Assembly: GCF_024713945.1 (NCBI RefSeq)
Contig: NC_134680.1
Coordinates: forward strand, 1,140,001 to 1,204,000
Length of the DNA: 64,000 nt
Source: Dermatophagoides farinae
Lineage: Eukaryota > Arthropoda > Arachnida > Sarcoptiformes > Pyroglyphidae
Direction of reading: 5' to 3'
The notes under the pieces were generated by a model. The model was given only the letters and a program-made list of their open reading frames with translations, ran no database searches and was not told the DNA's origin. The translations under genes were made by a program, and so were the position numbers. The stretch's first letter is position 1. Each line of letters opens with the position of its first letter. Below are positions 1 to 64,000 of this stretch, piece after piece.

Positions 1-2
1 CA

Positions 3-71
3 ACTATTGATTGTCCAAACACTGACGTTGTGTGCGTTGATTTTTCATCTGATGATGAGCGATGCTGGTAA
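3..71 (+). other. Possible 3' coding end of a gene entering from the left
   Basis: The first open frame on the plus strand runs from base 3 to a TAA at 69-71 and encodes a non-repetitive, cysteine-containing peptide (TIDCPNTDVVCVDFSSDDER then CW). The segment VVCVDFSSDD looks like a WD-repeat strand, but this is too short to assign. If real, the gene would converge on the minus-strand gene that ends at 250. It may equally be chance, because only 23 codons are visible. Confidence 0.2.
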
Positions 72-249
72 TGGTTGTGAAATGTAAAATGTAAACTGAA
101 GAAAAAAGAACATCGAAAAAATAGTCGTCAATGATTGAATTGAATCAAGTTCAATTTCTCTTTATGATCAATTTGTTTTAATTTTTCAATCTGACTCAAC
201 AACCCATTCAAATTCATTAAAAAAATTAAAGTAAAGTTTTTATTATTTT

Positions 250-2955
250 TTATCCGATAAATTTTTCATCGAAATTAATGTATTGTTGATCTCCAGGTGA
301 TAATTCTGTTGCTGTTGAAAGGACTATTTGTTTCAATGATTTTCTAATCCTTTCCGTTGTCGTCGATTCATTATTTGATTGTGATGATGATTGCTGTTTA
401 CATTGGTCGATATTCCTTGATTCGACCATTTCGTTAGCTGATTCTGTTGTTGTTTCAGATCTTTCGACATCATCACCAATGTATATATCTTTTGTTTCAT
501 CATCTTCTTGTAGTTCATCTTTCCATCCTAATTGAAGCTGATTTGGTTTTGGTGGGGGAAAATCTTCTGTTACATCTTCGATTATTAAGTCTGGTGGTGG
601 TGATGGTGTTGGTATTCGTGTTACTCCCGGTTCGAAATCATCTGGTTTAATAAGTTTCTGTATCTTTTTGTATATTTTTTTTCCACTAAATGTATTATTA
701 CTGGCAATAGCTTCTTTTTGTCCTTCTTCTTTTTTAATTATGTTACCGTTATGATCTAAATAAACATACTCATAATCTATTATAACTATATCATCTTTTA
801 ATTTTGGTTTTTGTTTTGGTTTTGGTTGTGTTTGTCTTTGTGGTTCCCACCATGATTCTTGTGCCGGTTGTTGTTGTTGTTGTTGTGGTGGTGGTGGTGG
901 TGGTGGCTGTTGTTGTGTTTGTGGTTTCCACCATGGTTCTTGTTGCGGTGGTGGTTGTTGTTGTTGTTGCGGTGGTGGTGGTAGTTGCTGTTGTTGTTGC
1001 GGTGGTGGTGGCTGTTGTTGTGTTTGTGGTTTCCACCATGGTTCTTGTTGCGGTGGGGGTGGTTGTTGTTGTTGTGGTGGTGGTGGTGGTTGTTGTTGTT
1101 GTTGTGGTGGTGGTGGTTGTTGTTGTTGTTGTTGTGGTGGTGGTGGTTGAATGTTTTCTTGTTCCGTTGTCTTTTTATCTGATGGTTTTGCCGCCGCCAC
1201 CGTCGCAGGTTTTTCATCAGTAGTAACTTTTTTTTCATCTACAATTTTTTCATTATTTTTCAACTTCTTAGCAGCTAACTTATCTTTTTTCTTATCTTTC
1301 ATTGATAATTTAGTTTTTTCATCATCACTAACGCTGCCAATGCTGCTGCTGCTGCTGACGCTTTCTTGATCTGAGGTTTTATCTTTCGATTTCAAATCTT
1401 TTTTCGATTTTCCTTTTTTCGTCGATAACTTTTTTGAACTACTACCAATAATAGCTGTTTCTTCTTCCGGTTCGAAATCGAAAGCTAAATCCTCATCATC
1501 GATCACCGGTATATCTAAAATTTTAACTGGTTCACCAAAAAATTCTTTGTTACGATCGTTTCGTGTTTTTGTCCGTGTTTCTTTCAATGTTTTGGACCAT
1601 TTTTCCAATTGATCCATTTTTTCAAATTTAGCAAATCTTTTCGTACGTAACATTTCATGATGAATATCAATCTGTTCTTGATTTAGAATGCTAATCGTTT
1701 TCGCCAACAATGGATCAATGTCTTCTTTTTGTTCAAGTTTTTTTCTTGGTCTTAATGTTTTTCCCAATTTTTCTCTATCTACTATTGGCATGTTTTTTGC
1801 TGTTTCTTTTTTAATTTTTGCATAATATGCTTTATCATCCGTTAATCTTCGTCGATTATCTTTTTTAATATCTTCATATTGTAAACGTGCTTCTGATCGA
1901 ATTAATTCATCTCTATTCATTGCATCTTTTTTTCCATTTTTTACTTTCTTTTTCGACCATTTAAATCGTTCCTTCATGTTCTTTTTCGGCACCAAATTGG
2001 AGGATGATGAATCAGCATAATATTTTTGTGAATTTGCATGAAAATCATTCCAAAAATTTGTATTTTTTGAATTCGTTTCAATATCTGAACGTATTTTTTC
2101 CTTAAAACCTTTATTTTGTATCGATAAAGTCGTCATTACATTATCCCGTTTGTCAACAACTGAACTAGATGTTGTTGGCTTTCCTGATTTTATCGTTTTA
2201 GCTGTACTTTCGTACCAAATATTGTCCAAATTATCAACTTCTTGATCATAAATTGTACGAATTGTTTCCATTTCCAATAATTGTTCAAATTTTTCTTTCT
2301 TATATGCCTCCATTGCTTTCATTTCAGGTGTAGTGGTTATTCGATAATAAATTTTTCTACCACCCCATATTATTATTATGATTATAAAAATTCCAGCTAT
2401 TGCAATACCAGCGTATGTTGCATATTCTTTCCATTTATCTTTATCATCTATATTGCATGCATCATTCTTTATAATCGGTTTACATGATTTATCAAACAGT
2501 CGTCTTGTTTCTCGTTCATTTTGATTGGAATATTCTGAATCACAAATGGATAAAACTTTTATTTCACAATTTAATACATCGTAAACAAAACAACAAAAAT
2601 TTAAAGTTTCGGTATACTGTATAATTGAGAGAAAGAGAGAAAAGAAACAAAAATTCCATTCATAGTAATAATTCAACAACAACAACATCATATCACTTAC
2701 ATATTGATCTACAGTAATTTGCCATTTTTTCAATGAATTCAATTGACATGATTGATAATTTTGTTCAATTGTTCGATATTCGGATATTTTTTTGCATTTA
2801 TTCGGAATACCATATATCGTTTTATATGGTATGATTATTTGATCAACAGAAATGTCATCATAGTTTCGGTTTTGTTGTAATGTATTCACAAACAACATTG
2901 ATGATTGGAATGATAATAAAAGACCGAATGAAAATTGTTTGATGATTATTTTCAT
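250..2955 (-). CDS. Single-pass membrane protein with Q/P-rich cytoplasmic tail, function unknown
   Basis: I do not recognise this family. The frame is open across the region, but a short intron at 2617-2700 (GTAAGTG donor, pyrimidine-rich acceptor ending ATACAG) is likely. Exons are then 2701-2955 and 250-2616, giving 873 aa. Residues 1-25 look like a signal peptide. An ectodomain of about 125 residues follows with eight cysteines (54, 70, 93, 94, 102, 110, 130, 139). An isoleucine-rich membrane span lies at about 151-169. The long cytoplasmic part begins with lysine-rich charged helix-like sequence, continues through serine/lysine stretches, and contains repeated polyQ/polyP blocks with WWKP motifs, ending in an acidic tail. 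The intron length is a multiple of three, so retention would insert 28 hydrophobic residues without breaking the frame. The layout (even cysteine count outside, one span, long low-complexity inside) suggests a surface or adhesion-type protein, but that is inference. Confidence 0.7.
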   Translation of the reverse strand: MKIIIKQFSFGLLLSFQSSMLFVNTLQQNRNYDDISVDQIIIPYKTIYGIPNKCKKISEYRTIEQNYQSCQLNSLKKWQITVDQYVSDMMLLLLNYYYEWNFCFFSLFLSIIQYTETLNFCCFVYDVLNCEIKVLSICDSEYSNQNERETRRLFDKSCKPIIKNDACNIDDKDKWKEYATYAGIAIAGIFIIIIIIWGGRKIYYRITTTPEMKAMEAYKKEKFEQLLEMETIRTIYDQEVDNLDNIWYESTAKTIKSGKPTTSSSVVDKRDNVMTTLSIQNKGFKEKIRSDIETNSKNTNFWNDFHANSQKYYADSSSSNLVPKKNMKERFKWSKKKVKNGKKDAMNRDELIRSEARLQYEDIKKDNRRRLTDDKAYYAKIKKETAKNMPIVDREKLGKTLRPRKKLEQKEDIDPLLAKTISILNQEQIDIHHEMLRTKRFAKFEKMDQLEKWSKTLKETRTKTRNDRNKEFFGEPVKILDIPVIDDEDLAFDFEPEEETAIIGSSSKKLSTKKGKSKKDLKSKDKTSDQESVSSSSSIGSVSDDEKTKLSMKDKKKDKLAAKKLKNNEKIVDEKKVTTDEKPATVAAAKPSDKKTTEQENIQPPPPQQQQQQPPPPQQQQQPPPPPQQQQPPPPQQEPWWKPQTQQQPPPPQQQQQLPPPPQQQQQPPPQQEPWWKPQTQQQPPPPPPPQQQQQQPAQESWWEPQRQTQPKPKQKPKLKDDIVIIDYEYVYLDHNGNIIKKEEGQKEAIASNNTFSGKKIYKKIQKLIKPDDFEPGVTRIPTPSPPPDLIIEDVTEDFPPPKPNQLQLGWKDELQEDDETKDIYIGDDVERSETTTESANEMVESRNIDQCKQQSSSQSNNESTTTERIRKSLKQIVLSTATELSPGDQQYINFDEKFIG
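840..1145 (-). repeat. Coding minisatellite: polyQ/polyP with WWKP units
   Basis: Within the membrane-protein gene, CAA/CCA-type codons alternate in blocks encoding Q(4-6) and P(4-7). A tryptophan-bearing unit (QEPWWKPQTQQQ) occurs twice with an exact 105-base spacing (TTCCACCATGG at 926 and 1031). A third, diverged copy lies near 844 (QESWWEPQ). Such arrays are prone to length change by slippage or unequal exchange. Confidence 0.85.
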
Positions 2956-3311
2956 TTTTATTGGCCAATTTCAACGAAATACAATCCAGATTATTAAGAA
3001 ATTGGATTTTTATAAATCATCAAACACACTATTTTGTTAGCTATTGATTTAATTAACGAGAAATTGATTAAATATTTCAATTATTGAATTATTTTAAATT
3101 CCATTCAAATCCAACAAAATAATAATAATGATGATAAATGTCGATTCATTATGGCGAATCACTTAACCTGACCATTGAATAATACGATGGACAATTTTAT
3201 TATTAAATTCAAAGGTAATATCATTAAAAAGAAAATTTTTTATTTTGAAATAAATGATAAACAAAAGTATAATATGTGTTAGAGAATAATAGTAGTAAAT
3301 GACGATTAAGA
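2956..3311. other. Intergenic spacer, no gene seen
   Basis: About 350 A+T-rich bases between the start of the membrane-protein gene and the end of the TCP11-like gene, both on the minus strand. It must hold the promoter of the former and the 3' UTR of the latter. I see no convincing motif. Confidence 0.5.
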
Positions 3312-5269
3312 CTAGCCATAGAATGATTTTTCAATTGATTTTAATTCATTCTGCGGAATATAATGTGTTTGTCCGGCAATGTTGGTAATGATTTTTGTAT
3401 AATAAGGTGAATAAACGGCACGATTATACGAAACAAGACGTGTAAATTCACTTGCAATCTGTATCAATTCGTTGGCGAATGTACTTAGACCACTTGGTAC
3501 CTGTATCGGTGCGGCAGTTTGTGATGGTGGTGATTGAATGACACGTTCAATAAATTCCAATATACGTCTTTCCATAACAGAACGAATACGATTACCGGGT
3601 GTAGATAATTCATTGATCTGATAATTAAGTGAATCTAATTTCTCTCCACTCAATGATTGTGGTGCTTTATAATCAATCAATGCTTTTTCAATCGATGTTC
3701 GTACTTGTGTGGCTATCGATGTAAGCATCGATTTTACATCATCCAATTTTAGATATTGTAATGGAATTTTTTGTTGTTCATCATTCGATGTTATGGCTTC
3801 CAATTCTTTTTTCAATTTCATTCGAAAATCTTTAATAGATTGTAATGGTTCACCAATGGCGGCAAATGTAACGACAAAAACACTACTAATGAATGTTACT
3901 TTGAAAATTTTTTCAAGAACCGAATCAATACGATTACGAATCAATAACAATGTTTCTGGATAATCATCTTCTAATAATGATTCATTTTTCTGTTCATTTT
4001 TAATCATATAACAATTGAATGATGGATTCAAACATCGAAGTAGATCAATATATGATGCAATCAATACTTTATTAAATAAATGTTTCATATCCATTTCATT
4101 GGATAGATCAAGACATTCATAATTTCTACGAATCCATTTGGTGGTAAATTCGAGTACATCGATTTGATATTCTATTCCAAAAAAAGGGAAATTTTCTATT
4201 AACAATGACAAAAAACAATATAATTTATAACTTACTTTGATGTGCTTCAATTAAATTTTTAAATTTACCACGTTCATATTCAACAGATGCCAGCTGTATA
4301 TGTGGACGGAATTGTTGTATGTAAAAATTTGCAAAATCTAAACGCATCACTTCAAGAAGTTCAAATATTCCTCTAGATGAAGAATGAAATAATTTTTGAA
4401 ATTAAATTAAAGTAATAAGAAAAAAAATCAAAGATCCATACTTAAACAATGGTATCATATCCTTGATTTCGGTCAAATTCTTAATCATTTCATCACGTGC
4501 CGGACAACAAAGTCTTGAACATACAGACAATATATATTGTGCATAACGTTGAAAATCAGCAATACCATTATCAACTTTTTGTTTGATCAAATCAATATCC
4601 AATATTTCATTGATTTCATTCTTAAGCTGTACATGTTGTGGCATTAGAAATAACAGTAATGTTTCCTTTATTTCATTCAATAATGATATAGCCTGTTTAT
4701 AATTTGGGGGCTGTTCTGCCAATTGTTCTTCCAATATATCCCAGAATGCTTTTTTCATTGTTTCACGTACAGTAGATTCAAATTTTGATAATGATGATGA
4801 ATCTTCTTTACGTTCCAATTTAAAATCCTGATTAAATACAATTTCATTGACCAATGCCATTACGGCTCATTTCATTAGCTGTTTTCATAATCTCTTCAAA
4901 TGAAACAAAATTCGGTGGTGTAATACCAAATATTGGCATTGTATTTGAACCGGAACCACTGGGACTATTAGCAGTAGTCGATGACGATTGTGTTGATGAT
5001 GATGATGGCTCCGGACGTTGTCGTTTATTATCATCATGATGATGGCCACCACCACCACCACCATTATCATCAGCATCATGGAATTCTTTATGAAATTCGC
5101 CTTCATCATTTAGGAAACCATTTTCACGTTTAACAGTTGATTTCATCGATGATGATGATGATGATGGTTCATCATCATTTGTTTCAAGGAAAAAAATTTC
5201 ATTATTCGATGTTCTTGGTGAATTTTGTGGCTGCCGTTCAATTTTTTTATCATTATCACCAGGCATCAT
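3312..5269 (-). CDS. TCP11L1: TCP11-like protein 1 homologue, with apparent 1-base frameshift
   Basis: Spliced segments are 4442-5269, 4236-4372 and 3312-4171; introns are short (69 and 64 bp) with good GT/AG ends. The protein resembles the TCP11/TCP11L1 family. A PNFVSFEEIM segment precedes an ALVNEIVFNQDF block, then an AFWD...PPNYKQAI block, LCCPARDE, IPLFKGIFELLEVMRLDFAN, and a C-terminal SVMERRILEFIERV...FTRLVSYNRAVYSPYY. The first 136 codons (from the ATG at 5269) and the remaining 471 codons are in different frames. They meet at 4861, where one surplus base separates MSR from MALVNEIV. No intron explains the shift. It may be a sequencing or assembly indel, a real mutation, or the protein may start at the second ATG (4860) and lose the N-terminus. 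The family is linked to PKA signalling in sperm and to microtubule or septin biology in animals; the role here is inferred only by homology. Confidence 0.75.
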
Positions 5270-7251
5270 TTATGTTTTTTATTTCAGATGTTTGATGAGA
5301 GAATTAGGCGCTAATTTTTATCTGAAGAGAGAAAGATGAAAATCTTGAATAACGAAAATTGAAAAAAAAATCAATCAATTAATAATAATCAATTAAAAGA
5401 AAAAATCGTCGTCTTTTTAAAATCAAATCATTGAAATATTAAGAATACAATTAAAATATTGAAGAATGAGAGTAGTAGAAAAAAACGAATAAATTAATTT
5501 ATAAGAATCACCATAACACACACACACACTACACATGCTAAAAACATAACAAATCTAGGCCAAGAATTTCAAAAATAAAGAATTTCATATCAAAATCAAA
5601 ACCAGGTCAAATAAACACACGCAAAATAATAATAATATATCTTTATATATATCAAACGCGGAAATTTTCATCAAATAAACAAAACACACGTATACGGTAA
5701 ATTGTGGACAAGTTTCAACAAGATTTTTTGATATGAAAAACGGTAATTTATAGAAAGTGGTAAATGAAGTACAAAAAAAATAGAGAAAGTCTAATGATGT
5801 TCAAAAGAGGATATTGAAAAAATTGAATTGGAAATTTCAGAAAAGATAGAGAAATTGAACAAAAAAAAACCTGATGTGAACCCGTATGACAGGATTTATT
5901 TTTTACATACATTTTTGGTTCGTTGTTTGAAACTCTTTTTATATAAACACGCACATAAAGATGTACGAAAATGGAGACAATAAACAAAACAAAAAAAATG
6001 ATTTTAGACAATGGATGATTTGACAGAAACAATAACAAATAAAAAATAAAGACGCAATATAAATGATCAAATGAGAGTGAGTGATAGATAGACAGTGATC
6101 AAACTCTGGGTATTTCAACGGTATCCAATTTGAATGAATCCAGAAAAAAAATTCAGCTTTGACATATGATTAATTGACAAAAATCCACGTTATCTTGAAT
6201 TAATGGAACCAGAATCTTCATGATCCACAATGCTCTTTCGAATGTCCGAAACAATCAAACAGAAAATAAACAAGAAATACCAAATGAGATTGTTTATGTT
6301 AGAAGAGCGCCATCTTGGAACACAATCAGGAATCAATTGTAAAATTTTAAATTTGATCAATTTTTTTGCTGATGGATCATCATTTGGATTTGATAGTAAA
6401 GGAAAGAAAAAATCTTCAACAGGCCAAATAAATCAAACATATATTTGAATGTACTATTATAATCGATTAAATTAAGAAAATAAGCAAATTCTTATCTTTG
6501 TATACCTCTGGAATATTGCCATTAATGGCTGGCAACGATCCATACAAACAAACATCAACGAACGATAGAGTGGGCCAAAAATGCCAAAAAAAAAAAAAAT
6601 ACTTGTTGTTTGTGATCAGTGTATTCAATCGTCATCAAACAAGTTGATTTCAGCTGCTTTTTTTCACGCTTTAAGGATCTTTGGTGTAAAAAAGGTGGTT
6701 GGTTGTTATGTTCATTCGTTTGTTTGTTCGTACATGAATGGTATTATTCAGGATCGTCGTCGTCGTCGTCATCGTCGTAGTGGTGGTATTGTGAACAATA
6801 AAGTTGAAATCATCATCGAACAAATCGAGCTTTTTTTGGTGAGTATATAATAATAATAAAGAGAGAAAAAACTTCGACAACAACAACTTCGTGGCCATTT
6901 AGGAACGAAAAAAAAAAACATAAACGTCGTGGACATTATTTTTATTATTTTTAAAGTTTTTTTTAAAAATTTCTTTATTTGTTCATTCATCAACATCACC
7001 GTATTCATCGGGAAATTTTTTTTTATTTTCATCTTCATCATCATCATCATCATCATTTTTCTACTTGAAAACGTCAACAACATTTGCTATGAAATCGATT
7101 CATATTTCTCAGGGAAAATTATCATTTTTTTCATCGTCATCATCATCATCATTTTGTTGAATGATTTTCGTCCATTGATTCGAAATTGTTTTTTTTTCAT
7201 TCATTCATTCATTCGTTTGTTTGTTTGATTATTAATGAACAAACGAACAAA
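5270..7251. other. Divergent upstream region between TCP11-like and Sec15 genes
   Basis: About 2 kb between head-to-head genes. It is A+T rich with CA and CAT tracts and no convincing coding segment. A YY1-like core (GCGCCATCTTGG, which is CCAAGATGGCGC on the minus strand) lies at 6306-6317 and is a plausible core-promoter or initiator element. Some 5' UTR sequence is probably present at both ends. Confidence 0.4.
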
Positions 7252-8006
7252 ATGTCATCATTATTGAAAATGAATCAGAAATTTTTATCTAAAAGTAGCT
7301 GGAGTATACGTGGTGGTGGTGGTGGTAATAATAACAATAACAACAACAACAACAACAACAACAATAGTCCATCATCATCATCAACGACATCACAAATGCA
7401 AACAAATCGAATGTTTAATAATCAATTTAGATCACCAAAAAATTTTGCCAATAATAATAATACAACACTTATTATAAATAATTCACCATCTCGTTTTAAT
7501 AATAATAATCATCATCATCATCATCATCAACGAATATCAAAAACAAACGTTAACAATAATAATAATGTTGAGAAACACCTATCAAACAATAGTATTATAA
7601 ACAATGGTGAACGATGGAATATTGATGATGATAATCGTAATATAAATCAACATAAACAGCAGCCAAAAAATGATCTAGTCAACAACAACAACAATAAGAA
7701 TGATCAACAACGATCATCATCAATATTAATGAATAATAAACAGTCATTATCACCAATTATTAATATTCCATTGAATAATAATAATAATAATCGAAAAAAT
7801 ATTCTAATAAAACAACGACAAAAAGGTCTATCACATTCAATAACTGATTTAAGAGATTTAAAAGAAAAATCCAAACGTATAATGGATTCAAATCATCAAA
7901 ATTGTTGTAATGATCATTTTGAATATGAAATTAAAGAACGTCGTATCGACATGTATATTGCTGAAATTGAAATGGATCCAGTGTTTCAATTGGGATCAAC
8001 AATTCG
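7252..8006 (+). CDS. Sec15: Alternative first coding exon of Sec15 (long N-terminal isoform)
   Basis: This open segment starts at an ATG in good context (AACAAAATGTC) and runs to a GTTAGT donor at 8007, in phase 2. Joined to the acceptor at 8697 it continues exactly into the Sec15 frame (STIR then AIYDGDE), giving a protein of 1087 aa. Most of the exon is N-, H-, Q- and S-rich low complexity. Its last 25 residues (RIDMYIAEIEMDPVFQLGST then IR) align without gaps to the N-terminal motif of animal EXOC6 (EIESTDTACVGPTLR) and to the equivalent end of the exon at 8406. An independent gene ending here is less likely because phase and homology both fit Sec15. Confidence 0.65.
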
Positions 8007-8405
8007 GTTAGTATATATATTCGATTTATATTTTTATTTATTTACATCGAGATTCGTTCGATATTATTGCATTCCTGTTTGTGTGTACGTGTTTTGTGTG
8101 TTGTATGTGTGTGTGCTCTATATAAATTACAGCTGATTTGATTTTTCCATTGGATCTGGTTTCATTTCATTTTTTTTTTTCGTTTCTGGGTTTGGTATCC
8201 ACACAAATAGTGTATGTGTTTTGTGTGTATATATGTGTATACGATTGGTTGTTTACAGTTATATATATTAACTCATCATCATTCGAATGTTTTCGGTTAA
8301 TTTAAAAACAAACCAAAAAAAAAAAAATTCCATTTCATTGGTTGACCATTTTTTTGTTTGATTCAATTTTTCCTCACATGATATGAATAATAAATGTTTT
8401 AAAAA

Positions 8406-11205
8406 ATGATAAACACAACAACAGCAACGACGACGACGACGACAGCTATCACATTATCCTCATCATCATCATCAAATTCAATTTCGAAATCATTATTTCG
8501 TTCGGATACAAAATTTGATCATTTATTATTGGAATTGGAATCTTCGGATGCCAGTACAATAGCATTGGTTTTAAGGTTTTTTTTTGCTGGATTTCTTTCT
8601 GCCAATACAATCCAATTGTTATGAATCAATTTTTGATTTTAATAAATCTAATATTTGTTGTTTTTTTCTTTTATTTTTTTTTTTTTACAAACACAGAGCA
8701 ATATATGATGGCGATGAACATGATCGTTTTATGGAAAAACTTGATATGCGTATCAAGAATCATGATAAAGACATTGAAAGAATGTGTAATTGTCATTATC
8801 AAGGATTTGTTGATTGTATACATGAATTGCTTAAAGTACGGCCACAAGCACAGGATTTAAAAAGTGAAATCAATCAAATAAATCATGAACTATTGAAATC
8901 ATCGGAAAATATTCAACGAAAAGCCGATGAATTGATAAAATATCGTCGTGTATTGTGTAATACAAAAACAGCAATCGAATATTTACAGGAATGTTTACCA
9001 ATGTTGGAAACATTTTCTAAACTTGACCAACAGATGAATGAAAAAAAGTATTATTCAGCATTGAAAACATTGGAACAATTTGAAAGATTATATATGTCTA
9101 AATTTAAGAAATATCGTTTTGCACAAACAATGTGTTTACGTGTGCCTAAAATACGCGAAACAATTAAAAAAGAATCAATGAAAGATTTAAAAGATTTTCT
9201 TGAAAATATTCGTCAATTGACATTTAAAATTGGTGAAATTGCAATGAAAAATACGGCCATTCGTTACAAATCTAAGGATTTTGCTATGATTTTATCAACA
9301 ACTACAACATTGAATAATCGTGATAAAAATATTGATCATTCAAAATACATTCGATCATCAAATGGTGATAAAATAAATGGATTAAATCAAAATGATGATG
9401 ACAATAATAATAATAATGGTATCAATTCAGATAATGAAGATGATTACATGATGATGATACAAGAAGAATTAAGTGCAACTGATTTAGTCGATTTTAGCCC
9501 GGTTTATCGTTGTCTACATATATTTGGTTGTCTTGGTGCACGTGGTCAGTTTGAATCATATTATAGACAACAACGAAAACAACAGGCACGTCTTATTTTG
9601 CAATCATTTTCAATTACACCACCACAATCATTATCAGTTTCTGCTGCTGCTGCTGCTAGTATTACAAATGTTTTTAATCGAGAAAATTTTAAAAATTATT
9701 TATTCGGTGTTGTCGGATTTTTTGTCATCGAAGATCATCTATTGAATACATCGAATGGTTTGGTTACGAAAGAATATCTGGAAGAAAATTGGAATGATAT
9801 TATAAAATCATTGATTGAATCGATTCATTTTCAAGCTACATTATGTCAGGATTCTGAACAAATGTTATACATGAAAAATATGTTAATGTTATTCTGTGAA
9901 ACTACACACAATTATGGTTATGCCGTAGAATCGATTATGAAATTATTGGTCGAACTTCGACAACTGTATACGGATATTCTTCTCAAACAATGGTCACTAG
10001 TCTTTCGAAAAATTTTCGATTCCGATACTTATCATCCATTGGTGGTGAACAATATACGTGAATTTAATGAATATTTCAACGAATTGAATGGTGATGAATT
10101 ACAAATGTTCAATGATAATGATGATACCATACAAAAAATGGATACTTTTCCAAAACGATTTTCATTCTCACTATTTGTACCACAAGTATATAAAAAAGTT
10201 AAAGAATTCATCATTGTTTGTTTGAAATTTATTGAAGATTTAAATCTAAGTGATAGTGATAAAGAAGATACTGTGCGAAAATCAACCAATCTATTATTGA
10301 CAAGAACATTGAGCGATTCACTTTCTAGTCTAATTAAAAAGCCAAATCTAGGCCTATTACAATTGATACAAATATCAATCAATACAAATTATCTAGAAGA
10401 ATCAAGCATTGCATTAGAGGTGTTCATTTCCGAATTGATTCATCGTAAAAATACTAAGGAAAAATCATCGGATAATTTTACATCATCAAATCGTCTTAAA
10501 TATTCATTATCATTATCGGAACCGGCATCACAATCACATCTAGCACGATTACAAGGTCGTACAATGTTTAAAGATTCCCGATCCGAAGCTGAATCACAGA
10601 TCTATATTCAATTGAATAATAAAATTGAAGAATTTTTCTCTCTCGCCAATTATAATTATATGTTATCCGATTCACCGGGTAAAGCATCCAGTTATATTCT
10701 TGATTTGATGGCTTTTCTAAAATCAACATTCGAAGCATTCACAAATCTTCCATCAAAAGTTGCTCAAACTGCCTGCCTATCAGCATGTAAATTTATTTCA
10801 TCACGTTTATTGAATATATTATTGGAAGATGATGTAAAAGCCATTTCACATGGTTTTCTACAACAATTCAATCTTGATTTAATGCAATGTGAAATGTTTG
10901 CCGGTAGTGAACCGGTTAAAGAATTCGAAGAAGGTGCATTACAATCCTGTTTTGCTGAACTACGACAAACAATGGATCTTTTCATTGAATTCGATTCATG
11001 GAGTACATATTTTGCTGAATATGGTAAAAATGAATCCCGTTATTTACGTGTGAATCCACAGACGGCATTAATTTTATTGGAAAAATTAGTACGTGGTGAT
11101 AATAAAAAGACAATATTTTCAGCATTATCCAAAAATGAACGTGACAAAAAGAATAAGATTGATACTATATTGAAAAAGCTTAAACAATTAATAACAAATA
11201 ATTAA
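8406..11205 (+). CDS. Sec15: Exocyst complex component 6 (Sec15), short N-terminal isoform
   Basis: Exons are 8406-8575 and 8697-11205 (donor AAG|GTTTTT, acceptor AACACAG), encoding 892 aa, close to the usual 800-860 aa of the family plus inserts. Recognisable blocks include the N-terminal motif ELESSDASTIALVLR, then MRIKNHDKDIERMCNCHYQG, YYSALKTLEQFE, SMKDLKDFLENIR, DLVDFSPVYRCLHI, RKQQARLILQ, VVGFFVIEDHLL, KSTNLLLTRTLS, KVAQTACLSAC, QFNLDLMQCEMFA and the C-terminal YLRVNPQTALILLEKL. Sec15 is the exocyst subunit that binds Rab11/Sec4-type GTPases and tethers secretory vesicles to the plasma membrane. Species-specific asparagine- and serine-rich inserts occur near 9340-9440 and 10440-10500. 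An alternative first exon lies upstream at 7252-8006, so the gene appears to use two promoters. Confidence 0.92.
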
Positions 11206-11673
11206 GAATACATTTCAGTGCCAATCGAATCGGTCAAAAATTTTTTAATTATTCATTTCTTTCTCTCTGGTTTTCTTTTTACACATTTTAATTTGTTCTT
11301 CAAATCCATCCACTAACCAAAATTATATTTAATCCATCCGATGATATCCAAGATGATGATAATGATTATGATTGTCCAAAATATTATTATCACATTTATA
11401 AGAATTGTTATAAACATTTTTTTTGAAATAATAAAAAGAAGCAAAAAAACAATTTTTCTAATCAACAAAATAGACAATAATGATCAATGTCATTCAGATT
11501 ATTAAATTGGCCACAATCATCATCATCATCATTATTATTAATTTAATCCATATCGAAATATCATGGTAACTAAGATGTTAATGAAATATTTTTTTTTTGT
11601 TTGTTTGTTTGTTCAATTTGATTTGATGATTTGACAATGAAAAAAAAAAATCAATTGGGTTTTTTTCCGTCGA
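11206..11673. other. Spacer: Sec15 3' UTR and carboxylesterase upstream region
   Basis: About 470 A+T-rich bases with CAT and TTTG tracts. AATAAA-like sequence near 11430 (ATAATAAAAAG) could end the Sec15 transcript. No gene is seen. Confidence 0.4.
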
Positions 11674-11680
11674 TATAAAA
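11674..11680 (+). promoter_or_regulatory. TATA box of the carboxylesterase gene
   Basis: TATAAAA directly abuts the first in-frame ATG at 11681. A start of transcription 25-30 bases downstream of the box would lie near 11700-11706. That places the 11681 ATG outside the mRNA and makes the ATG at 11714 the first usable one. Confidence 0.5.
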
Positions 11681-11713
11681 ATGAATGGATTATTTTTTTT
11701 TTCTTTGTTTTGT

Positions 11714-13536
11714 ATGGATCTAAAAAAAATGATTCGTTTATTAATTTTTCTGTCTATTCTTTACGCTGTGTACGGTATTGAATATGCACCAATTATCAAT
11801 ATTGATTCTGGTCAGGTTCGTGGCTATAAATCACAATTAAATGATGGTGACAGCATTTATATTTATCAAGGTATTCGTTATGGTAAGTTATTTTTTTTTC
11901 TTACTAAATTAAGTCCATTCTAATTTGATTTTTTTTTCCTGATGTTGACTATAGGAAATGCAAAACGATTTGAAAAAGCAAAATTTGTTGAAAATTGGTC
12001 TGGAATTTATGATGCTATTGAAAAACGTGATGCATGTCCACAACCGGGTAAATATATAAGAACTGTTTGTGATCCACAACGACCTCCTTCAGATGCGAAA
12101 TCAATGAGTGAAGATTGTCTTTATCTTAGTGTTTATAAACCGGAACATCAACCAAAAATGTATCTTCCAGTTATGGTCTGGATTCATGGTGGTTCATTTA
12201 TTGGTGGTTCAATATTTGATGATGTTTACAATCCAAGCTATATGGTTTCAATGGGTAATGTTATTGTTGTCACGATTAATTATCGTCTTGGACCATTTGG
12301 TTTTCTTTATACTGAAATGGATAATGTACCTGGAAATCAAGGATTATATGATCAAATTTTAGCCCTCCAATGGATACATAATAATATTGGTCATTTTGGT
12401 GGCGATCCAAATCGTGTGACAGTATTTGGTGAATCGGCTGGTTCAATGTCAATATCGGCATTAATTTTATCACCATTAACAAAAGGTTTATTTACCAAAG
12501 CAATTCTTCAGTCTGGTTCCACCAATGCTTATTTGGGATCATGTGAAAAACATAAAGCATTAAATAAGACGATTGGTTTGGCACAACGATTAAATTGTTA
12601 TAGTGAACCATATAATGAAACAGCTTCTATTGAATGTTTACAATCAAAAAATGTCACTGAAATTCTGAATGCAAGCACAAATGATTTGATCAATGGACGT
12701 TTAATGATTCCTGTTTATGGTGAAAAATTGATGCCAATTCCGCCTCTGAAAGCATTAGAAACAAAACAATTTAATCATGTAGATATTATGTTTGGTGTGA
12801 ATCGAAATGAAGGATCTGGTTTCGTTTCACAATTAGTGCCATCAATAATGAATCCGAATGTTAAAAATCCAAACATTACATTGCCTATGGTTAAAACGGC
12901 AATTTGGTTGATGATGATGATATTTGAAAAATCCGAAAAAACTACACAATCAGTTATTGAATTTTATATGAAACAATTGGATGAAAAATCAAATGCAGAT
13001 GATATGAGGTATGATCCATGATAATAGAATGAAGATTTTGATATTTTTTTTTAAATTTCCATTACAGAATAATTATAGCCGATGTTTTCGGTGATTATCA
13101 TCTGGTTTGTCCGACAATGTTATTCGGTGAATATATGTCACGTGGTCTAAATTCAACAATCAATACATTTTATTCATATCGGCTAATGTTACCATTATCA
13201 AATGGAGCATTTAGCGGCGATGGTTGGGAAGGTGTTTGTCATGGTGAAGATGTTGCTTATCTATTTATGGTACCCATGAATCATAATGCATATTCAAAAA
13301 GTGAAATTCAACTAAGTAATGATATGATTAATGCATGGACACGATTCGCATGGACAGGACATCCAAATGCATTGAAAAATGGTGATAAAACAATCGAATG
13401 GAATGAAGCAATCGATCTAAATAATCAATCCAGTGGTGTATCATTTATGGCATTAGATTCAAATCATTATGAAATGATTTCCAATTATTTCCGAGTGAAA
13501 TGTGATCAATTTTGGAAGCCAATAATTTTTAAATAA
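11714..13536 (+). CDS. Secreted type-B carboxylesterase (cholinesterase family)
   Basis: Exons are 11714-11882, 11955-13008 and 13068-13536, giving 563 aa. The start was chosen downstream of the TATA box; residues 6-21 (MIRLLIFLSILYAVYG) form a signal peptide. The alpha/beta-hydrolase catalytic set is complete: oxyanion segment WIHGGSFIGGS, nucleophile Ser217 in FGESAGS, Glu342 in GVNRNEGSG, and His466 in GVCHGED. EDCLYLSVY and NYRLGPFGFLYT are typical type-B signatures. Length matches the usual 530-600 aa. Family members hydrolyse carboxylic esters; in mites and ticks they include detoxifying esterases and acetylcholinesterase-like enzymes. I see no basis to name the substrate. A neuroligin-like catalytically dead form is excluded by the intact triad. 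Confidence 0.9.
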
Positions 13537-16500
13537 TAATAACAACAACATAGTTGTAATAATCACCGACAGATTGCGTACAATGTGTTTCATTTAAATT
13601 TTAAATGATTGTATAAAAATGCATCCAATGTTCAAGTGGTTAATTAAATGACCAAAATGACTTTTAATGTTGATTAACGGAATTGTTGTCTCGATGTGTT
13701 TGTGTGTGTGTGTGTGTGTGTATGTTCCATAAGTTCACATGAAAATTTCTAATGATGACCTAAAAACTTTTTTGGTATGATGATATGTGAAAATATTAAA
13801 ATACATTTGCGTTTATGGTTATGAAAAAAAAATGTGATGTGGTCATCAACAGCATGATTCGATGAAAGATCTTGAATGTGATTAAGATGATGATGATATG
13901 AATAAAACAAAGCAGAAAAAAAATTGTAAATTGAATTTGCATTTTTCTTTTTCTTTTTTTTCAAATATCGAATGTATTTTTTAGTATATACATGACCACT
14001 ATTTGAACATCATCATCAAAGTCTATTTAAACGGAAGCAATGAATGAGAGAGAGAGAGAGAAAAAAAAATGATAATATGAAATCAATCATTCGATGTAGA
14101 AAAAAAAAATATTTGTTTTCATTTGATCAATCACAATTATCCCGTCATCATGAAGAAAAACATTTCAATGGCAATTTCATCAAAAATCAATGCTCAATGA
14201 TCAATGATCAATGATCAGCATGATGACAAGCAACAGGCATCAGAATAAAAAGTTTTTTTTGTTCCCATTCCTATTTAGGCTTATTATGTGTTATTCTATA
14301 TATTTAATTCAATTCAACAATCGACTTTAACTTTATATATGCTTCGAGGCAAAACAGACAGAAGCCACCATGGTCAGCATCCTGAATAATAATCGAATAT
14401 AGAAATTAACCATGATAATAAAACTTGTATATATAACGAATAATCAACAACAAAAAAAAAACTCAAAGCATGACTCATTCCCATCTTTCAATCTACACAT
14501 CCGAATTCGGATTCAAAAATAAAAATAAAAACAAAAACTAAGACGCTAAAACATCTAATAACCATCATCATCATCATCATTTATTTCAGTACAAGATGAT
14601 GCATGATGATCATCATATCATATTGGTGAAAGAAAAAAAAAAACACCAAACAAAATACAAGTAATACAAAGTTGAAACAGCCAAACAAAAAAACAAGATT
14701 CGAATAGATTTTTTTTTTCTTCTTCGTCGTTTGTCATATATTATTATTATTTTAGAACTTGAAATCATCCATTGGCAAAAAAAAAGAAAAAAGAGAGAAA
14801 GACATTCAATAATTGTGGATTTTGAAATAAGAAAGAGATGAAATAAATGTATGTATGTATTGTGTGTCTATTTTCCACTATACTGCTACTATTTCATCAT
14901 CAGATCTAATCAAAAGAGAATAATGATACAATAATAATGATGGTAGCGGTATTTAAATCTGTTATATCCATACAAGCAAAGCATAGTAGCATAAACAAAA
15001 CGATATGTTTAAAGAATAGTGGTAGTAGCAGTGTGTGTGTGTGTGTGTGAATGGATACAATCGGCTTTTGTTTAAATTTTTTTTTTTTTTTTGGTTCCAT
15101 CAATAGATGATAGTGGTTCATTCATTCATTCGAAGTTGGACGTTTATTCATATTGTGTGTGTGTGTGTGTGTGTTTACATCGTCAGCCGTAAACGTTTCC
15201 AACAACAACAACAAAATAATTTTTGGACAATTTCAATTCGTATATTCTTTTTGTTTTTAATGTGTGATATATTCTGAATATGTACAGTCAGCTGCTATTT
15301 TGTATGACGACTGCCACGACTACCAGTAACATCATACAACACACACATACACACAGCAAAAATTCAGAATCCACATGCTTACAAGCCATTATTCTTATAT
15401 TTGAGAATTTATAAAAATTGATGACGATTGACGACTACACAAAGGATTTATCAACAAATCATTTATGGTTTGTATGTGTTTATGTGATTCTTTGCTCTCA
15501 TTTATTCTTGATTATTATATTGATCATAATATATTGTTTATTATTATTATTATTGAAAAATATTCTATGAAAAAAATAAAGAAAAGAAGAAGCTTTTGTC
15601 ATTTTTTTTACTATTATTTTGGGTGTTTGAAAACAACCAACCGAACAACAACACGTCGACCGTATGACACCATCAATTTGTACATATTTTTTTATGTAAA
15701 ACATCTGTATATGCAACACTGCATAAAAAGTGCCTGAGGATCTTTGGACCTTAGTTTTTTTTTGTTCATTTCAAGCTACATATTGTATATATGATGAATG
15801 TGTACCGAGGTCACATACTCATACACACATATACACACATTGGTGTCACGTCTTTGTTTGTGTCGAACATTTATTTTTTGAGAATTTTGTATGTGTGAAC
15901 CTTCGACCTTCGACACAAACACACACACACACACAAAATACAACCATAATTGTTCACAGACTTGAAATATTTTTTTTTTTTGTTTTGTTTTGTTTTGTTT
16001 CATTGGTTTAAAAGCAACACAACACAAACATCATCTATCCATGCATTTAAAGTCATCCAAAATAGCTACCGAATCATTATCATCTGCATACCGAAACGAA
16101 CATTAAAAAAAAAAAATAAACCGGTGGTCATTAAATAGTGAGTTTTTGTTGTCGTCATCATCGTTGTTGTTGTTGTTGTTATTGTTTTCGATTCTCTTTT
16201 TTATATATAAAACAAATTCATCAACATCTTAATGACCATCTATCAATCATTGCGAATTTTTCTACAAAAACAAAAGAATCAATTTTGATTTTCGAGTTTT
16301 TTTTTCTCTTCAAAAAAGATATTTGACATTTTTTTTACCATTTCATTGTTTTTTTTTATGAAGATGATTTCAATAACCTAATTGAAAATATTTGTTCCTG
16401 GTATGTGTGTGTGTATGTGTGTGATAGGTTGTTGCCATAAATTGTTTTTTTTTTCGGTGACAACAACGATGATAATGATGATGATAACAACAACCAGTAA

Positions 16501-18431
16501 AAAAAAGAAAAAGAAAAAAATCCATTCAAATGACAACTTCCTTTGTTTATATTTATATTTTTTTGTGCGTGTGTTGTGGGGGGGGGGAGGATAAAAGAAA
16601 AAAAAATATCCATCCAATAAAAGATAAAAGAATAAATCCGACAAAAAAAAAATTGTCGTAAATCTTTTTTTCTCTTTTTCTGGTTAAGGATTATTTATTT
16701 ATCCACAATATTTTTCCACTTTCATCATCGTTATTGTTGTGTTGCTATTAGCAATGATGATGATGATGATTTTTAATATTTGTTCATTATCATTAATTTT
16801 TTTTGTGTTTTTTCTTTAATCCTTTCACATGATGATTTGTGTTTATTATATTTTTAGGTCAACATCAAACAAGAATTTAACATTTAATATAAACGATATT
16901 CGAATAATCGATATATCGGATGACAATCGATTCGAATCGAATACTTCAATTTTGAGATATGAATGATGATATATACTATCACACAAAAGCAGATAAATTG
17001 TATGTATTCTATAGAATTTTTTTTTCATTTTGAAATACAAAAAATTTGTAATTTTATTTATTCTTTCTTTCTGTTACAAATGAAATCACCACCACACGTT
17101 ACGATATTCCATTTCAATCAACAACATCATCATCATCATCGGCTACTAAAAAAAATTTCTTATGATTTTCATATTTTTTTTATCAAATTTTGGAACCCAA
17201 TTTTCTTTATTGATTCCGGTATCGTTTGATTATTATTATTATTATTTCCGATTAGATTTCGGATGCTATGTGGATCATTAAACATATAAATCCATATCAT
17301 CATCATCATCATCATCATAACCATAGCTATAAATGATAACATCAAAAAACAACAACGACGACTATCAGTAGCAATAGCAGTGAAAGCAGCTAACCCCAAA
17401 CGCAAAGGAAAATATAAATACAAAATCCAATTGACGGCAATCACAATTCAACCAGAAAAAGCCACACACACACACTCATTTTTTCTGGATTTATAATCAA
17501 AAATAATCATTGAAAAAAAAATGTAATAACGAACGGCAATCTATATATTTATCCACCACCAACAACAAAAAATTATCAACAAAAAAAATAATAATATCGA
17601 CCACAACAGCACCCAATAACAAAAACAAAAATCTACATTGCAATCAAACCGACCGAAAGAAAAACAAAAACAAAACAAAACCACCATCATTGATGAATGC
17701 GCAATATGTACATTTAACATCAGCTTTGTCCACACACATACACAAACTAAGACGCCATTATCTTCATCATCATCATCATCAAAAAAAGAATAAAATAATC
17801 AATGTTTATATGTGTGTGTATACATGATATACCTGTGTGTGTATGTGATTTGGATACGTCTACATTTTGTTGAAAGTCGCAATCATAAAATCAACTTTTG
17901 TCGACTGTTGATGATGACTACGACGACGACGACGACGATAGATAGATAGATTGACAGATAAAATAGACATCATCCATCCATTTACAATAATAATAAGAAT
18001 AACCTACAACAACAACAACAACATCATCATCAACGACTTTGAAATATTATTATCATCATCCAGAAACTAACCATAATAACTTAAGCAATCATCATTTCAT
18101 CGAAGAAGACGACAACGACGAAGAAAAATAAACTTCGATTGCCATTTTTTTTTCTATTCAAACGTTTCGGTTTTCATCGGTGGTTGTTTGTTTTTTTTTG
18201 TGGTGGTGGTGGTGGTGGTTGTTTTTGGTAGTAGTGTTCATCATTATCATCATCCAAAAACATCTTTGTCGTTTTTATTTTTTTTCAGTTTTATTTCCAC
18301 TAATACATACTGTATCTGACAATCTATTCATTCATTTTTTTCTAGTTTCGTCAAAGTTTTTTTTTGTTTGGCTAAATTTTCAACATTTCAATCAACATCA
18401 TGTTGCATATTTGAAAAACACAATGAAAAGA

Positions 18432-18463
<32 letters not shown>

Positions 18464-19904
18464 TATGCTTTTGACGATGAAAAAAAATTGACGAATTATT
18501 TGTGAATGGCGATGATGATGTGTTTGGCAATCTAAACTACTAAATACCTCGTCCATTTTATTAAAAAAAAAAAAAATCCATAGTTCAAATAATCAAGTCA
18601 TTCTGTTTTTATCATTTTGTCCACATTTTCTTTTTATTAGAATTTTCTGCTCTGTTTTGCTGAATTTCTTCAAATTGTTTTTTTTTCTTTTGAATCAAAT
18701 CAATTTGTTCTTATCATCACCATCATCGTAAATTGTAATCGGACATCTACTTCGCCTACTCATATTTTGAAATTATTTTGCTTGTATAATCAATAAATTA
18801 CGACATTTGTCATTTGGATGAGTATCTCATCATCATCATCATCATCATACTCAAATAAAATCAATAACAACAACATAGACATCTGTAATCAATCAATCAA
18901 CTCACTATATCCCTCCAAAAAAAAAAAAATCTAGAATATGCAATGATGATGATGATACCATGTGTGTTTAGAAATTATTTTACGATCAATAAGATTGATC
19001 CAAAAGAAAAACATTGATCTTCTAATCCTAGAATCAACTAAATAATTAGCAACAACAACAACGGTTTTAAATTACCAACCAATTATAAACACGTGATCTC
19101 AAATTGAAAAATTGCCTTTCATTATTCAAAGGAAATTTTCCCTTGAATTATTATTAATTTAAAAGTAAAATAATACCATCACACATCGTTATCAATTTTT
19201 GATGTGTCAACAACAACAAAAAACGGAAAATATTTCTAATCGAATCTTGAATGATATATCAAACACACCCACCAACAACGCCGATTTGTACATTTGATAT
19301 ATGCACAAGATTTATTTCTTTCTTTTAAAACAAAATGAATCAATGATATGGTCTTTGCATCTCCTCATTTCATTTTGTCTGTCTGTTTATATGGTGAATG
19401 TGTCATCATCAAATGATGATGATGATGAGTAACCAAAATTTTTTTTTTTAAAGATTGATATGAAATTGGCTGGCTTGAGTAGCATATAGTAGTAGTAGTT
19501 GATATAAATTTTTTCCATCATCATTTATTTGTCGGCATCATTTTTTCTGTTATTATTATTGTTGTTGCTGTTGTTGTTAGTGGTGTTGGTGGTGGTATTT
19601 TGAATCCCAAGATTACCATTTTTTTCAAAACTTACACAATTGTCTTTGTCAATTGTTTATGTGTGCATCGTTGGTTTCTTTTTTTTCTTCTTTTTAAAAT
19701 ATTCATCAAATTTTTTTTTCTTTGTTTGTGTCATCATCATCATCATCATCATCATCAACATCTCTCATTATAAAGTGTGTAACGGGTACTGACGAAGATT
19801 GTCTCTGAGCTTCTTCTTTTTGTAATTTTTTTTTCTCTCCACACTTTTTTTTAATCTCATTCACTGTGCTTAACGAATAGAGAAACAATAAAACAAAGAA
19901 CAAA
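13537..19904. other. 6.4 kb low-complexity region upstream of Rap2
   Basis: Rich in CA/TG, CAT/ATG and CAA/TTG repeats with long A or T runs. No convincing protein is visible on either strand, apart from one possible short exon at 16858-16966. It probably holds Rap2 5' UTR exons, introns and regulatory DNA; that is inference from position only. I found no tRNA. Confidence 0.5.
16858..16966 (+). other. Coding-like terminal exon candidate
   Basis: A pyrimidine-rich stretch ending TTTTTAG is followed by a 35-codon frame with non-repetitive composition (STSNKNLTFNINDIRIIDIS, then continuing) and a TGA at 16964. It is unlike the low-complexity frames around it, but no partner exon was found, so it may be chance. 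Confidence 0.15.
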
Positions 19905-20456
19905 ATGCGTGAATATAAAGTAGTCGTATTGGGTAGCGGTGGTGTCGGTAAATCGGCATTAACCGTACAATTTGTATCCGGTGCATTTATGGAAAAATAT
20001 GATCCAACAATTGAAGATTTTTATCGTAAAGAAATTGAAGTTGATGGTAGTCCTTGTGTGCTGGAAATATTAGATACAGCTGGTACCGAACAATTTGCAT
20101 CAATGCGTGATCTATATATAAAAAATGGTCAAGGTTTTGTTGTTGTATATTCAATAACGTGCCATCAAACATTTCAAGATATTAAAAATATGAAAGAACA
20201 AATTGTTCGTGTAAAAGGTAGTGATCGTGTACCAATATTATTAGTTGGTAATAAAGTCGATATTGAACATCAACGTGAAGTATCCAAACAGGAAGGTATA
20301 ACATTAGCACAGATATGGAATGCACCATTTATGGAAGCATCAGCTAAAAGTCGTCATAATGTAAACGAAGTATTTGCAGAAATTGTACGTGAAATGAGCT
20401 ATAATTCACAGAAAGAGAAACCAAATTATTGTTGTAATGGCTGTACGATTATCTAA
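19905..20456 (+). CDS. Rap2: Ras-related GTPase Rap2
   Basis: An intronless frame of 183 aa, the standard length. All GTPase motifs are present: G1 GSGGVGKS (10-17), switch [14 protein letters not shown] with Thr35 and Phe39 (Phe39 separates Rap2 from Rap1), G3 DTAGTE with Thr61 in place of the Ras Gln (a Rap feature), NKVD (116-119) and SAK (146-148). The C-terminus has two cysteines at 176-177, likely palmitoylated, and a CAAX box CTII (180-183); a C-terminal Ile favours geranylgeranylation. Rap2 acts at membranes in adhesion, cytoskeletal and JNK/MAP4K signalling. Its start context is CAAAATGCG. AATAAA at 20488 is a possible poly(A) signal. The gene stands alone in an otherwise gene-poor 21 kb interval. 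Confidence 0.96.
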
Positions 20457-23400
20457 TAATCAATTTATTCAAAATCGATATGTGAACAATAAAACAACTA
20501 CTGAAGTTAAGAAAGAAGAATCAGAAAAAAAATAAATGATCATCATCATTAACCAACAAATTGAATCCATCCATCCATCTATAATTAATCCAATAACAAC
20601 AAAAAAAACCAACAAACCAAGGAATTTGAATCAAAACGAAATCGGCCATAAAAAATTGCATTATCATCATCATAATGGCCATGCAAAAAAAAACAGAAAA
20701 AATTCTTTCTCAATGTTTTTTTTTTTTGAATCTACCACCTTTATATAATATGAAATTTGAATCTAAAATCGATTGTTCCATGTGACGTAATAACAACAAA
20801 CAAACAAACAACAGAATGGCCTTAATTTTGCTCTGCAATTTCTTTCTTTCTCTCTCTTCTGTCTACCACATTTATGTACTCTCTTGTGATATAATAAATC
20901 TTGCTCTCTCTCTCACATACACACACTTTTCACTGATGTTTTTTTTTCAATCCATTCTTGGTCGTCCTCATTTACACTCTTGTGTCTCTTTTTGAAATAC
21001 TTGATTTCTTTTCATTTTCATTTTTTTTTCATGTATAAAATACAATATTAATAATAAAAAAAATAATGTCTTGATCCAATTTCTTTTACAGTTTATTTCT
21101 TTTTTGCTTGTTTGTTTTAAAAAAAAAATTTTTTGTCATTCATTCACACATTCATTCATATATATGATTTGTAAATCTACATTTGTAATAGAAAGACACT
21201 TGAACTTCAAATAAGGCAATCTATATTATGATGATTACACACCTACTCCCACTACTACTACTACTATTACAGCTACGAGAATTTTTTTTGTACAAAATGA
21301 ATTTTTTTTCCCACCTGTTAAATGTTATATGGGTGTTATTTTTGTGTAATTGAAATTTTAATTCCTTCTGAAAAATTCTGAAAAAAACAAATTAATTGAC
21401 TGAAATTTTTACACAACCCCTTTCTAAAAAAAATGAGAATTTCATTTTAGCTGCTTTTTACACTTTTTGCATATCAATTTTTTCTTTCCTGTAATGTAAC
21501 AGAATGCCCATCATAATAACAAAAAAAATTTTCTATATTTTTTTATCAAAAGAAAACAAAAAAAAAATGAATCACACCAACACACACCTGAAGATGAAAA
21601 TTGAATAAAGAAAAACTGCAAAAATTTTTCGGGAAAAACTATTAATCGGAACAAGGAAAAAACAACAACAACAACAACAACTGTAGATGAATGAATGAAT
21701 GTAATATAAATGTTTACAGATAGATCCTACTACACACATATAACGCCTATACAAATTGTATCAAATCTCATTATGCCAACTTTGAATTTTTAAATTTTGA
21801 ATTTTCTTTTTTTTTGTATTGAACCTACATTTCAAAAACACAATTCTTTTTTTTCATTTAAATCTTCAAATCAATTTATTTTTTATTGATTTGATTCGAT
21901 TAATCATGATTATTATTATCTTCTTATTTTCATTAATAAAAAAAAAAATCATTTTTTTTCTAAATATAAGCAATGAGATTTTTTTTCGCTATCATTTTTC
22001 GCAATGAAATTGAACCAAAGTTTGATTTAGTCGTACGAAATTCAATTGAATCGATCGATCAATCAATCAATTGATTGATTGGAAAATTTGATCGATGTTA
22101 TTCGTGGATGGATGATGATGATGATGATCGTATTGAATTTCTGAACGAAGCAATTTTTTTTTATAAGCCGATAACAAAAACAACACCAATTGCCAAATAG
22201 AAATTTTGGTTGGTGGACCCAAGGCTAATTTTGAAATGAATGAATTGCATTGAATTTCGGTTTTTAATTATCCAAATCAACATTTTTGATGATGATTTTT
22301 GTTTTCATATCAAAAAAAAAAAATTATTCATTGCCAACCGATCAATCGATTGTTGAATGATATATGATTTATTTATTATTTTTTTTTTTAAAAAGTCAGT
22401 CATTCAGTTATTGGGTTCAGATCTGGTTTGATTTTTTTTTTTCATTTTTTGATGATGATAAATTGGGTGTCGGTCTGTTTGTTTTTTTTTTCATTGTTGA
22501 CTTTAAGGATTTTTTTTTTTTTGGTTTTTATGGTTTTGAATTCTGGATGTGTTTGGATTGTTGCTTCTGGTATAACATCGAATGTTTTTGAATACGTTCA
22601 AATCGAACAAAACATATCATTCATCATCATCATCATCAATATATCGATTGGATCGATTATAGTCGTTCATCATCATTCTCATTACTACTACGGGGTAATA
22701 ACAACAATAACAACTTCCGAATTACGTTACATTTTTTTCTGTGTATTTGATTTAAATTTTTTGAATTTATTTTTCATATTTCCTGTTAATTTTTCATTTT
22801 TTTTTTTTTTGAATTTCATAATTCCCACTCACACACACGTATACGTTCATCGTAAATTACAATAACAGGAAAACGTCAACATCGTTTATCTCATCATTTA
22901 TCATTATCATCATCATCATCATCGTCATTATAAACGTTTTTGCCCATGTAAAAATGCATTTATTTTTCTTTTTCTTTCTGATTACAGCAATATTCAATCA
23001 ATAATGATAAATGAGAATCTCATTTGGCTCGAATCGAATCGAATGTTGACATTTTCGTTGCCTAAATCGACAGCTTGTATTGGAAATAATCGTTGAGCAA
23101 AAAAAAAAATAAATAAATAAGAATGAATGAATGAATAGTTATAAACAAGATATATATCGAGAGTTCGATCAATCTATTAATCGATATCATCCGATGTTCT
23201 GGTTTTTGTCTAGTTTTTTTTTTGCTGCTTTGGCCACATATCTGGTTGTGCTGTTTTTGTATATTTAGTCCATATGGTTGAATGATTCGAAAAAGTGTTA
23301 CAAAATCATTCAGCCATTCCATAATAGCTTATAATGATGATAATATCGGTAGTAGTAGAAAAAAAACAAAGTTTTGATCTCAATTTCATCTAATAACACG

Positions 23401-26400
23401 AACCACACACACACAAACTTTCATCATCATTATCATCAGGTTTTTTCATTTCATTCATATTCATTCATTCACCATTATGGATCATCATCATTAATTGTTC
23501 CAGCTTTACTTTCCATCTATTTTCCAATTTCAAATTGTTTTTTTTTTTGTTCAAAAATAAAAACAAAAATTCCTGGATTTATTTTATTTTTTCTTCATCA
23601 ATTCAAAAAATAAAACTGTCGCACGACACAAACACTGCTTATCTTGAATCTTTTCACCGTTATCATCATCATCATCATTATATGATGATGATGATAATTA
23701 TAGAAATCTCTTTTTGTCGTCATCGTTCTCGACGTTACCAAAAAAAGTGTCCAAATTCGTAGACACACACACACACACATAAAATGTTTCATTATTATTA
23801 TTGTCATCATAATAATCATCATTATCATAATAGCTTAAGGGATTTTTTATTTAGTCAGTTTTTGTTTTGTTTTGTTTCTGATTGCTGCCTATATACATTT
23901 GGTAATTCTTATCTCTGCCTTTTTTTCTCTCTATTTTTTTTGTTTCGAAATAACTTTCAATTATCATCATCATATTGAATATTTGGATAATCCAGTTTTT
24001 TTTGTTACTGATTTGACAACTTTCTCGAATATACGTACATTTCCCCTTCCCACCCCACTACTGTTGTTGGCTGTTGATGATCAAATCTATCGATGACCTT
24101 TATTTTTATTTCGATTGATTTTTTTTTCTATTTCTTTGTAACATTAGCTTTAGCAAATCTATTGTATTTGATGAATAAAAAAAAAATTGTCATCAAATTT
24201 GATGATATTATTAAATCAAGAAAAAAAACATATGATAATAAACTATAAGGCGATGATGACCTTTGATTGTCATTCAAATTTATATGTCATGTGTTGCTGT
24301 TTTGTGTGTTCACCAATCATCGATTATGGCCATATTTATATATTGGTGATGGAGGGAGAGAGAGAGAGAAGAGATACCTTATTTGGAAAAATGATCCACA
24401 TTTGTTTTTGTTTTCGAATGAGCCAAAAAAAACATCCCAATTGTTCATGTTCAGAGTATTTGATTGAATTTTTTTTCTTTTAATTATCAATCATATTATT
24501 ATGGTGATGATGATGATGATGATCAAAACACTCAAACACACACTTGCTAGTTGATTGTTTTCAACACAATTTTTTTTTAATGATAATCAGATAATGAATG
24601 AATGAATTTAAAACTAGTTTTCATAATGCTGATCAAAGTGATGATACTAATAATGATTATTCTGATCGTTTTGGGTAGCAATCGAATACGGCAAATGATA
24701 ACTAGTTTTTTGGTTTTTTATTTAGTTTTTTATTTTTTAATTAGAAAAAAAGTAAAATTCGTTAAAATTTTCATTTCACGAATCAAAAGCAAAAAAAAAA
24801 CATATACTAATTATATGATGATGGTGATCATCATCAAAACTTGGAATCTGATATCAAAGAAAGAAAAAAAAAGATGGAAATAAAATTTGAAATAATATTA
24901 TGGCCAATTCTCCAGAATTGATATTCACAACATTCGTAAATGTTTTCTCTCTCTCTCTTTCGTTATTGCTAGAAAACAGAAATTATCAACTGAATGTCGT
25001 AGATTTTTCGTTTTCGTTTTTTTTCGATTTTTTTGAGTGAAAAATATTTCATTTTTGAAAAGAAAAATTATACGAAAACGAAAACAAGTCCATATAATAA
25101 TGATCGTAGTTGTTGTCGTCGTCGTCGTCGTCTAGATCGTTAACTTTTTTTTCTTGAAACCATATCATCGTCAATCATTCAATGTCGACACTTTTTTTTC
25201 TAGAATTTTTTTTCAAAATTGAAATTGAATATTATAGCCCAATGATTAATATTGTTATGATTCTGGTGACACACCTAGCTTTCATCGTCATAATCAGTAG
25301 CATCGATTTAATCAACGGATTATCAAGAATTTTTTTTTTTTGCTCATTTTTGTTGAAAATTATAGTTGAAATGAATGTAGCCAAGAAACAAAAAAAAAAC
25401 TACAGTAACTATAACTATAATAATGGCTGTTTATTTTTAGTAATAATTTCAAATTTCCTGGCTCCAGAATCGAAAAAGTAGAGAAAAAAACGAAGACAAG
25501 ATTCTGGCTGTTTTGAAATGAATGAAATGTTGTGATTCACGAAAAAAATTAATGTCTACACACACACACACACATCATGAAAGAAAAGGCGAGGAAAAGT
25601 TTTTTTTTCTTTTTTTTCCAAAGAGATTGATGTCTTGAATAGGTTTTCATTGTCTTCATTTATCAAGTTTCAACAGAATTTTTTTTCTCTACAATTTGAT
25701 TCGACATAATAATTTTTTGTTGTTGTTGTGATGTGATGTTGTTTTTACAATTTGTTGTGACTTTATTGTTATTATCGTTAATCTTTTCATTTCTGAAAAA
25801 ACAAATAGAAAAACGAATGAATGAAAATTTCCAATGATTTGAAACATTCATTCAAGTAGTTGCTGTTTTCAATATTTGAATTTTACTCAATCATATATTC
25901 AATAAAAAAAATATTGCCAAACCATTCTTCTTCTACATATATTAGATATATGTGTACGGTAATGAATTGATTTTGTTGATTTAGTTGATCGAATGAACAA
26001 TTTTAGTTGATTATCGATGCACGATCCTCAAATGGTATTATAGTCATCATCGATTGATTGATTGATTGATTGAATGACCATCATCATCAATATAATCAAG
26101 AAAAAATTTGTCATCACATCTTATTTTGGTCAAACTAATTGAAGAACAAAAAAAATCGATTGAACTAAGCTTTTAAGAAATTATGGTGATAAACTTACAG
26201 TTATTTTTAATAATTATCAATTTTTTTCTAGACAAAATTATGATTATGATCATCATTGATTGATGGAAAAAACATACATACACACACAGAGAGAAAGAGA
26301 GACAGAGTTATAAGGATTTTAAGATAATGAGTGGCCATCGATCCAAGCAAAACACATAAAATCGATTGATCGATTGATCAAAATCGTGCTTTGATTATTA

Positions 26401-28765
26401 TGATCATGATGATGATGATTATGTAATATTATAAAGTGAAAATGATTTGGCCGATGATGATGATGATGATGATGATGATGATCCAAAAATAAGATATTGT
26501 AATTACGTAATAATAATAATAATAAAAATAGTTTGAAAATGAGAGTGAAACCAGGAAATCAACTAAACCAAAACTAAGATTCATTCAAATCTAATAATGA
26601 GGATGGATGCCTGTGGCCATTCAAAATATTCGATGATTGGAATTCACTCATAGATAACGTTTTCGAATGTCGTCATCTTGTTGTTGTTACATTTTTTTTT
26701 TGTTTGTTTGTTTGTTTGAAAAGACATCGATTTTTTTTCTGGATCAACGCTTTATTCCATCATTATTGACCACCATCATCATCATCATCATTATCATCAT
26801 TTTTTAACAATAATTTTGACGTCAAAGATAAGTGAGGCTGCTATAGCTAGATGAATGAATGGAATGGCAAAAAAGAAAAAAAAATGAACACCATTTTCAT
26901 CATCATCATCATCATCATGATCGCCACCACCATCATGATTATGATGATCACCAATAGATCCATCGACCATTCAGTGAAGAAAAAAACGTTATATGTTCGC
27001 ATTTCAGATCAAGTCACGAAATATATTGGCTGTGGTTTGTTTGTAAAAATATTTATAGCAGTAAAAAAAAGTTTGATTGCACATTTTTTTTCGACTTTCA
27101 AATTGTTATAATGGAGGTAACAAAAAAAAAAAAAAAACAAACGAAATTCGAATTCGAATTGTGTGATGTTGTGATGTATGATTGCCGCAAATCGTCATCA
27201 TCAACATGATCGTTATTATCATCATCATCATGATAATAATAATAATCACCCAAAAACACATATTCTCTCTCATTCGGAAGGAAGCTACATAATCAAACAC
27301 ACGTTTTTGTGGTTCATTTCCCGTGTGGTAAGTTCCCTAAACACATACACACACACACACACACACACATCTTCATCGATTGTTTTCATTTTCACATTAA
27401 ATGTCCATCGTGTTTGCCATTTTATTTCATTTCATTTCATTTATTCATTCATTCATTCATTCGAATGATCGAGAATATGCACACACACGTATATTATATA
27501 ACTTCAACAATATTCGATCATTTATTCATTCACATTCGAATGTTTTAATACATACATGTGATCTATGATCACTATACATACATAAAAAAATACGTGCCTT
27601 ACAACATACAAAGACACATGGACTGATCCATCCAAAATAAATTGTTGGGAAAAAAATGGAAAATTTTTTGTTTTCATTTTCTCCGTTCAATGTATAATGA
27701 TTCAAGTATATACCTATAAACTATTGTTATAATATACGCTGCATGTGTGTGTGTGTGTGTGTATGCGTGTGAATGAACGAACGAACAAAAAAAAAACGAA
27801 CCGAAAAACTTTATTTTAGTTCATTGACGAATTAAATGAACAAAAATCTTGTAGTTGTTGTTAATGTGTTGTTCTGGATCCTGGAACAAATTACAAAGTT
27901 TTTTTTTGTTTCTTGTTTATTTATTTCAGAAAAATTTTCCTAACATGTGTTTGTGTGTGTGATGTTGATGTTGATGATAAGTCTTATTATTTTATTTTGA
28001 ATGGAACAAATCAGAATCAATGTTAAGTTCAGTTTGTTGTTGTGGTATTAAATCTACCATATATTTATATTGTGTGGTAAAATTGGAAACAAGTAGAAAA
28101 TTAAAGAAAAACAAGCAAACACAACATTGATGAAGCTTATGAAAAAAAACTTTGACACACACACACAGTGTAACTAAAAGAATCATCAGTTTTTAGTTTG
28201 AGAATTATTTTCCTGATTTTTTTTTCATTTTGGCACACACACACACACACGTCTCTTTGGCTCATCATCCTTCCATTATTCATAGTCAATTTTTTTTCCT
28301 TTGTCCTGAATTTTGTTTTCTTTTAATAATAATCTCCGTTTCACTTTGTTCGATTTGCTGTTTGCTGAGCATATTATCTTTATTTTTTTTTTTTTTTTTA
28401 AATAAGAGGATTCTGTTGTTCCAGTGTTGAAAAACATGTAAGATGAACGGTAAAAAAAATTACATAACAGAAAACATTGAATAAATGAATGAATGATGAA
28501 GAAAAATTACATTTTTTTTCATCATAATTCCTGATACACGATTATCATCTTTTCATCATCATCATCATCATAATTCCTATAATTTCCGTTTGAATATGTT
28601 CATCGCTTGAAGAATATGATGATGTAAAGGAATTGCATATGATTCTCATCATTCTATATTTTTTTGTAGATTTAATTTAAATGTAAATTTTCCTGTTCTG
28701 TTTTTTTTCGATTCATATTATCATTATTTTCATTATCAAATTATTGTTTCAGGAATTGAAATTCT

Positions 28766-28770
<5 letters not shown>

Positions 28771-28820
<50 letters not shown>
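28771..28820 (+). repeat. (TC)n microsatellite
   Basis: About 25 uninterrupted TC units, followed by an imperfect CTCCC stretch and a GAGAGAGAGGGAGA tract near 28862, which could pair with it as a hairpin. Confidence 0.95.
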
Positions 28821-28826
<6 letters not shown>

Positions 28827-31574
28827 TCCCTCGCACACACAACCACAATTGTTCCACAAAAGCGAGAGAGAGGGAGAATATTATTATTTTGAACGGAAAA
28901 ACGGGGAAAAAAAATTCATGAAAAATAAAATTATTCGAATCGTAGAATATATCATATATGGCTACAGTATATATGTGGACAGATGTTTCAATTGTTGTTG
29001 TTTTTTGTTCCGTTTCGATCCATTTTGAAATGTCTGGCTCCCATTGAAAAGAAACAAAACAAAAAAAAAATTTCATTTGTTTCTCAAATGTGTTGGCCAT
29101 TGTGTTGTGTTTTTAATGACTTTTTACTTCTTCTGTTTGTTTTTTTTTTTCATTCATTCATTCATTTATTATTCTGTTGTAATAATGACGATCAAGTTTA
29201 ACAACAACGAAAAACAAAGAAAACTTTGAAAGTCAATATGGCGAGAAATAGTAGTGAGAGGAGACAATTCAATCCAATTATAATAATGTTCTGGTGGTGG
29301 TGGAATTCTTGAATTTGTACAAATCCGTTCAGTCACAGATAAAATCTGGTTTTATTTGGTTATTTGCCTTTGAGAATGCAATTTTATTGTGTATGTGTGT
29401 GTGTGTGTGTTGCTGTGTGTGATTTGTGATTTGGTTCGATTCATTTAATTCCATGGGTTAAATTGTTTGTGTGAGAATTTCACCAAAATCAAAACTGTAC
29501 TTTGTGTTTTTGACGTTCATGACGCTTATCGGTTCATTGATTCATCAATTGGATTTTTTTTTTCATTCGTTTCTTGAATATATCGACCACTGTGTTCAAA
29601 GCTTACAATAATAATCAATTGACAGAGTATATTACGCGTCATACTAAATATAGTATACATACGATTTGATTATGCAAATGGCGAAATGATCCAAAGAAGA
29701 AAAAAAAACAAACACCAATTGATTATTGATCGAATCAAGAAGAGATTAGCAATTTGATTGTTTGATTTTTTTTTACTCGAAAAAAACGGTGATGATAATA
29801 ATGAATAAACACATTCGACATTCGTATAACTATCGATTATTCAATTTGACACATCTATTGATCGAAACATGAATGTTTTTTTTATATTAAATGAAAACAT
29901 CATATTGAAAAAATTTGTAAAAAGGAAAACAAAAAACCTGCATTTCGTAATTCGTGACAAGCATAATGCCATGTGTCCATTGATTGAATTGGTAAAATCG
30001 AACGAAATTTTTTTTTTTTGCTTGTTGCTGCTGCTGCTGTGATTCAAAATCGTATCATCATGAACTTTTGATAAATTTTTTTTTTTTCAATAAATCATTT
30101 CGATTGTTTCAATCCATTAATATAATAGGAAGTAGACATCAGTTGCTGTTATTCGATTTGAATTTTTAACAAATTTTTTTGAAATGGAGATCACAACATC
30201 ATCATCGTCAATGATGGCGGGTCAATTGTGGTCAAAAAAAAAACAAGATTTTTTTCAAATTTTCTTTTTTGGTAATGATTTTTTTTTCATTGCTCATTTG
30301 ATTCGATTATTTATCGAAATGTGTGTCTTGAACATACACAACAACAAATGATGGTAATTGATTACAATCTCGCTATGTGTGTTTGATAATGTTTTTTTTC
30401 TGTTTTTTTTTATTCGATTTTTAAAAACAGAACTGCTAAACAGAAGCATTTGTTGTGTTATTGTTGTTCAACAACGACTATGGCAATTATGGTGATGACA
30501 ATGGACAAACAAATGCAATGAGAGAATGAAATGAAAATAAAAAACTTGGAATTAAAGTCAAAATCAATTCAAACAACAACAAAAAACGATGAAAGCCACC
30601 ATTTAACATATGTATGTCATGTCATCATTATAAATATCGAAAACATTTTGTTATTGATCAATGATCAATGATAAATGATCATTTTCATCATAATGATGAT
30701 GATGATGATGTTAACTATTAGTATACTGTTATTCCATTTCAAAAATCATGATGATGATGATGATGATGATGATGATGTTTATTCATGAAATAATCATGTT
30801 GTTGGTCTGTTGTATCAGTTAGTCTATAGGCAGAATATTATAAAGAAAAATGACATCGATTATTTTTATCATTGAACAACGATACGAATCGTCTTTTCTT
30901 ACAAGTTTCTTTCTTTCTATTTGGGCGTTTTTTTTTTTTTTTTTTTTGGTTTAGGAATTTGATTCTTCACATATAGTCATTATATATGATAATCATTTAA
31001 AAGTTATTTATATCTTGCTTTTGAATTCTATTCTATTACTACAACAACGATCAGTATATTTTCATTATGGTCAAATTTCTTTATTTTTAATCAATGTTTA
31101 ATTATTACAGACAGGATGGATACAATTTAGGCGATTCAACATTGAAAGATTGAATTATTGGTAATGAACACACAAACACAAACACAGTGAATACAATTAG
31201 GAAGAAAAAATACAAGAATAACGACGAACGATTGCTTTAAATTAAATGGCCATCATTCGTTTTTTTTTCCGGACAAAATATAAATTCTGAATCGATTGCA
31301 AGAGTCACTTTTTTTTTGGCCTGCAGTCTATATTTGCAGCAGCAGCAGCAGCAGTAGTGCATGTGTATGTGAGCGGAAGCTTAAATTCTGATAATGTGGC
31401 TATATGTATGTTTGATGGAATGACACGGCAACATTATATAAATGAAAGTTACCATGAAATGAATGACGGATTTTTTTCTTCTTTTTTTCGTTTGGTTCAT
31501 TCAATCATCCAATTCATCCATCAATGATTTCATTGCTGTCTCATACGAAAATCGAGAAAAAAAAATCGAAAGAT

Positions 31575-31594
31575 GATTGCCCGTAAGGGCAATC
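31575..31594. other. Perfect GC-rich hairpin
   Basis: An 8-bp stem GATTGCCC / GGGCAATC closes a GTAA tetraloop. GC-rich perfect stems are rare in this A+T-rich spacer. It could be part of a small structured RNA or a protein site; nothing else near it supports a gene. Confidence 0.35.
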
Positions 31595-31976
31595 GCTGCA
31601 CATACATTCTCTATGTCCATATCCATCGATCCAACAGTAATTTGTAATGTAATTTATTTATTTTTTCTCTTAAATCATCAATGTTTACAATTCTTTTTTT
31701 TTTTGGATCGAAAATGATATGCGAATGATGTAACCAGAATGATGATGATGATTAATTTTATATTATGCTTCAATGGATAAATCATCATAAACCGGATGGG
31801 AATTATTTTTGTTTTTATTTTCTATTATCAGTGGATCCGTTGATCATCATCATCATATCAGTTTGATCATGATTAGATCACGATGATGATGATGATAATC
31901 AGCCAACCATATTTTACGGCTACTGGTGATGATGATTAAAACACGCAATACAATCGAACATTGTTACAATGATGAC

Positions 31977-31978
<2 letters not shown>

Positions 31979-32014
<36 letters not shown>
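31979..32014 (+). repeat. (GA)n microsatellite
   Basis: About 18 uninterrupted GA units, inside gene-free DNA. Confidence 0.95.
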
Positions 32015-32016
<2 letters not shown>

Positions 32017-35000
32017 ATCTACCGAAATATGAATCTCGAGGGCTTGATTATCATCATCATCATCATCATCATTATGCCTTTATCACCGATTGATTATTAT
32101 TATTATTTGAAATAATGAAATGAACGAAAAAAAAAATTTCCCTGTCAATTAGATTAGTTTGAGAAAAAAACGGACAAAGGTAAACAATAATAAAAATGAC
32201 CAAAACGAAAAAAAATGATAAACCAATTGTAAAGATGATTTTTTTTTTTGTTGATTGAAAATCGACGGGGGTGGGTATTAGGGAAAATTGATAGAGAAAA
32301 TTAATAATAATCATAATATTATAATCGATCGATCGGTATTCGGGTTTATGTCGATGAACTAAATGACAGCAGCAGTATGGTTTAATGTTTCTTTTTCGAT
32401 GGAATTAAATGGCCATAAATTGTCAATCTCATTATTGTCAATATGAAAATAGAAAAGAAAGAAAGTGTAAAATCATATGGTACACTAATGATATCCGAAA
32501 TACGGAAACGTCAAAATGAAACATCTTGTGTGTCTGTATGGCAAAAACAATGAATTGATGAATGATTGAATGAATGAATGATGATCCAGCGAACCGGGCA
32601 AATAACATCGCAAAATTGTGTGTGTGTGTGTGTTCGATGTATGGCATCTTCTGTTTCGTTTTTTTTTCACGTGAATTACCGTGAAATATTTCTGAAAATA
32701 AAGCTGAGCTAAGCTAAATTTTTCTTTTTTTGTCCACTCTTGTGACTCCCGGTTTATTTGTATGTGTGTGTGTGTGTGGCTAAAACTTGAAACAGAAAAA
32801 AAATTAATTTCTTTTTTTCAGCCATACGCTTGTTTGTCGTGTTCAAATTTATCGATTGGACAAAAACCGAATTCGAAGCCTAAACGATGACCCTAATCGA
32901 AATTTCGACGGTGAGAGGGGATTCGATATTTTTTTTTTTTTTTTTGGTAAAAAAATAAAAATAAAAGCCAAATAGAAACTTTTTTCCTTTTATTTCTGAT
33001 GTGTGTGTGTACCACAGATGCACACATAAAAAAACAAATAAAAGGAAATATTGGTGGTCCACCAAAAAAAAAGTACCATAACGGCGAACGTTGTTATTAT
33101 TATTATGATTTTTTATCATCTTGTGAAGGTGTGAACATTTCATATGGTTACTACAGTTAGAAATAATGAATGAACAAAACTGGTTCGTCCAACAATAACA
33201 ACGACAGAAGTGTATGGAGAAAAAAAGCAATCAAACCTAATATATCGATCCAATTGAATCAATCGAAAGGAAAAAAAACTGGTAGAAATCGTGAAAGTAC
33301 AGCGACCTTTTTTTTGTTTTTAGTTTTTTTTTTTTTTTGTTATTTGAAACCGAACCCGAAAATTGCAATCAGTCCACAATAATAATAATAATAATAATGG
33401 TCCATTGAGATTGGTGTTTGATTATTGACGTTCGATTCGATTCTATTCGAAATAAATAAATAAATTCATTCGACTACCTGCTGGTTGTTATTGTACGATG
33501 TAATTATCAAAGAAAAAAAAGATTCTTCTCTCTTTCTCTTTGAGTGTATGTTAAAGAATTCAATCACATGATGATGATTGTCATTTAGATTCAAGCTGAT
33601 TCATCATAATCATCATTATCAATAATTATTATTAAAACTTTCTTTTCTAAATGTGAATCGAATCTATATATTACTTTTTTTTGTTTGTTCAAGTTGCTTG
33701 ATAATGTTTTTTTTGCTCTTCTCAAAAGTATCAAATACAGTTATAATAATAAGTTTGATGATGACTTCATTATCATCATCATCATCATCAACAACATCAT
33801 TTGATGAAGAATTCAAATGCAGAATAAAGAAAGTGAAAGTGAAAACAAAAAATCAAATGAATCATCACAATTTCTTAAACATCTAAGAAGATACAAGGAA
33901 AAAAATGATGCAATTTTTTTCCTGTTAGAATATTCTGCAAAGACGTTGTTTTTCGTCATCAAACATGTATGAAGAAAAATTGTCAAATTTCAAAGAACTA
34001 AAGAATTCGTCATGTAAATTCATGTATGAAATCATCATCATCATTAATGATAAAAGAGTAATAAAATTAGATTATTACACACACATACATACATAAAGGC
34101 AATGAGAAAAAAAAATCCAGTTCGGGCATAACCCGTTGATGATGATTTAATGATGATGATGATGATGGTGGTAGCTACTGTAGTTTTTCTTTTTCATTTC
34201 GTTTTGGACTTATATTTTTAATTGAAAAATTCATAAATCATCACTATGGAATGTGTATGTTTAATTCTCTCAATATGATTTTTATGGTTGTTTTTTTTTA
34301 ATGATGAAAACGAAACGAATGGTAATTATTAACTATAACTCTTTTAATTATAATCCATTTTAATTTGGCATCATGGATCTCTTTGAGTGAATTTTTTTTC
34401 CATATGTGAATAATAATGGTAATTAATAGAATGCACATCAGAAATTCATAACATAGACATAAATGGATGCGGAAAATGTGACAAATCTGTATTGCTTTTT
34501 TTCACATATAAAGATTTGAGAAATTTTTGAAAATCATACAGATATAGGAAGTGAAAAATGAAAACATTTAATTTTACTTCAAGAACATTTAATCTTTGGT
34601 TTTTTGTTGTTGTTGTTGTTGTTGTTGTCCATGTTTGATAGGACAACGCCAACGCTAATGATGAATTTAAATTGAAATTTATTAGAATTCATGATGGAAA
34701 AATGTAAATGAAACCTACGTTTGACACTATTTCACATAAATATGAACATTTCAACAATCCATCAATCATCAAATTCCGGAATAAGATAATCTAACATTTT
34801 GAAATTTCATATATGAAATTTAATCATTCAGAATCATGCCATTTGCAAACAGACGCCCGAAAATTGAATTCCAAAACGATACGATTATTTTTTTTCCACG
34901 ACTGCGAAACATTTGAATTTCTGGTGGTGAAAAAAATGAAATGAAATGAAATCGGTAGCAAGAGATAGTTGAAAAGAGAAAGAAGAAAAAAACGAAAAAT

Positions 35001-35069
35001 CTTCAAAATCATTATGTGATCATTATCATCATTCAATTGATATTGACATTGTAAAATCTTTTCTATTTT

Positions 35070-35074
35070 CCCTC
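35070..35074 (+). repeat. Target-site duplication, left copy
   Basis: CCCTC directly precedes the 5' LTR and is repeated at 38278-38282 directly after the 3' LTR. Five bases is the usual duplication of Ty1/copia integrases. Confidence 0.85.
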
Positions 35075-35400
35075 TGTTAACATTTAGTCATTGACTATGT
35101 ATTTCCATAAACGTTCATATTGTCAGTGCGCCTGTGTGTTGATATGGCTACAAATATATAAAAGACATTGCTCGATTAACCATGCCGCGATTGGTCTTGA
35201 TATGATTGCTCTCGTCTTCATCTCTCTCTCTTCATCTCTAATTGTAATGCTTATGTTTTCTTTGTGATTTATCAATCTTTGTACGATTATCATCTTCATT
35301 ATTATTGTTTTCATTATTATATTTCAATATCATATCAATAAACTATTTCATCGTATTTAATTGTGATTGTGTTGTCCGAATTGCATCAAACAAACTAACA
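35075..35400 (+). repeat. 5' LTR of copia element
   Basis: Starts TGTTA and ends TAACA (5-bp inverted termini with TG..CA ends). It carries a TATA box TATATAAAAG at 35155-35164 and an AATAAA signal at 35337-35342. It appears identical to 37952-38277. Confidence 0.93.
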
Positions 35401-35412
35401 GGTTATGGGTCC
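35401..35412 (+). other. Primer binding site for a half tRNA-iMet
   Basis: GGTTATGGGTCC follows the LTR with no gap. It is nearly complementary to the anticodon stem-loop of initiator tRNA-Met (CUGGGCCCAUAACC), the primer used by Drosophila copia after the tRNA is cut in the anticodon loop. It does not match a tRNA 3' acceptor end. The gag ATG (35405-35407) lies within this site. Confidence 0.6.
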
Positions 35413-37957
35413 TTCATGTCATTCAGCTGCACCGAAAATCACTGTGCTCAACGATTCATCGTTTCAACGCTGGAATGTCGAAATTGAATCAGCTCTTCGG
35501 AGTCTCGATCTTTGGAAATACGTTGAAGAAAAGTATGATGACAAAAGCCAAGATAAAGAAATGTATGCGGCCAAGAATTTACTGTACAGTTCCTTGGATG
35601 ATGATAATCATGACAGAATTATCGGTTGCAAAACAGCAAAAGAAATCTATAAAGCATTGAAAGAGTATCATCAAGGATCGTCATCAGCTGAACTCGACAA
35701 TTTGATGCTGAAGTTTTATTCGATTACGTGGTCTGATTGTGCCAAAGATACTTTTCGGAAAATACGGTCGGTTGCCTCAGAATTGCTTACCAAGGGCAAG
35801 GAATTGACGGATGGTGAAAAATGTTCAAAAGTATTGTCCATTCTTCCGCCAAGGTTTGAATCGATAAAGAATAGTATCGAAGCTATACGCTTGAGTTCTG
35901 GCACACGTATGACATTCAATCAGCTGGAACAATTTGTAACCGGGTCGATGACGGCTGAGGCTGGTGTAAAGAAAGAGATTGAGATCAAAAGAGAGTCCGA
36001 GACCAAAAACATGTTGGCCATGGCTAGACGGAAGAAAAATTTCCGGTGCTACGAATGTCACAAAGAAGGTCATATTCGAAAGAATTGTCCGTTGTTAAAA
36101 GATTCGAATGAGTCGAATGATTCAAAGCCGAAGGTGACATTGATGGCCTTGTCAAAAGCTGGTATAGCGGATAGACCGAAAGTGATGCCGAAACCATCGT
36201 ACGACGACGACTACCAATCCTGTGAAATATTTGCCGATGGTGGTGCTAGTGTGCATACGTTTAATGATCGGAAATATTTTACTGATATCGAACCATATAA
36301 TGGGGGTGAAATCGCATCTCCTGGTGGCATCAGCCAAGCGTCCGGTATTGGGTCAGTCGAAGTGGAACTTCATGATGGCGAAAATTGGACGACTGTTGAA
36401 TTAACGAATTCGTTATTGATTGAAACATCGCCAATGAACATGATATCACTGGGTCAATTATCGAAACATCGAAATATACATTTTGGTGGCGATTTTAACT
36501 GTACGGTTATTTATCGAGATGGCAAACCATTGATTTATGCTGATCGTTCACAGAAATATACAAATGTGTACGAGGTCCGTGCCCGAATACCGAAGAAACG
36601 AGTAACCATGATGGCTATTGGTGAAAGTTTGGCCGTGCGGCACGAAAAACATAATCATGTTGATGCCAGAACAATTTTATCGATGGCGAACAAATCGTTG
36701 GTTGGTGGACTACCGACAAAGTTGAACAATGACATGGGATTTTGTAGATCATGTTGTAATGGTAAATTGATCGAATCATGTCATCCATCGGTATTGAACA
36801 AAAAGCACGATAAAGCTGGTGAATATATCCATATGGATATCGGCGGATCTGTCGGTGAAATGTTGATCAAATATGATAACAAGTTTGATGATCACTCGAA
36901 GCCCGTGGTGTTGGTTGGCTATGATGGTGAATCCATATACCGACGCTACGATCGTAAGGCTGGACAAATGGAGCTGTCATCGACGGTAAAATGGGAAGAG
37001 ACACCGAGCTCGAAAATCGTAAGCCCTATCTTAATGATAGAACCGACTAATCCTTCTGTTCCAGGGACATCGGAGAAATCTGATAAACCTGATGATAATC
37101 CAATTACCGACATTGATGATGATGCTGACGACATTAACCAAACAGGGGAGATAAATGATAAGCCTCGTGGCCGACCTATTGGTTCGAAAAATAAACAACA
37201 TGTATTGGATCCTGACAAATTAGCGTCATTACGACCACGTAGAATTCTTGGGTTAGCGGTGGCTGGTTCAGCGCCAAATTCATTCAACGATGCAAGAAAT
37301 TGTGTCGAAGCTAACAAATGGAAAGAATCGATGCTTATTGACAATGATACGTGGGACCTTGTACATCGACCGGAAAATAAAAATGGCATTTCTGTTAAAT
37401 GGTTGTATCGTATGAAAGATGATGGTCGATATAAATCTCGGCTCGTTGCTCGTGGTTTCGAAGCCGATAATGATGATTTATGGAACAATTATGCTCCGGT
37501 GGTGAATACTGATACGACTCGATTGGTCTTCTCGATTATCGCTACTTATTATATGAACATAATCAAATTTGATGTTTCGACCGCCTTCCCAATTGGCTTT
37601 ATTGATCATGATATGTATATCAAACAACCTATTGTTTTCAACGACGAAAGCGACAATGTTTGCAAACTTAAACGTGGCTTGTATGGCTTGAAAGAAAGCC
37701 CCAAAGCATGGAACAAACGTTTTGACGATATTATAACGAAAAATGGACTTATACCATCGAAATTTGATCAGTGCCATTACTATCAACATATGTATAAAAT
37801 GTTTAAAATCGTAATTTCAAAATTCATTGATATTTCTTGGATCGACACGACGAAACAATTGGATGATTGGTTAACGAAAATCCTATTGCCCGAAAAACAT
37901 GAACGTATGGTAAAAATGTGGAATATTATTGACATATCAATGACAGGGGAGTGTTAA
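35405..37957 (+). CDS. Copia Gag-Pol polyprotein with in-frame losses in IN and RT/RNase H
   Basis: One frame of 850 aa; the TAA sits in the first six bases of the 3' LTR. In order: a UBN2/copia-type Gag (SSFQRWNVEIESALRSLDLW near the start), a CCHC zinc knuckle C215-C218-H223-C228, a protease-like site FADGGAS with Asp278 (family consensus DSG, here DGG), and an integrase zinc region (HEKHNH...CRSCCNGK). The integrase core keeps only its first Asp (HMDIGG, Asp478) before jumping to the C-terminal block VVLVGYDG. RT begins near residue 635 (EANKWKESM), with LVARGFEAD and FDVSTAF (Asp723) present. After FDQCHYYQ the YVDD box, connection and most of RNase H are absent, and the frame resumes in the terminal block DTTKQLDDWLTKILLPEKHE. 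Gag and protease look usable, the enzymes do not. Such a copy could be packaged and moved in trans. Confidence 0.88.
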   Translation: MGPSCHSAAPKITVLNDSSFQRWNVEIESALRSLDLWKYVEEKYDDKSQDKEMYAAKNLLYSSLDDDNHDRIIGCKTAKEIYKALKEYHQGSSSAELDNLMLKFYSITWSDCAKDTFRKIRSVASELLTKGKELTDGEKCSKVLSILPPRFESIKNSIEAIRLSSGTRMTFNQLEQFVTGSMTAEAGVKKEIEIKRESETKNMLAMARRKKNFRCYECHKEGHIRKNCPLLKDSNESNDSKPKVTLMALSKAGIADRPKVMPKPSYDDDYQSCEIFADGGASVHTFNDRKYFTDIEPYNGGEIASPGGISQASGIGSVEVELHDGENWTTVELTNSLLIETSPMNMISLGQLSKHRNIHFGGDFNCTVIYRDGKPLIYADRSQKYTNVYEVRARIPKKRVTMMAIGESLAVRHEKHNHVDARTILSMANKSLVGGLPTKLNNDMGFCRSCCNGKLIESCHPSVLNKKHDKAGEYIHMDIGGSVGEMLIKYDNKFDDHSKPVVLVGYDGESIYRRYDRKAGQMELSSTVKWEETPSSKIVSPILMIEPTNPSVPGTSEKSDKPDDNPITDIDDDADDINQTGEINDKPRGRPIGSKNKQHVLDPDKLASLRPRRILGLAVAGSAPNSFNDARNCVEANKWKESMLIDNDTWDLVHRPENKNGISVKWLYRMKDDGRYKSRLVARGFEADNDDLWNNYAPVVNTDTTRLVFSIIATYYMNIIKFDVSTAFPIGFIDHDMYIKQPIVFNDESDNVCKLKRGLYGLKESPKAWNKRFDDIITKNGLIPSKFDQCHYYQHMYKMFKIVISKFIDISWIDTTKQLDDWLTKILLPEKHERMVKMWNIIDISMTGEC
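37945..37951 (+). other. Polypurine tract of copia element
   Basis: AGGGGAG immediately precedes the 3' LTR, the usual place and composition for the plus-strand primer. Confidence 0.7.
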
Positions 37958-38277
37958 CATTTAGTCATTGACTATGTATTTCCATAAACGTTCATATTGT
38001 CAGTGCGCCTGTGTGTTGATATGGCTACAAATATATAAAAGACATTGCTCGATTAACCATGCCGCGATTGGTCTTGATATGATTGCTCTCGTCTTCATCT
38101 CTCTCTCTTCATCTCTAATTGTAATGCTTATGTTTTCTTTGTGATTTATCAATCTTTGTACGATTATCATCTTCATTATTATTGTTTTCATTATTATATT
38201 TCAATATCATATCAATAAACTATTTCATCGTATTTAATTGTGATTGTGTTGTCCGAATTGCATCAAACAAACTAACA
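37952..38277 (+). repeat. 3' LTR of copia element
   Basis: A 326-bp copy that appears identical to the 5' LTR, followed by the CCCTC duplication at 38278-38282. The last two codons of gag-pol (TGT TAA) lie in its first six bases. Confidence 0.93.
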
Positions 38278-38282
38278 CCCTC

Positions 38283-39857
38283 TCTATTGAATTTAACTCT
38301 AAAGTTGATCATCATCATCATCATTATGATAATAATGTTACGGTTATGTGTTATTTTATTCCCGTTGTTAAAAAAAAAATTGTACCCATTCATGTATAAT
38401 TATTATTAAACAGAGCTCGAGGATCCAGTGTTGAACAAAAAAAAAAATGTTATTTTTATTTTATTTTATTTTCTGTTGATTGTTGTTGCTGTGTTTTTCC
38501 ATTGAAACTTGGCGTTTTTTTTCCCCAGTTAAAATAGATAATAATATCACCTAAAGGTAAAATATCCATTTATGATTCATAGTTTGTGGAATTCATATAT
38601 TTTTGGCATAAAAAAAATTAGATGTATTTGATTGATTGTACGACATACATACAATTATGACAATAATGGTGGGCACCCAATTATAATTGATGATGATAAC
38701 AATGGACCAAAAAAAAAAATAATAAAATAAGAAGAAAAGAAAAAAATTCAATCCATCAATTGATTTGAATTGAATCTATGACAAAAAAAAAATCTAGATC
38801 AATGGTATTCCAGTTTGTCATATTCAACTTTTTCATTTTCTATTTGGACAATAACTGGTGGTGGTCTATTTTGAAAAATATTTTCCTTTTCTTCAATTTG
38901 TTAAACCCTTTGGGGTGTTTCTTTTTTTATTGTTTTTATCAATTTAATCAAAACTACTTTAATTGCCAACGCTCACACCAACGCTTGCACATAATTATTT
39001 CTAATTCCAAAATGAATATTTAATGTGTCAATGTAATAATCAACATTGAAATTATTTATGGAATTCAATTGTAACATGAAACTCATTTATTCATTCATTT
39101 TTTTGCTTGCAATGGATGGAAATGAAAATCGATTATCGGGTATTGGTGGTGGTGGTGGTGGTGGTAATGGATTTCCGTTCATCTTTCTTTAGATATGAAT
39201 TTTAGGCCAATTATATATTTCGATTGATAGTTGTGGCTATTTAAGTATGTCTATAATTTTCATTTTTTGTGTGTGTGGTCCTAAAAAAAATGCATCCGTA
39301 AATAACCATTATGATGATAGTGGATGATTTTTTTTATCGCCCAATAATTGATGAATGTAGATGGGATAGAATAATAAGAAAGAAAAAACATTCGTTTATT
39401 ATTCGATCTATTTGACCTTTTTTTTAAATTTCATTATAATAGCCATTCAATAATAATATTGAATGACAATTATCATCATTGGGTTTCGATGTCAATTTCC
39501 AATGATGATATTATTCAATTCAATTCAACAACAATAATGAATGATGATGATGAATTCAACTTATCGAATTCATGAATATGAAAGGAAAACACCACTTATC
39601 GGATAAATTCAAACAGAACACACTCACACACATACACACATTTGAATTGTCAACCTAAATTGTCAATTCATTTGTCATTCATTATCAAAACGTTCATTAC
39701 CCCAATGATGATAATGTACCAATTATATAACCAAAATAATAATTGTTGATCCAATGATTATCATCTTTTTTTGGCCCATTTTCAATAGATTTTCAATAGA
39801 AGAAAAAAGAAAAGAAAAATCATGAAAAAAATCATTTTTGAGGTTAACGTTTCTATC
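38283..39857. other. Spacer between two transposable elements
   Basis: About 1.6 kb of A+T-rich sequence with CAT and GGT tracts; no gene is seen. At 38413-38426 the sites GAGCTC, CTCGAG and GGATCC overlap within 14 bases, unusual here but possibly chance. Confidence 0.45.
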
Positions 39858-39872
39858 AATGGTAATGATGAT

Positions 39873-40721
39873 TATTATTATTATTATTAATAAAAGATAC
39901 ACTGCCAATACGGCACTTGTATCATAAAGAACAACAGAAGAATACAATAGTAAAAATTAAAATAAGATTAATAATGGGATATAATATATCCCTTACAAAA
40001 ATTGTTAAATAATGAAAGATTACATTTGTTTAACATAAATTCTGATGGACTGGAAATATTATGCTGAAACTGTCGGTGAAGTGAGCAGTTGAATAAAATG
40101 TGGCTAGGATCTTGATAACTATGGCCGCATTCACATGCGGGCGATGGTTTGACATTGATACGGTGGAGATAGCTCATGAATAAGCCATGGCCAGTAATAA
40201 ATTGAACATTGAAAAAATTGGGTTTGAAGAAATACGGGATATGTGATGTAGGGAAAAAACTTTTAAAATTATCATTCACATGGTTAAAGTAATTATTAAT
40301 TGAATGTTTCTTCCGAAGGGCCATAACAATTTTTCTAACAGCCTTGTCTTGAATCTTGTAGGTAATTAAAGAAGAATCAATGTAATCAGTTAATTTTTCG
40401 ACATTGTTAAGAATACAAACAATGTTGCATGAAACCGTTTGATATGCATAAATTGATTTTAGCAATATATGATGTTGAATTGAGTTGAGCTTATTTTTTG
40501 TTTTGACAATAAGTTTATCACCCCAAATTTGATAACCGTACATGATAGCAGGACGAATCATCCCTTTGTAGAGATTAACTCTTTTCTTATGGCTAATTCC
40601 CCATGTATTGCCAATCAAAGCGAACAAAATATTACTAATTCTTTGTATCTTATTCGTTGTATTAAGAATATGTGGCGTAAAATTCAATTTATTACGATGC
40701 CTGTGATTACCAAACGTGAGT
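39873..40721 (-). mobile_element. 5'-truncated non-LTR retrotransposon (LINE)
   Basis: An 849-bp insertion on the minus strand flanked by a 15-bp direct repeat AATGGTAATGATGAT at 39858-39872 and 40722-40736. Its 3' end on the minus strand finishes in an (ATA/TAA)n tail, as in I/Jockey/R1-type elements that end in simple repeats instead of poly(A). Only the C-terminal part of the pol protein is present, the normal outcome of incomplete target-primed reverse transcription. The flanks are partly low complexity, so the duplication is strong but not conclusive. Confidence 0.8.
39968..40687 (-). pseudogene. LINE pol C-terminal fragment with CCHC-type finger
   Basis: An open stretch of about 239 codons without a genuine start (the first codon shown is TTG). 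It matches the end of non-LTR reverse transcriptases: LNFTPHI, then RISNILFALIGNTWGISHKK, LYKGMIRPAIMYGYQIWG, FITGHGLFMSYLHRI, and a terminal CECGH...HILFNC finger. Just upstream, at about 40690, the preceding piece (TGIVIN) is in another frame, so there is at least one frameshift. The RT catalytic YxDD is not in the fragment. It is a dead relic. Confidence 0.85.
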
Positions 40722-40736
40722 AATGGTAATGATGAT

Positions 40737-42874
40737 GATAGTATGGAAAAAAATCAAAGTTGCCCTTGTTGTTGTTGTAAGCTATTTTGTCATTCATCCA
40801 TAGAAAATGAATGGCCAAGAAAAAAAAAGTCAAAAGCTTTGCACACACACACACACACACAGGCCAACAATCATACAAGAGCTTTATATTTTGGTTGATA
40901 TTTTTTCTTCTATTCATCTATCTATACCATTGTAATTATCTTATTCGAGCACCAAGTTTACACTTGTGCAATCGAATGAATGAATTCGATGGATGGGATG
41001 AAATAAATGGATGGCTCGCCAAAAAAAAAAAAAAAAATCATTGAACAAAGTGTATATGCTGTTGTTGTTGTTGTTCCAAAAGAAGCTCAACATCAAAAAC
41101 AAAATAAACGAGAAAAAAAGAAAGAAAAAAAATCGACTTACAACTCGGGTGACTTATTGTATTGCATTATTATACCACACACACACACACACACACACAC
41201 ATAAATACGACAACGATGAACGAGCGGATTAGCTTTTTTTGGAATGGAATGAACTTTGTCCCGAACACCAAGAAAGAAAGAGACAACGAGAAAAAAAAGA
41301 TAGACCCTGTTTTCGTTATAAACATCATCACCGTTTTTTTTTCTTTTTTTTTTGGAACAGTTAATTTATTTTTTTTTCTTTTTTCTGTCTACGTGTTTTT
41401 TGCTGATCGTGTGTGTGTGTGTGTCTGTCCCAAAAGACAGATGGATCATCTGGAATGATCATTGTTTGTTGTTATTGTTGTAATAATGAACAATCGAGTC
41501 ATTAACACTTTTTTAGTTCATTATGTGTGTGTGTGTGTTTGTAAGTTAATTTTATTCGAATAAAAAGTTTTTTTTTATCAATGAAAATTTACGGTGAGAA
41601 AAATAATATTTAAGAAAAAATTGATTCAAGTTCCATGATAAACAGCATCAGTGATGATCATTTTTTTTTTTTTATTATTAAACAGTTATATTGGAATAAC
41701 AATAATATTTAGAATTGAACGAAAACAAATTTGCATAAATGTAAATGAGATGATATCCATCATCATTGAATATAAATTTCGATGAATGTATGGAATGAAT
41801 GTGAATAAAACTCTTAAAGCTGAGAAAGAAGATGAGCCATCACTCGATCAACAACAACAAGAATTTCAAATCGTGTCGATCGTTAAATTGGGCAAGCAAA
41901 GCAAAGCGAAAAAAAATGGTCACAACTACACGATATTGTCGACAATAGCGAAAAATTCCATCGTATTTTTTTCGGACATAATAAAGTTGCAAACATCAAT
42001 AAATCAATGAGATTCATGGAATTTTTTTTTTGTTTTGTTTTGTTTTTTTTTGGCACAACGACTAGCCATTTTTAGAATTCTATTTTACTTTCTTTTTTTT
42101 CGGATTCCTACTTTAGGATTCTAGCTGTGTGTGCGTGTATGTGTGTGTGTATGTGTGCGTTTGAGTGTTGGAGCCATCCATTTGTTTAACAATTCAGTTT
42201 TTTTTCCTATTTGGTCGGTTTAGTTGTTTGCTAAAGCCATCAAATATTCCTAGACATTATCAGTCGGTGAAAACAATAGAAATGGTTTGATTTTAATAAT
42301 AATAATAATAACAACAACAACGAAAAACGAAATAAACAGCGAGAATGAAAAATATTCACCATAAGTGGTAATAATAACGATGATGATGATGATGATGATA
42401 ATGGAACATGTCTCCATCGTGAATATTGACATTTGAAGAAAAAAAAAATTTAAAAATAAAAATAAAGTCTGTGAGAAACATTTTTAGGATATTAACCATA
42501 TTTATTCAAAGTAAAAAAAATGGCAATTTAAAAAAAAATAATATTCAAACTGTAAATCTTTCGCTCTCTCATCAATTGCTGTTGGATTTTCTATTTTTGA
42601 ATCAAATGTTTTTGTTAGATTATCATATGTACGACAATGAGATTTTTGAATTTTTTCTTTTCTTTTTTTTTTGATTCTGGTTAGTTGATTGTGGTTTTTT
42701 TTTTTGCATATTTGATGCTTGTGATATTCTTCTGGAATATATTTTTTTTATTAATCTTTTTCCCATATGTTTTGGTTGGTTGGTTTCAGCTTATTAAGCA
42801 TTCTGGAATCATCATCAAATTTATTTCGTGACGGGAATGATTTTTTTTTTGTTGTTGTTCTTGTTGTAAAATAT
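40737..42874. other. Spacer upstream of the LINE and 3' of beta-COP
   Basis: About 2.1 kb rich in CA/TG microsatellites and A/T runs. One stretch at 41786-42010 has a more mixed composition and encodes EDEPSLDQQQQEFQIVSIVK within a 74-codon frame, but nothing recognisable. No gene can be supported. Confidence 0.4.
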
Positions 42875-45800
42875 TCAAGCAGCTTTAGCCATCTTTTGTG
42901 ATGTATTAATTTTATCACCCAAACTTAATGCCATTCCTTGTGATTTGGCACGTATACGAATATGACCGGTAACCGGTGCATCTAATGATGTTTTCTCAAT
43001 ACTTACATTGGCTAATGCATCTTCTCCGAATATTGATTTTGCATAAAGATTTGCAGCTAAAAATCCACAATTACCCGATAATGATTTTTGTGGTGTCAAA
43101 CATTTCATGTTAGTCGATTTGATCAAATGATTTAGATATTCAATAAGATCATTGATTCCCGTATTGACAGTCACTTTATTTTCCCATTCAAATTCCGTCC
43201 ACATCTGTCGAAATTGTGCATCACTACATGTAGCTGGAATAATATAGTCCATGATGTCGATATAAATATCGTTCAAAACGACAACATTACGATCCGATGT
43301 TGATCCCGAAATATCGTATACTGTTTTTTTTTTGTTTTGTTTTTTATTTTCATTCAAATAAACAAACAAATAAATAGAAGAGAGAAAGAGAGAATTGAAA
43401 TAAGAGGTTAAATCGAGAAAAGAAACAAATCAACATTAGATTCTTTCATAAAAAGTTTTTTCATGTCAAAATTCTGTACATGAAAAACAAACAAACAAAT
43501 AAACACAAACACTTACCGATATTGCCAAAAATAACAACATTTTCGGTCGATGTTACTTTAATCGATGCACGAACATTGGTGAAATCATGTGGTGCCAATA
43601 CGATTGGCTGTGGTTTTTCAACCAATTTTAAATCACCAATAGTGGATAATTCAAGTGTACAATTCTGTAATGTATCCGATGTTTGATTGACAATCAATAC
43701 ATCCAATGAAATATCATATTGATTGACATTCACATAACATTCAGCATAAACAGGATCACCAAGACCAGTTAATTGTGTTACTTTGGATAATTGACTTGCC
43801 GATAATAGATCAGTGGATGATGATGATCTACCCGAGGCAGTTGATGTTGCTGTTGGTCCAGCAATCGCCTGATTAAGGCTTACATCTAATAGATTTTCCA
43901 TCTGTTCATTTGCTTTGTTAATAAGCTGTGAAAATATTAAATGATCATCAATTTCTACAGCTTTTTTAGCTTTATGCAATACGGAATCATATTTGATTTC
44001 ACTTTCTTTTGAATTATCCAACATACTCATTAATGATTGTCGTGTGTCACGTATGTAAATCTGGCTCATTAATGATTCAATTTCATTCGTATCAGTATTG
44101 TTAATATTGATCAATACATATAATGATAATGAAATTCTTTCATAATCATCTTCATTAATCATTTGTGTAACCAATTTAGATTTTCCCAAATGTAAAATTG
44201 ATGTCAAAATTAACATTGATTCAGCTAGATAAATATTAATTGATCGTTGATCAACATCAACCATCTGTTTATAACGAAGCGATAGTTTAACCAAACAATT
44301 GGCAATTGTTGTTCCGATAAAAAATTCATTATTCACCAACATATATCGACGTAATGGTGGTTGTGATTGTTCATTGGCTGTAGTTTTTGTTGTCAAACTT
44401 AATGCAGATTGTGTTGCATATGAACCATCGGCTGTGACCAATTTTGGTGCCGATGAACTGGCCGCTGTTTTGGAAACATCATGATTTGCGTAGGCATTAA
44501 CATTATCTTCATTACCATTTTCAATTTTACGTAGTTCACTTTCAACGATAGGCAATTCTCCCATGGATGTTTTGATAAGTTCAAGTACTTCTTGTAGTTG
44601 GAGGGCATTTTCATCACAAAATTCGCCCAAAAGCCAAATCAATCCACGATGTACCTTGACATTATTGATCGATGCAAATACCTCCATTAATTTACTTAAG
44701 ATAAAATTTTTAAGTTGAGCATTTTTCGAAATAAATTGCCTACAGAATACAATAACCAGTATGGCCGTTGTTTCATCATTTTTCGTGGCCAACAATTCAA
44801 ACAATGTAGTTAAAACATTACTTGAATTAATTACATCCGGATATTTCATACAAATAACATGAATAGTTTTGACCAACATTTGACAATATTTGCTATTCTC
44901 TTCTTGTGTTCCATGTGATTCATTCTGTGTTTTCAATATCTCTTTCTTTAACAATTGAACCAATTCTTCCACATTACGTAGAGTTACCAAATCTAATGAA
45001 AGATTCAAGACTTTTTGTTTGACTTCCAAATCGGTGGCAACATTCAGTATTCGTAGAATGTCCATCAATAAATCCTGTAGGATACGTTCAGCACCGGAAG
45101 CAGAATCTTTCAATGAAATTAATCGATCCAATACAATTAGCTTTACATTATTGTCACTTTCATTGATACAAATATCAATGAAACAATTGGCTGCAGCTTT
45201 CAAAGCTGTAGGAGCTTGCGATAATGTAACCAATGTTGCGGCCGCTTCATATCGAACCGATGCCGATGTAGACATACTCAATAGATTATAGATTGCACGA
45301 ATAAATTTTGAACGTTCACCCGGATTCGATATACAAACTTTATAGATCAATTCAACAATGACCAATTGAAGAATTTCATTGAAACTTCCAATTTGTTCCA
45401 AACATGAATTCAAATAATCCAAAGCTTTTTTCTGATCCAAATGAATCAACATAAGAAATGCATTACGTTTACAGCTAGCATCGGACTCACGGCTCAAAAA
45501 TTCCAATACTAATTCTGGTGCATCCGGTATGAGAAATTCAAAATTCATATAGATCTTAAATATGGCTAATACTGCATTACGACGAACATATGAATGACGA
45601 TGTTCTAAACATTGGCGAATGGTGGGCAATAATGGTTCTAATAGTTCGGGTTCTTTAAGTTTACACAAAAATCGCAATGTTGATCCACGAATATATTCGT
45701 TTGGATGCTGTAGATCTTTACGGTAAGCATCACAAACCAAAATCATTTCATGTAATAGTTTACCATCGGGTCCACGTTTCGGTACAATTTCCCAGAAAAT

Positions 45801-46083
45801 TAATAATAATTTCTTAATCTGATGATCATTCGATGGCAATAAATAACGGATGACAAACATCAACATGTTTGGTGGAAATTTTTCGCCATTCAAAATGATG
45901 TAGATTAATTTTTTCAGTGCCAAAATTTTGGATTTCGTATCACCTTTTTCTGTGTGATGTGGGTTTTAGTAATTATTTCAAGTTTTTTCGGAAATACTTA
46001 CCAATATCATTTCGTATCGATACCTCATTAGTAGTATCATCAGTTTCAACATTAATCAATGTATAACAAATAGATTCGGCCAT
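42875..46083 (-). CDS. COPB1: Coatomer subunit beta (beta-COP)
   Basis: Three exons, 46002-46083, 43517-45949 and 42875-43320, join in frame to 986 aa, close to the usual 953. Intron 1 (donor GTAAGTATT) links NDI to EKGDT, as expected for the family N-terminus; intron 2 links IFGNI to [12 protein letters not shown]. An Armadillo/HEAT adaptin N-terminal region covers most of the protein ([71 protein letters not shown]). The C-terminal appendage carries [60 protein letters not shown] and [13 protein letters not shown]. Beta-COP is a subunit of the COPI coat for Golgi-to-ER and intra-Golgi traffic. A serine/threonine-rich linker (near 43800-43870 and 44370-44480) is longer than usual. Confidence 0.97.
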
Positions 46084-46181
46084 GATTTGATAATTTTAGC
46101 AAAATTGTAATAATAAAATAAAATAAAAAAATCGGAAAAATCAGCCGGTCGATCAAACAACAAACACCGAATAAATGAAGA

Positions 46182-46288
46182 CCACGTCACTATTGAGCCC
46201 ATTTGTCGATCCATCTGTTACGCCATCTTCCGGATGAATATTAAAAGCTAGTTTTTTATAATAATTCATAGATAAAAGATGGCGCCAT
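46182..46288. promoter_or_regulatory. Beta-COP promoter elements: UPRE-like and YY1/ETS-like sites
   Basis: On the gene's strand, TGACGTGG (46182-46189) matches the core of unfolded-protein-response elements bound by XBP1/ATF6, about 100 bases upstream of the ATG. CCGGAAGATGGC (46222-46233, minus strand) combines ETS and YY1 cores, and AAGATGGCGCC recurs in the opposite direction at 46276-46286. A secretory-pathway gene under stress control would be sensible, but this rests on motifs only. Confidence 0.4.
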
Positions 46289-46289
46289 A

Positions 46290-46601
46290 GTTCAGATTTG
46301 AAAAAAATTATTTTTCAATTTTCAAATTTTCAAATTTTATTTTTTAAATTGATTTGTAATGAAATTGAATAATTTTTAATAAAAATTAATTAATAATAAA
46401 AATCAAAGTTTTACAATATAATCAAAATCAAAATCAAATAAATGGGTTATTTGTTTTTGTTTTACGATTTACAATTAATAATAAACAAAATATGCAACAT
46501 CACAGAAGAAAATGGTCCAGAAAAAGAAAAATATCGAATCGTTGTAAAAATTTGTTTATTTCTTCAGAACAACAACAACAACAATAACAATAAAAAATAA
46601 T
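46290..46601. other. Short intergenic spacer, no gene seen
   Basis: A+T-rich sequence between the beta-COP promoter and the MsrB 3' end. It should hold the MsrB 3' UTR (TTTATT, that is AATAAA on the minus strand, occurs near 46555). Confidence 0.4.
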
Positions 46602-49350
46602 TTACAAATCACTTTCCAATACAGCAGTAGTAGCAGCTTTTGATGGTGATGATTTTTTCGTTACCGATGATGTAAATGTGTGTTTAATAACACTTTTTTT
46701 GCTCATCATATTTAAATGATCAAGATAACGGGATTTCACATCACTATATAATTTATTAGTCATTAATGTCGTTGAATTTGTTGTTTTATTATTACTATAT
46801 TGATTATTGTTATTCAAATCACTTTTAATAGAATTCTGTTGTTCTTGATCAAAAGTGTTGGCAATTTTTCTGATACGATTGTTAAAAACCATCATTGGTT
46901 GTTGTTTTATTGTTGTCGATGATGATGGTGATGACAATGAATTTTTTATACGGTCATTGATTTCGTTATATTTAGTTGTACGAATATTATTTAATGTTGA
47001 TGATGATGATGATGATGATGATTTGAAAAAATCCTCTCTATTCATTTGAACTTTTCTTGCATGCAATGATGGTTGTATTGCCATTGATGATGATGTTGAT
47101 GATAACGTTGTTTCATTCGTTGTTCCATCAATTAAAGGACGTGTTGTAGGTGATAATGACTTTGTCTTTGATTGTTTAGATTGACGATATGGTTTCGTTG
47201 GTATTAATAATGGTTTATTTGTTATATCAAATGATGATGACAATTGTGATTTAGTCTTTGTTGAATCGGTATCCGATGACGATTGTGGCTGTGTTATATG
47301 CGTTGGTGGTGTTGGTGGTGATAATGATTTAGAATTAATTATTTTGGTGGGCGAACGAAAACAGCAGCTCGATGATACTGATGTTGCTGGTATATCACAG
47401 ATAACTTCTTCACCATTAGATTTTATAAATTTTAATGCAGCTGAATTAACACAATAACGTTTACCGGTTGGCCTTGGACCATCATCAAATACATGGCCAA
47501 TATGTGCACCACATTTTGCACATGTTACCTCTGTACGTGCCAGATCTTGATTTAATGCTAATAATAATAGATTTCCACCGACTATAGATTGTAAATAAAC
47601 CAAAAAAAAAATCGATTATTCAAATTAATTGATTTTTTTTTCATCACATATAAATGAAGCAAATGAATTTTCAATCAACAAATCAATCAAGTAATCAATC
47701 ATTGAAAAGCTGATGATGATGATGATGAGCATACGTCAATCATCATCTGATCATCATTCCAATAACGGTTGACAATCACTGAAAATACAACAATTTAAAA
47801 TATTTGAACTATTCGAATGTTTTAAAATGGTAAAAATACGGTTGAAATATTTGAATGTTTTTTTTCGCCTGTCTTGTTTGTTTGAATTTCATTTTTACAC
47901 CATGTATATTCATCATCATCATCATCATCATCATCATCGATCATTGAATTCATTAGTAGCAACAAGAAAAAAAAACCAAGGCCATAACAAAATTGATGGC
48001 CATGATCGTCGTCGTCGTCGTCGTTGAGCAACAATTGATGCATGCAATAAACATATGTCTGTTGATTTTATTTGAATCAATGATTTGATTTGTATTGATT
48101 TTAACAAAGAAAAAATGTTTTACGAAAATTTACACAGTGTATAGTGGAAAACTTTCAATCAGGAAGAAAGATTTAATCGATTAAACCTTTTGAACTAATT
48201 TCAAATAGAGAGAAAGCGAAAAAAAAACAATTTAAACATGAAAATTACAACAAATTGTAAATAGTGATTGATTGATTTATCGATTGAATGATTGATTCAT
48301 CATGAAAATTCATAAACAAAGTATCAAAATAGAATAAACAACAACAACAACAAAAAGAAGAAGATAAATTCTTACCATGAGAAAGATCGGTCTGTGTGAT
48401 CAATTTATCTGCATCAATCGTATTATAAAATGCTGGCCAACCGCAGCCAGAATCATATTTAGTTTCCGATGAGAATATCTCTTCACCACATACAATACAA
48501 CAATAGATACCATGATCATTTAGACGTAGATATTCACCTGAATATGGCCTAAATTTTAATAATAACAAATGACAGAAAAAAAAACAGTTCACATTAATTA
48601 ATTGGTACTAAAATTGGGACAAAAGAAAAATTAAAACGTGAGAAAAAAGAACAATAAAAATAATTAGTACATCAATTGACTTAATCAATGCAAAAAAAAC
48701 AAACAAACAAAATGATGATCATGGAAACAAAAAACAAAAAGAAAAAGATAGATTCGCAAGACAAATAAAATAAAAAATCAGTATTGCACACAGTTGACTA
48801 ATTGCACCAGCTAAGGATTTTTATACAAAGGTAAAAAAAAACACTTTTGTCTTTTAAATAATAAGTACAATGTAAAAATAAAATGCAAAAGGTAAAAATA
48901 AATACCGATGACAAAATAAATCAACGGATTAGATATAATCAACGACAAAAAAATCAGATAATCCAATAAAAAAAAATGAAAAGAAAAAACTCATTAAAAT
49001 CATTGAACCGTGTGTATGAAGATAATAAATTGAGGATCTTTATGATGATCAAATGATGAAATATCAATTTTGTTTTGTTTTTTATTTTTTTTTTAAAAAA
49101 AACATTACCTTTCAGTAAATTTTTCTTGTGTTATTCTATATTGTAATGGTGTTAATTTTTGTTTCAATTCATTTTTATCCACTTGTATTTCAGGTTTACG
49201 TGGTGGACGAAAACGATTATGGAAACGATTAGCTGTTGTAGTTGTTTTTGATGCTGCTGCTGCCGCTGCTGTTGTTGTTGATGAGGATTTATTTATTGTA
49301 TTTGATTTAGATGATGTACCTGGTGTTGGTATAACAATTTGTGTAGACAT
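46602..49350 (-). CDS. MsrB: Methionine-R-sulfoxide reductase B (SelR) with long disordered C-terminal tail
   Basis: Exons 49109-49350, 48376-48548 and 46602-47581 give 464 aa. The joins restore the family sequence: [12 protein letters not shown] and [12 protein letters not shown]. Zinc ligands are the pairs Cys98/Cys101 (CIVC) and Cys159/Cys162 (CAKC). The catalytic residue is Cys182 in GKRYCVNS, a cysteine and not selenocysteine. Cys116 in SGCGWPAF is the probable resolving residue. The enzyme reduces methionine-R-sulfoxide with thioredoxin, repairing oxidised proteins. The N-terminal 45 residues are S/T/A-rich. The domain ends near residue 195, leaving about 265 residues rich in S, T, N and K; typical MsrB proteins are 130-200 aa, so the tail is exceptional. 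The ATG at 49350 was preferred over an upstream in-frame ATG at 49389. Confidence 0.9.
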
Positions 49351-51483
49351 TTTTCTTTTCGTAAAAAAAAAATCAATTGACAACAACAATTTCTAAAGCA
49401 GCGAACACAACAATTGAGAAAAAATTCACAATAAAAAAAAAATTTGATTGAAAATGAATTGAATCGACGGAGAAAACAAAACAAATTTATTTTCATTTAG
49501 GAAAAGATTCCGTAAACATTTGATGAGATTCGTGTTTGAAATTTAATTCAATTCTTCATTGTTGTTGTTGTTGTTGTTTGAAATAATTTCAAATCCCAAG
49601 TAATAAAAATAATTTATAAATGATCACAGGATGAACAAACAAAATCTAAATAAATCTACACACAATATATGATTCGAGTTGATCATCATCATCATAATCA
49701 TCAAAAATATCAACAATCCATCATCAAAATCATCATTATCATTATCAATGATAGGCCAAATACACATACACATATACAAACGGTGGTGATTTAAATGTTG
49801 TCATATGAAAAAAAAGGGGCGACATTCATTATAACAAACAAACAAACAAACAACACACACACACACACACACACAAAACGGCTGATTTAGGAATTTAATA
49901 TCTTGCTGCAGTACCACCACCACCACAACCAACAACAACAAAATTGACGCCGATGATAATATTAATATAATGACAAACAATATATATACAAGTAGTATAC
50001 ATCAACTATATATATACTCTAAATATGATAACATTCAAGAAGAAGAAAAAATTTTTTGGGCAACACCAAAATCAACTTTAGAATACCAAAAAAAACAAAC
50101 AATATATACAACAATGTGATGCAATTGGAAATTCAAGCCGAATTTCTACCAGAAAACCAGAATGAGTAGCACACCCACACATGCATGCACACAATATCTC
50201 AATCACAATAGTATATATCAACTCGTCGATATATCATTGAACAATTGAATGAATAAGCAAAAAATATGGATGTTTATTGGTGGTATGGCAAATGAACGCG
50301 CCTAACCAAAAAAAAAAAAAAAAAAAAAACGAAAACAAAAAGCGAAATGCAGAAAACAAAACTAGAATTTCCCAAATAGAATGGTTTAGTGTTTTGTGTG
50401 TGTGTGTGTTTGGACAGTATATAGCACAAGATATATTGTGTATATGTGTGTGTGTGTGTATAAGAGACATTCGAAAGAGAAAGTTTTTCTCATCGTTTCC
50501 TTTTTTTTATTGAATTTTGAAAGAAAAAAAAAGAGAAATAGAGAGAAACGAAAGAATCTTTGGATTCGAATCAAAATTGTCTGTAATAATAATGATGATG
50601 GTGATGGTGATGGTTTGTCGTCATCAACGGCAACAAAACAACAACAACAACAACAAAAACAAAAACATCATGGTTGAGTTGATTCAATATTTTAATGATG
50701 ACGAAATAAAATTAATCGATTTTTTTTAAAAAAATGTTTTGTTTGTTTTTGTTGTTGTTATTGTTATTGGAAAAAAAATATAAACATTTTGTAACCGGTT
50801 TTTTTCTGGATTCGATTCTCGGCAATTCAGATTTCAAATCTGTATCGATTCATAGGGAATGATATTGCTAGATGGAGATGTAGAAAGTTTTTATTATAAA
50901 CATGGATTGATTATTGGTCTGTTTGTATTTATTTTCTCCAAAATTGATGAAAATGATAATGATAACGTTTTAAAATTTAAATGATTGATCAATAAAATTG
51001 AAAATGTTAATCAAAACAATAGGTCAACAAAATACGAAATATATGTTATCATCATCGTCGTTAATATGTATGAGATGATGATGGTATGGCATCATTATTT
51101 TGTGGTCATTCGATTTTTGTTTGTCTGTTTGTCGTTACATTTGTTGATTGACACAATTGTTTTACTATTATTGGGTCATGTGACTTTTTATTGTTTTTCT
51201 TTACAATTGGATAGTATTTAATGTAATGATTATGTGATTTTGCCAATTATCTATTACGCGCCATTTTTTAAAAAAAATTTTTGTTTGAATAATTTTTTCG
51301 TTTTTTTTTACAAATTTTTTTCCGAAAATTTTCTTCATGTTGATTTTATGAATATTTTCGAAAAGTTTGTCATATGATCCTATTCATAAAGAACGATCCT
51401 TATATCGAAAAATTTTTTTCGTCAGAAATTTATTCTGTGATATTTTTTGTTTGTTGGAATCATCAAGAACATTTAAATCAATC
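49351..51483. other. Divergent upstream region between MsrB and sloth1
   Basis: About 2.1 kb of CAT, CA and poly-A/T tracts with no supportable gene. A GCGCCATTTTT element at 51259-51269 lies about 220 bases before the sloth1 ATG and resembles the YY1-like cores at other promoters in this window. The region presumably holds both promoters. Confidence 0.4.
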
Positions 51484-51729
51484 ATGTATCGTGATTTTTA
51501 TCGACAATATATGCAACAATATAGAAAAATTATTTCTGTTATACTTGATAATTGGCCATTACGTAAACAACTTGGATTCTATTCATATTTGCCGATATTT
51601 TTTGCTATCGGTGCATGGACTGAATTCTCAATGATTCATATGCGTATAAATGGAATTGATTTCTATTCGGTTTATAAACGAAAAGAACAGGAACGTTTAC
51701 TAGAAGAACGTAAGGTAAGAAAGTCTTAG
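51484..51729 (+). CDS. sloth1: Sloth1 / SMIM4 (UQCC5) homologue, complex III assembly factor
   Basis: 81 aa from the ATG at 51484 to the TAG at 51727. The core LGFYSYLPIFFAIGAWTEF, then MIHMRINGIDFYSVYKRKEQ, matches SMIM4/UQCC5 (LPFFFVLGGTMEWIMIKVR, FYDVYRRKASER). That family is a small single-span inner-mitochondrial-membrane protein needed to assemble ubiquinol-cytochrome c reductase. The span is about residues 33-50, preceded by a basic segment. The sloth2 frame starts 219 bases downstream on the same strand, the arrangement known from Drosophila. The sequence GAACGTAAG|GTAAGAAAG near the stop is also a good splice donor, so the last four residues (VRKS) may be replaced in some transcripts. 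An upstream in-frame ATG at 51367 would add 39 residues that do not look like the family. Confidence 0.82.
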   Translation: MYRDFYRQYMQQYRKIISVILDNWPLRKQLGFYSYLPIFFAIGAWTEFSMIHMRINGIDFYSVYKRKEQERLLEERKVRKS

Positions 51730-51948
51730 AAATCACCATTTCACCATTCAAAATATTATAAATGATAAACATAAAAATTCGGTAAACTTTACAATCAACA
51801 ATATTCATTCGAATGTTCATATGGCTCGGTAAGTTTCCTGGTAAAACTATGTAAACAAACTTGTTTGATTCACATGTGCTATGTGTGAATGAATTCAATG
51901 AATTTTTTACAAAATTGAAAATAAAAATTCAATCCAAAATCTCAAAGA

Positions 51949-52243
51949 ATGCCATTTGGTTTATCATGGTCAACATATTTATCACGTATAATGGCCGCTT
52001 TATTAGCCACTGCTTGTGGCTCACAATTTATTCATTCCATTTATCGGCCTTTAGAATCAGATGTAAATTTTATAAAAAACAATAAATTGCCATTATCCGA
52101 TAACTAAATTCTTTTTTTCTTCCAATTTCAACATGTAGAGAATCGAACAAATGTTGGAAACAAAACGAGTACAATTGGAACAACAATCATCATCATCAAC
52201 AACGACAACGACGACGACGTCAAACATCACAAATCAATCCTGA
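51949..52243 (+). CDS. sloth2: Sloth2 / brawnin (UQCC6) homologue, complex III assembly factor
   Basis: Exons 51949-52062 and 52139-52243 give 72 aa, essentially the size of human brawnin (71 aa). The N-terminus MPFGLSWSTYLSRIMAALLA, then GSQFIHSIYRPLE, parallels brawnin MPAGVPMSTYLKMFAASLLA and its YYRP motif: a short hydrophobic segment followed by a charged tail. The intron has a GTAAAT donor and an excellent acceptor (CTTTTTTTCTTCC...GTAG). Unspliced reading would give a 53-aa form ending PLSDN. Brawnin is a small inner-membrane peptide essential for complex III assembly and acts with SMIM4. The serine/threonine-rich end looks lineage-specific. The ATG is preceded by CAAAG, which might itself be an acceptor. 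Confidence 0.8.
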
Positions 52244-53107
52244 TGAAAAAAAAACAATCGATCGTCGGTGTGAAACAAACAAAAAATTGTCAAACAGAAA
52301 ATTGAAAAATTGATTGATTTATTATAATATCAATATATGATGAGGAAAAAAAAGAAACAAATCACATTTGTCCTTCAACGACAATATCTATGTACATCAT
52401 TATCATTCACAATCCACAACGATATATAATCAGGATAATTAATTAATTAATAATCCTGTCCGAATGCATTGTATTTGTCTCTGTTTTTCTCTCCACCACT
52501 ATCTCTCTTACTGTTTTGTAGATAAATTTTTGTTTTGTTTTGTTTATTTGTTTGTATTTTACAAACAAACAAATTTAAATGATGATAAAATTAGGAATAA
52601 AAATCATAATTATCAATTATAATGATTAATCTATAATAATAATAATAATAATTAATAATATATATCAACAACAACAGAAACGAAACATTGAAAGTCTATG
52701 TGCATTTCAATTACATCATCATCATCTTCATCACCACCACCGCCACACACAATTACATATATTTGAAATGGTTCATTATTGGGCAGTAAATATGTGTTTG
52801 TGGAAGATAATTTAACAATTCTTTTTTTTCTATGTTTTTGTCTTTTTTTTTCGGGAATTTGAAGCTCGATTTCGAATTAAAGTTTCGTTGTTTGTTGTTT
52901 AAATCTTTGTGTGTTGGTGGTGGTGGTGGTGGCGGTCAAACAGGATCGATTGATGACAATTTGTGTTTATATGCTGCTGATTGATGGTTCTAATAATTAT
53001 AATAGCTGTGTGGTTTGTGTGTTTTATAATCAAAAATTTAAAAAAAAATTTGATTTTTGAGATAAAAAAAAAACAATTCTGTTGCCAAAATAAAAAAAAT
53101 CTTCACA
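52244..53107. other. Convergent 3' spacer between sloth2 and tetraspanin
   Basis: Holds the 3' UTRs of the two converging genes. It is A+T rich with TTTG and CAT tracts; no further gene is seen. Confidence 0.45.
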
Positions 53108-54417
53108 TTAATACATTTCTTCATATTTCGCCTTGTTTATATGATTTGCCAGACAAACAGCCAATGTTACGCCACAAAGCTAGAATAATTTTTTTTTTCG
53201 TAGAAAAAAAAAGAAAATTAATTTCAATGATCATGATGATAAAAAACAAAACAAAAAAAAAATAATTTTTTTGATCGAATCAAATTGAAGGTTGATCGCA
53301 TGTACGTGCTTGTAAGCATTTTTTATTCGAATTAATTATATTGATAATTGATAATTGATTGATTGATTGATTAGGGTTAAGAAAATATCAAAAGCAAAAT
53401 TTGATCGATCAATATAGATTATGATTATAGATTTTTTTTCCTTTTCATATAGAATTCATGATTCACATACCTGAAATAATGCAATGAAAAATGTTCCCAA
53501 ACCTAATGTACTTAGATTTTCATTGAATGTATTGACAATTACTGGATAACATCCAACCATATGTGTCTGTTCCACTAGTTTATTATCGCAATGTTTTAAT
53601 GTTTTACAACAACTATCCGGAAATGATAGATTATGTTTTTGATGCCAATCACTATGTAGCCAATCTTCGAAATTATCGACACCACAACAATCGAACTATA
53701 TATATGGATGGATTTAAAAATTTAAAAATTGAATTCAATTCATCAAAATAAATTGTCATATATAACATACATGTATTTGAATTCGATCAAGATCTTTATC
53801 CATAATATTACCGGTACCATATTGATTCAATGTATGATTTAATGATTTATATAGCTGTTCTTTTAATGTATCACGATATGCATAGCCAGTGATTGATAGT
53901 GCAAATATTGATCCAAATATTAGGAAAAATATAACACTTAGCTGAAATGTGAATGAAAATTGTGAAACAAGATAAAAAAAATCAAATTCAAATGTAAAAA
54001 GGAATTAAGAATTATTCATGGAAAAAAAACATACAATGTATAATAAAGTTGGACTATCAGTGGATGAAGAGAAACATGCCAATACGGATACAATCATCAT
54101 TAATGAACCACAAATGATTAACATTGTTGGTAATGCAAAATTAAATTGTGGTGCTATTTCGAATACTTTTCCAATGGAAACACGCATCCAAAGACCAAAT
54201 AATAATAGAATGAATCCGGCGATCTTGATGAGGAAAAAAATATGATTATCATAGATTCATGATACAGATGAATTGAAGGTATTTTTTCAAAAACTGAGAA
54301 AAAAAAATTTTTTTTTTCGAAACTTACCCAAAAGATTACATTGAATAACATTAAAAATGTTCGAGCACCGGCAATACAGGCCTTTGTTTGAAAACGTTTA
54401 CGTGCAATTTCTTGCAT
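53108..54417 (-). CDS. Tetraspanin
   Basis: Five exons, all phase 0: 54328-54417, 54035-54223, 53771-53941, 53471-53695 and 53108-53179, giving 248 aa. Four spans lie at about residues 20-44, 60-80, 90-112 and 213-237. Hallmarks are the FNVIFWIAGFILLLFG first span, FDCCGVDNFEDW (residues 151-162) at the start of the second extracellular loop, PDSCC (176-180), and cysteines 186 and 199, making six loop cysteines. One N-glycosylation site (Asn172) is in that loop. The protein ends ANHINKAKYEEMY; juxtamembrane cysteines may be palmitoylated. Tetraspanins organise membrane microdomains and partner proteins. I cannot assign a subfamily. The small last exon was recovered from the minus strand by its splice acceptor (ATTCTAG) and the TM4-like sequence. 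Confidence 0.92.
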
Positions 54418-57400
54418 TTTTTCTCCCCCAGATTAATTTATCACTTCCAAACAATAACGATTCAATCGGAATTTACTTTTCACACCACCACAATTTTGAA
54501 TCGATCCAGATGAAACCAAAAAAAAAAAAAAAAAAAAAACAAACAGAACAATTTTTACATATATATAGATTATATACACACAAACAGAAATTCAAAAACA
54601 AAACTTTGAAATCACAAACTAAATTCACTGGAAAATCAAAAGACGTCAGAACACACACTTGTTGTGGAATCAGAGAAAAAATTAGATTGAATTAATCGGA
54701 TATTGGTGCCCGAAAAAAATGATGAGTGTGTGTGTGTGTGTATGTATGTGTTTGATGGCTTAATGGTAAAATCCTATTTGATGGTGTTGGTTGTGGTAGA
54801 TTCACTTTTTTTTGGTTTGTTAAAAATTATCATTTTTTTCCTATGAACTTCAAAGCTCAACAGGTACACACACACATAAATATATACAGCCACAACTACG
54901 GTAACGACAACCACAACAACAACAACAACAAGACGATTATATTCGGATCGAAGAAAACTCAAATACCATTTTTATTACACATGTATGTACCACCATACAT
55001 AGACACATACACACACTCACACACAGGGAGCTTTCTCTCTCATTACTTTCAAATTGTAAAGAAATTCATAATCAACACACACACACAAACACAGGTACAA
55101 ATATATAGGGAAGAAAAAAAATGGTTTATAAGGTGTATAATACACATCATTTACTTAGCAGCAACCATTGGCCCATAATCATCATCAATAATATTTCGAT
55201 GGTAGTTGTTGTCGATTCACAATCTTTCTTTTTTTTCACACATTAATCTGTTGTTGTATGATGATGATGATGATGATGATGATGATAATATATGATGGTT
55301 ATGAGCTTCAAACAAACAACAACAATGATGATGATGATGATGATGATTTTCTTTCTCTAGATTTATTTTTATTATTAGATAGCTGCTTTTGGATTGAATT
55401 GAACACACACAAACAAACAAACAAACAAACATTTTAACACTAAAAATGAAACATTCATACAAGGTGAAAATTGAATGTAATATTTTATTTAGCCATTATT
55501 CATGGTGTGATATGGCATCAATTGAAGTAATTTTATTCAAAAAAAAAAGAGTTGATAGAAGAAGAAGAAGAAGAAGGGCAAAAGAATGGATGATGATGAT
55601 TTAATAGACCGGATTTAGAGAGCATATATTCTGTCTATGTATGTCTGTCTGTCCGTTTGTCTGTTTGTCACTGTCGTCGATATGTTCGAAATTATCAATT
55701 TCGAAAATTTTTTTTTTTTACCAAGAATTTGAATTTAGTGGCATACACACACACACACATTCAATACATTTGATTTGATGTTTTGTTTTTGTCGACAATT
55801 TTGTGTGTGTGTGTTTGTCTGTGTTTGTTGAATGAATAACGGCCAAAAATCAATCAGAAAATGATTCAGTTTTTAGGTTCCGATTTTTTTTTCTCATATA
55901 AAAAATATTTTACTTTTTTTTATCGTTATTGTAGCAATTGAAGATTTAACAAAAAAACAAAACAGAAAACAATTTTCACATCTGAATCAAAAATGTTGTT
56001 TTAAGTGGGAGATAAATTTGAAAAATTTTGTCCTTGATCACCAAGCGTTATCAGTTTACAAAAAAAAATTTGAATCAAAGAAAAATCGTTTCAATTTCAA
56101 CTGTTTATTTGTTGTTTGCACACATCACCACACACACACACACACACATACGTATTCTTGTAAACACTACTTATTTTAAATGATGAAGGATCAATTTTGG
56201 ATGCAAAAAACAACAACACAACAACAACAAGAAAAAAAACAGAAACAAGAGCAACAAAATTGTATACAAGACCGAATGAATGAAGTAAAAATGTCAAAAT
56301 GAAATAGACCAACAGAAACAAAAAAAAACTATTTCAACACAACAGGTAGGCCAAAAGTAACAGTCACACCTTTATTTTTATTTTTATTCATGTTTGTTGT
56401 TTGTTTGAATTTTTTCCCCCAGTTTTTCTATTTGTTTCAAATTTCATTCTACACATAATATTACTTTGTTTCATACAGATATATATACAAAAAATTGTTG
56501 GCAAAATTGTATACCATGGTTGACTGGGCGCAAACACAAACACAAAAACATCGACAGATAAACACACACATATATATACGTAAACGCGTTTTTACGTGAA
56601 TGAAATTTTATAAAGCTCGAAAGAAAAAAAAAACCAACCATCAACCATAATCATCATCATCATCATCATCATCATTTTGGTAGAAAAGGATATGCGAATA
56701 TCTGTATTGATGTATGGAAAAAAAACTTTATAACTGTTGTTGTTGTTGTTGTGGCGTTGGATTTTTATTTTACTTCCAAAATTCGAAACATACAGAAGAA
56801 GAAGAAGAAAAAAAATGAAAATTGACGTATTTGTTGTGTGTGTGTGTGTGTTTGTGTTTTGTTTGTTGCAGCTGATTTCGATTAACCTGGTACAATACTA
56901 TTTGGGGCTTACTTTGGTTTTTTTTCACTTGTTTTTTTTTTTTTTTTTTTTTGGTCATGATGAATGTATGTAACAGAAAAAAATAATGGTTTTTTTCGAA
57001 AAAAAAATAAATGTCCAAACCAAATTAAATAATGTGAATAATGAAAGAACGATGATGATGATGATGACGATTTTGACATCATTTGATTTTTGCGTGCGTG
57101 CAATGATAAAAATAATTTTCTTTTTTTTTTGATAATAATTTGAATATGGATTTAAATTGTTATACAGATTCTGTTTTTTTTTTTGTTGCTAGTTGATTAG
57201 AGATTAAAAAAAAATGAAATGGAAAAATTTGAAAACAAACGGAAATTTTTTTTTTTTTATCGCCTCCGCTATTTTTTCAAACATTCGAATGGCTATTTTT
57301 ACTCACGCACACACACACACATCATCATTTTATTTTTTTCAATTTAAAAAAAAAATCTATGTCAAGATTAAAAGTTAACCGATAATTAAACGTAAAAAAA

Positions 57401-58481
57401 AGTCCCGAAAAAAAAGATGTGTTTAGATCCGGTTTTTTTTCGACTTCATCTATTTATCTGATAAATTTTTCACCATAAAAGTGTGTCTGTGGATGAGCGC
57501 AACAGGTCAAATAAGTTATGAAACAAAAACCAAAAAAAAAAAAAAAAATCAGATCAAAACTAAATTAGAAAATGGTCAATAGGATTTGTTTTTTTTTCTT
57601 CTTCATAGAGAATTCATTTACGTAAACATTTTTTTTATATATTATAAATTCGAAACAACTAAAATAAATTGTCACACAAATATTTGACATTGACATCGTT
57701 GTTCATTCTCAAATGATTACATCATCATTCATACATGGTGGACATGGTGATATCGCCTATTTTTTTTCTGGTTAATGGAAATGATCTTGCTTGTTACGAT
57801 ATATAAATACATGTAACAAACATCACATTGCAATGTAAACGATAGACAGAGAAAAAGAGAGAATATATATGTTGATATTATCACCAATTTGGTTTTCATT
57901 TGATTATCATCATCATCATCATCATCATCAGATTTTTATTTTGTAAATTGAATTTTTTTTTGTTGTGCTTGTTAGCAAGAACTAAATGTTAAAGAAAATT
58001 TTCTTGGCTATTTTTACCTGTTTTGTAAATATACATACACACACACACACACTACATATGATCGCGAAAAAAAAGCATGAATGCCATAATTCCAAATGTA
58101 TGTCAATTGCTGCTCGCGTGTTATGATTGTTTTTTTTTTCGAATCAATAATATTTATCATCATCATCATCATTTATATATATAACCAGTTTATTTCTTCA
58201 CTCAGCCTGATAAATTGACCACCGTATAGAGATAAACGAATGGAAAAGAAAAATCCATATAATTAAGCCATCCTTTTCGTTACTTTGAGCATTTTTGAAT
58301 TTTGCTTTTCCTTTTTTTTCTGCTGTTATTTTCTAATGAAAAATAATAATTTCTTATTTTCCTTTCCTATAGAAAAAAACATTGACATTCATTCGACATT
58401 TATATATTTCGAAAATTTTTTTTTATTTTAAAAATCTTGATTATCGATTTACAACGCTTTTATATTTTATATATATGAAAG
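54418..58481. other. 4 kb spacer of simple-sequence DNA
   Basis: Microsatellites (CA/TG, CAT/ATG, TTTG, GAA) and long A/T runs, with no conserved coding segment. It presumably holds the tetraspanin promoter on the left and the OGFOD3 promoter on the right. Confidence 0.45.
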
Positions 58482-59630
58482 ATGGTCCAAAATAATCAAC
58501 ATCATCATCATCGTCGTCGTCGAAATTTATTGCATAATGTTGATAATAAAAACAGACATTCAAATGATGATGATGTTGATGATCAACAAAATGATGGCCG
58601 CCAATCTATTAATAAAGATGGTAACATCATTGGCGAACAAAATAATTCAAAACAACAACAACAACAACAACATCGATCTATGAACAGAAATGTTTTCAGT
58701 CATGGTAACCATAGTCATGTTTATTCAATATTATCATTGCCAATTTGGTTACGAAAAATTATAATATCAATGTCAATCATGTTTATCGTTTATATTTATC
58801 ATCATCATTATAATAATAATCAAAATAGAAATCAATTACAATCATCAACTAATATAACAATGGCTTCAATAAACGATAATCATTTAGGAAGTCCATTTGG
58901 ACAATTTAAACAATGTTCTAATGATTATGAACAAGATCGATTACAATTTAAATCATGTACACCGTATAAATGTGGCCGTTTTGTTAGCGATTCAATTGTC
59001 AATGATAATGAAGCATTAGAATTGCGATTATTTGCTCAAACTATATTCACAATGGTACAACCAAATGGTGGTGTTGCTATTTTTGATCTAGCTTCCGGTG
59101 CCTTATCAAATGGAACACAATTTATAAATCTTTATAAATTATTAAAACATTTACCTGATCGTGAAAAGGTGATCAAACAAAAAATATTCGATACATTTCA
59201 TGTTGTACGGAAGAAATTATTACAAACAATTACAATGACATTCGGTATTAAAAGTGATCATCTTTATTTAACAAGTCCAGTATTTTTTACAAAAATCAAT
59301 TCGAAACAAGCAGCAAAAACATTAAATGATGAATATTGGCATCCACATATCGATAAATTTACATACAATACTTTTCATTATACATCATTACTTTATCTGG
59401 CCACATATCAGGAAGAATTTTCCGGTGGTCGATTTATTTTTATCGATAATGATGAAAAAATTAACAATACTATTATTGAACCAAAATTTGGTCGTATATC
59501 ATTTTTCACGTCCGGTTCAGAAAATCAACATATGGTCGAACAAGTTTCGAATGGTGAAAGATTTGCATTGACCATTCCATTTACATGTGATCCAAATAAA
59601 CAGGTTATTCTACCGACAACAACCATATAG
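58482..59630 (+). CDS. OGFOD3: OGFOD3-like 2-oxoglutarate/iron-dependent oxygenase
   Basis: An intronless frame of 382 aa. The first 80 residues are basic and H/Q/N-rich; one membrane span lies at about 84-106 (type II orientation), then a lumenal catalytic domain. The prolyl-4-hydroxylase-like fold shows its iron ligands His289 and Asp291 (WHPHIDK) and distal His350 (ENQHMVEQV), with Arg360 (NGERFAL) placed to bind 2-oxoglutarate. Cysteines near 145-164 and 369 may form disulfides. OGFOD3 is a membrane-anchored member of the family with unknown substrate. Its neighbour YOD1 is convergent and ends 135 bases away. Confidence 0.87.
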   Translation: MVQNNQHHHHRRRRNLLHNVDNKNRHSNDDDVDDQQNDGRQSINKDGNIIGEQNNSKQQQQQQHRSMNRNVFSHGNHSHVYSILSLPIWLRKIIISMSIMFIVYIYHHHYNNNQNRNQLQSSTNITMASINDNHLGSPFGQFKQCSNDYEQDRLQFKSCTPYKCGRFVSDSIVNDNEALELRLFAQTIFTMVQPNGGVAIFDLASGALSNGTQFINLYKLLKHLPDREKVIKQKIFDTFHVVRKKLLQTITMTFGIKSDHLYLTSPVFFTKINSKQAAKTLNDEYWHPHIDKFTYNTFHYTSLLYLATYQEEFSGGRFIFIDNDEKINNTIIEPKFGRISFFTSGSENQHMVEQVSNGERFALTIPFTCDPNKQVILPTTTI

Positions 59631-59765
59631 CTACATACAAACAAATTGATCTAATTTTTTTTTTAAATTTTTTATTAATAAGAAAATAAAATTCACATTG
59701 ATCAATTTAATCATGTTCATACTTGAGTATAATTTTTTTGAATAATTAAAAAAAATCAATTTTGA

Positions 59766-60710
59766 TCATTTTTTTTCATTCAATTCACTAAAATTTACAT
59801 GTCCAGTAGTGGATGCATGTTGTCTGGCTTGATTCTGATCAAATAGCCTATTACATTGATTACATTTAAGATACATTCGATTTAGATCAGTATATTGATG
59901 TTTAGCTTTAGCTTTACGTGCAACATCTAATGCCATTTCAATGACAATAATATCATCTGATGAAAAATTTGTCTGTAATGGATTATCCATATCATTTGAA
60001 TGTACCACTAATGGATCATAATGTATACCATCAAATATTAAAAATATACGTCTTGGATAATTTTTATCTTCACCAAAACGATTAAGACGTTCATTCTGGG
60101 TATCAACAGCAACGATTTCAATTTCATAATATGATGATAATATTGCAAGTTCAATACCACCACCCCAATGATCTTCATTACGTATCCATTTTTGATATAC
60201 ATTGTTTGGTTTACCTAGAAATCCTTCATTATATGTAATTGGATCGGATTGTACCGTTTCAGCAATAAGATTACGTAATTGTGGACATTTTTCCTGTATC
60301 TCTCCGGTTAAACAAAAATGTACACTAACAAATAGACAAGAATTGTTGGCAGGCACTTCGATACGATCCATTCGACGTATTAGTTGTTGGTTCCGGGCAT
60401 CGAATTTTTCAACGTTGGTTATTGGTTTTACATCTGTAAGATTCGATTTATTTGATTGACCAACAATTTCATTCATTATCAATGTTTCACGACGATTCGG
60501 TATTATATCTTTGATTAATTGTTCATCATCGACCAGAAAAATTTCCTGTGGTGGATAACCGATCATTAATTTACAATTATCTGGATGCATATCGGTTACA
60601 CTCCATATTACGGATTTTAATTCACCAATTGTTGATGATGTATGTAATGTATCGATATTGAATTGACCATTTTTAGTCTTAATACGTAGATGTATGTTAT
60701 CATTGGCCAT
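59766..60710 (-). CDS. YOD1: Ubiquitin thioesterase OTU1 (YOD1)
   Basis: An intronless frame of 314 aa (human about 348). Order: UBX-like N-terminal domain (residues 5-80), linker, OTU cysteine protease domain (about 115-260), and a C-terminal C2H2 zinc finger (CNQC at 283-286 with His298 and His304). The nucleophile is Cys125 in VPANNSCLF and the general base His230 in FDGIHYDPL, followed by Asp232. The family motif is PADNSCLF; here the Asp of DNSC is Asn122. OTU1 trims ubiquitin chains on p97/VCP clients during ER-associated degradation, using the UBX-like domain to bind p97. Confidence 0.93.
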   Translation of the reverse strand: MANDNIHLRIKTKNGQFNIDTLHTSSTIGELKSVIWSVTDMHPDNCKLMIGYPPQEIFLVDDEQLIKDIIPNRRETLIMNEIVGQSNKSNLTDVKPITNVEKFDARNQQLIRRMDRIEVPANNSCLFVSVHFCLTGEIQEKCPQLRNLIAETVQSDPITYNEGFLGKPNNVYQKWIRNEDHWGGGIELAILSSYYEIEIVAVDTQNERLNRFGEDKNYPRRIFLIFDGIHYDPLVVHSNDMDNPLQTNFSSDDIIVIEMALDVARKAKAKHQYTDLNRMYLKCNQCNRLFDQNQARQHASTTGHVNFSELNEKK

Positions 60711-61324
60711 AGCTCTTCAAATAGAAAAAGATATTTCAATCTTACGAAAAAAACTTACGAAAATATGGAATAAGAAAATTGTTCAGAATTCAGACATCAA
60801 AAATCACCACCATCAACGCTAAAACAATATCATCATCATCATCAAACTGTTTTGAAATATTTAATAAATCTGGCTTTCTGAGTCATAAAAAAAATGCATG
60901 CATGGTATATAAGAAATAAATGTTCGAAACAATAAAGTTTATATTGAATATATACAAACAATCAACAAAAGCACCAAAAAATGCGACGATATTGCCATCT
61001 ATTGTCAACAACAATCGATAAAGTAAATGAATCACGAATTTTTTTTTTGGGATTTTATAACTCGATCGATCAAAAAATTTTTATTCATTTCATCAAATGT
61101 ATCGAATCAATCTGGTTCATGTTTTTGTAAAAAAAAAAGATTTTTGTTTTGTATATAAAGAAGGCTTTACAATGTACAGAAAAAATGTGTGTGGATTATA
61201 TTCAAATATAAATTGTGATTGGTATTTGTGTGGAAACCAGCTTATAGCGTATTTTTTTTTTTTTTTTTTTGAACCAAACGATAAAATGATTTAGGGTGGT
61301 GGTGTTTGTATTTATTCGATTCAT
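60711..61324. other. Spacer between YOD1 start and EDF1 end
   Basis: About 600 A+T-rich bases, with a CAT tract near 60830. It should hold the YOD1 promoter and EDF1 3' UTR. No gene is seen. Confidence 0.45.
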
Positions 61325-61762
61325 TCATTTACCACTTTTTGGTACTAATGGTTGGCCCTTATCTTTACCACGAAGTTTAACGCCTAATGCACGTTCCATT
61401 TTAGCCAAAATCTGTTGATTCGGTATTGCTTTACCAGCTTCATATTCATTAACAACTTGTGGCTTTTCACAAATTTTTGTTGCCAATTCTTTTTGTGTCA
61501 TACCAATTTTTTGACGCTGTACCGAAATCAATTTTGATACATCCATCGATACATGATTATGATGAAAATCTTCAGTTTCTTGATCAAGTTTCACAGCATT
61601 AACACTTGGTCCGGCATGTTTATTTGTGGCTGCATTGAATTTTTTTGTCGTTTCAATCGGTACGCCTGATTTCATAGCATTATTCACCGCTTGTTTACTA
61701 CGAAGATCGGATGCACGTGCTGGACGTTTATTTAATACGGTCACTTTATCCCAATCGCTCAT
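61325..61762 (-). CDS. mbf1: Multiprotein bridging factor 1 (EDF1)
   Basis: An intronless frame of 145 aa, the normal length. The N-terminal MBF1 domain begins MSDWDKVTVLNKRPARASDL and contains AVNNAMKSGVPIETTKKFN and KLDQETEDFHH. A helix-turn-helix of the Cro/XRE type covers about 80-134 (QRQKIGMTQKELATKICEKP, EYEAGKAIPNQQILAKMERA). MBF1/EDF1 bridges transcription factors such as bZIP proteins to TBP and also binds collided ribosomes at the 40S subunit to stabilise frame and trigger quality control. It is transcribed away from the PDHA gene. Confidence 0.97.
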   Translation of the reverse strand: MSDWDKVTVLNKRPARASDLRSKQAVNNAMKSGVPIETTKKFNAATNKHAGPSVNAVKLDQETEDFHHNHVSMDVSKLISVQRQKIGMTQKELATKICEKPQVVNEYEAGKAIPNQQILAKMERALGVKLRGKDKGQPLVPKSGK

Positions 61763-62325
61763 CTTGCAAGAATATTTTTGATAAAATGATTAAAAAAATT
61801 TAAAGTTCAGTTTTTTGTTTCAGAAAAAAATAAATCTGGTGATTTTATGAAACTCGCTAACATTAATTTTTCAACAACGAAAAAAAACACCACACGCAAC
61901 AACATCAATATCTACTGAAAGAAATATAAACCACGTCGTGATCCTCTACATAAATGCCGTTGCAAAAGAATTTTCGCGAAAATTTAATTTGCCATTTTTT
62001 TAAAAATTAAAATTGTTTTCACATATCATTATTGATTGATTGAGAATTTTCGAATGGTTGAAAGAATTCAATCATTGTGATGTTTTAAAATTTGAAAAAA
62101 AAAATTAAGACAACTTTGATTCTTGACCATTCTGGATAAACATTTGAAGAAATAAAGAAAAACTAATATAACATGTCAGCTGATTTGATTCTGCACATGT
62201 GCATTTACAATGATTCTGAATATTCGTTGAAGGAGAATTTGTGATCTCAAAGTTATAACGAGAAATTATTTCCATTTGATTCAATATCATTTTTTTCAGT
62301 AAAAATAATCTAGTCCGATATAGTC
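61763..62325. promoter_or_regulatory. Divergent promoter region of EDF1 and PDHA
   Basis: 563 bases between head-to-head starts. A perfect 16-base palindrome AATTTTCGCGAAAATT at 61969-61984 contains two E2F-type TTTTCGCG cores and sits about 205 bases from the EDF1 ATG. CCACGTCGTG (61931-61940) is an E-box/CRE-like neighbour. No coding sequence is seen. Confidence 0.4.
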
Positions 62326-63672
62326 ATGTTTTCATCACTAACAATTTCGACGATATGGCGAGCGCCCCGAATAAATTTGATTGTACGATGCCAACAACAA
62401 CAACAACAAAAACAATTATCATCAGCAACATTTACCGTACATCCATATAAATTACATCGATTGGATGAAGGTCCATCGACCCAAGTTTCTTGTACACGTG
62501 ATCAAGCATTACAATATTATCGACAAATGACAACCATTCGTAGATTGGAAGCAGCAGCAAATGCTTTATATAAAGAAAAAGCTGTTCGTGGTTTCTGTCA
62601 TCTTTACACTGGTCAAGAAGCTGTCGCCGTTGGAATGGAAACTGCTATTACGTAATTACAAATATACCTTATTCGTTTGCATCATTAATTCCAATCTTTT
62701 TTGTTTCATTTTAATTGAATTAAATAGGAAAAAAGATGCTGTCATCACTGCTTATAGAGCACATGGTTGGACATATTTACGTGGTGTATCACTTTTAGGT
62801 GTTTTAGCAGAATTAACTGGTCGTCAATCTGGTTGTGCTCGTGGTAAAGGTGGTTCAATGCATCTTTATTGTGATGTATGTGTGATGGTTATCATTTCGA
62901 ATTATAATGAAAATAAATATAATTGATTTGTTTTTTTTTATCATAGAGATTCTATGGTGGAAATGGTATCGTAGGTGCACAAATACCATTAGGTGCCGGT
63001 ATAGCATTGGCACAAAAATATACAGATTCCGGTGAAATTACATTGGCACTTTGTGGTGATGGTGCAGCGAATCAAGGTCAAGTGTTTGAAGCATTCAATA
63101 TGTCAGCATTATGGAAATTACCGGTTATTTTTATTGTCGAAAATAATGGCTACGGTATGGGTACATCAGCTGAACGTGCATCTGCATGTCCATTATTCTA
63201 TACACGTGGTGATTATGTACCCGGTATCTGGGTGGATGGTATGGATATATTGGCAGTTCGTCAAGCAACCGAATATTTAGTAAAAATGTGTCGTGATGGT
63301 CAAGGACCATTCGTTATGGAAGCAGCAACTTATCGTTATTTTGGTCATTCAGTATCCGATCCAGGTACAAGTTATCGTACACGTGATGAAGTACAAGAAG
63401 TACGTCGTTCACGTGATCCAATTACAATGTTTAAAGAAAATATTCTACAAGCTGAACTTGTTACTAGTGATGAATTGAAACAAATCGACATTGAAATACG
63501 TAAGGAAGTGGATGAAGCTGCACAAAAATCACGTGTAGATCCGGAATTACCTGTCGAACATTTATATAATGATGTATATGTAAATAAGATTGGATCCGAT
63601 ATACGTAGTACAACACCATTTCAACATCATAAACATGAAAATACTGCTAAACCATCAAATATTTCAATCTAA
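62326..63672 (+). CDS. Pdha: Pyruvate dehydrogenase E1 component alpha subunit, mitochondrial
   Basis: Exons 62326-62651, 62728-62875 and 62947-63672 give 399 aa, matching the usual 390-400. A basic, S/Q-rich mitochondrial presequence occupies about the first 35 residues. The joins restore [21 protein letters not shown] and [18 protein letters not shown]. The thiamine diphosphate motif is complete: [11 protein letters not shown] through IVENN. The phosphorylation loop [20 protein letters not shown] keeps serines at both main regulatory positions targeted by pyruvate dehydrogenase kinase in animals. With E1 beta it decarboxylates pyruvate and transfers acetyl to E2 lipoyl groups, feeding the TCA cycle. 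The C-terminal end (about 20 residues, H/K/T/N-rich) is divergent. Confidence 0.96.
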
Positions 63673-64000
63673 AAATGAAAATGCTTTATCTCATTATAAA
63701 TCGTTTCTATTTTTTCATCATTCACATTCTTTTCACTTAATCTTAATTTAGGCTTCACTAAACTACTTAAAATTAAAAAATAGAAGATTTTTACCAATTT
63801 CAAAAAATTGTTTTTCCTTTTTTTTCTTGTTGTTTGTTTGTTTGTTTGTTTATAATAATCTTTTTATTCTTTTCTTGGCTTTCAATCCATATATTTATAA
63901 AAATTATGATTCATATATATATATGTCACATGGTTTTTTCTTTTCTTTTCTTTTATCATTGTTTTATTGTCAAATGTTTTTCTTCTTGAATATACGAATT
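63673..64000 (+). other. PDHA 3' UTR and downstream spacer
   Basis: A+T-rich sequence with TTTG repeats. No clear AATAAA hexamer stands out and no gene is seen up to the window end. Confidence 0.45.

Follow-up and report, generated by a model that had tools for sequence, protein, structure and literature searches.

Linked sloth1 and sloth2 genes have been described in Drosophila, sea squirt, lamprey and a choanoflagellate (Bosch et al. 2022, PMC9681215). In Drosophila the two genes (CG32736/CG42308) are carried on one bicistronic mRNA, in shifted frames separated by a 5-nt spacer, and encode proteins of 79 and 61 aa, respectively (PMC9681215). The two proteins interact directly or as members of one complex and act in complex III assembly (PMC9681215, PMC8719881), and flies do not survive strong overexpression of Sloth2 without co-expression of Sloth1 (PMC9681215). 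The human proteins SMIM4 (UQCC5) and C12orf73/brawnin (UQCC6), the name-giving members of both families, are encoded on separate chromosomes (PMC9681215), are interdependent, function early in complex III assembly, and both have C-termini that face the intermembrane space (PMC8719881).

We identified an orthologous pair in Dermatophagoides farinae, within the window analysed here (the whole stretch of 64,000 nucleotides, from which all positions are counted). Set beside the fly by the published description (PMC9681215), the mite pair is alike in its members (SMIM4 and C12orf73, in the naming of that paper), in having sloth1 first, and in adjacency. Profile searches linked both frames to the families that an earlier note had proposed for them: the Pfam profile PF15114 (SMIM4/UQCC5/Sloth1) matched the 81-codon open frame at 51484-51729 (+) with 76.1 bits, over positions 3-65 of 67, and PF14990 (brawnin/UQCC6/Sloth2) matched the spliced 72-aa form with 40.8 bits over 1-37, the cut-off being 27 for each. 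The tandem on one strand, with a spacer of 219 bp (51730-51948), was likewise confirmed. In contrast to the fly, this spacer most likely lies in an intron of Sloth1, the two start codons (465 bases apart) are in the same frame, the last exon is probably shared, and the products would have 111 and 72 aa (Table 1). Judging from the sequence, we consider it probable (about 0.68) that two alternative coding first exons are joined to one shared C-terminal exon, in a single complex dust-mite locus.

Table 1. Features of the sloth1/sloth2 locus of D. farinae and its neighbours in the window; a slash marks a predicted exon boundary.
Feature	Position	Strand	Details
Neighbouring genes: coatomer beta, SelR domain protein	43461-48607	-	Pfam
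Sloth1 (SMIM4/UQCC5-like) coding first exon	51484..51714	+	77 codons, ends ..EERK, phase 0; PF15114
Read-through end of the 81-aa frame	51715..51729	+	VRKS + stop; intronic in best model
Sloth1 intron	51715..52138	+	424 bp, GTAAGA...TAG; holds Sloth2 first coding exon
Possible Sloth2 5' leader intron	51829..51947	+	TCG/GTAAGT ... CTCAAAG/A; donor 7/9; speculative
Sloth2 (brawnin/C12orf73/UQCC6-like) first coding exon	51949..52062	+	38 codons, phase 0; PF14990
Sloth2 intron	52063..52138	+	76 bp, GAT/GTAAAT...TAG; acceptor common with Sloth1 intron
Probable shared last coding exon	52139..52243	+	34 codons + stop; RIEQMLETKRVQLEQQ then Ser/Thr repeat; phase 0 from both first exons
Neighbouring genes: 2OG-Fe(II) oxygenase (+), OTU1-like and MBF1 (-)	within 58479-63672	+ and -	Pfam

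The 81-aa frame, which the earlier note had taken for Sloth1 itself, is real and carries the domain, but it is not likely to be the Sloth1 product, because its relatives diverge exactly at the donor 51714/51715. The last four codons and the stop of the frame fall 3' of this donor (AAG/GTAAGA), and the end of the frame is not conserved, D. pteronyssinus-like frames continuing as VSFILK.. and that of Euroglyphus as VSFCIL... Scored against the metazoan consensus MAG/GTRAGT, the donor reaches 8/9; of the 6180 GT sites that the two strands of the window contain, 11 have this score and none a higher one. Counting both strands, the window contains the string AGGTAAG a single time, on the + strand.

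A protein search with Sloth1 returned nine proteins out of 10 candidates. Five of these (P0001, P0004, P0005, P0007 and P0008) continue across the donor into Val-Ser or Val-Arg, like unspliced DNA, and three (P0002, P0003 and P0009) go on with a RIEQMLE-type or diverged tail. The 111-aa P0002 of D. farinae (nr) and the 115-aa P0003 of D. pteronyssinus (uniref and nr), identical to the Sloth1 exon at 76 and 67 of its 77 residues, respectively, consist of Sloth1 joined to the exon at 52139-52243 of the window. P0008 and P0009 are identical over their first 66 aa and split exactly at Val-Ser, which can be coded by GTN AGY; beyond the split P0009 enters a diverged last exon, with 6/16 first positions identical to those of the window, a pattern that we would expect of the unspliced and the spliced version of one gene. 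The missing intron points to an RNA origin of P0009, and the public Sloth1 models may be prediction alone. The remaining protein, P0006, is a Euroglyphus gene model that departs from Sloth1 at the donor, but into another, later stretch without reaching the shared exon, and it counts against our preferred reading. Conservation of the donor across mites is in all these cases a protein-level observation. From these comparisons, mature Sloth1 is most likely, and with good support, a protein of 111 aa read from 51484-51714 spliced to 52139-52243, which would place the first exon of Sloth2 within the Sloth1 intron.

The PF15114 match on P0002 stops at residue 77, the final residue before the junction, indicating a tail added on to the SMIM4 domain. 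Instead of a small protein that ends near the end of its domain (79 aa in the fly), the best model of mite Sloth1 has a 34-aa tail past the domain; this is variation in length, and the domain itself is unchanged. As to the single transmembrane helix that marks the SMIM4 family and the N-terminal one that marks the brawnin family, the highest 19-residue Kyte-Doolittle mean is 1.09 in Sloth1 (residue 35) and 1.31 in Sloth2 (residue 14).

We additionally noted two differences past the donor. P0001 (93 aa, from a 1370-base contig) equals the 81-aa frame, except that it has Tyr at the TAG stop of the window (51727-51729) and then continues, which suggests an allele or another strain without that stop, or a TAG that is read otherwise; a lost stop would be expected at this position if the stop is intronic. 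P0004 and P0005, both D. pteronyssinus-like, differ as if by a frameshift beside an A-run (KNKKKMHEIF.. vs KNKKKNA, judged from the protein), which is variation of the kind expected in intronic sequence.

How Sloth2 is expressed bears on the strongest of the alternatives, a bicistronic mRNA that retains the intron, in which the 81-aa Sloth1, a 219-nt spacer and a spliced Sloth2 would follow one another, with Sloth2 translated by leaky scanning or re-initiation. Such a message might exist alone or beside spliced Sloth1, in which case it would overlap with our preferred reading. The fly orthologues do come from one bicistronic transcript (PMC9681215), and the AGs ahead of Sloth2 are compatible with it. 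Two AGs were listed in the interval from 51730 to the Sloth2 start codon, with their last bases at 51833 and 51947; the longest pyrimidine runs at these sites measure 3 and 4 bases, where the window averages 4.5. A cassette is thus a less likely reading of the Sloth2 exon than a first exon, or an exon that runs on from Sloth1 where the intron is retained. The spacer is nevertheless not the short one of the fly (5 nt), and 13 ATGs (eight in the spacer and five inside the Sloth1 frame) precede the start of Sloth2, which speaks against leaky scanning of the fly type. Taken with the very strong Sloth1 donor and the unconserved end of the 81-aa frame, these features make such a message unlikely. 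The earlier note had suggested an mRNA of this form, with the 81-aa frame, the spacer and the 72-aa frame; given the donor, the position of the spacer inside the Sloth1 intron and its eight ATGs, this is not the best model.

Under our preferred reading, Sloth2 would have its own transcription start, or a leader exon, inside the Sloth1 intron. A leader exon ending at 51828/51829 is speculative: removal of the corresponding intron would, by eye, set an in-frame ATG GCT CGA ahead of ATG CCA, and the longest pyrimidine run at its acceptor is 4, against the window mean of 4.5. We also considered 51948-52062 as an internal exon of Sloth1, and rejected it, as no more than 4 pyrimidines stand in a row at its acceptor and its 115 nt would shift the Sloth1 frame.

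The two proposed joins (51714^52139 and 52062^52139) translate 52139-52243 in one frame. This exon is present in the Sloth1 models P0002 and P0003, has a diverged counterpart in P0009, and lies 3' of Sloth2 in P0010. The acceptor of this exon, at 52138, has 15 pyrimidines in a row, and a run at least as long is present at 1.4% of the 1866 + strand AG sites in the window. For comparison, runs of 8 and 9 are found at the two acceptors of a gene at 62314-63672 (+), which we take to be pyruvate dehydrogenase E1 alpha-like (PDHA-like). The pyrimidine fraction over 16 bases separates the acceptor poorly from the AG at 51947 (0.69 vs 0.62); over 31 bases the values are 0.74 vs 0.42.

An AlphaFold2 model of P0002, built on a 3-sequence alignment (mean pLDDT 71.3, pTM 0.32), has a predicted helix at residues 32-55 and another over residues 60-95, across the junction at 77/78, with pLDDT values of 90 and 87 in the blocks 71-80 and 81-90, respectively. 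From residue 97 on, confidence is low and we take the end as disordered. Among the solved structures none matches Sloth1 or Sloth2 by sequence at E <= 1, and none of 151 pattern matches in viral contigs encodes a relative. The sole match from a scan of prokaryote genomes with P0002, an Alteromonas contig resembling residues 75-102 (46% identity, E 2e-5 among candidate stretches), we regard as a chance likeness to the charged tail. To our knowledge, human SMIM4 and C12orf73 have no common tail. The Ser/Thr codon repeat at 52190-52220 reads SSSSTTTTTTT in the window and SSSTTTTTTTT in P0002; it is a coding microsatellite, variation in which would alter both protein tails at once.

The 72-aa Sloth2 of the earlier note stands as a carrier of PF14990, but its last exon is also used by the Sloth1 gene models. 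The 72-aa product arises from the frame starting at 51949 only once the intron 52063-52138 is removed. The donor of this intron, GATGTAAAT, does not stand out, with 830 of 6180 GT sites in the window scoring equal or better, and in size and loose donor the intron can be likened to two introns of the presumed PDHA-like gene (donors GTAATT and GTATGT, in introns of 76 and 71 bp, respectively). A search with Sloth2 returned three proteins out of five candidates, P0002 again among them (92% identity over 51% of the query), and the profile search returned five out of 783. Just two of the latter five, P0010 and P0011, contain Sloth2 sequence; both are from Euroglyphus maynei, P0010 being placed there through its identity to the named P0011, and both retain the intron-coded stretch. 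P0011 is a gene model without part of the domain, for which no Pfam match is listed. In P0010, a first exon identical at 32/38 residues is followed by a 57-nt stretch and then by the shared exon (13/16 first residues identical). The 57-nt stretch has no stop, and its codons begin with Val-Asn and finish with Gln, compatible with GT..AG, before the sequence continues as RIEQMLETKKAELEQQ. From this splice-site anatomy and the one related species, Euroglyphus, we infer that Sloth2 uses the shared exon.

The Sloth2 proteins could alternatively reflect a nested gene without exon sharing, in which Sloth1 would own both outer exons and Sloth2 would be a single-exon gene with a stop at 52105-52107 and a product of 52 aa ending in ..ESDVNFIKNNKLPLSDN. 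This unspliced form reaches 43.0 bits on PF14990 over 1-43, 2.2 bits more than the spliced form, and a spliced Sloth2 was found neither among the five candidates of the Sloth2 query nor among the 783 of the profile search. The tail that a nested gene would need, however, shows no conservation: a stop is missing from the Euroglyphus frame at this point, and when the intron-coded stretches of the two species are aligned the score is -13, against a shuffle mean of -7.3; of 2000 shuffles in which the first two residues were kept fixed, 85% scored equal or better. In addition, D. farinae and Euroglyphus both have Val-Asn, which is codable by GTNAAY, at the corresponding position, and the fly orthologue is longer, at 61 aa (PMC9681215). 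We consider a nested gene improbable. Weakest of all, and very improbable, would be two separate genes, with Sloth1 polyadenylated near the AATAAA at 51920, Sloth2 under its own promoter (a TATAAAT lies in the spacer at 51757) and the public Sloth1 models having wrongly borrowed the last exon of Sloth2, as a gene predictor might: the two words occur 143 and 30 times, respectively, on the + strand of the window, and the models of two species and the intron-less P0009 agree on the join. At a G+C content of 29.6%, promoter words are uninformative, the TATAAAT included, so that they speak neither for nor against the absence of an obvious separate promoter stated in the earlier note.

We investigated the copy number of both families by an exon-by-exon search of the genome (62,435,336 bases in 22 contigs), in which PF15114 and PF14990 each gave one match at E <= 0.001 among the best candidates scored (4 and 1, respectively), counts that are lower bounds. 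With one match per family in the genome, the adjacency of the two is hardly due to chance. In Euroglyphus, P0006 and P0011 carry the neighbouring tags BLA29_003658 and BLA29_003657, and the lengths of the source sequences agree, both for P0006 and P0011 (1935) and for P0007 and P0010 (1561). From these names and lengths, Sloth1 and Sloth2 are very likely linked in this species too. Elsewhere in the window we noted a 261-aa open frame at 39968-40753 (-), without a Pfam match at E 0.001, which to us resembles the terminal part of a polymerase from a non-LTR retroelement.

The suggestion of the earlier note that the tandem is old was right, but had already been published, and the linkage reaches deeper than the arthropods (PMC9681215). 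Sea squirt, lamprey and choanoflagellate resemble the mite in showing linkage outside the insects, with a 'similar bicistronic gene architecture', whereas the part of their description available to us does not mention exon sharing (PMC9681215). The probable sharing of the last exon is the new point, and we found no report of a shared exon at a sloth1/sloth2 locus in the titles and abstract openings of a mostly non-subscription literature. RNA-seq and PacBio Iso-Seq data have been reported for D. farinae (PMC8487952).

Our preferred reading remains that of two coding first exons on one shared last exon. The first exons of Sloth1 and Sloth2, 234 bp apart, would each bring their own start codon and family domain, and both would be spliced in the same phase to the same last exon, Sloth1 reaching 111 aa by skipping the Sloth2 exon and Sloth2 reaching 72 aa. 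The common tail would consist of a charged stretch prolonging the C-terminal helix of Sloth1, followed by the disordered Ser/Thr repeat, and, if topology is as in human, it would be exposed to the intermembrane space on Sloth1 and Sloth2 alike. A role of the mite pair in complex III assembly is predicted by homology. In mammalian UGT1A, several coding first exons are likewise used with common last exons, and different N-terminal parts are joined to one C-terminal part through first-exon choice; the UGT1A products are, however, variants of one enzyme, whereas the mite locus would give two different interacting partners. Annotation can miss Sloth2 at such a locus, as the named entries returned for D. 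farinae and D. pteronyssinus (P0002 and P0003) are Sloth1 only.

More tentatively, and at somewhat less than even odds, we propose that in house-dust mites and their relatives the ancient pair became one gene with two coding first exons, once Sloth1, having lost its own stop, had taken over the final exon of Sloth2, with the result that both proteins would carry the same tail in the intermembrane space, and the choice of splice site or promoter, instead of leaky scanning, would set their ratio. Splicing, besides one shared message, may then decide which partner is made. A shared last exon would in itself be a different means of coupling two partners whose ratio matters, and would show an adjacent pair turning into one spliced gene.
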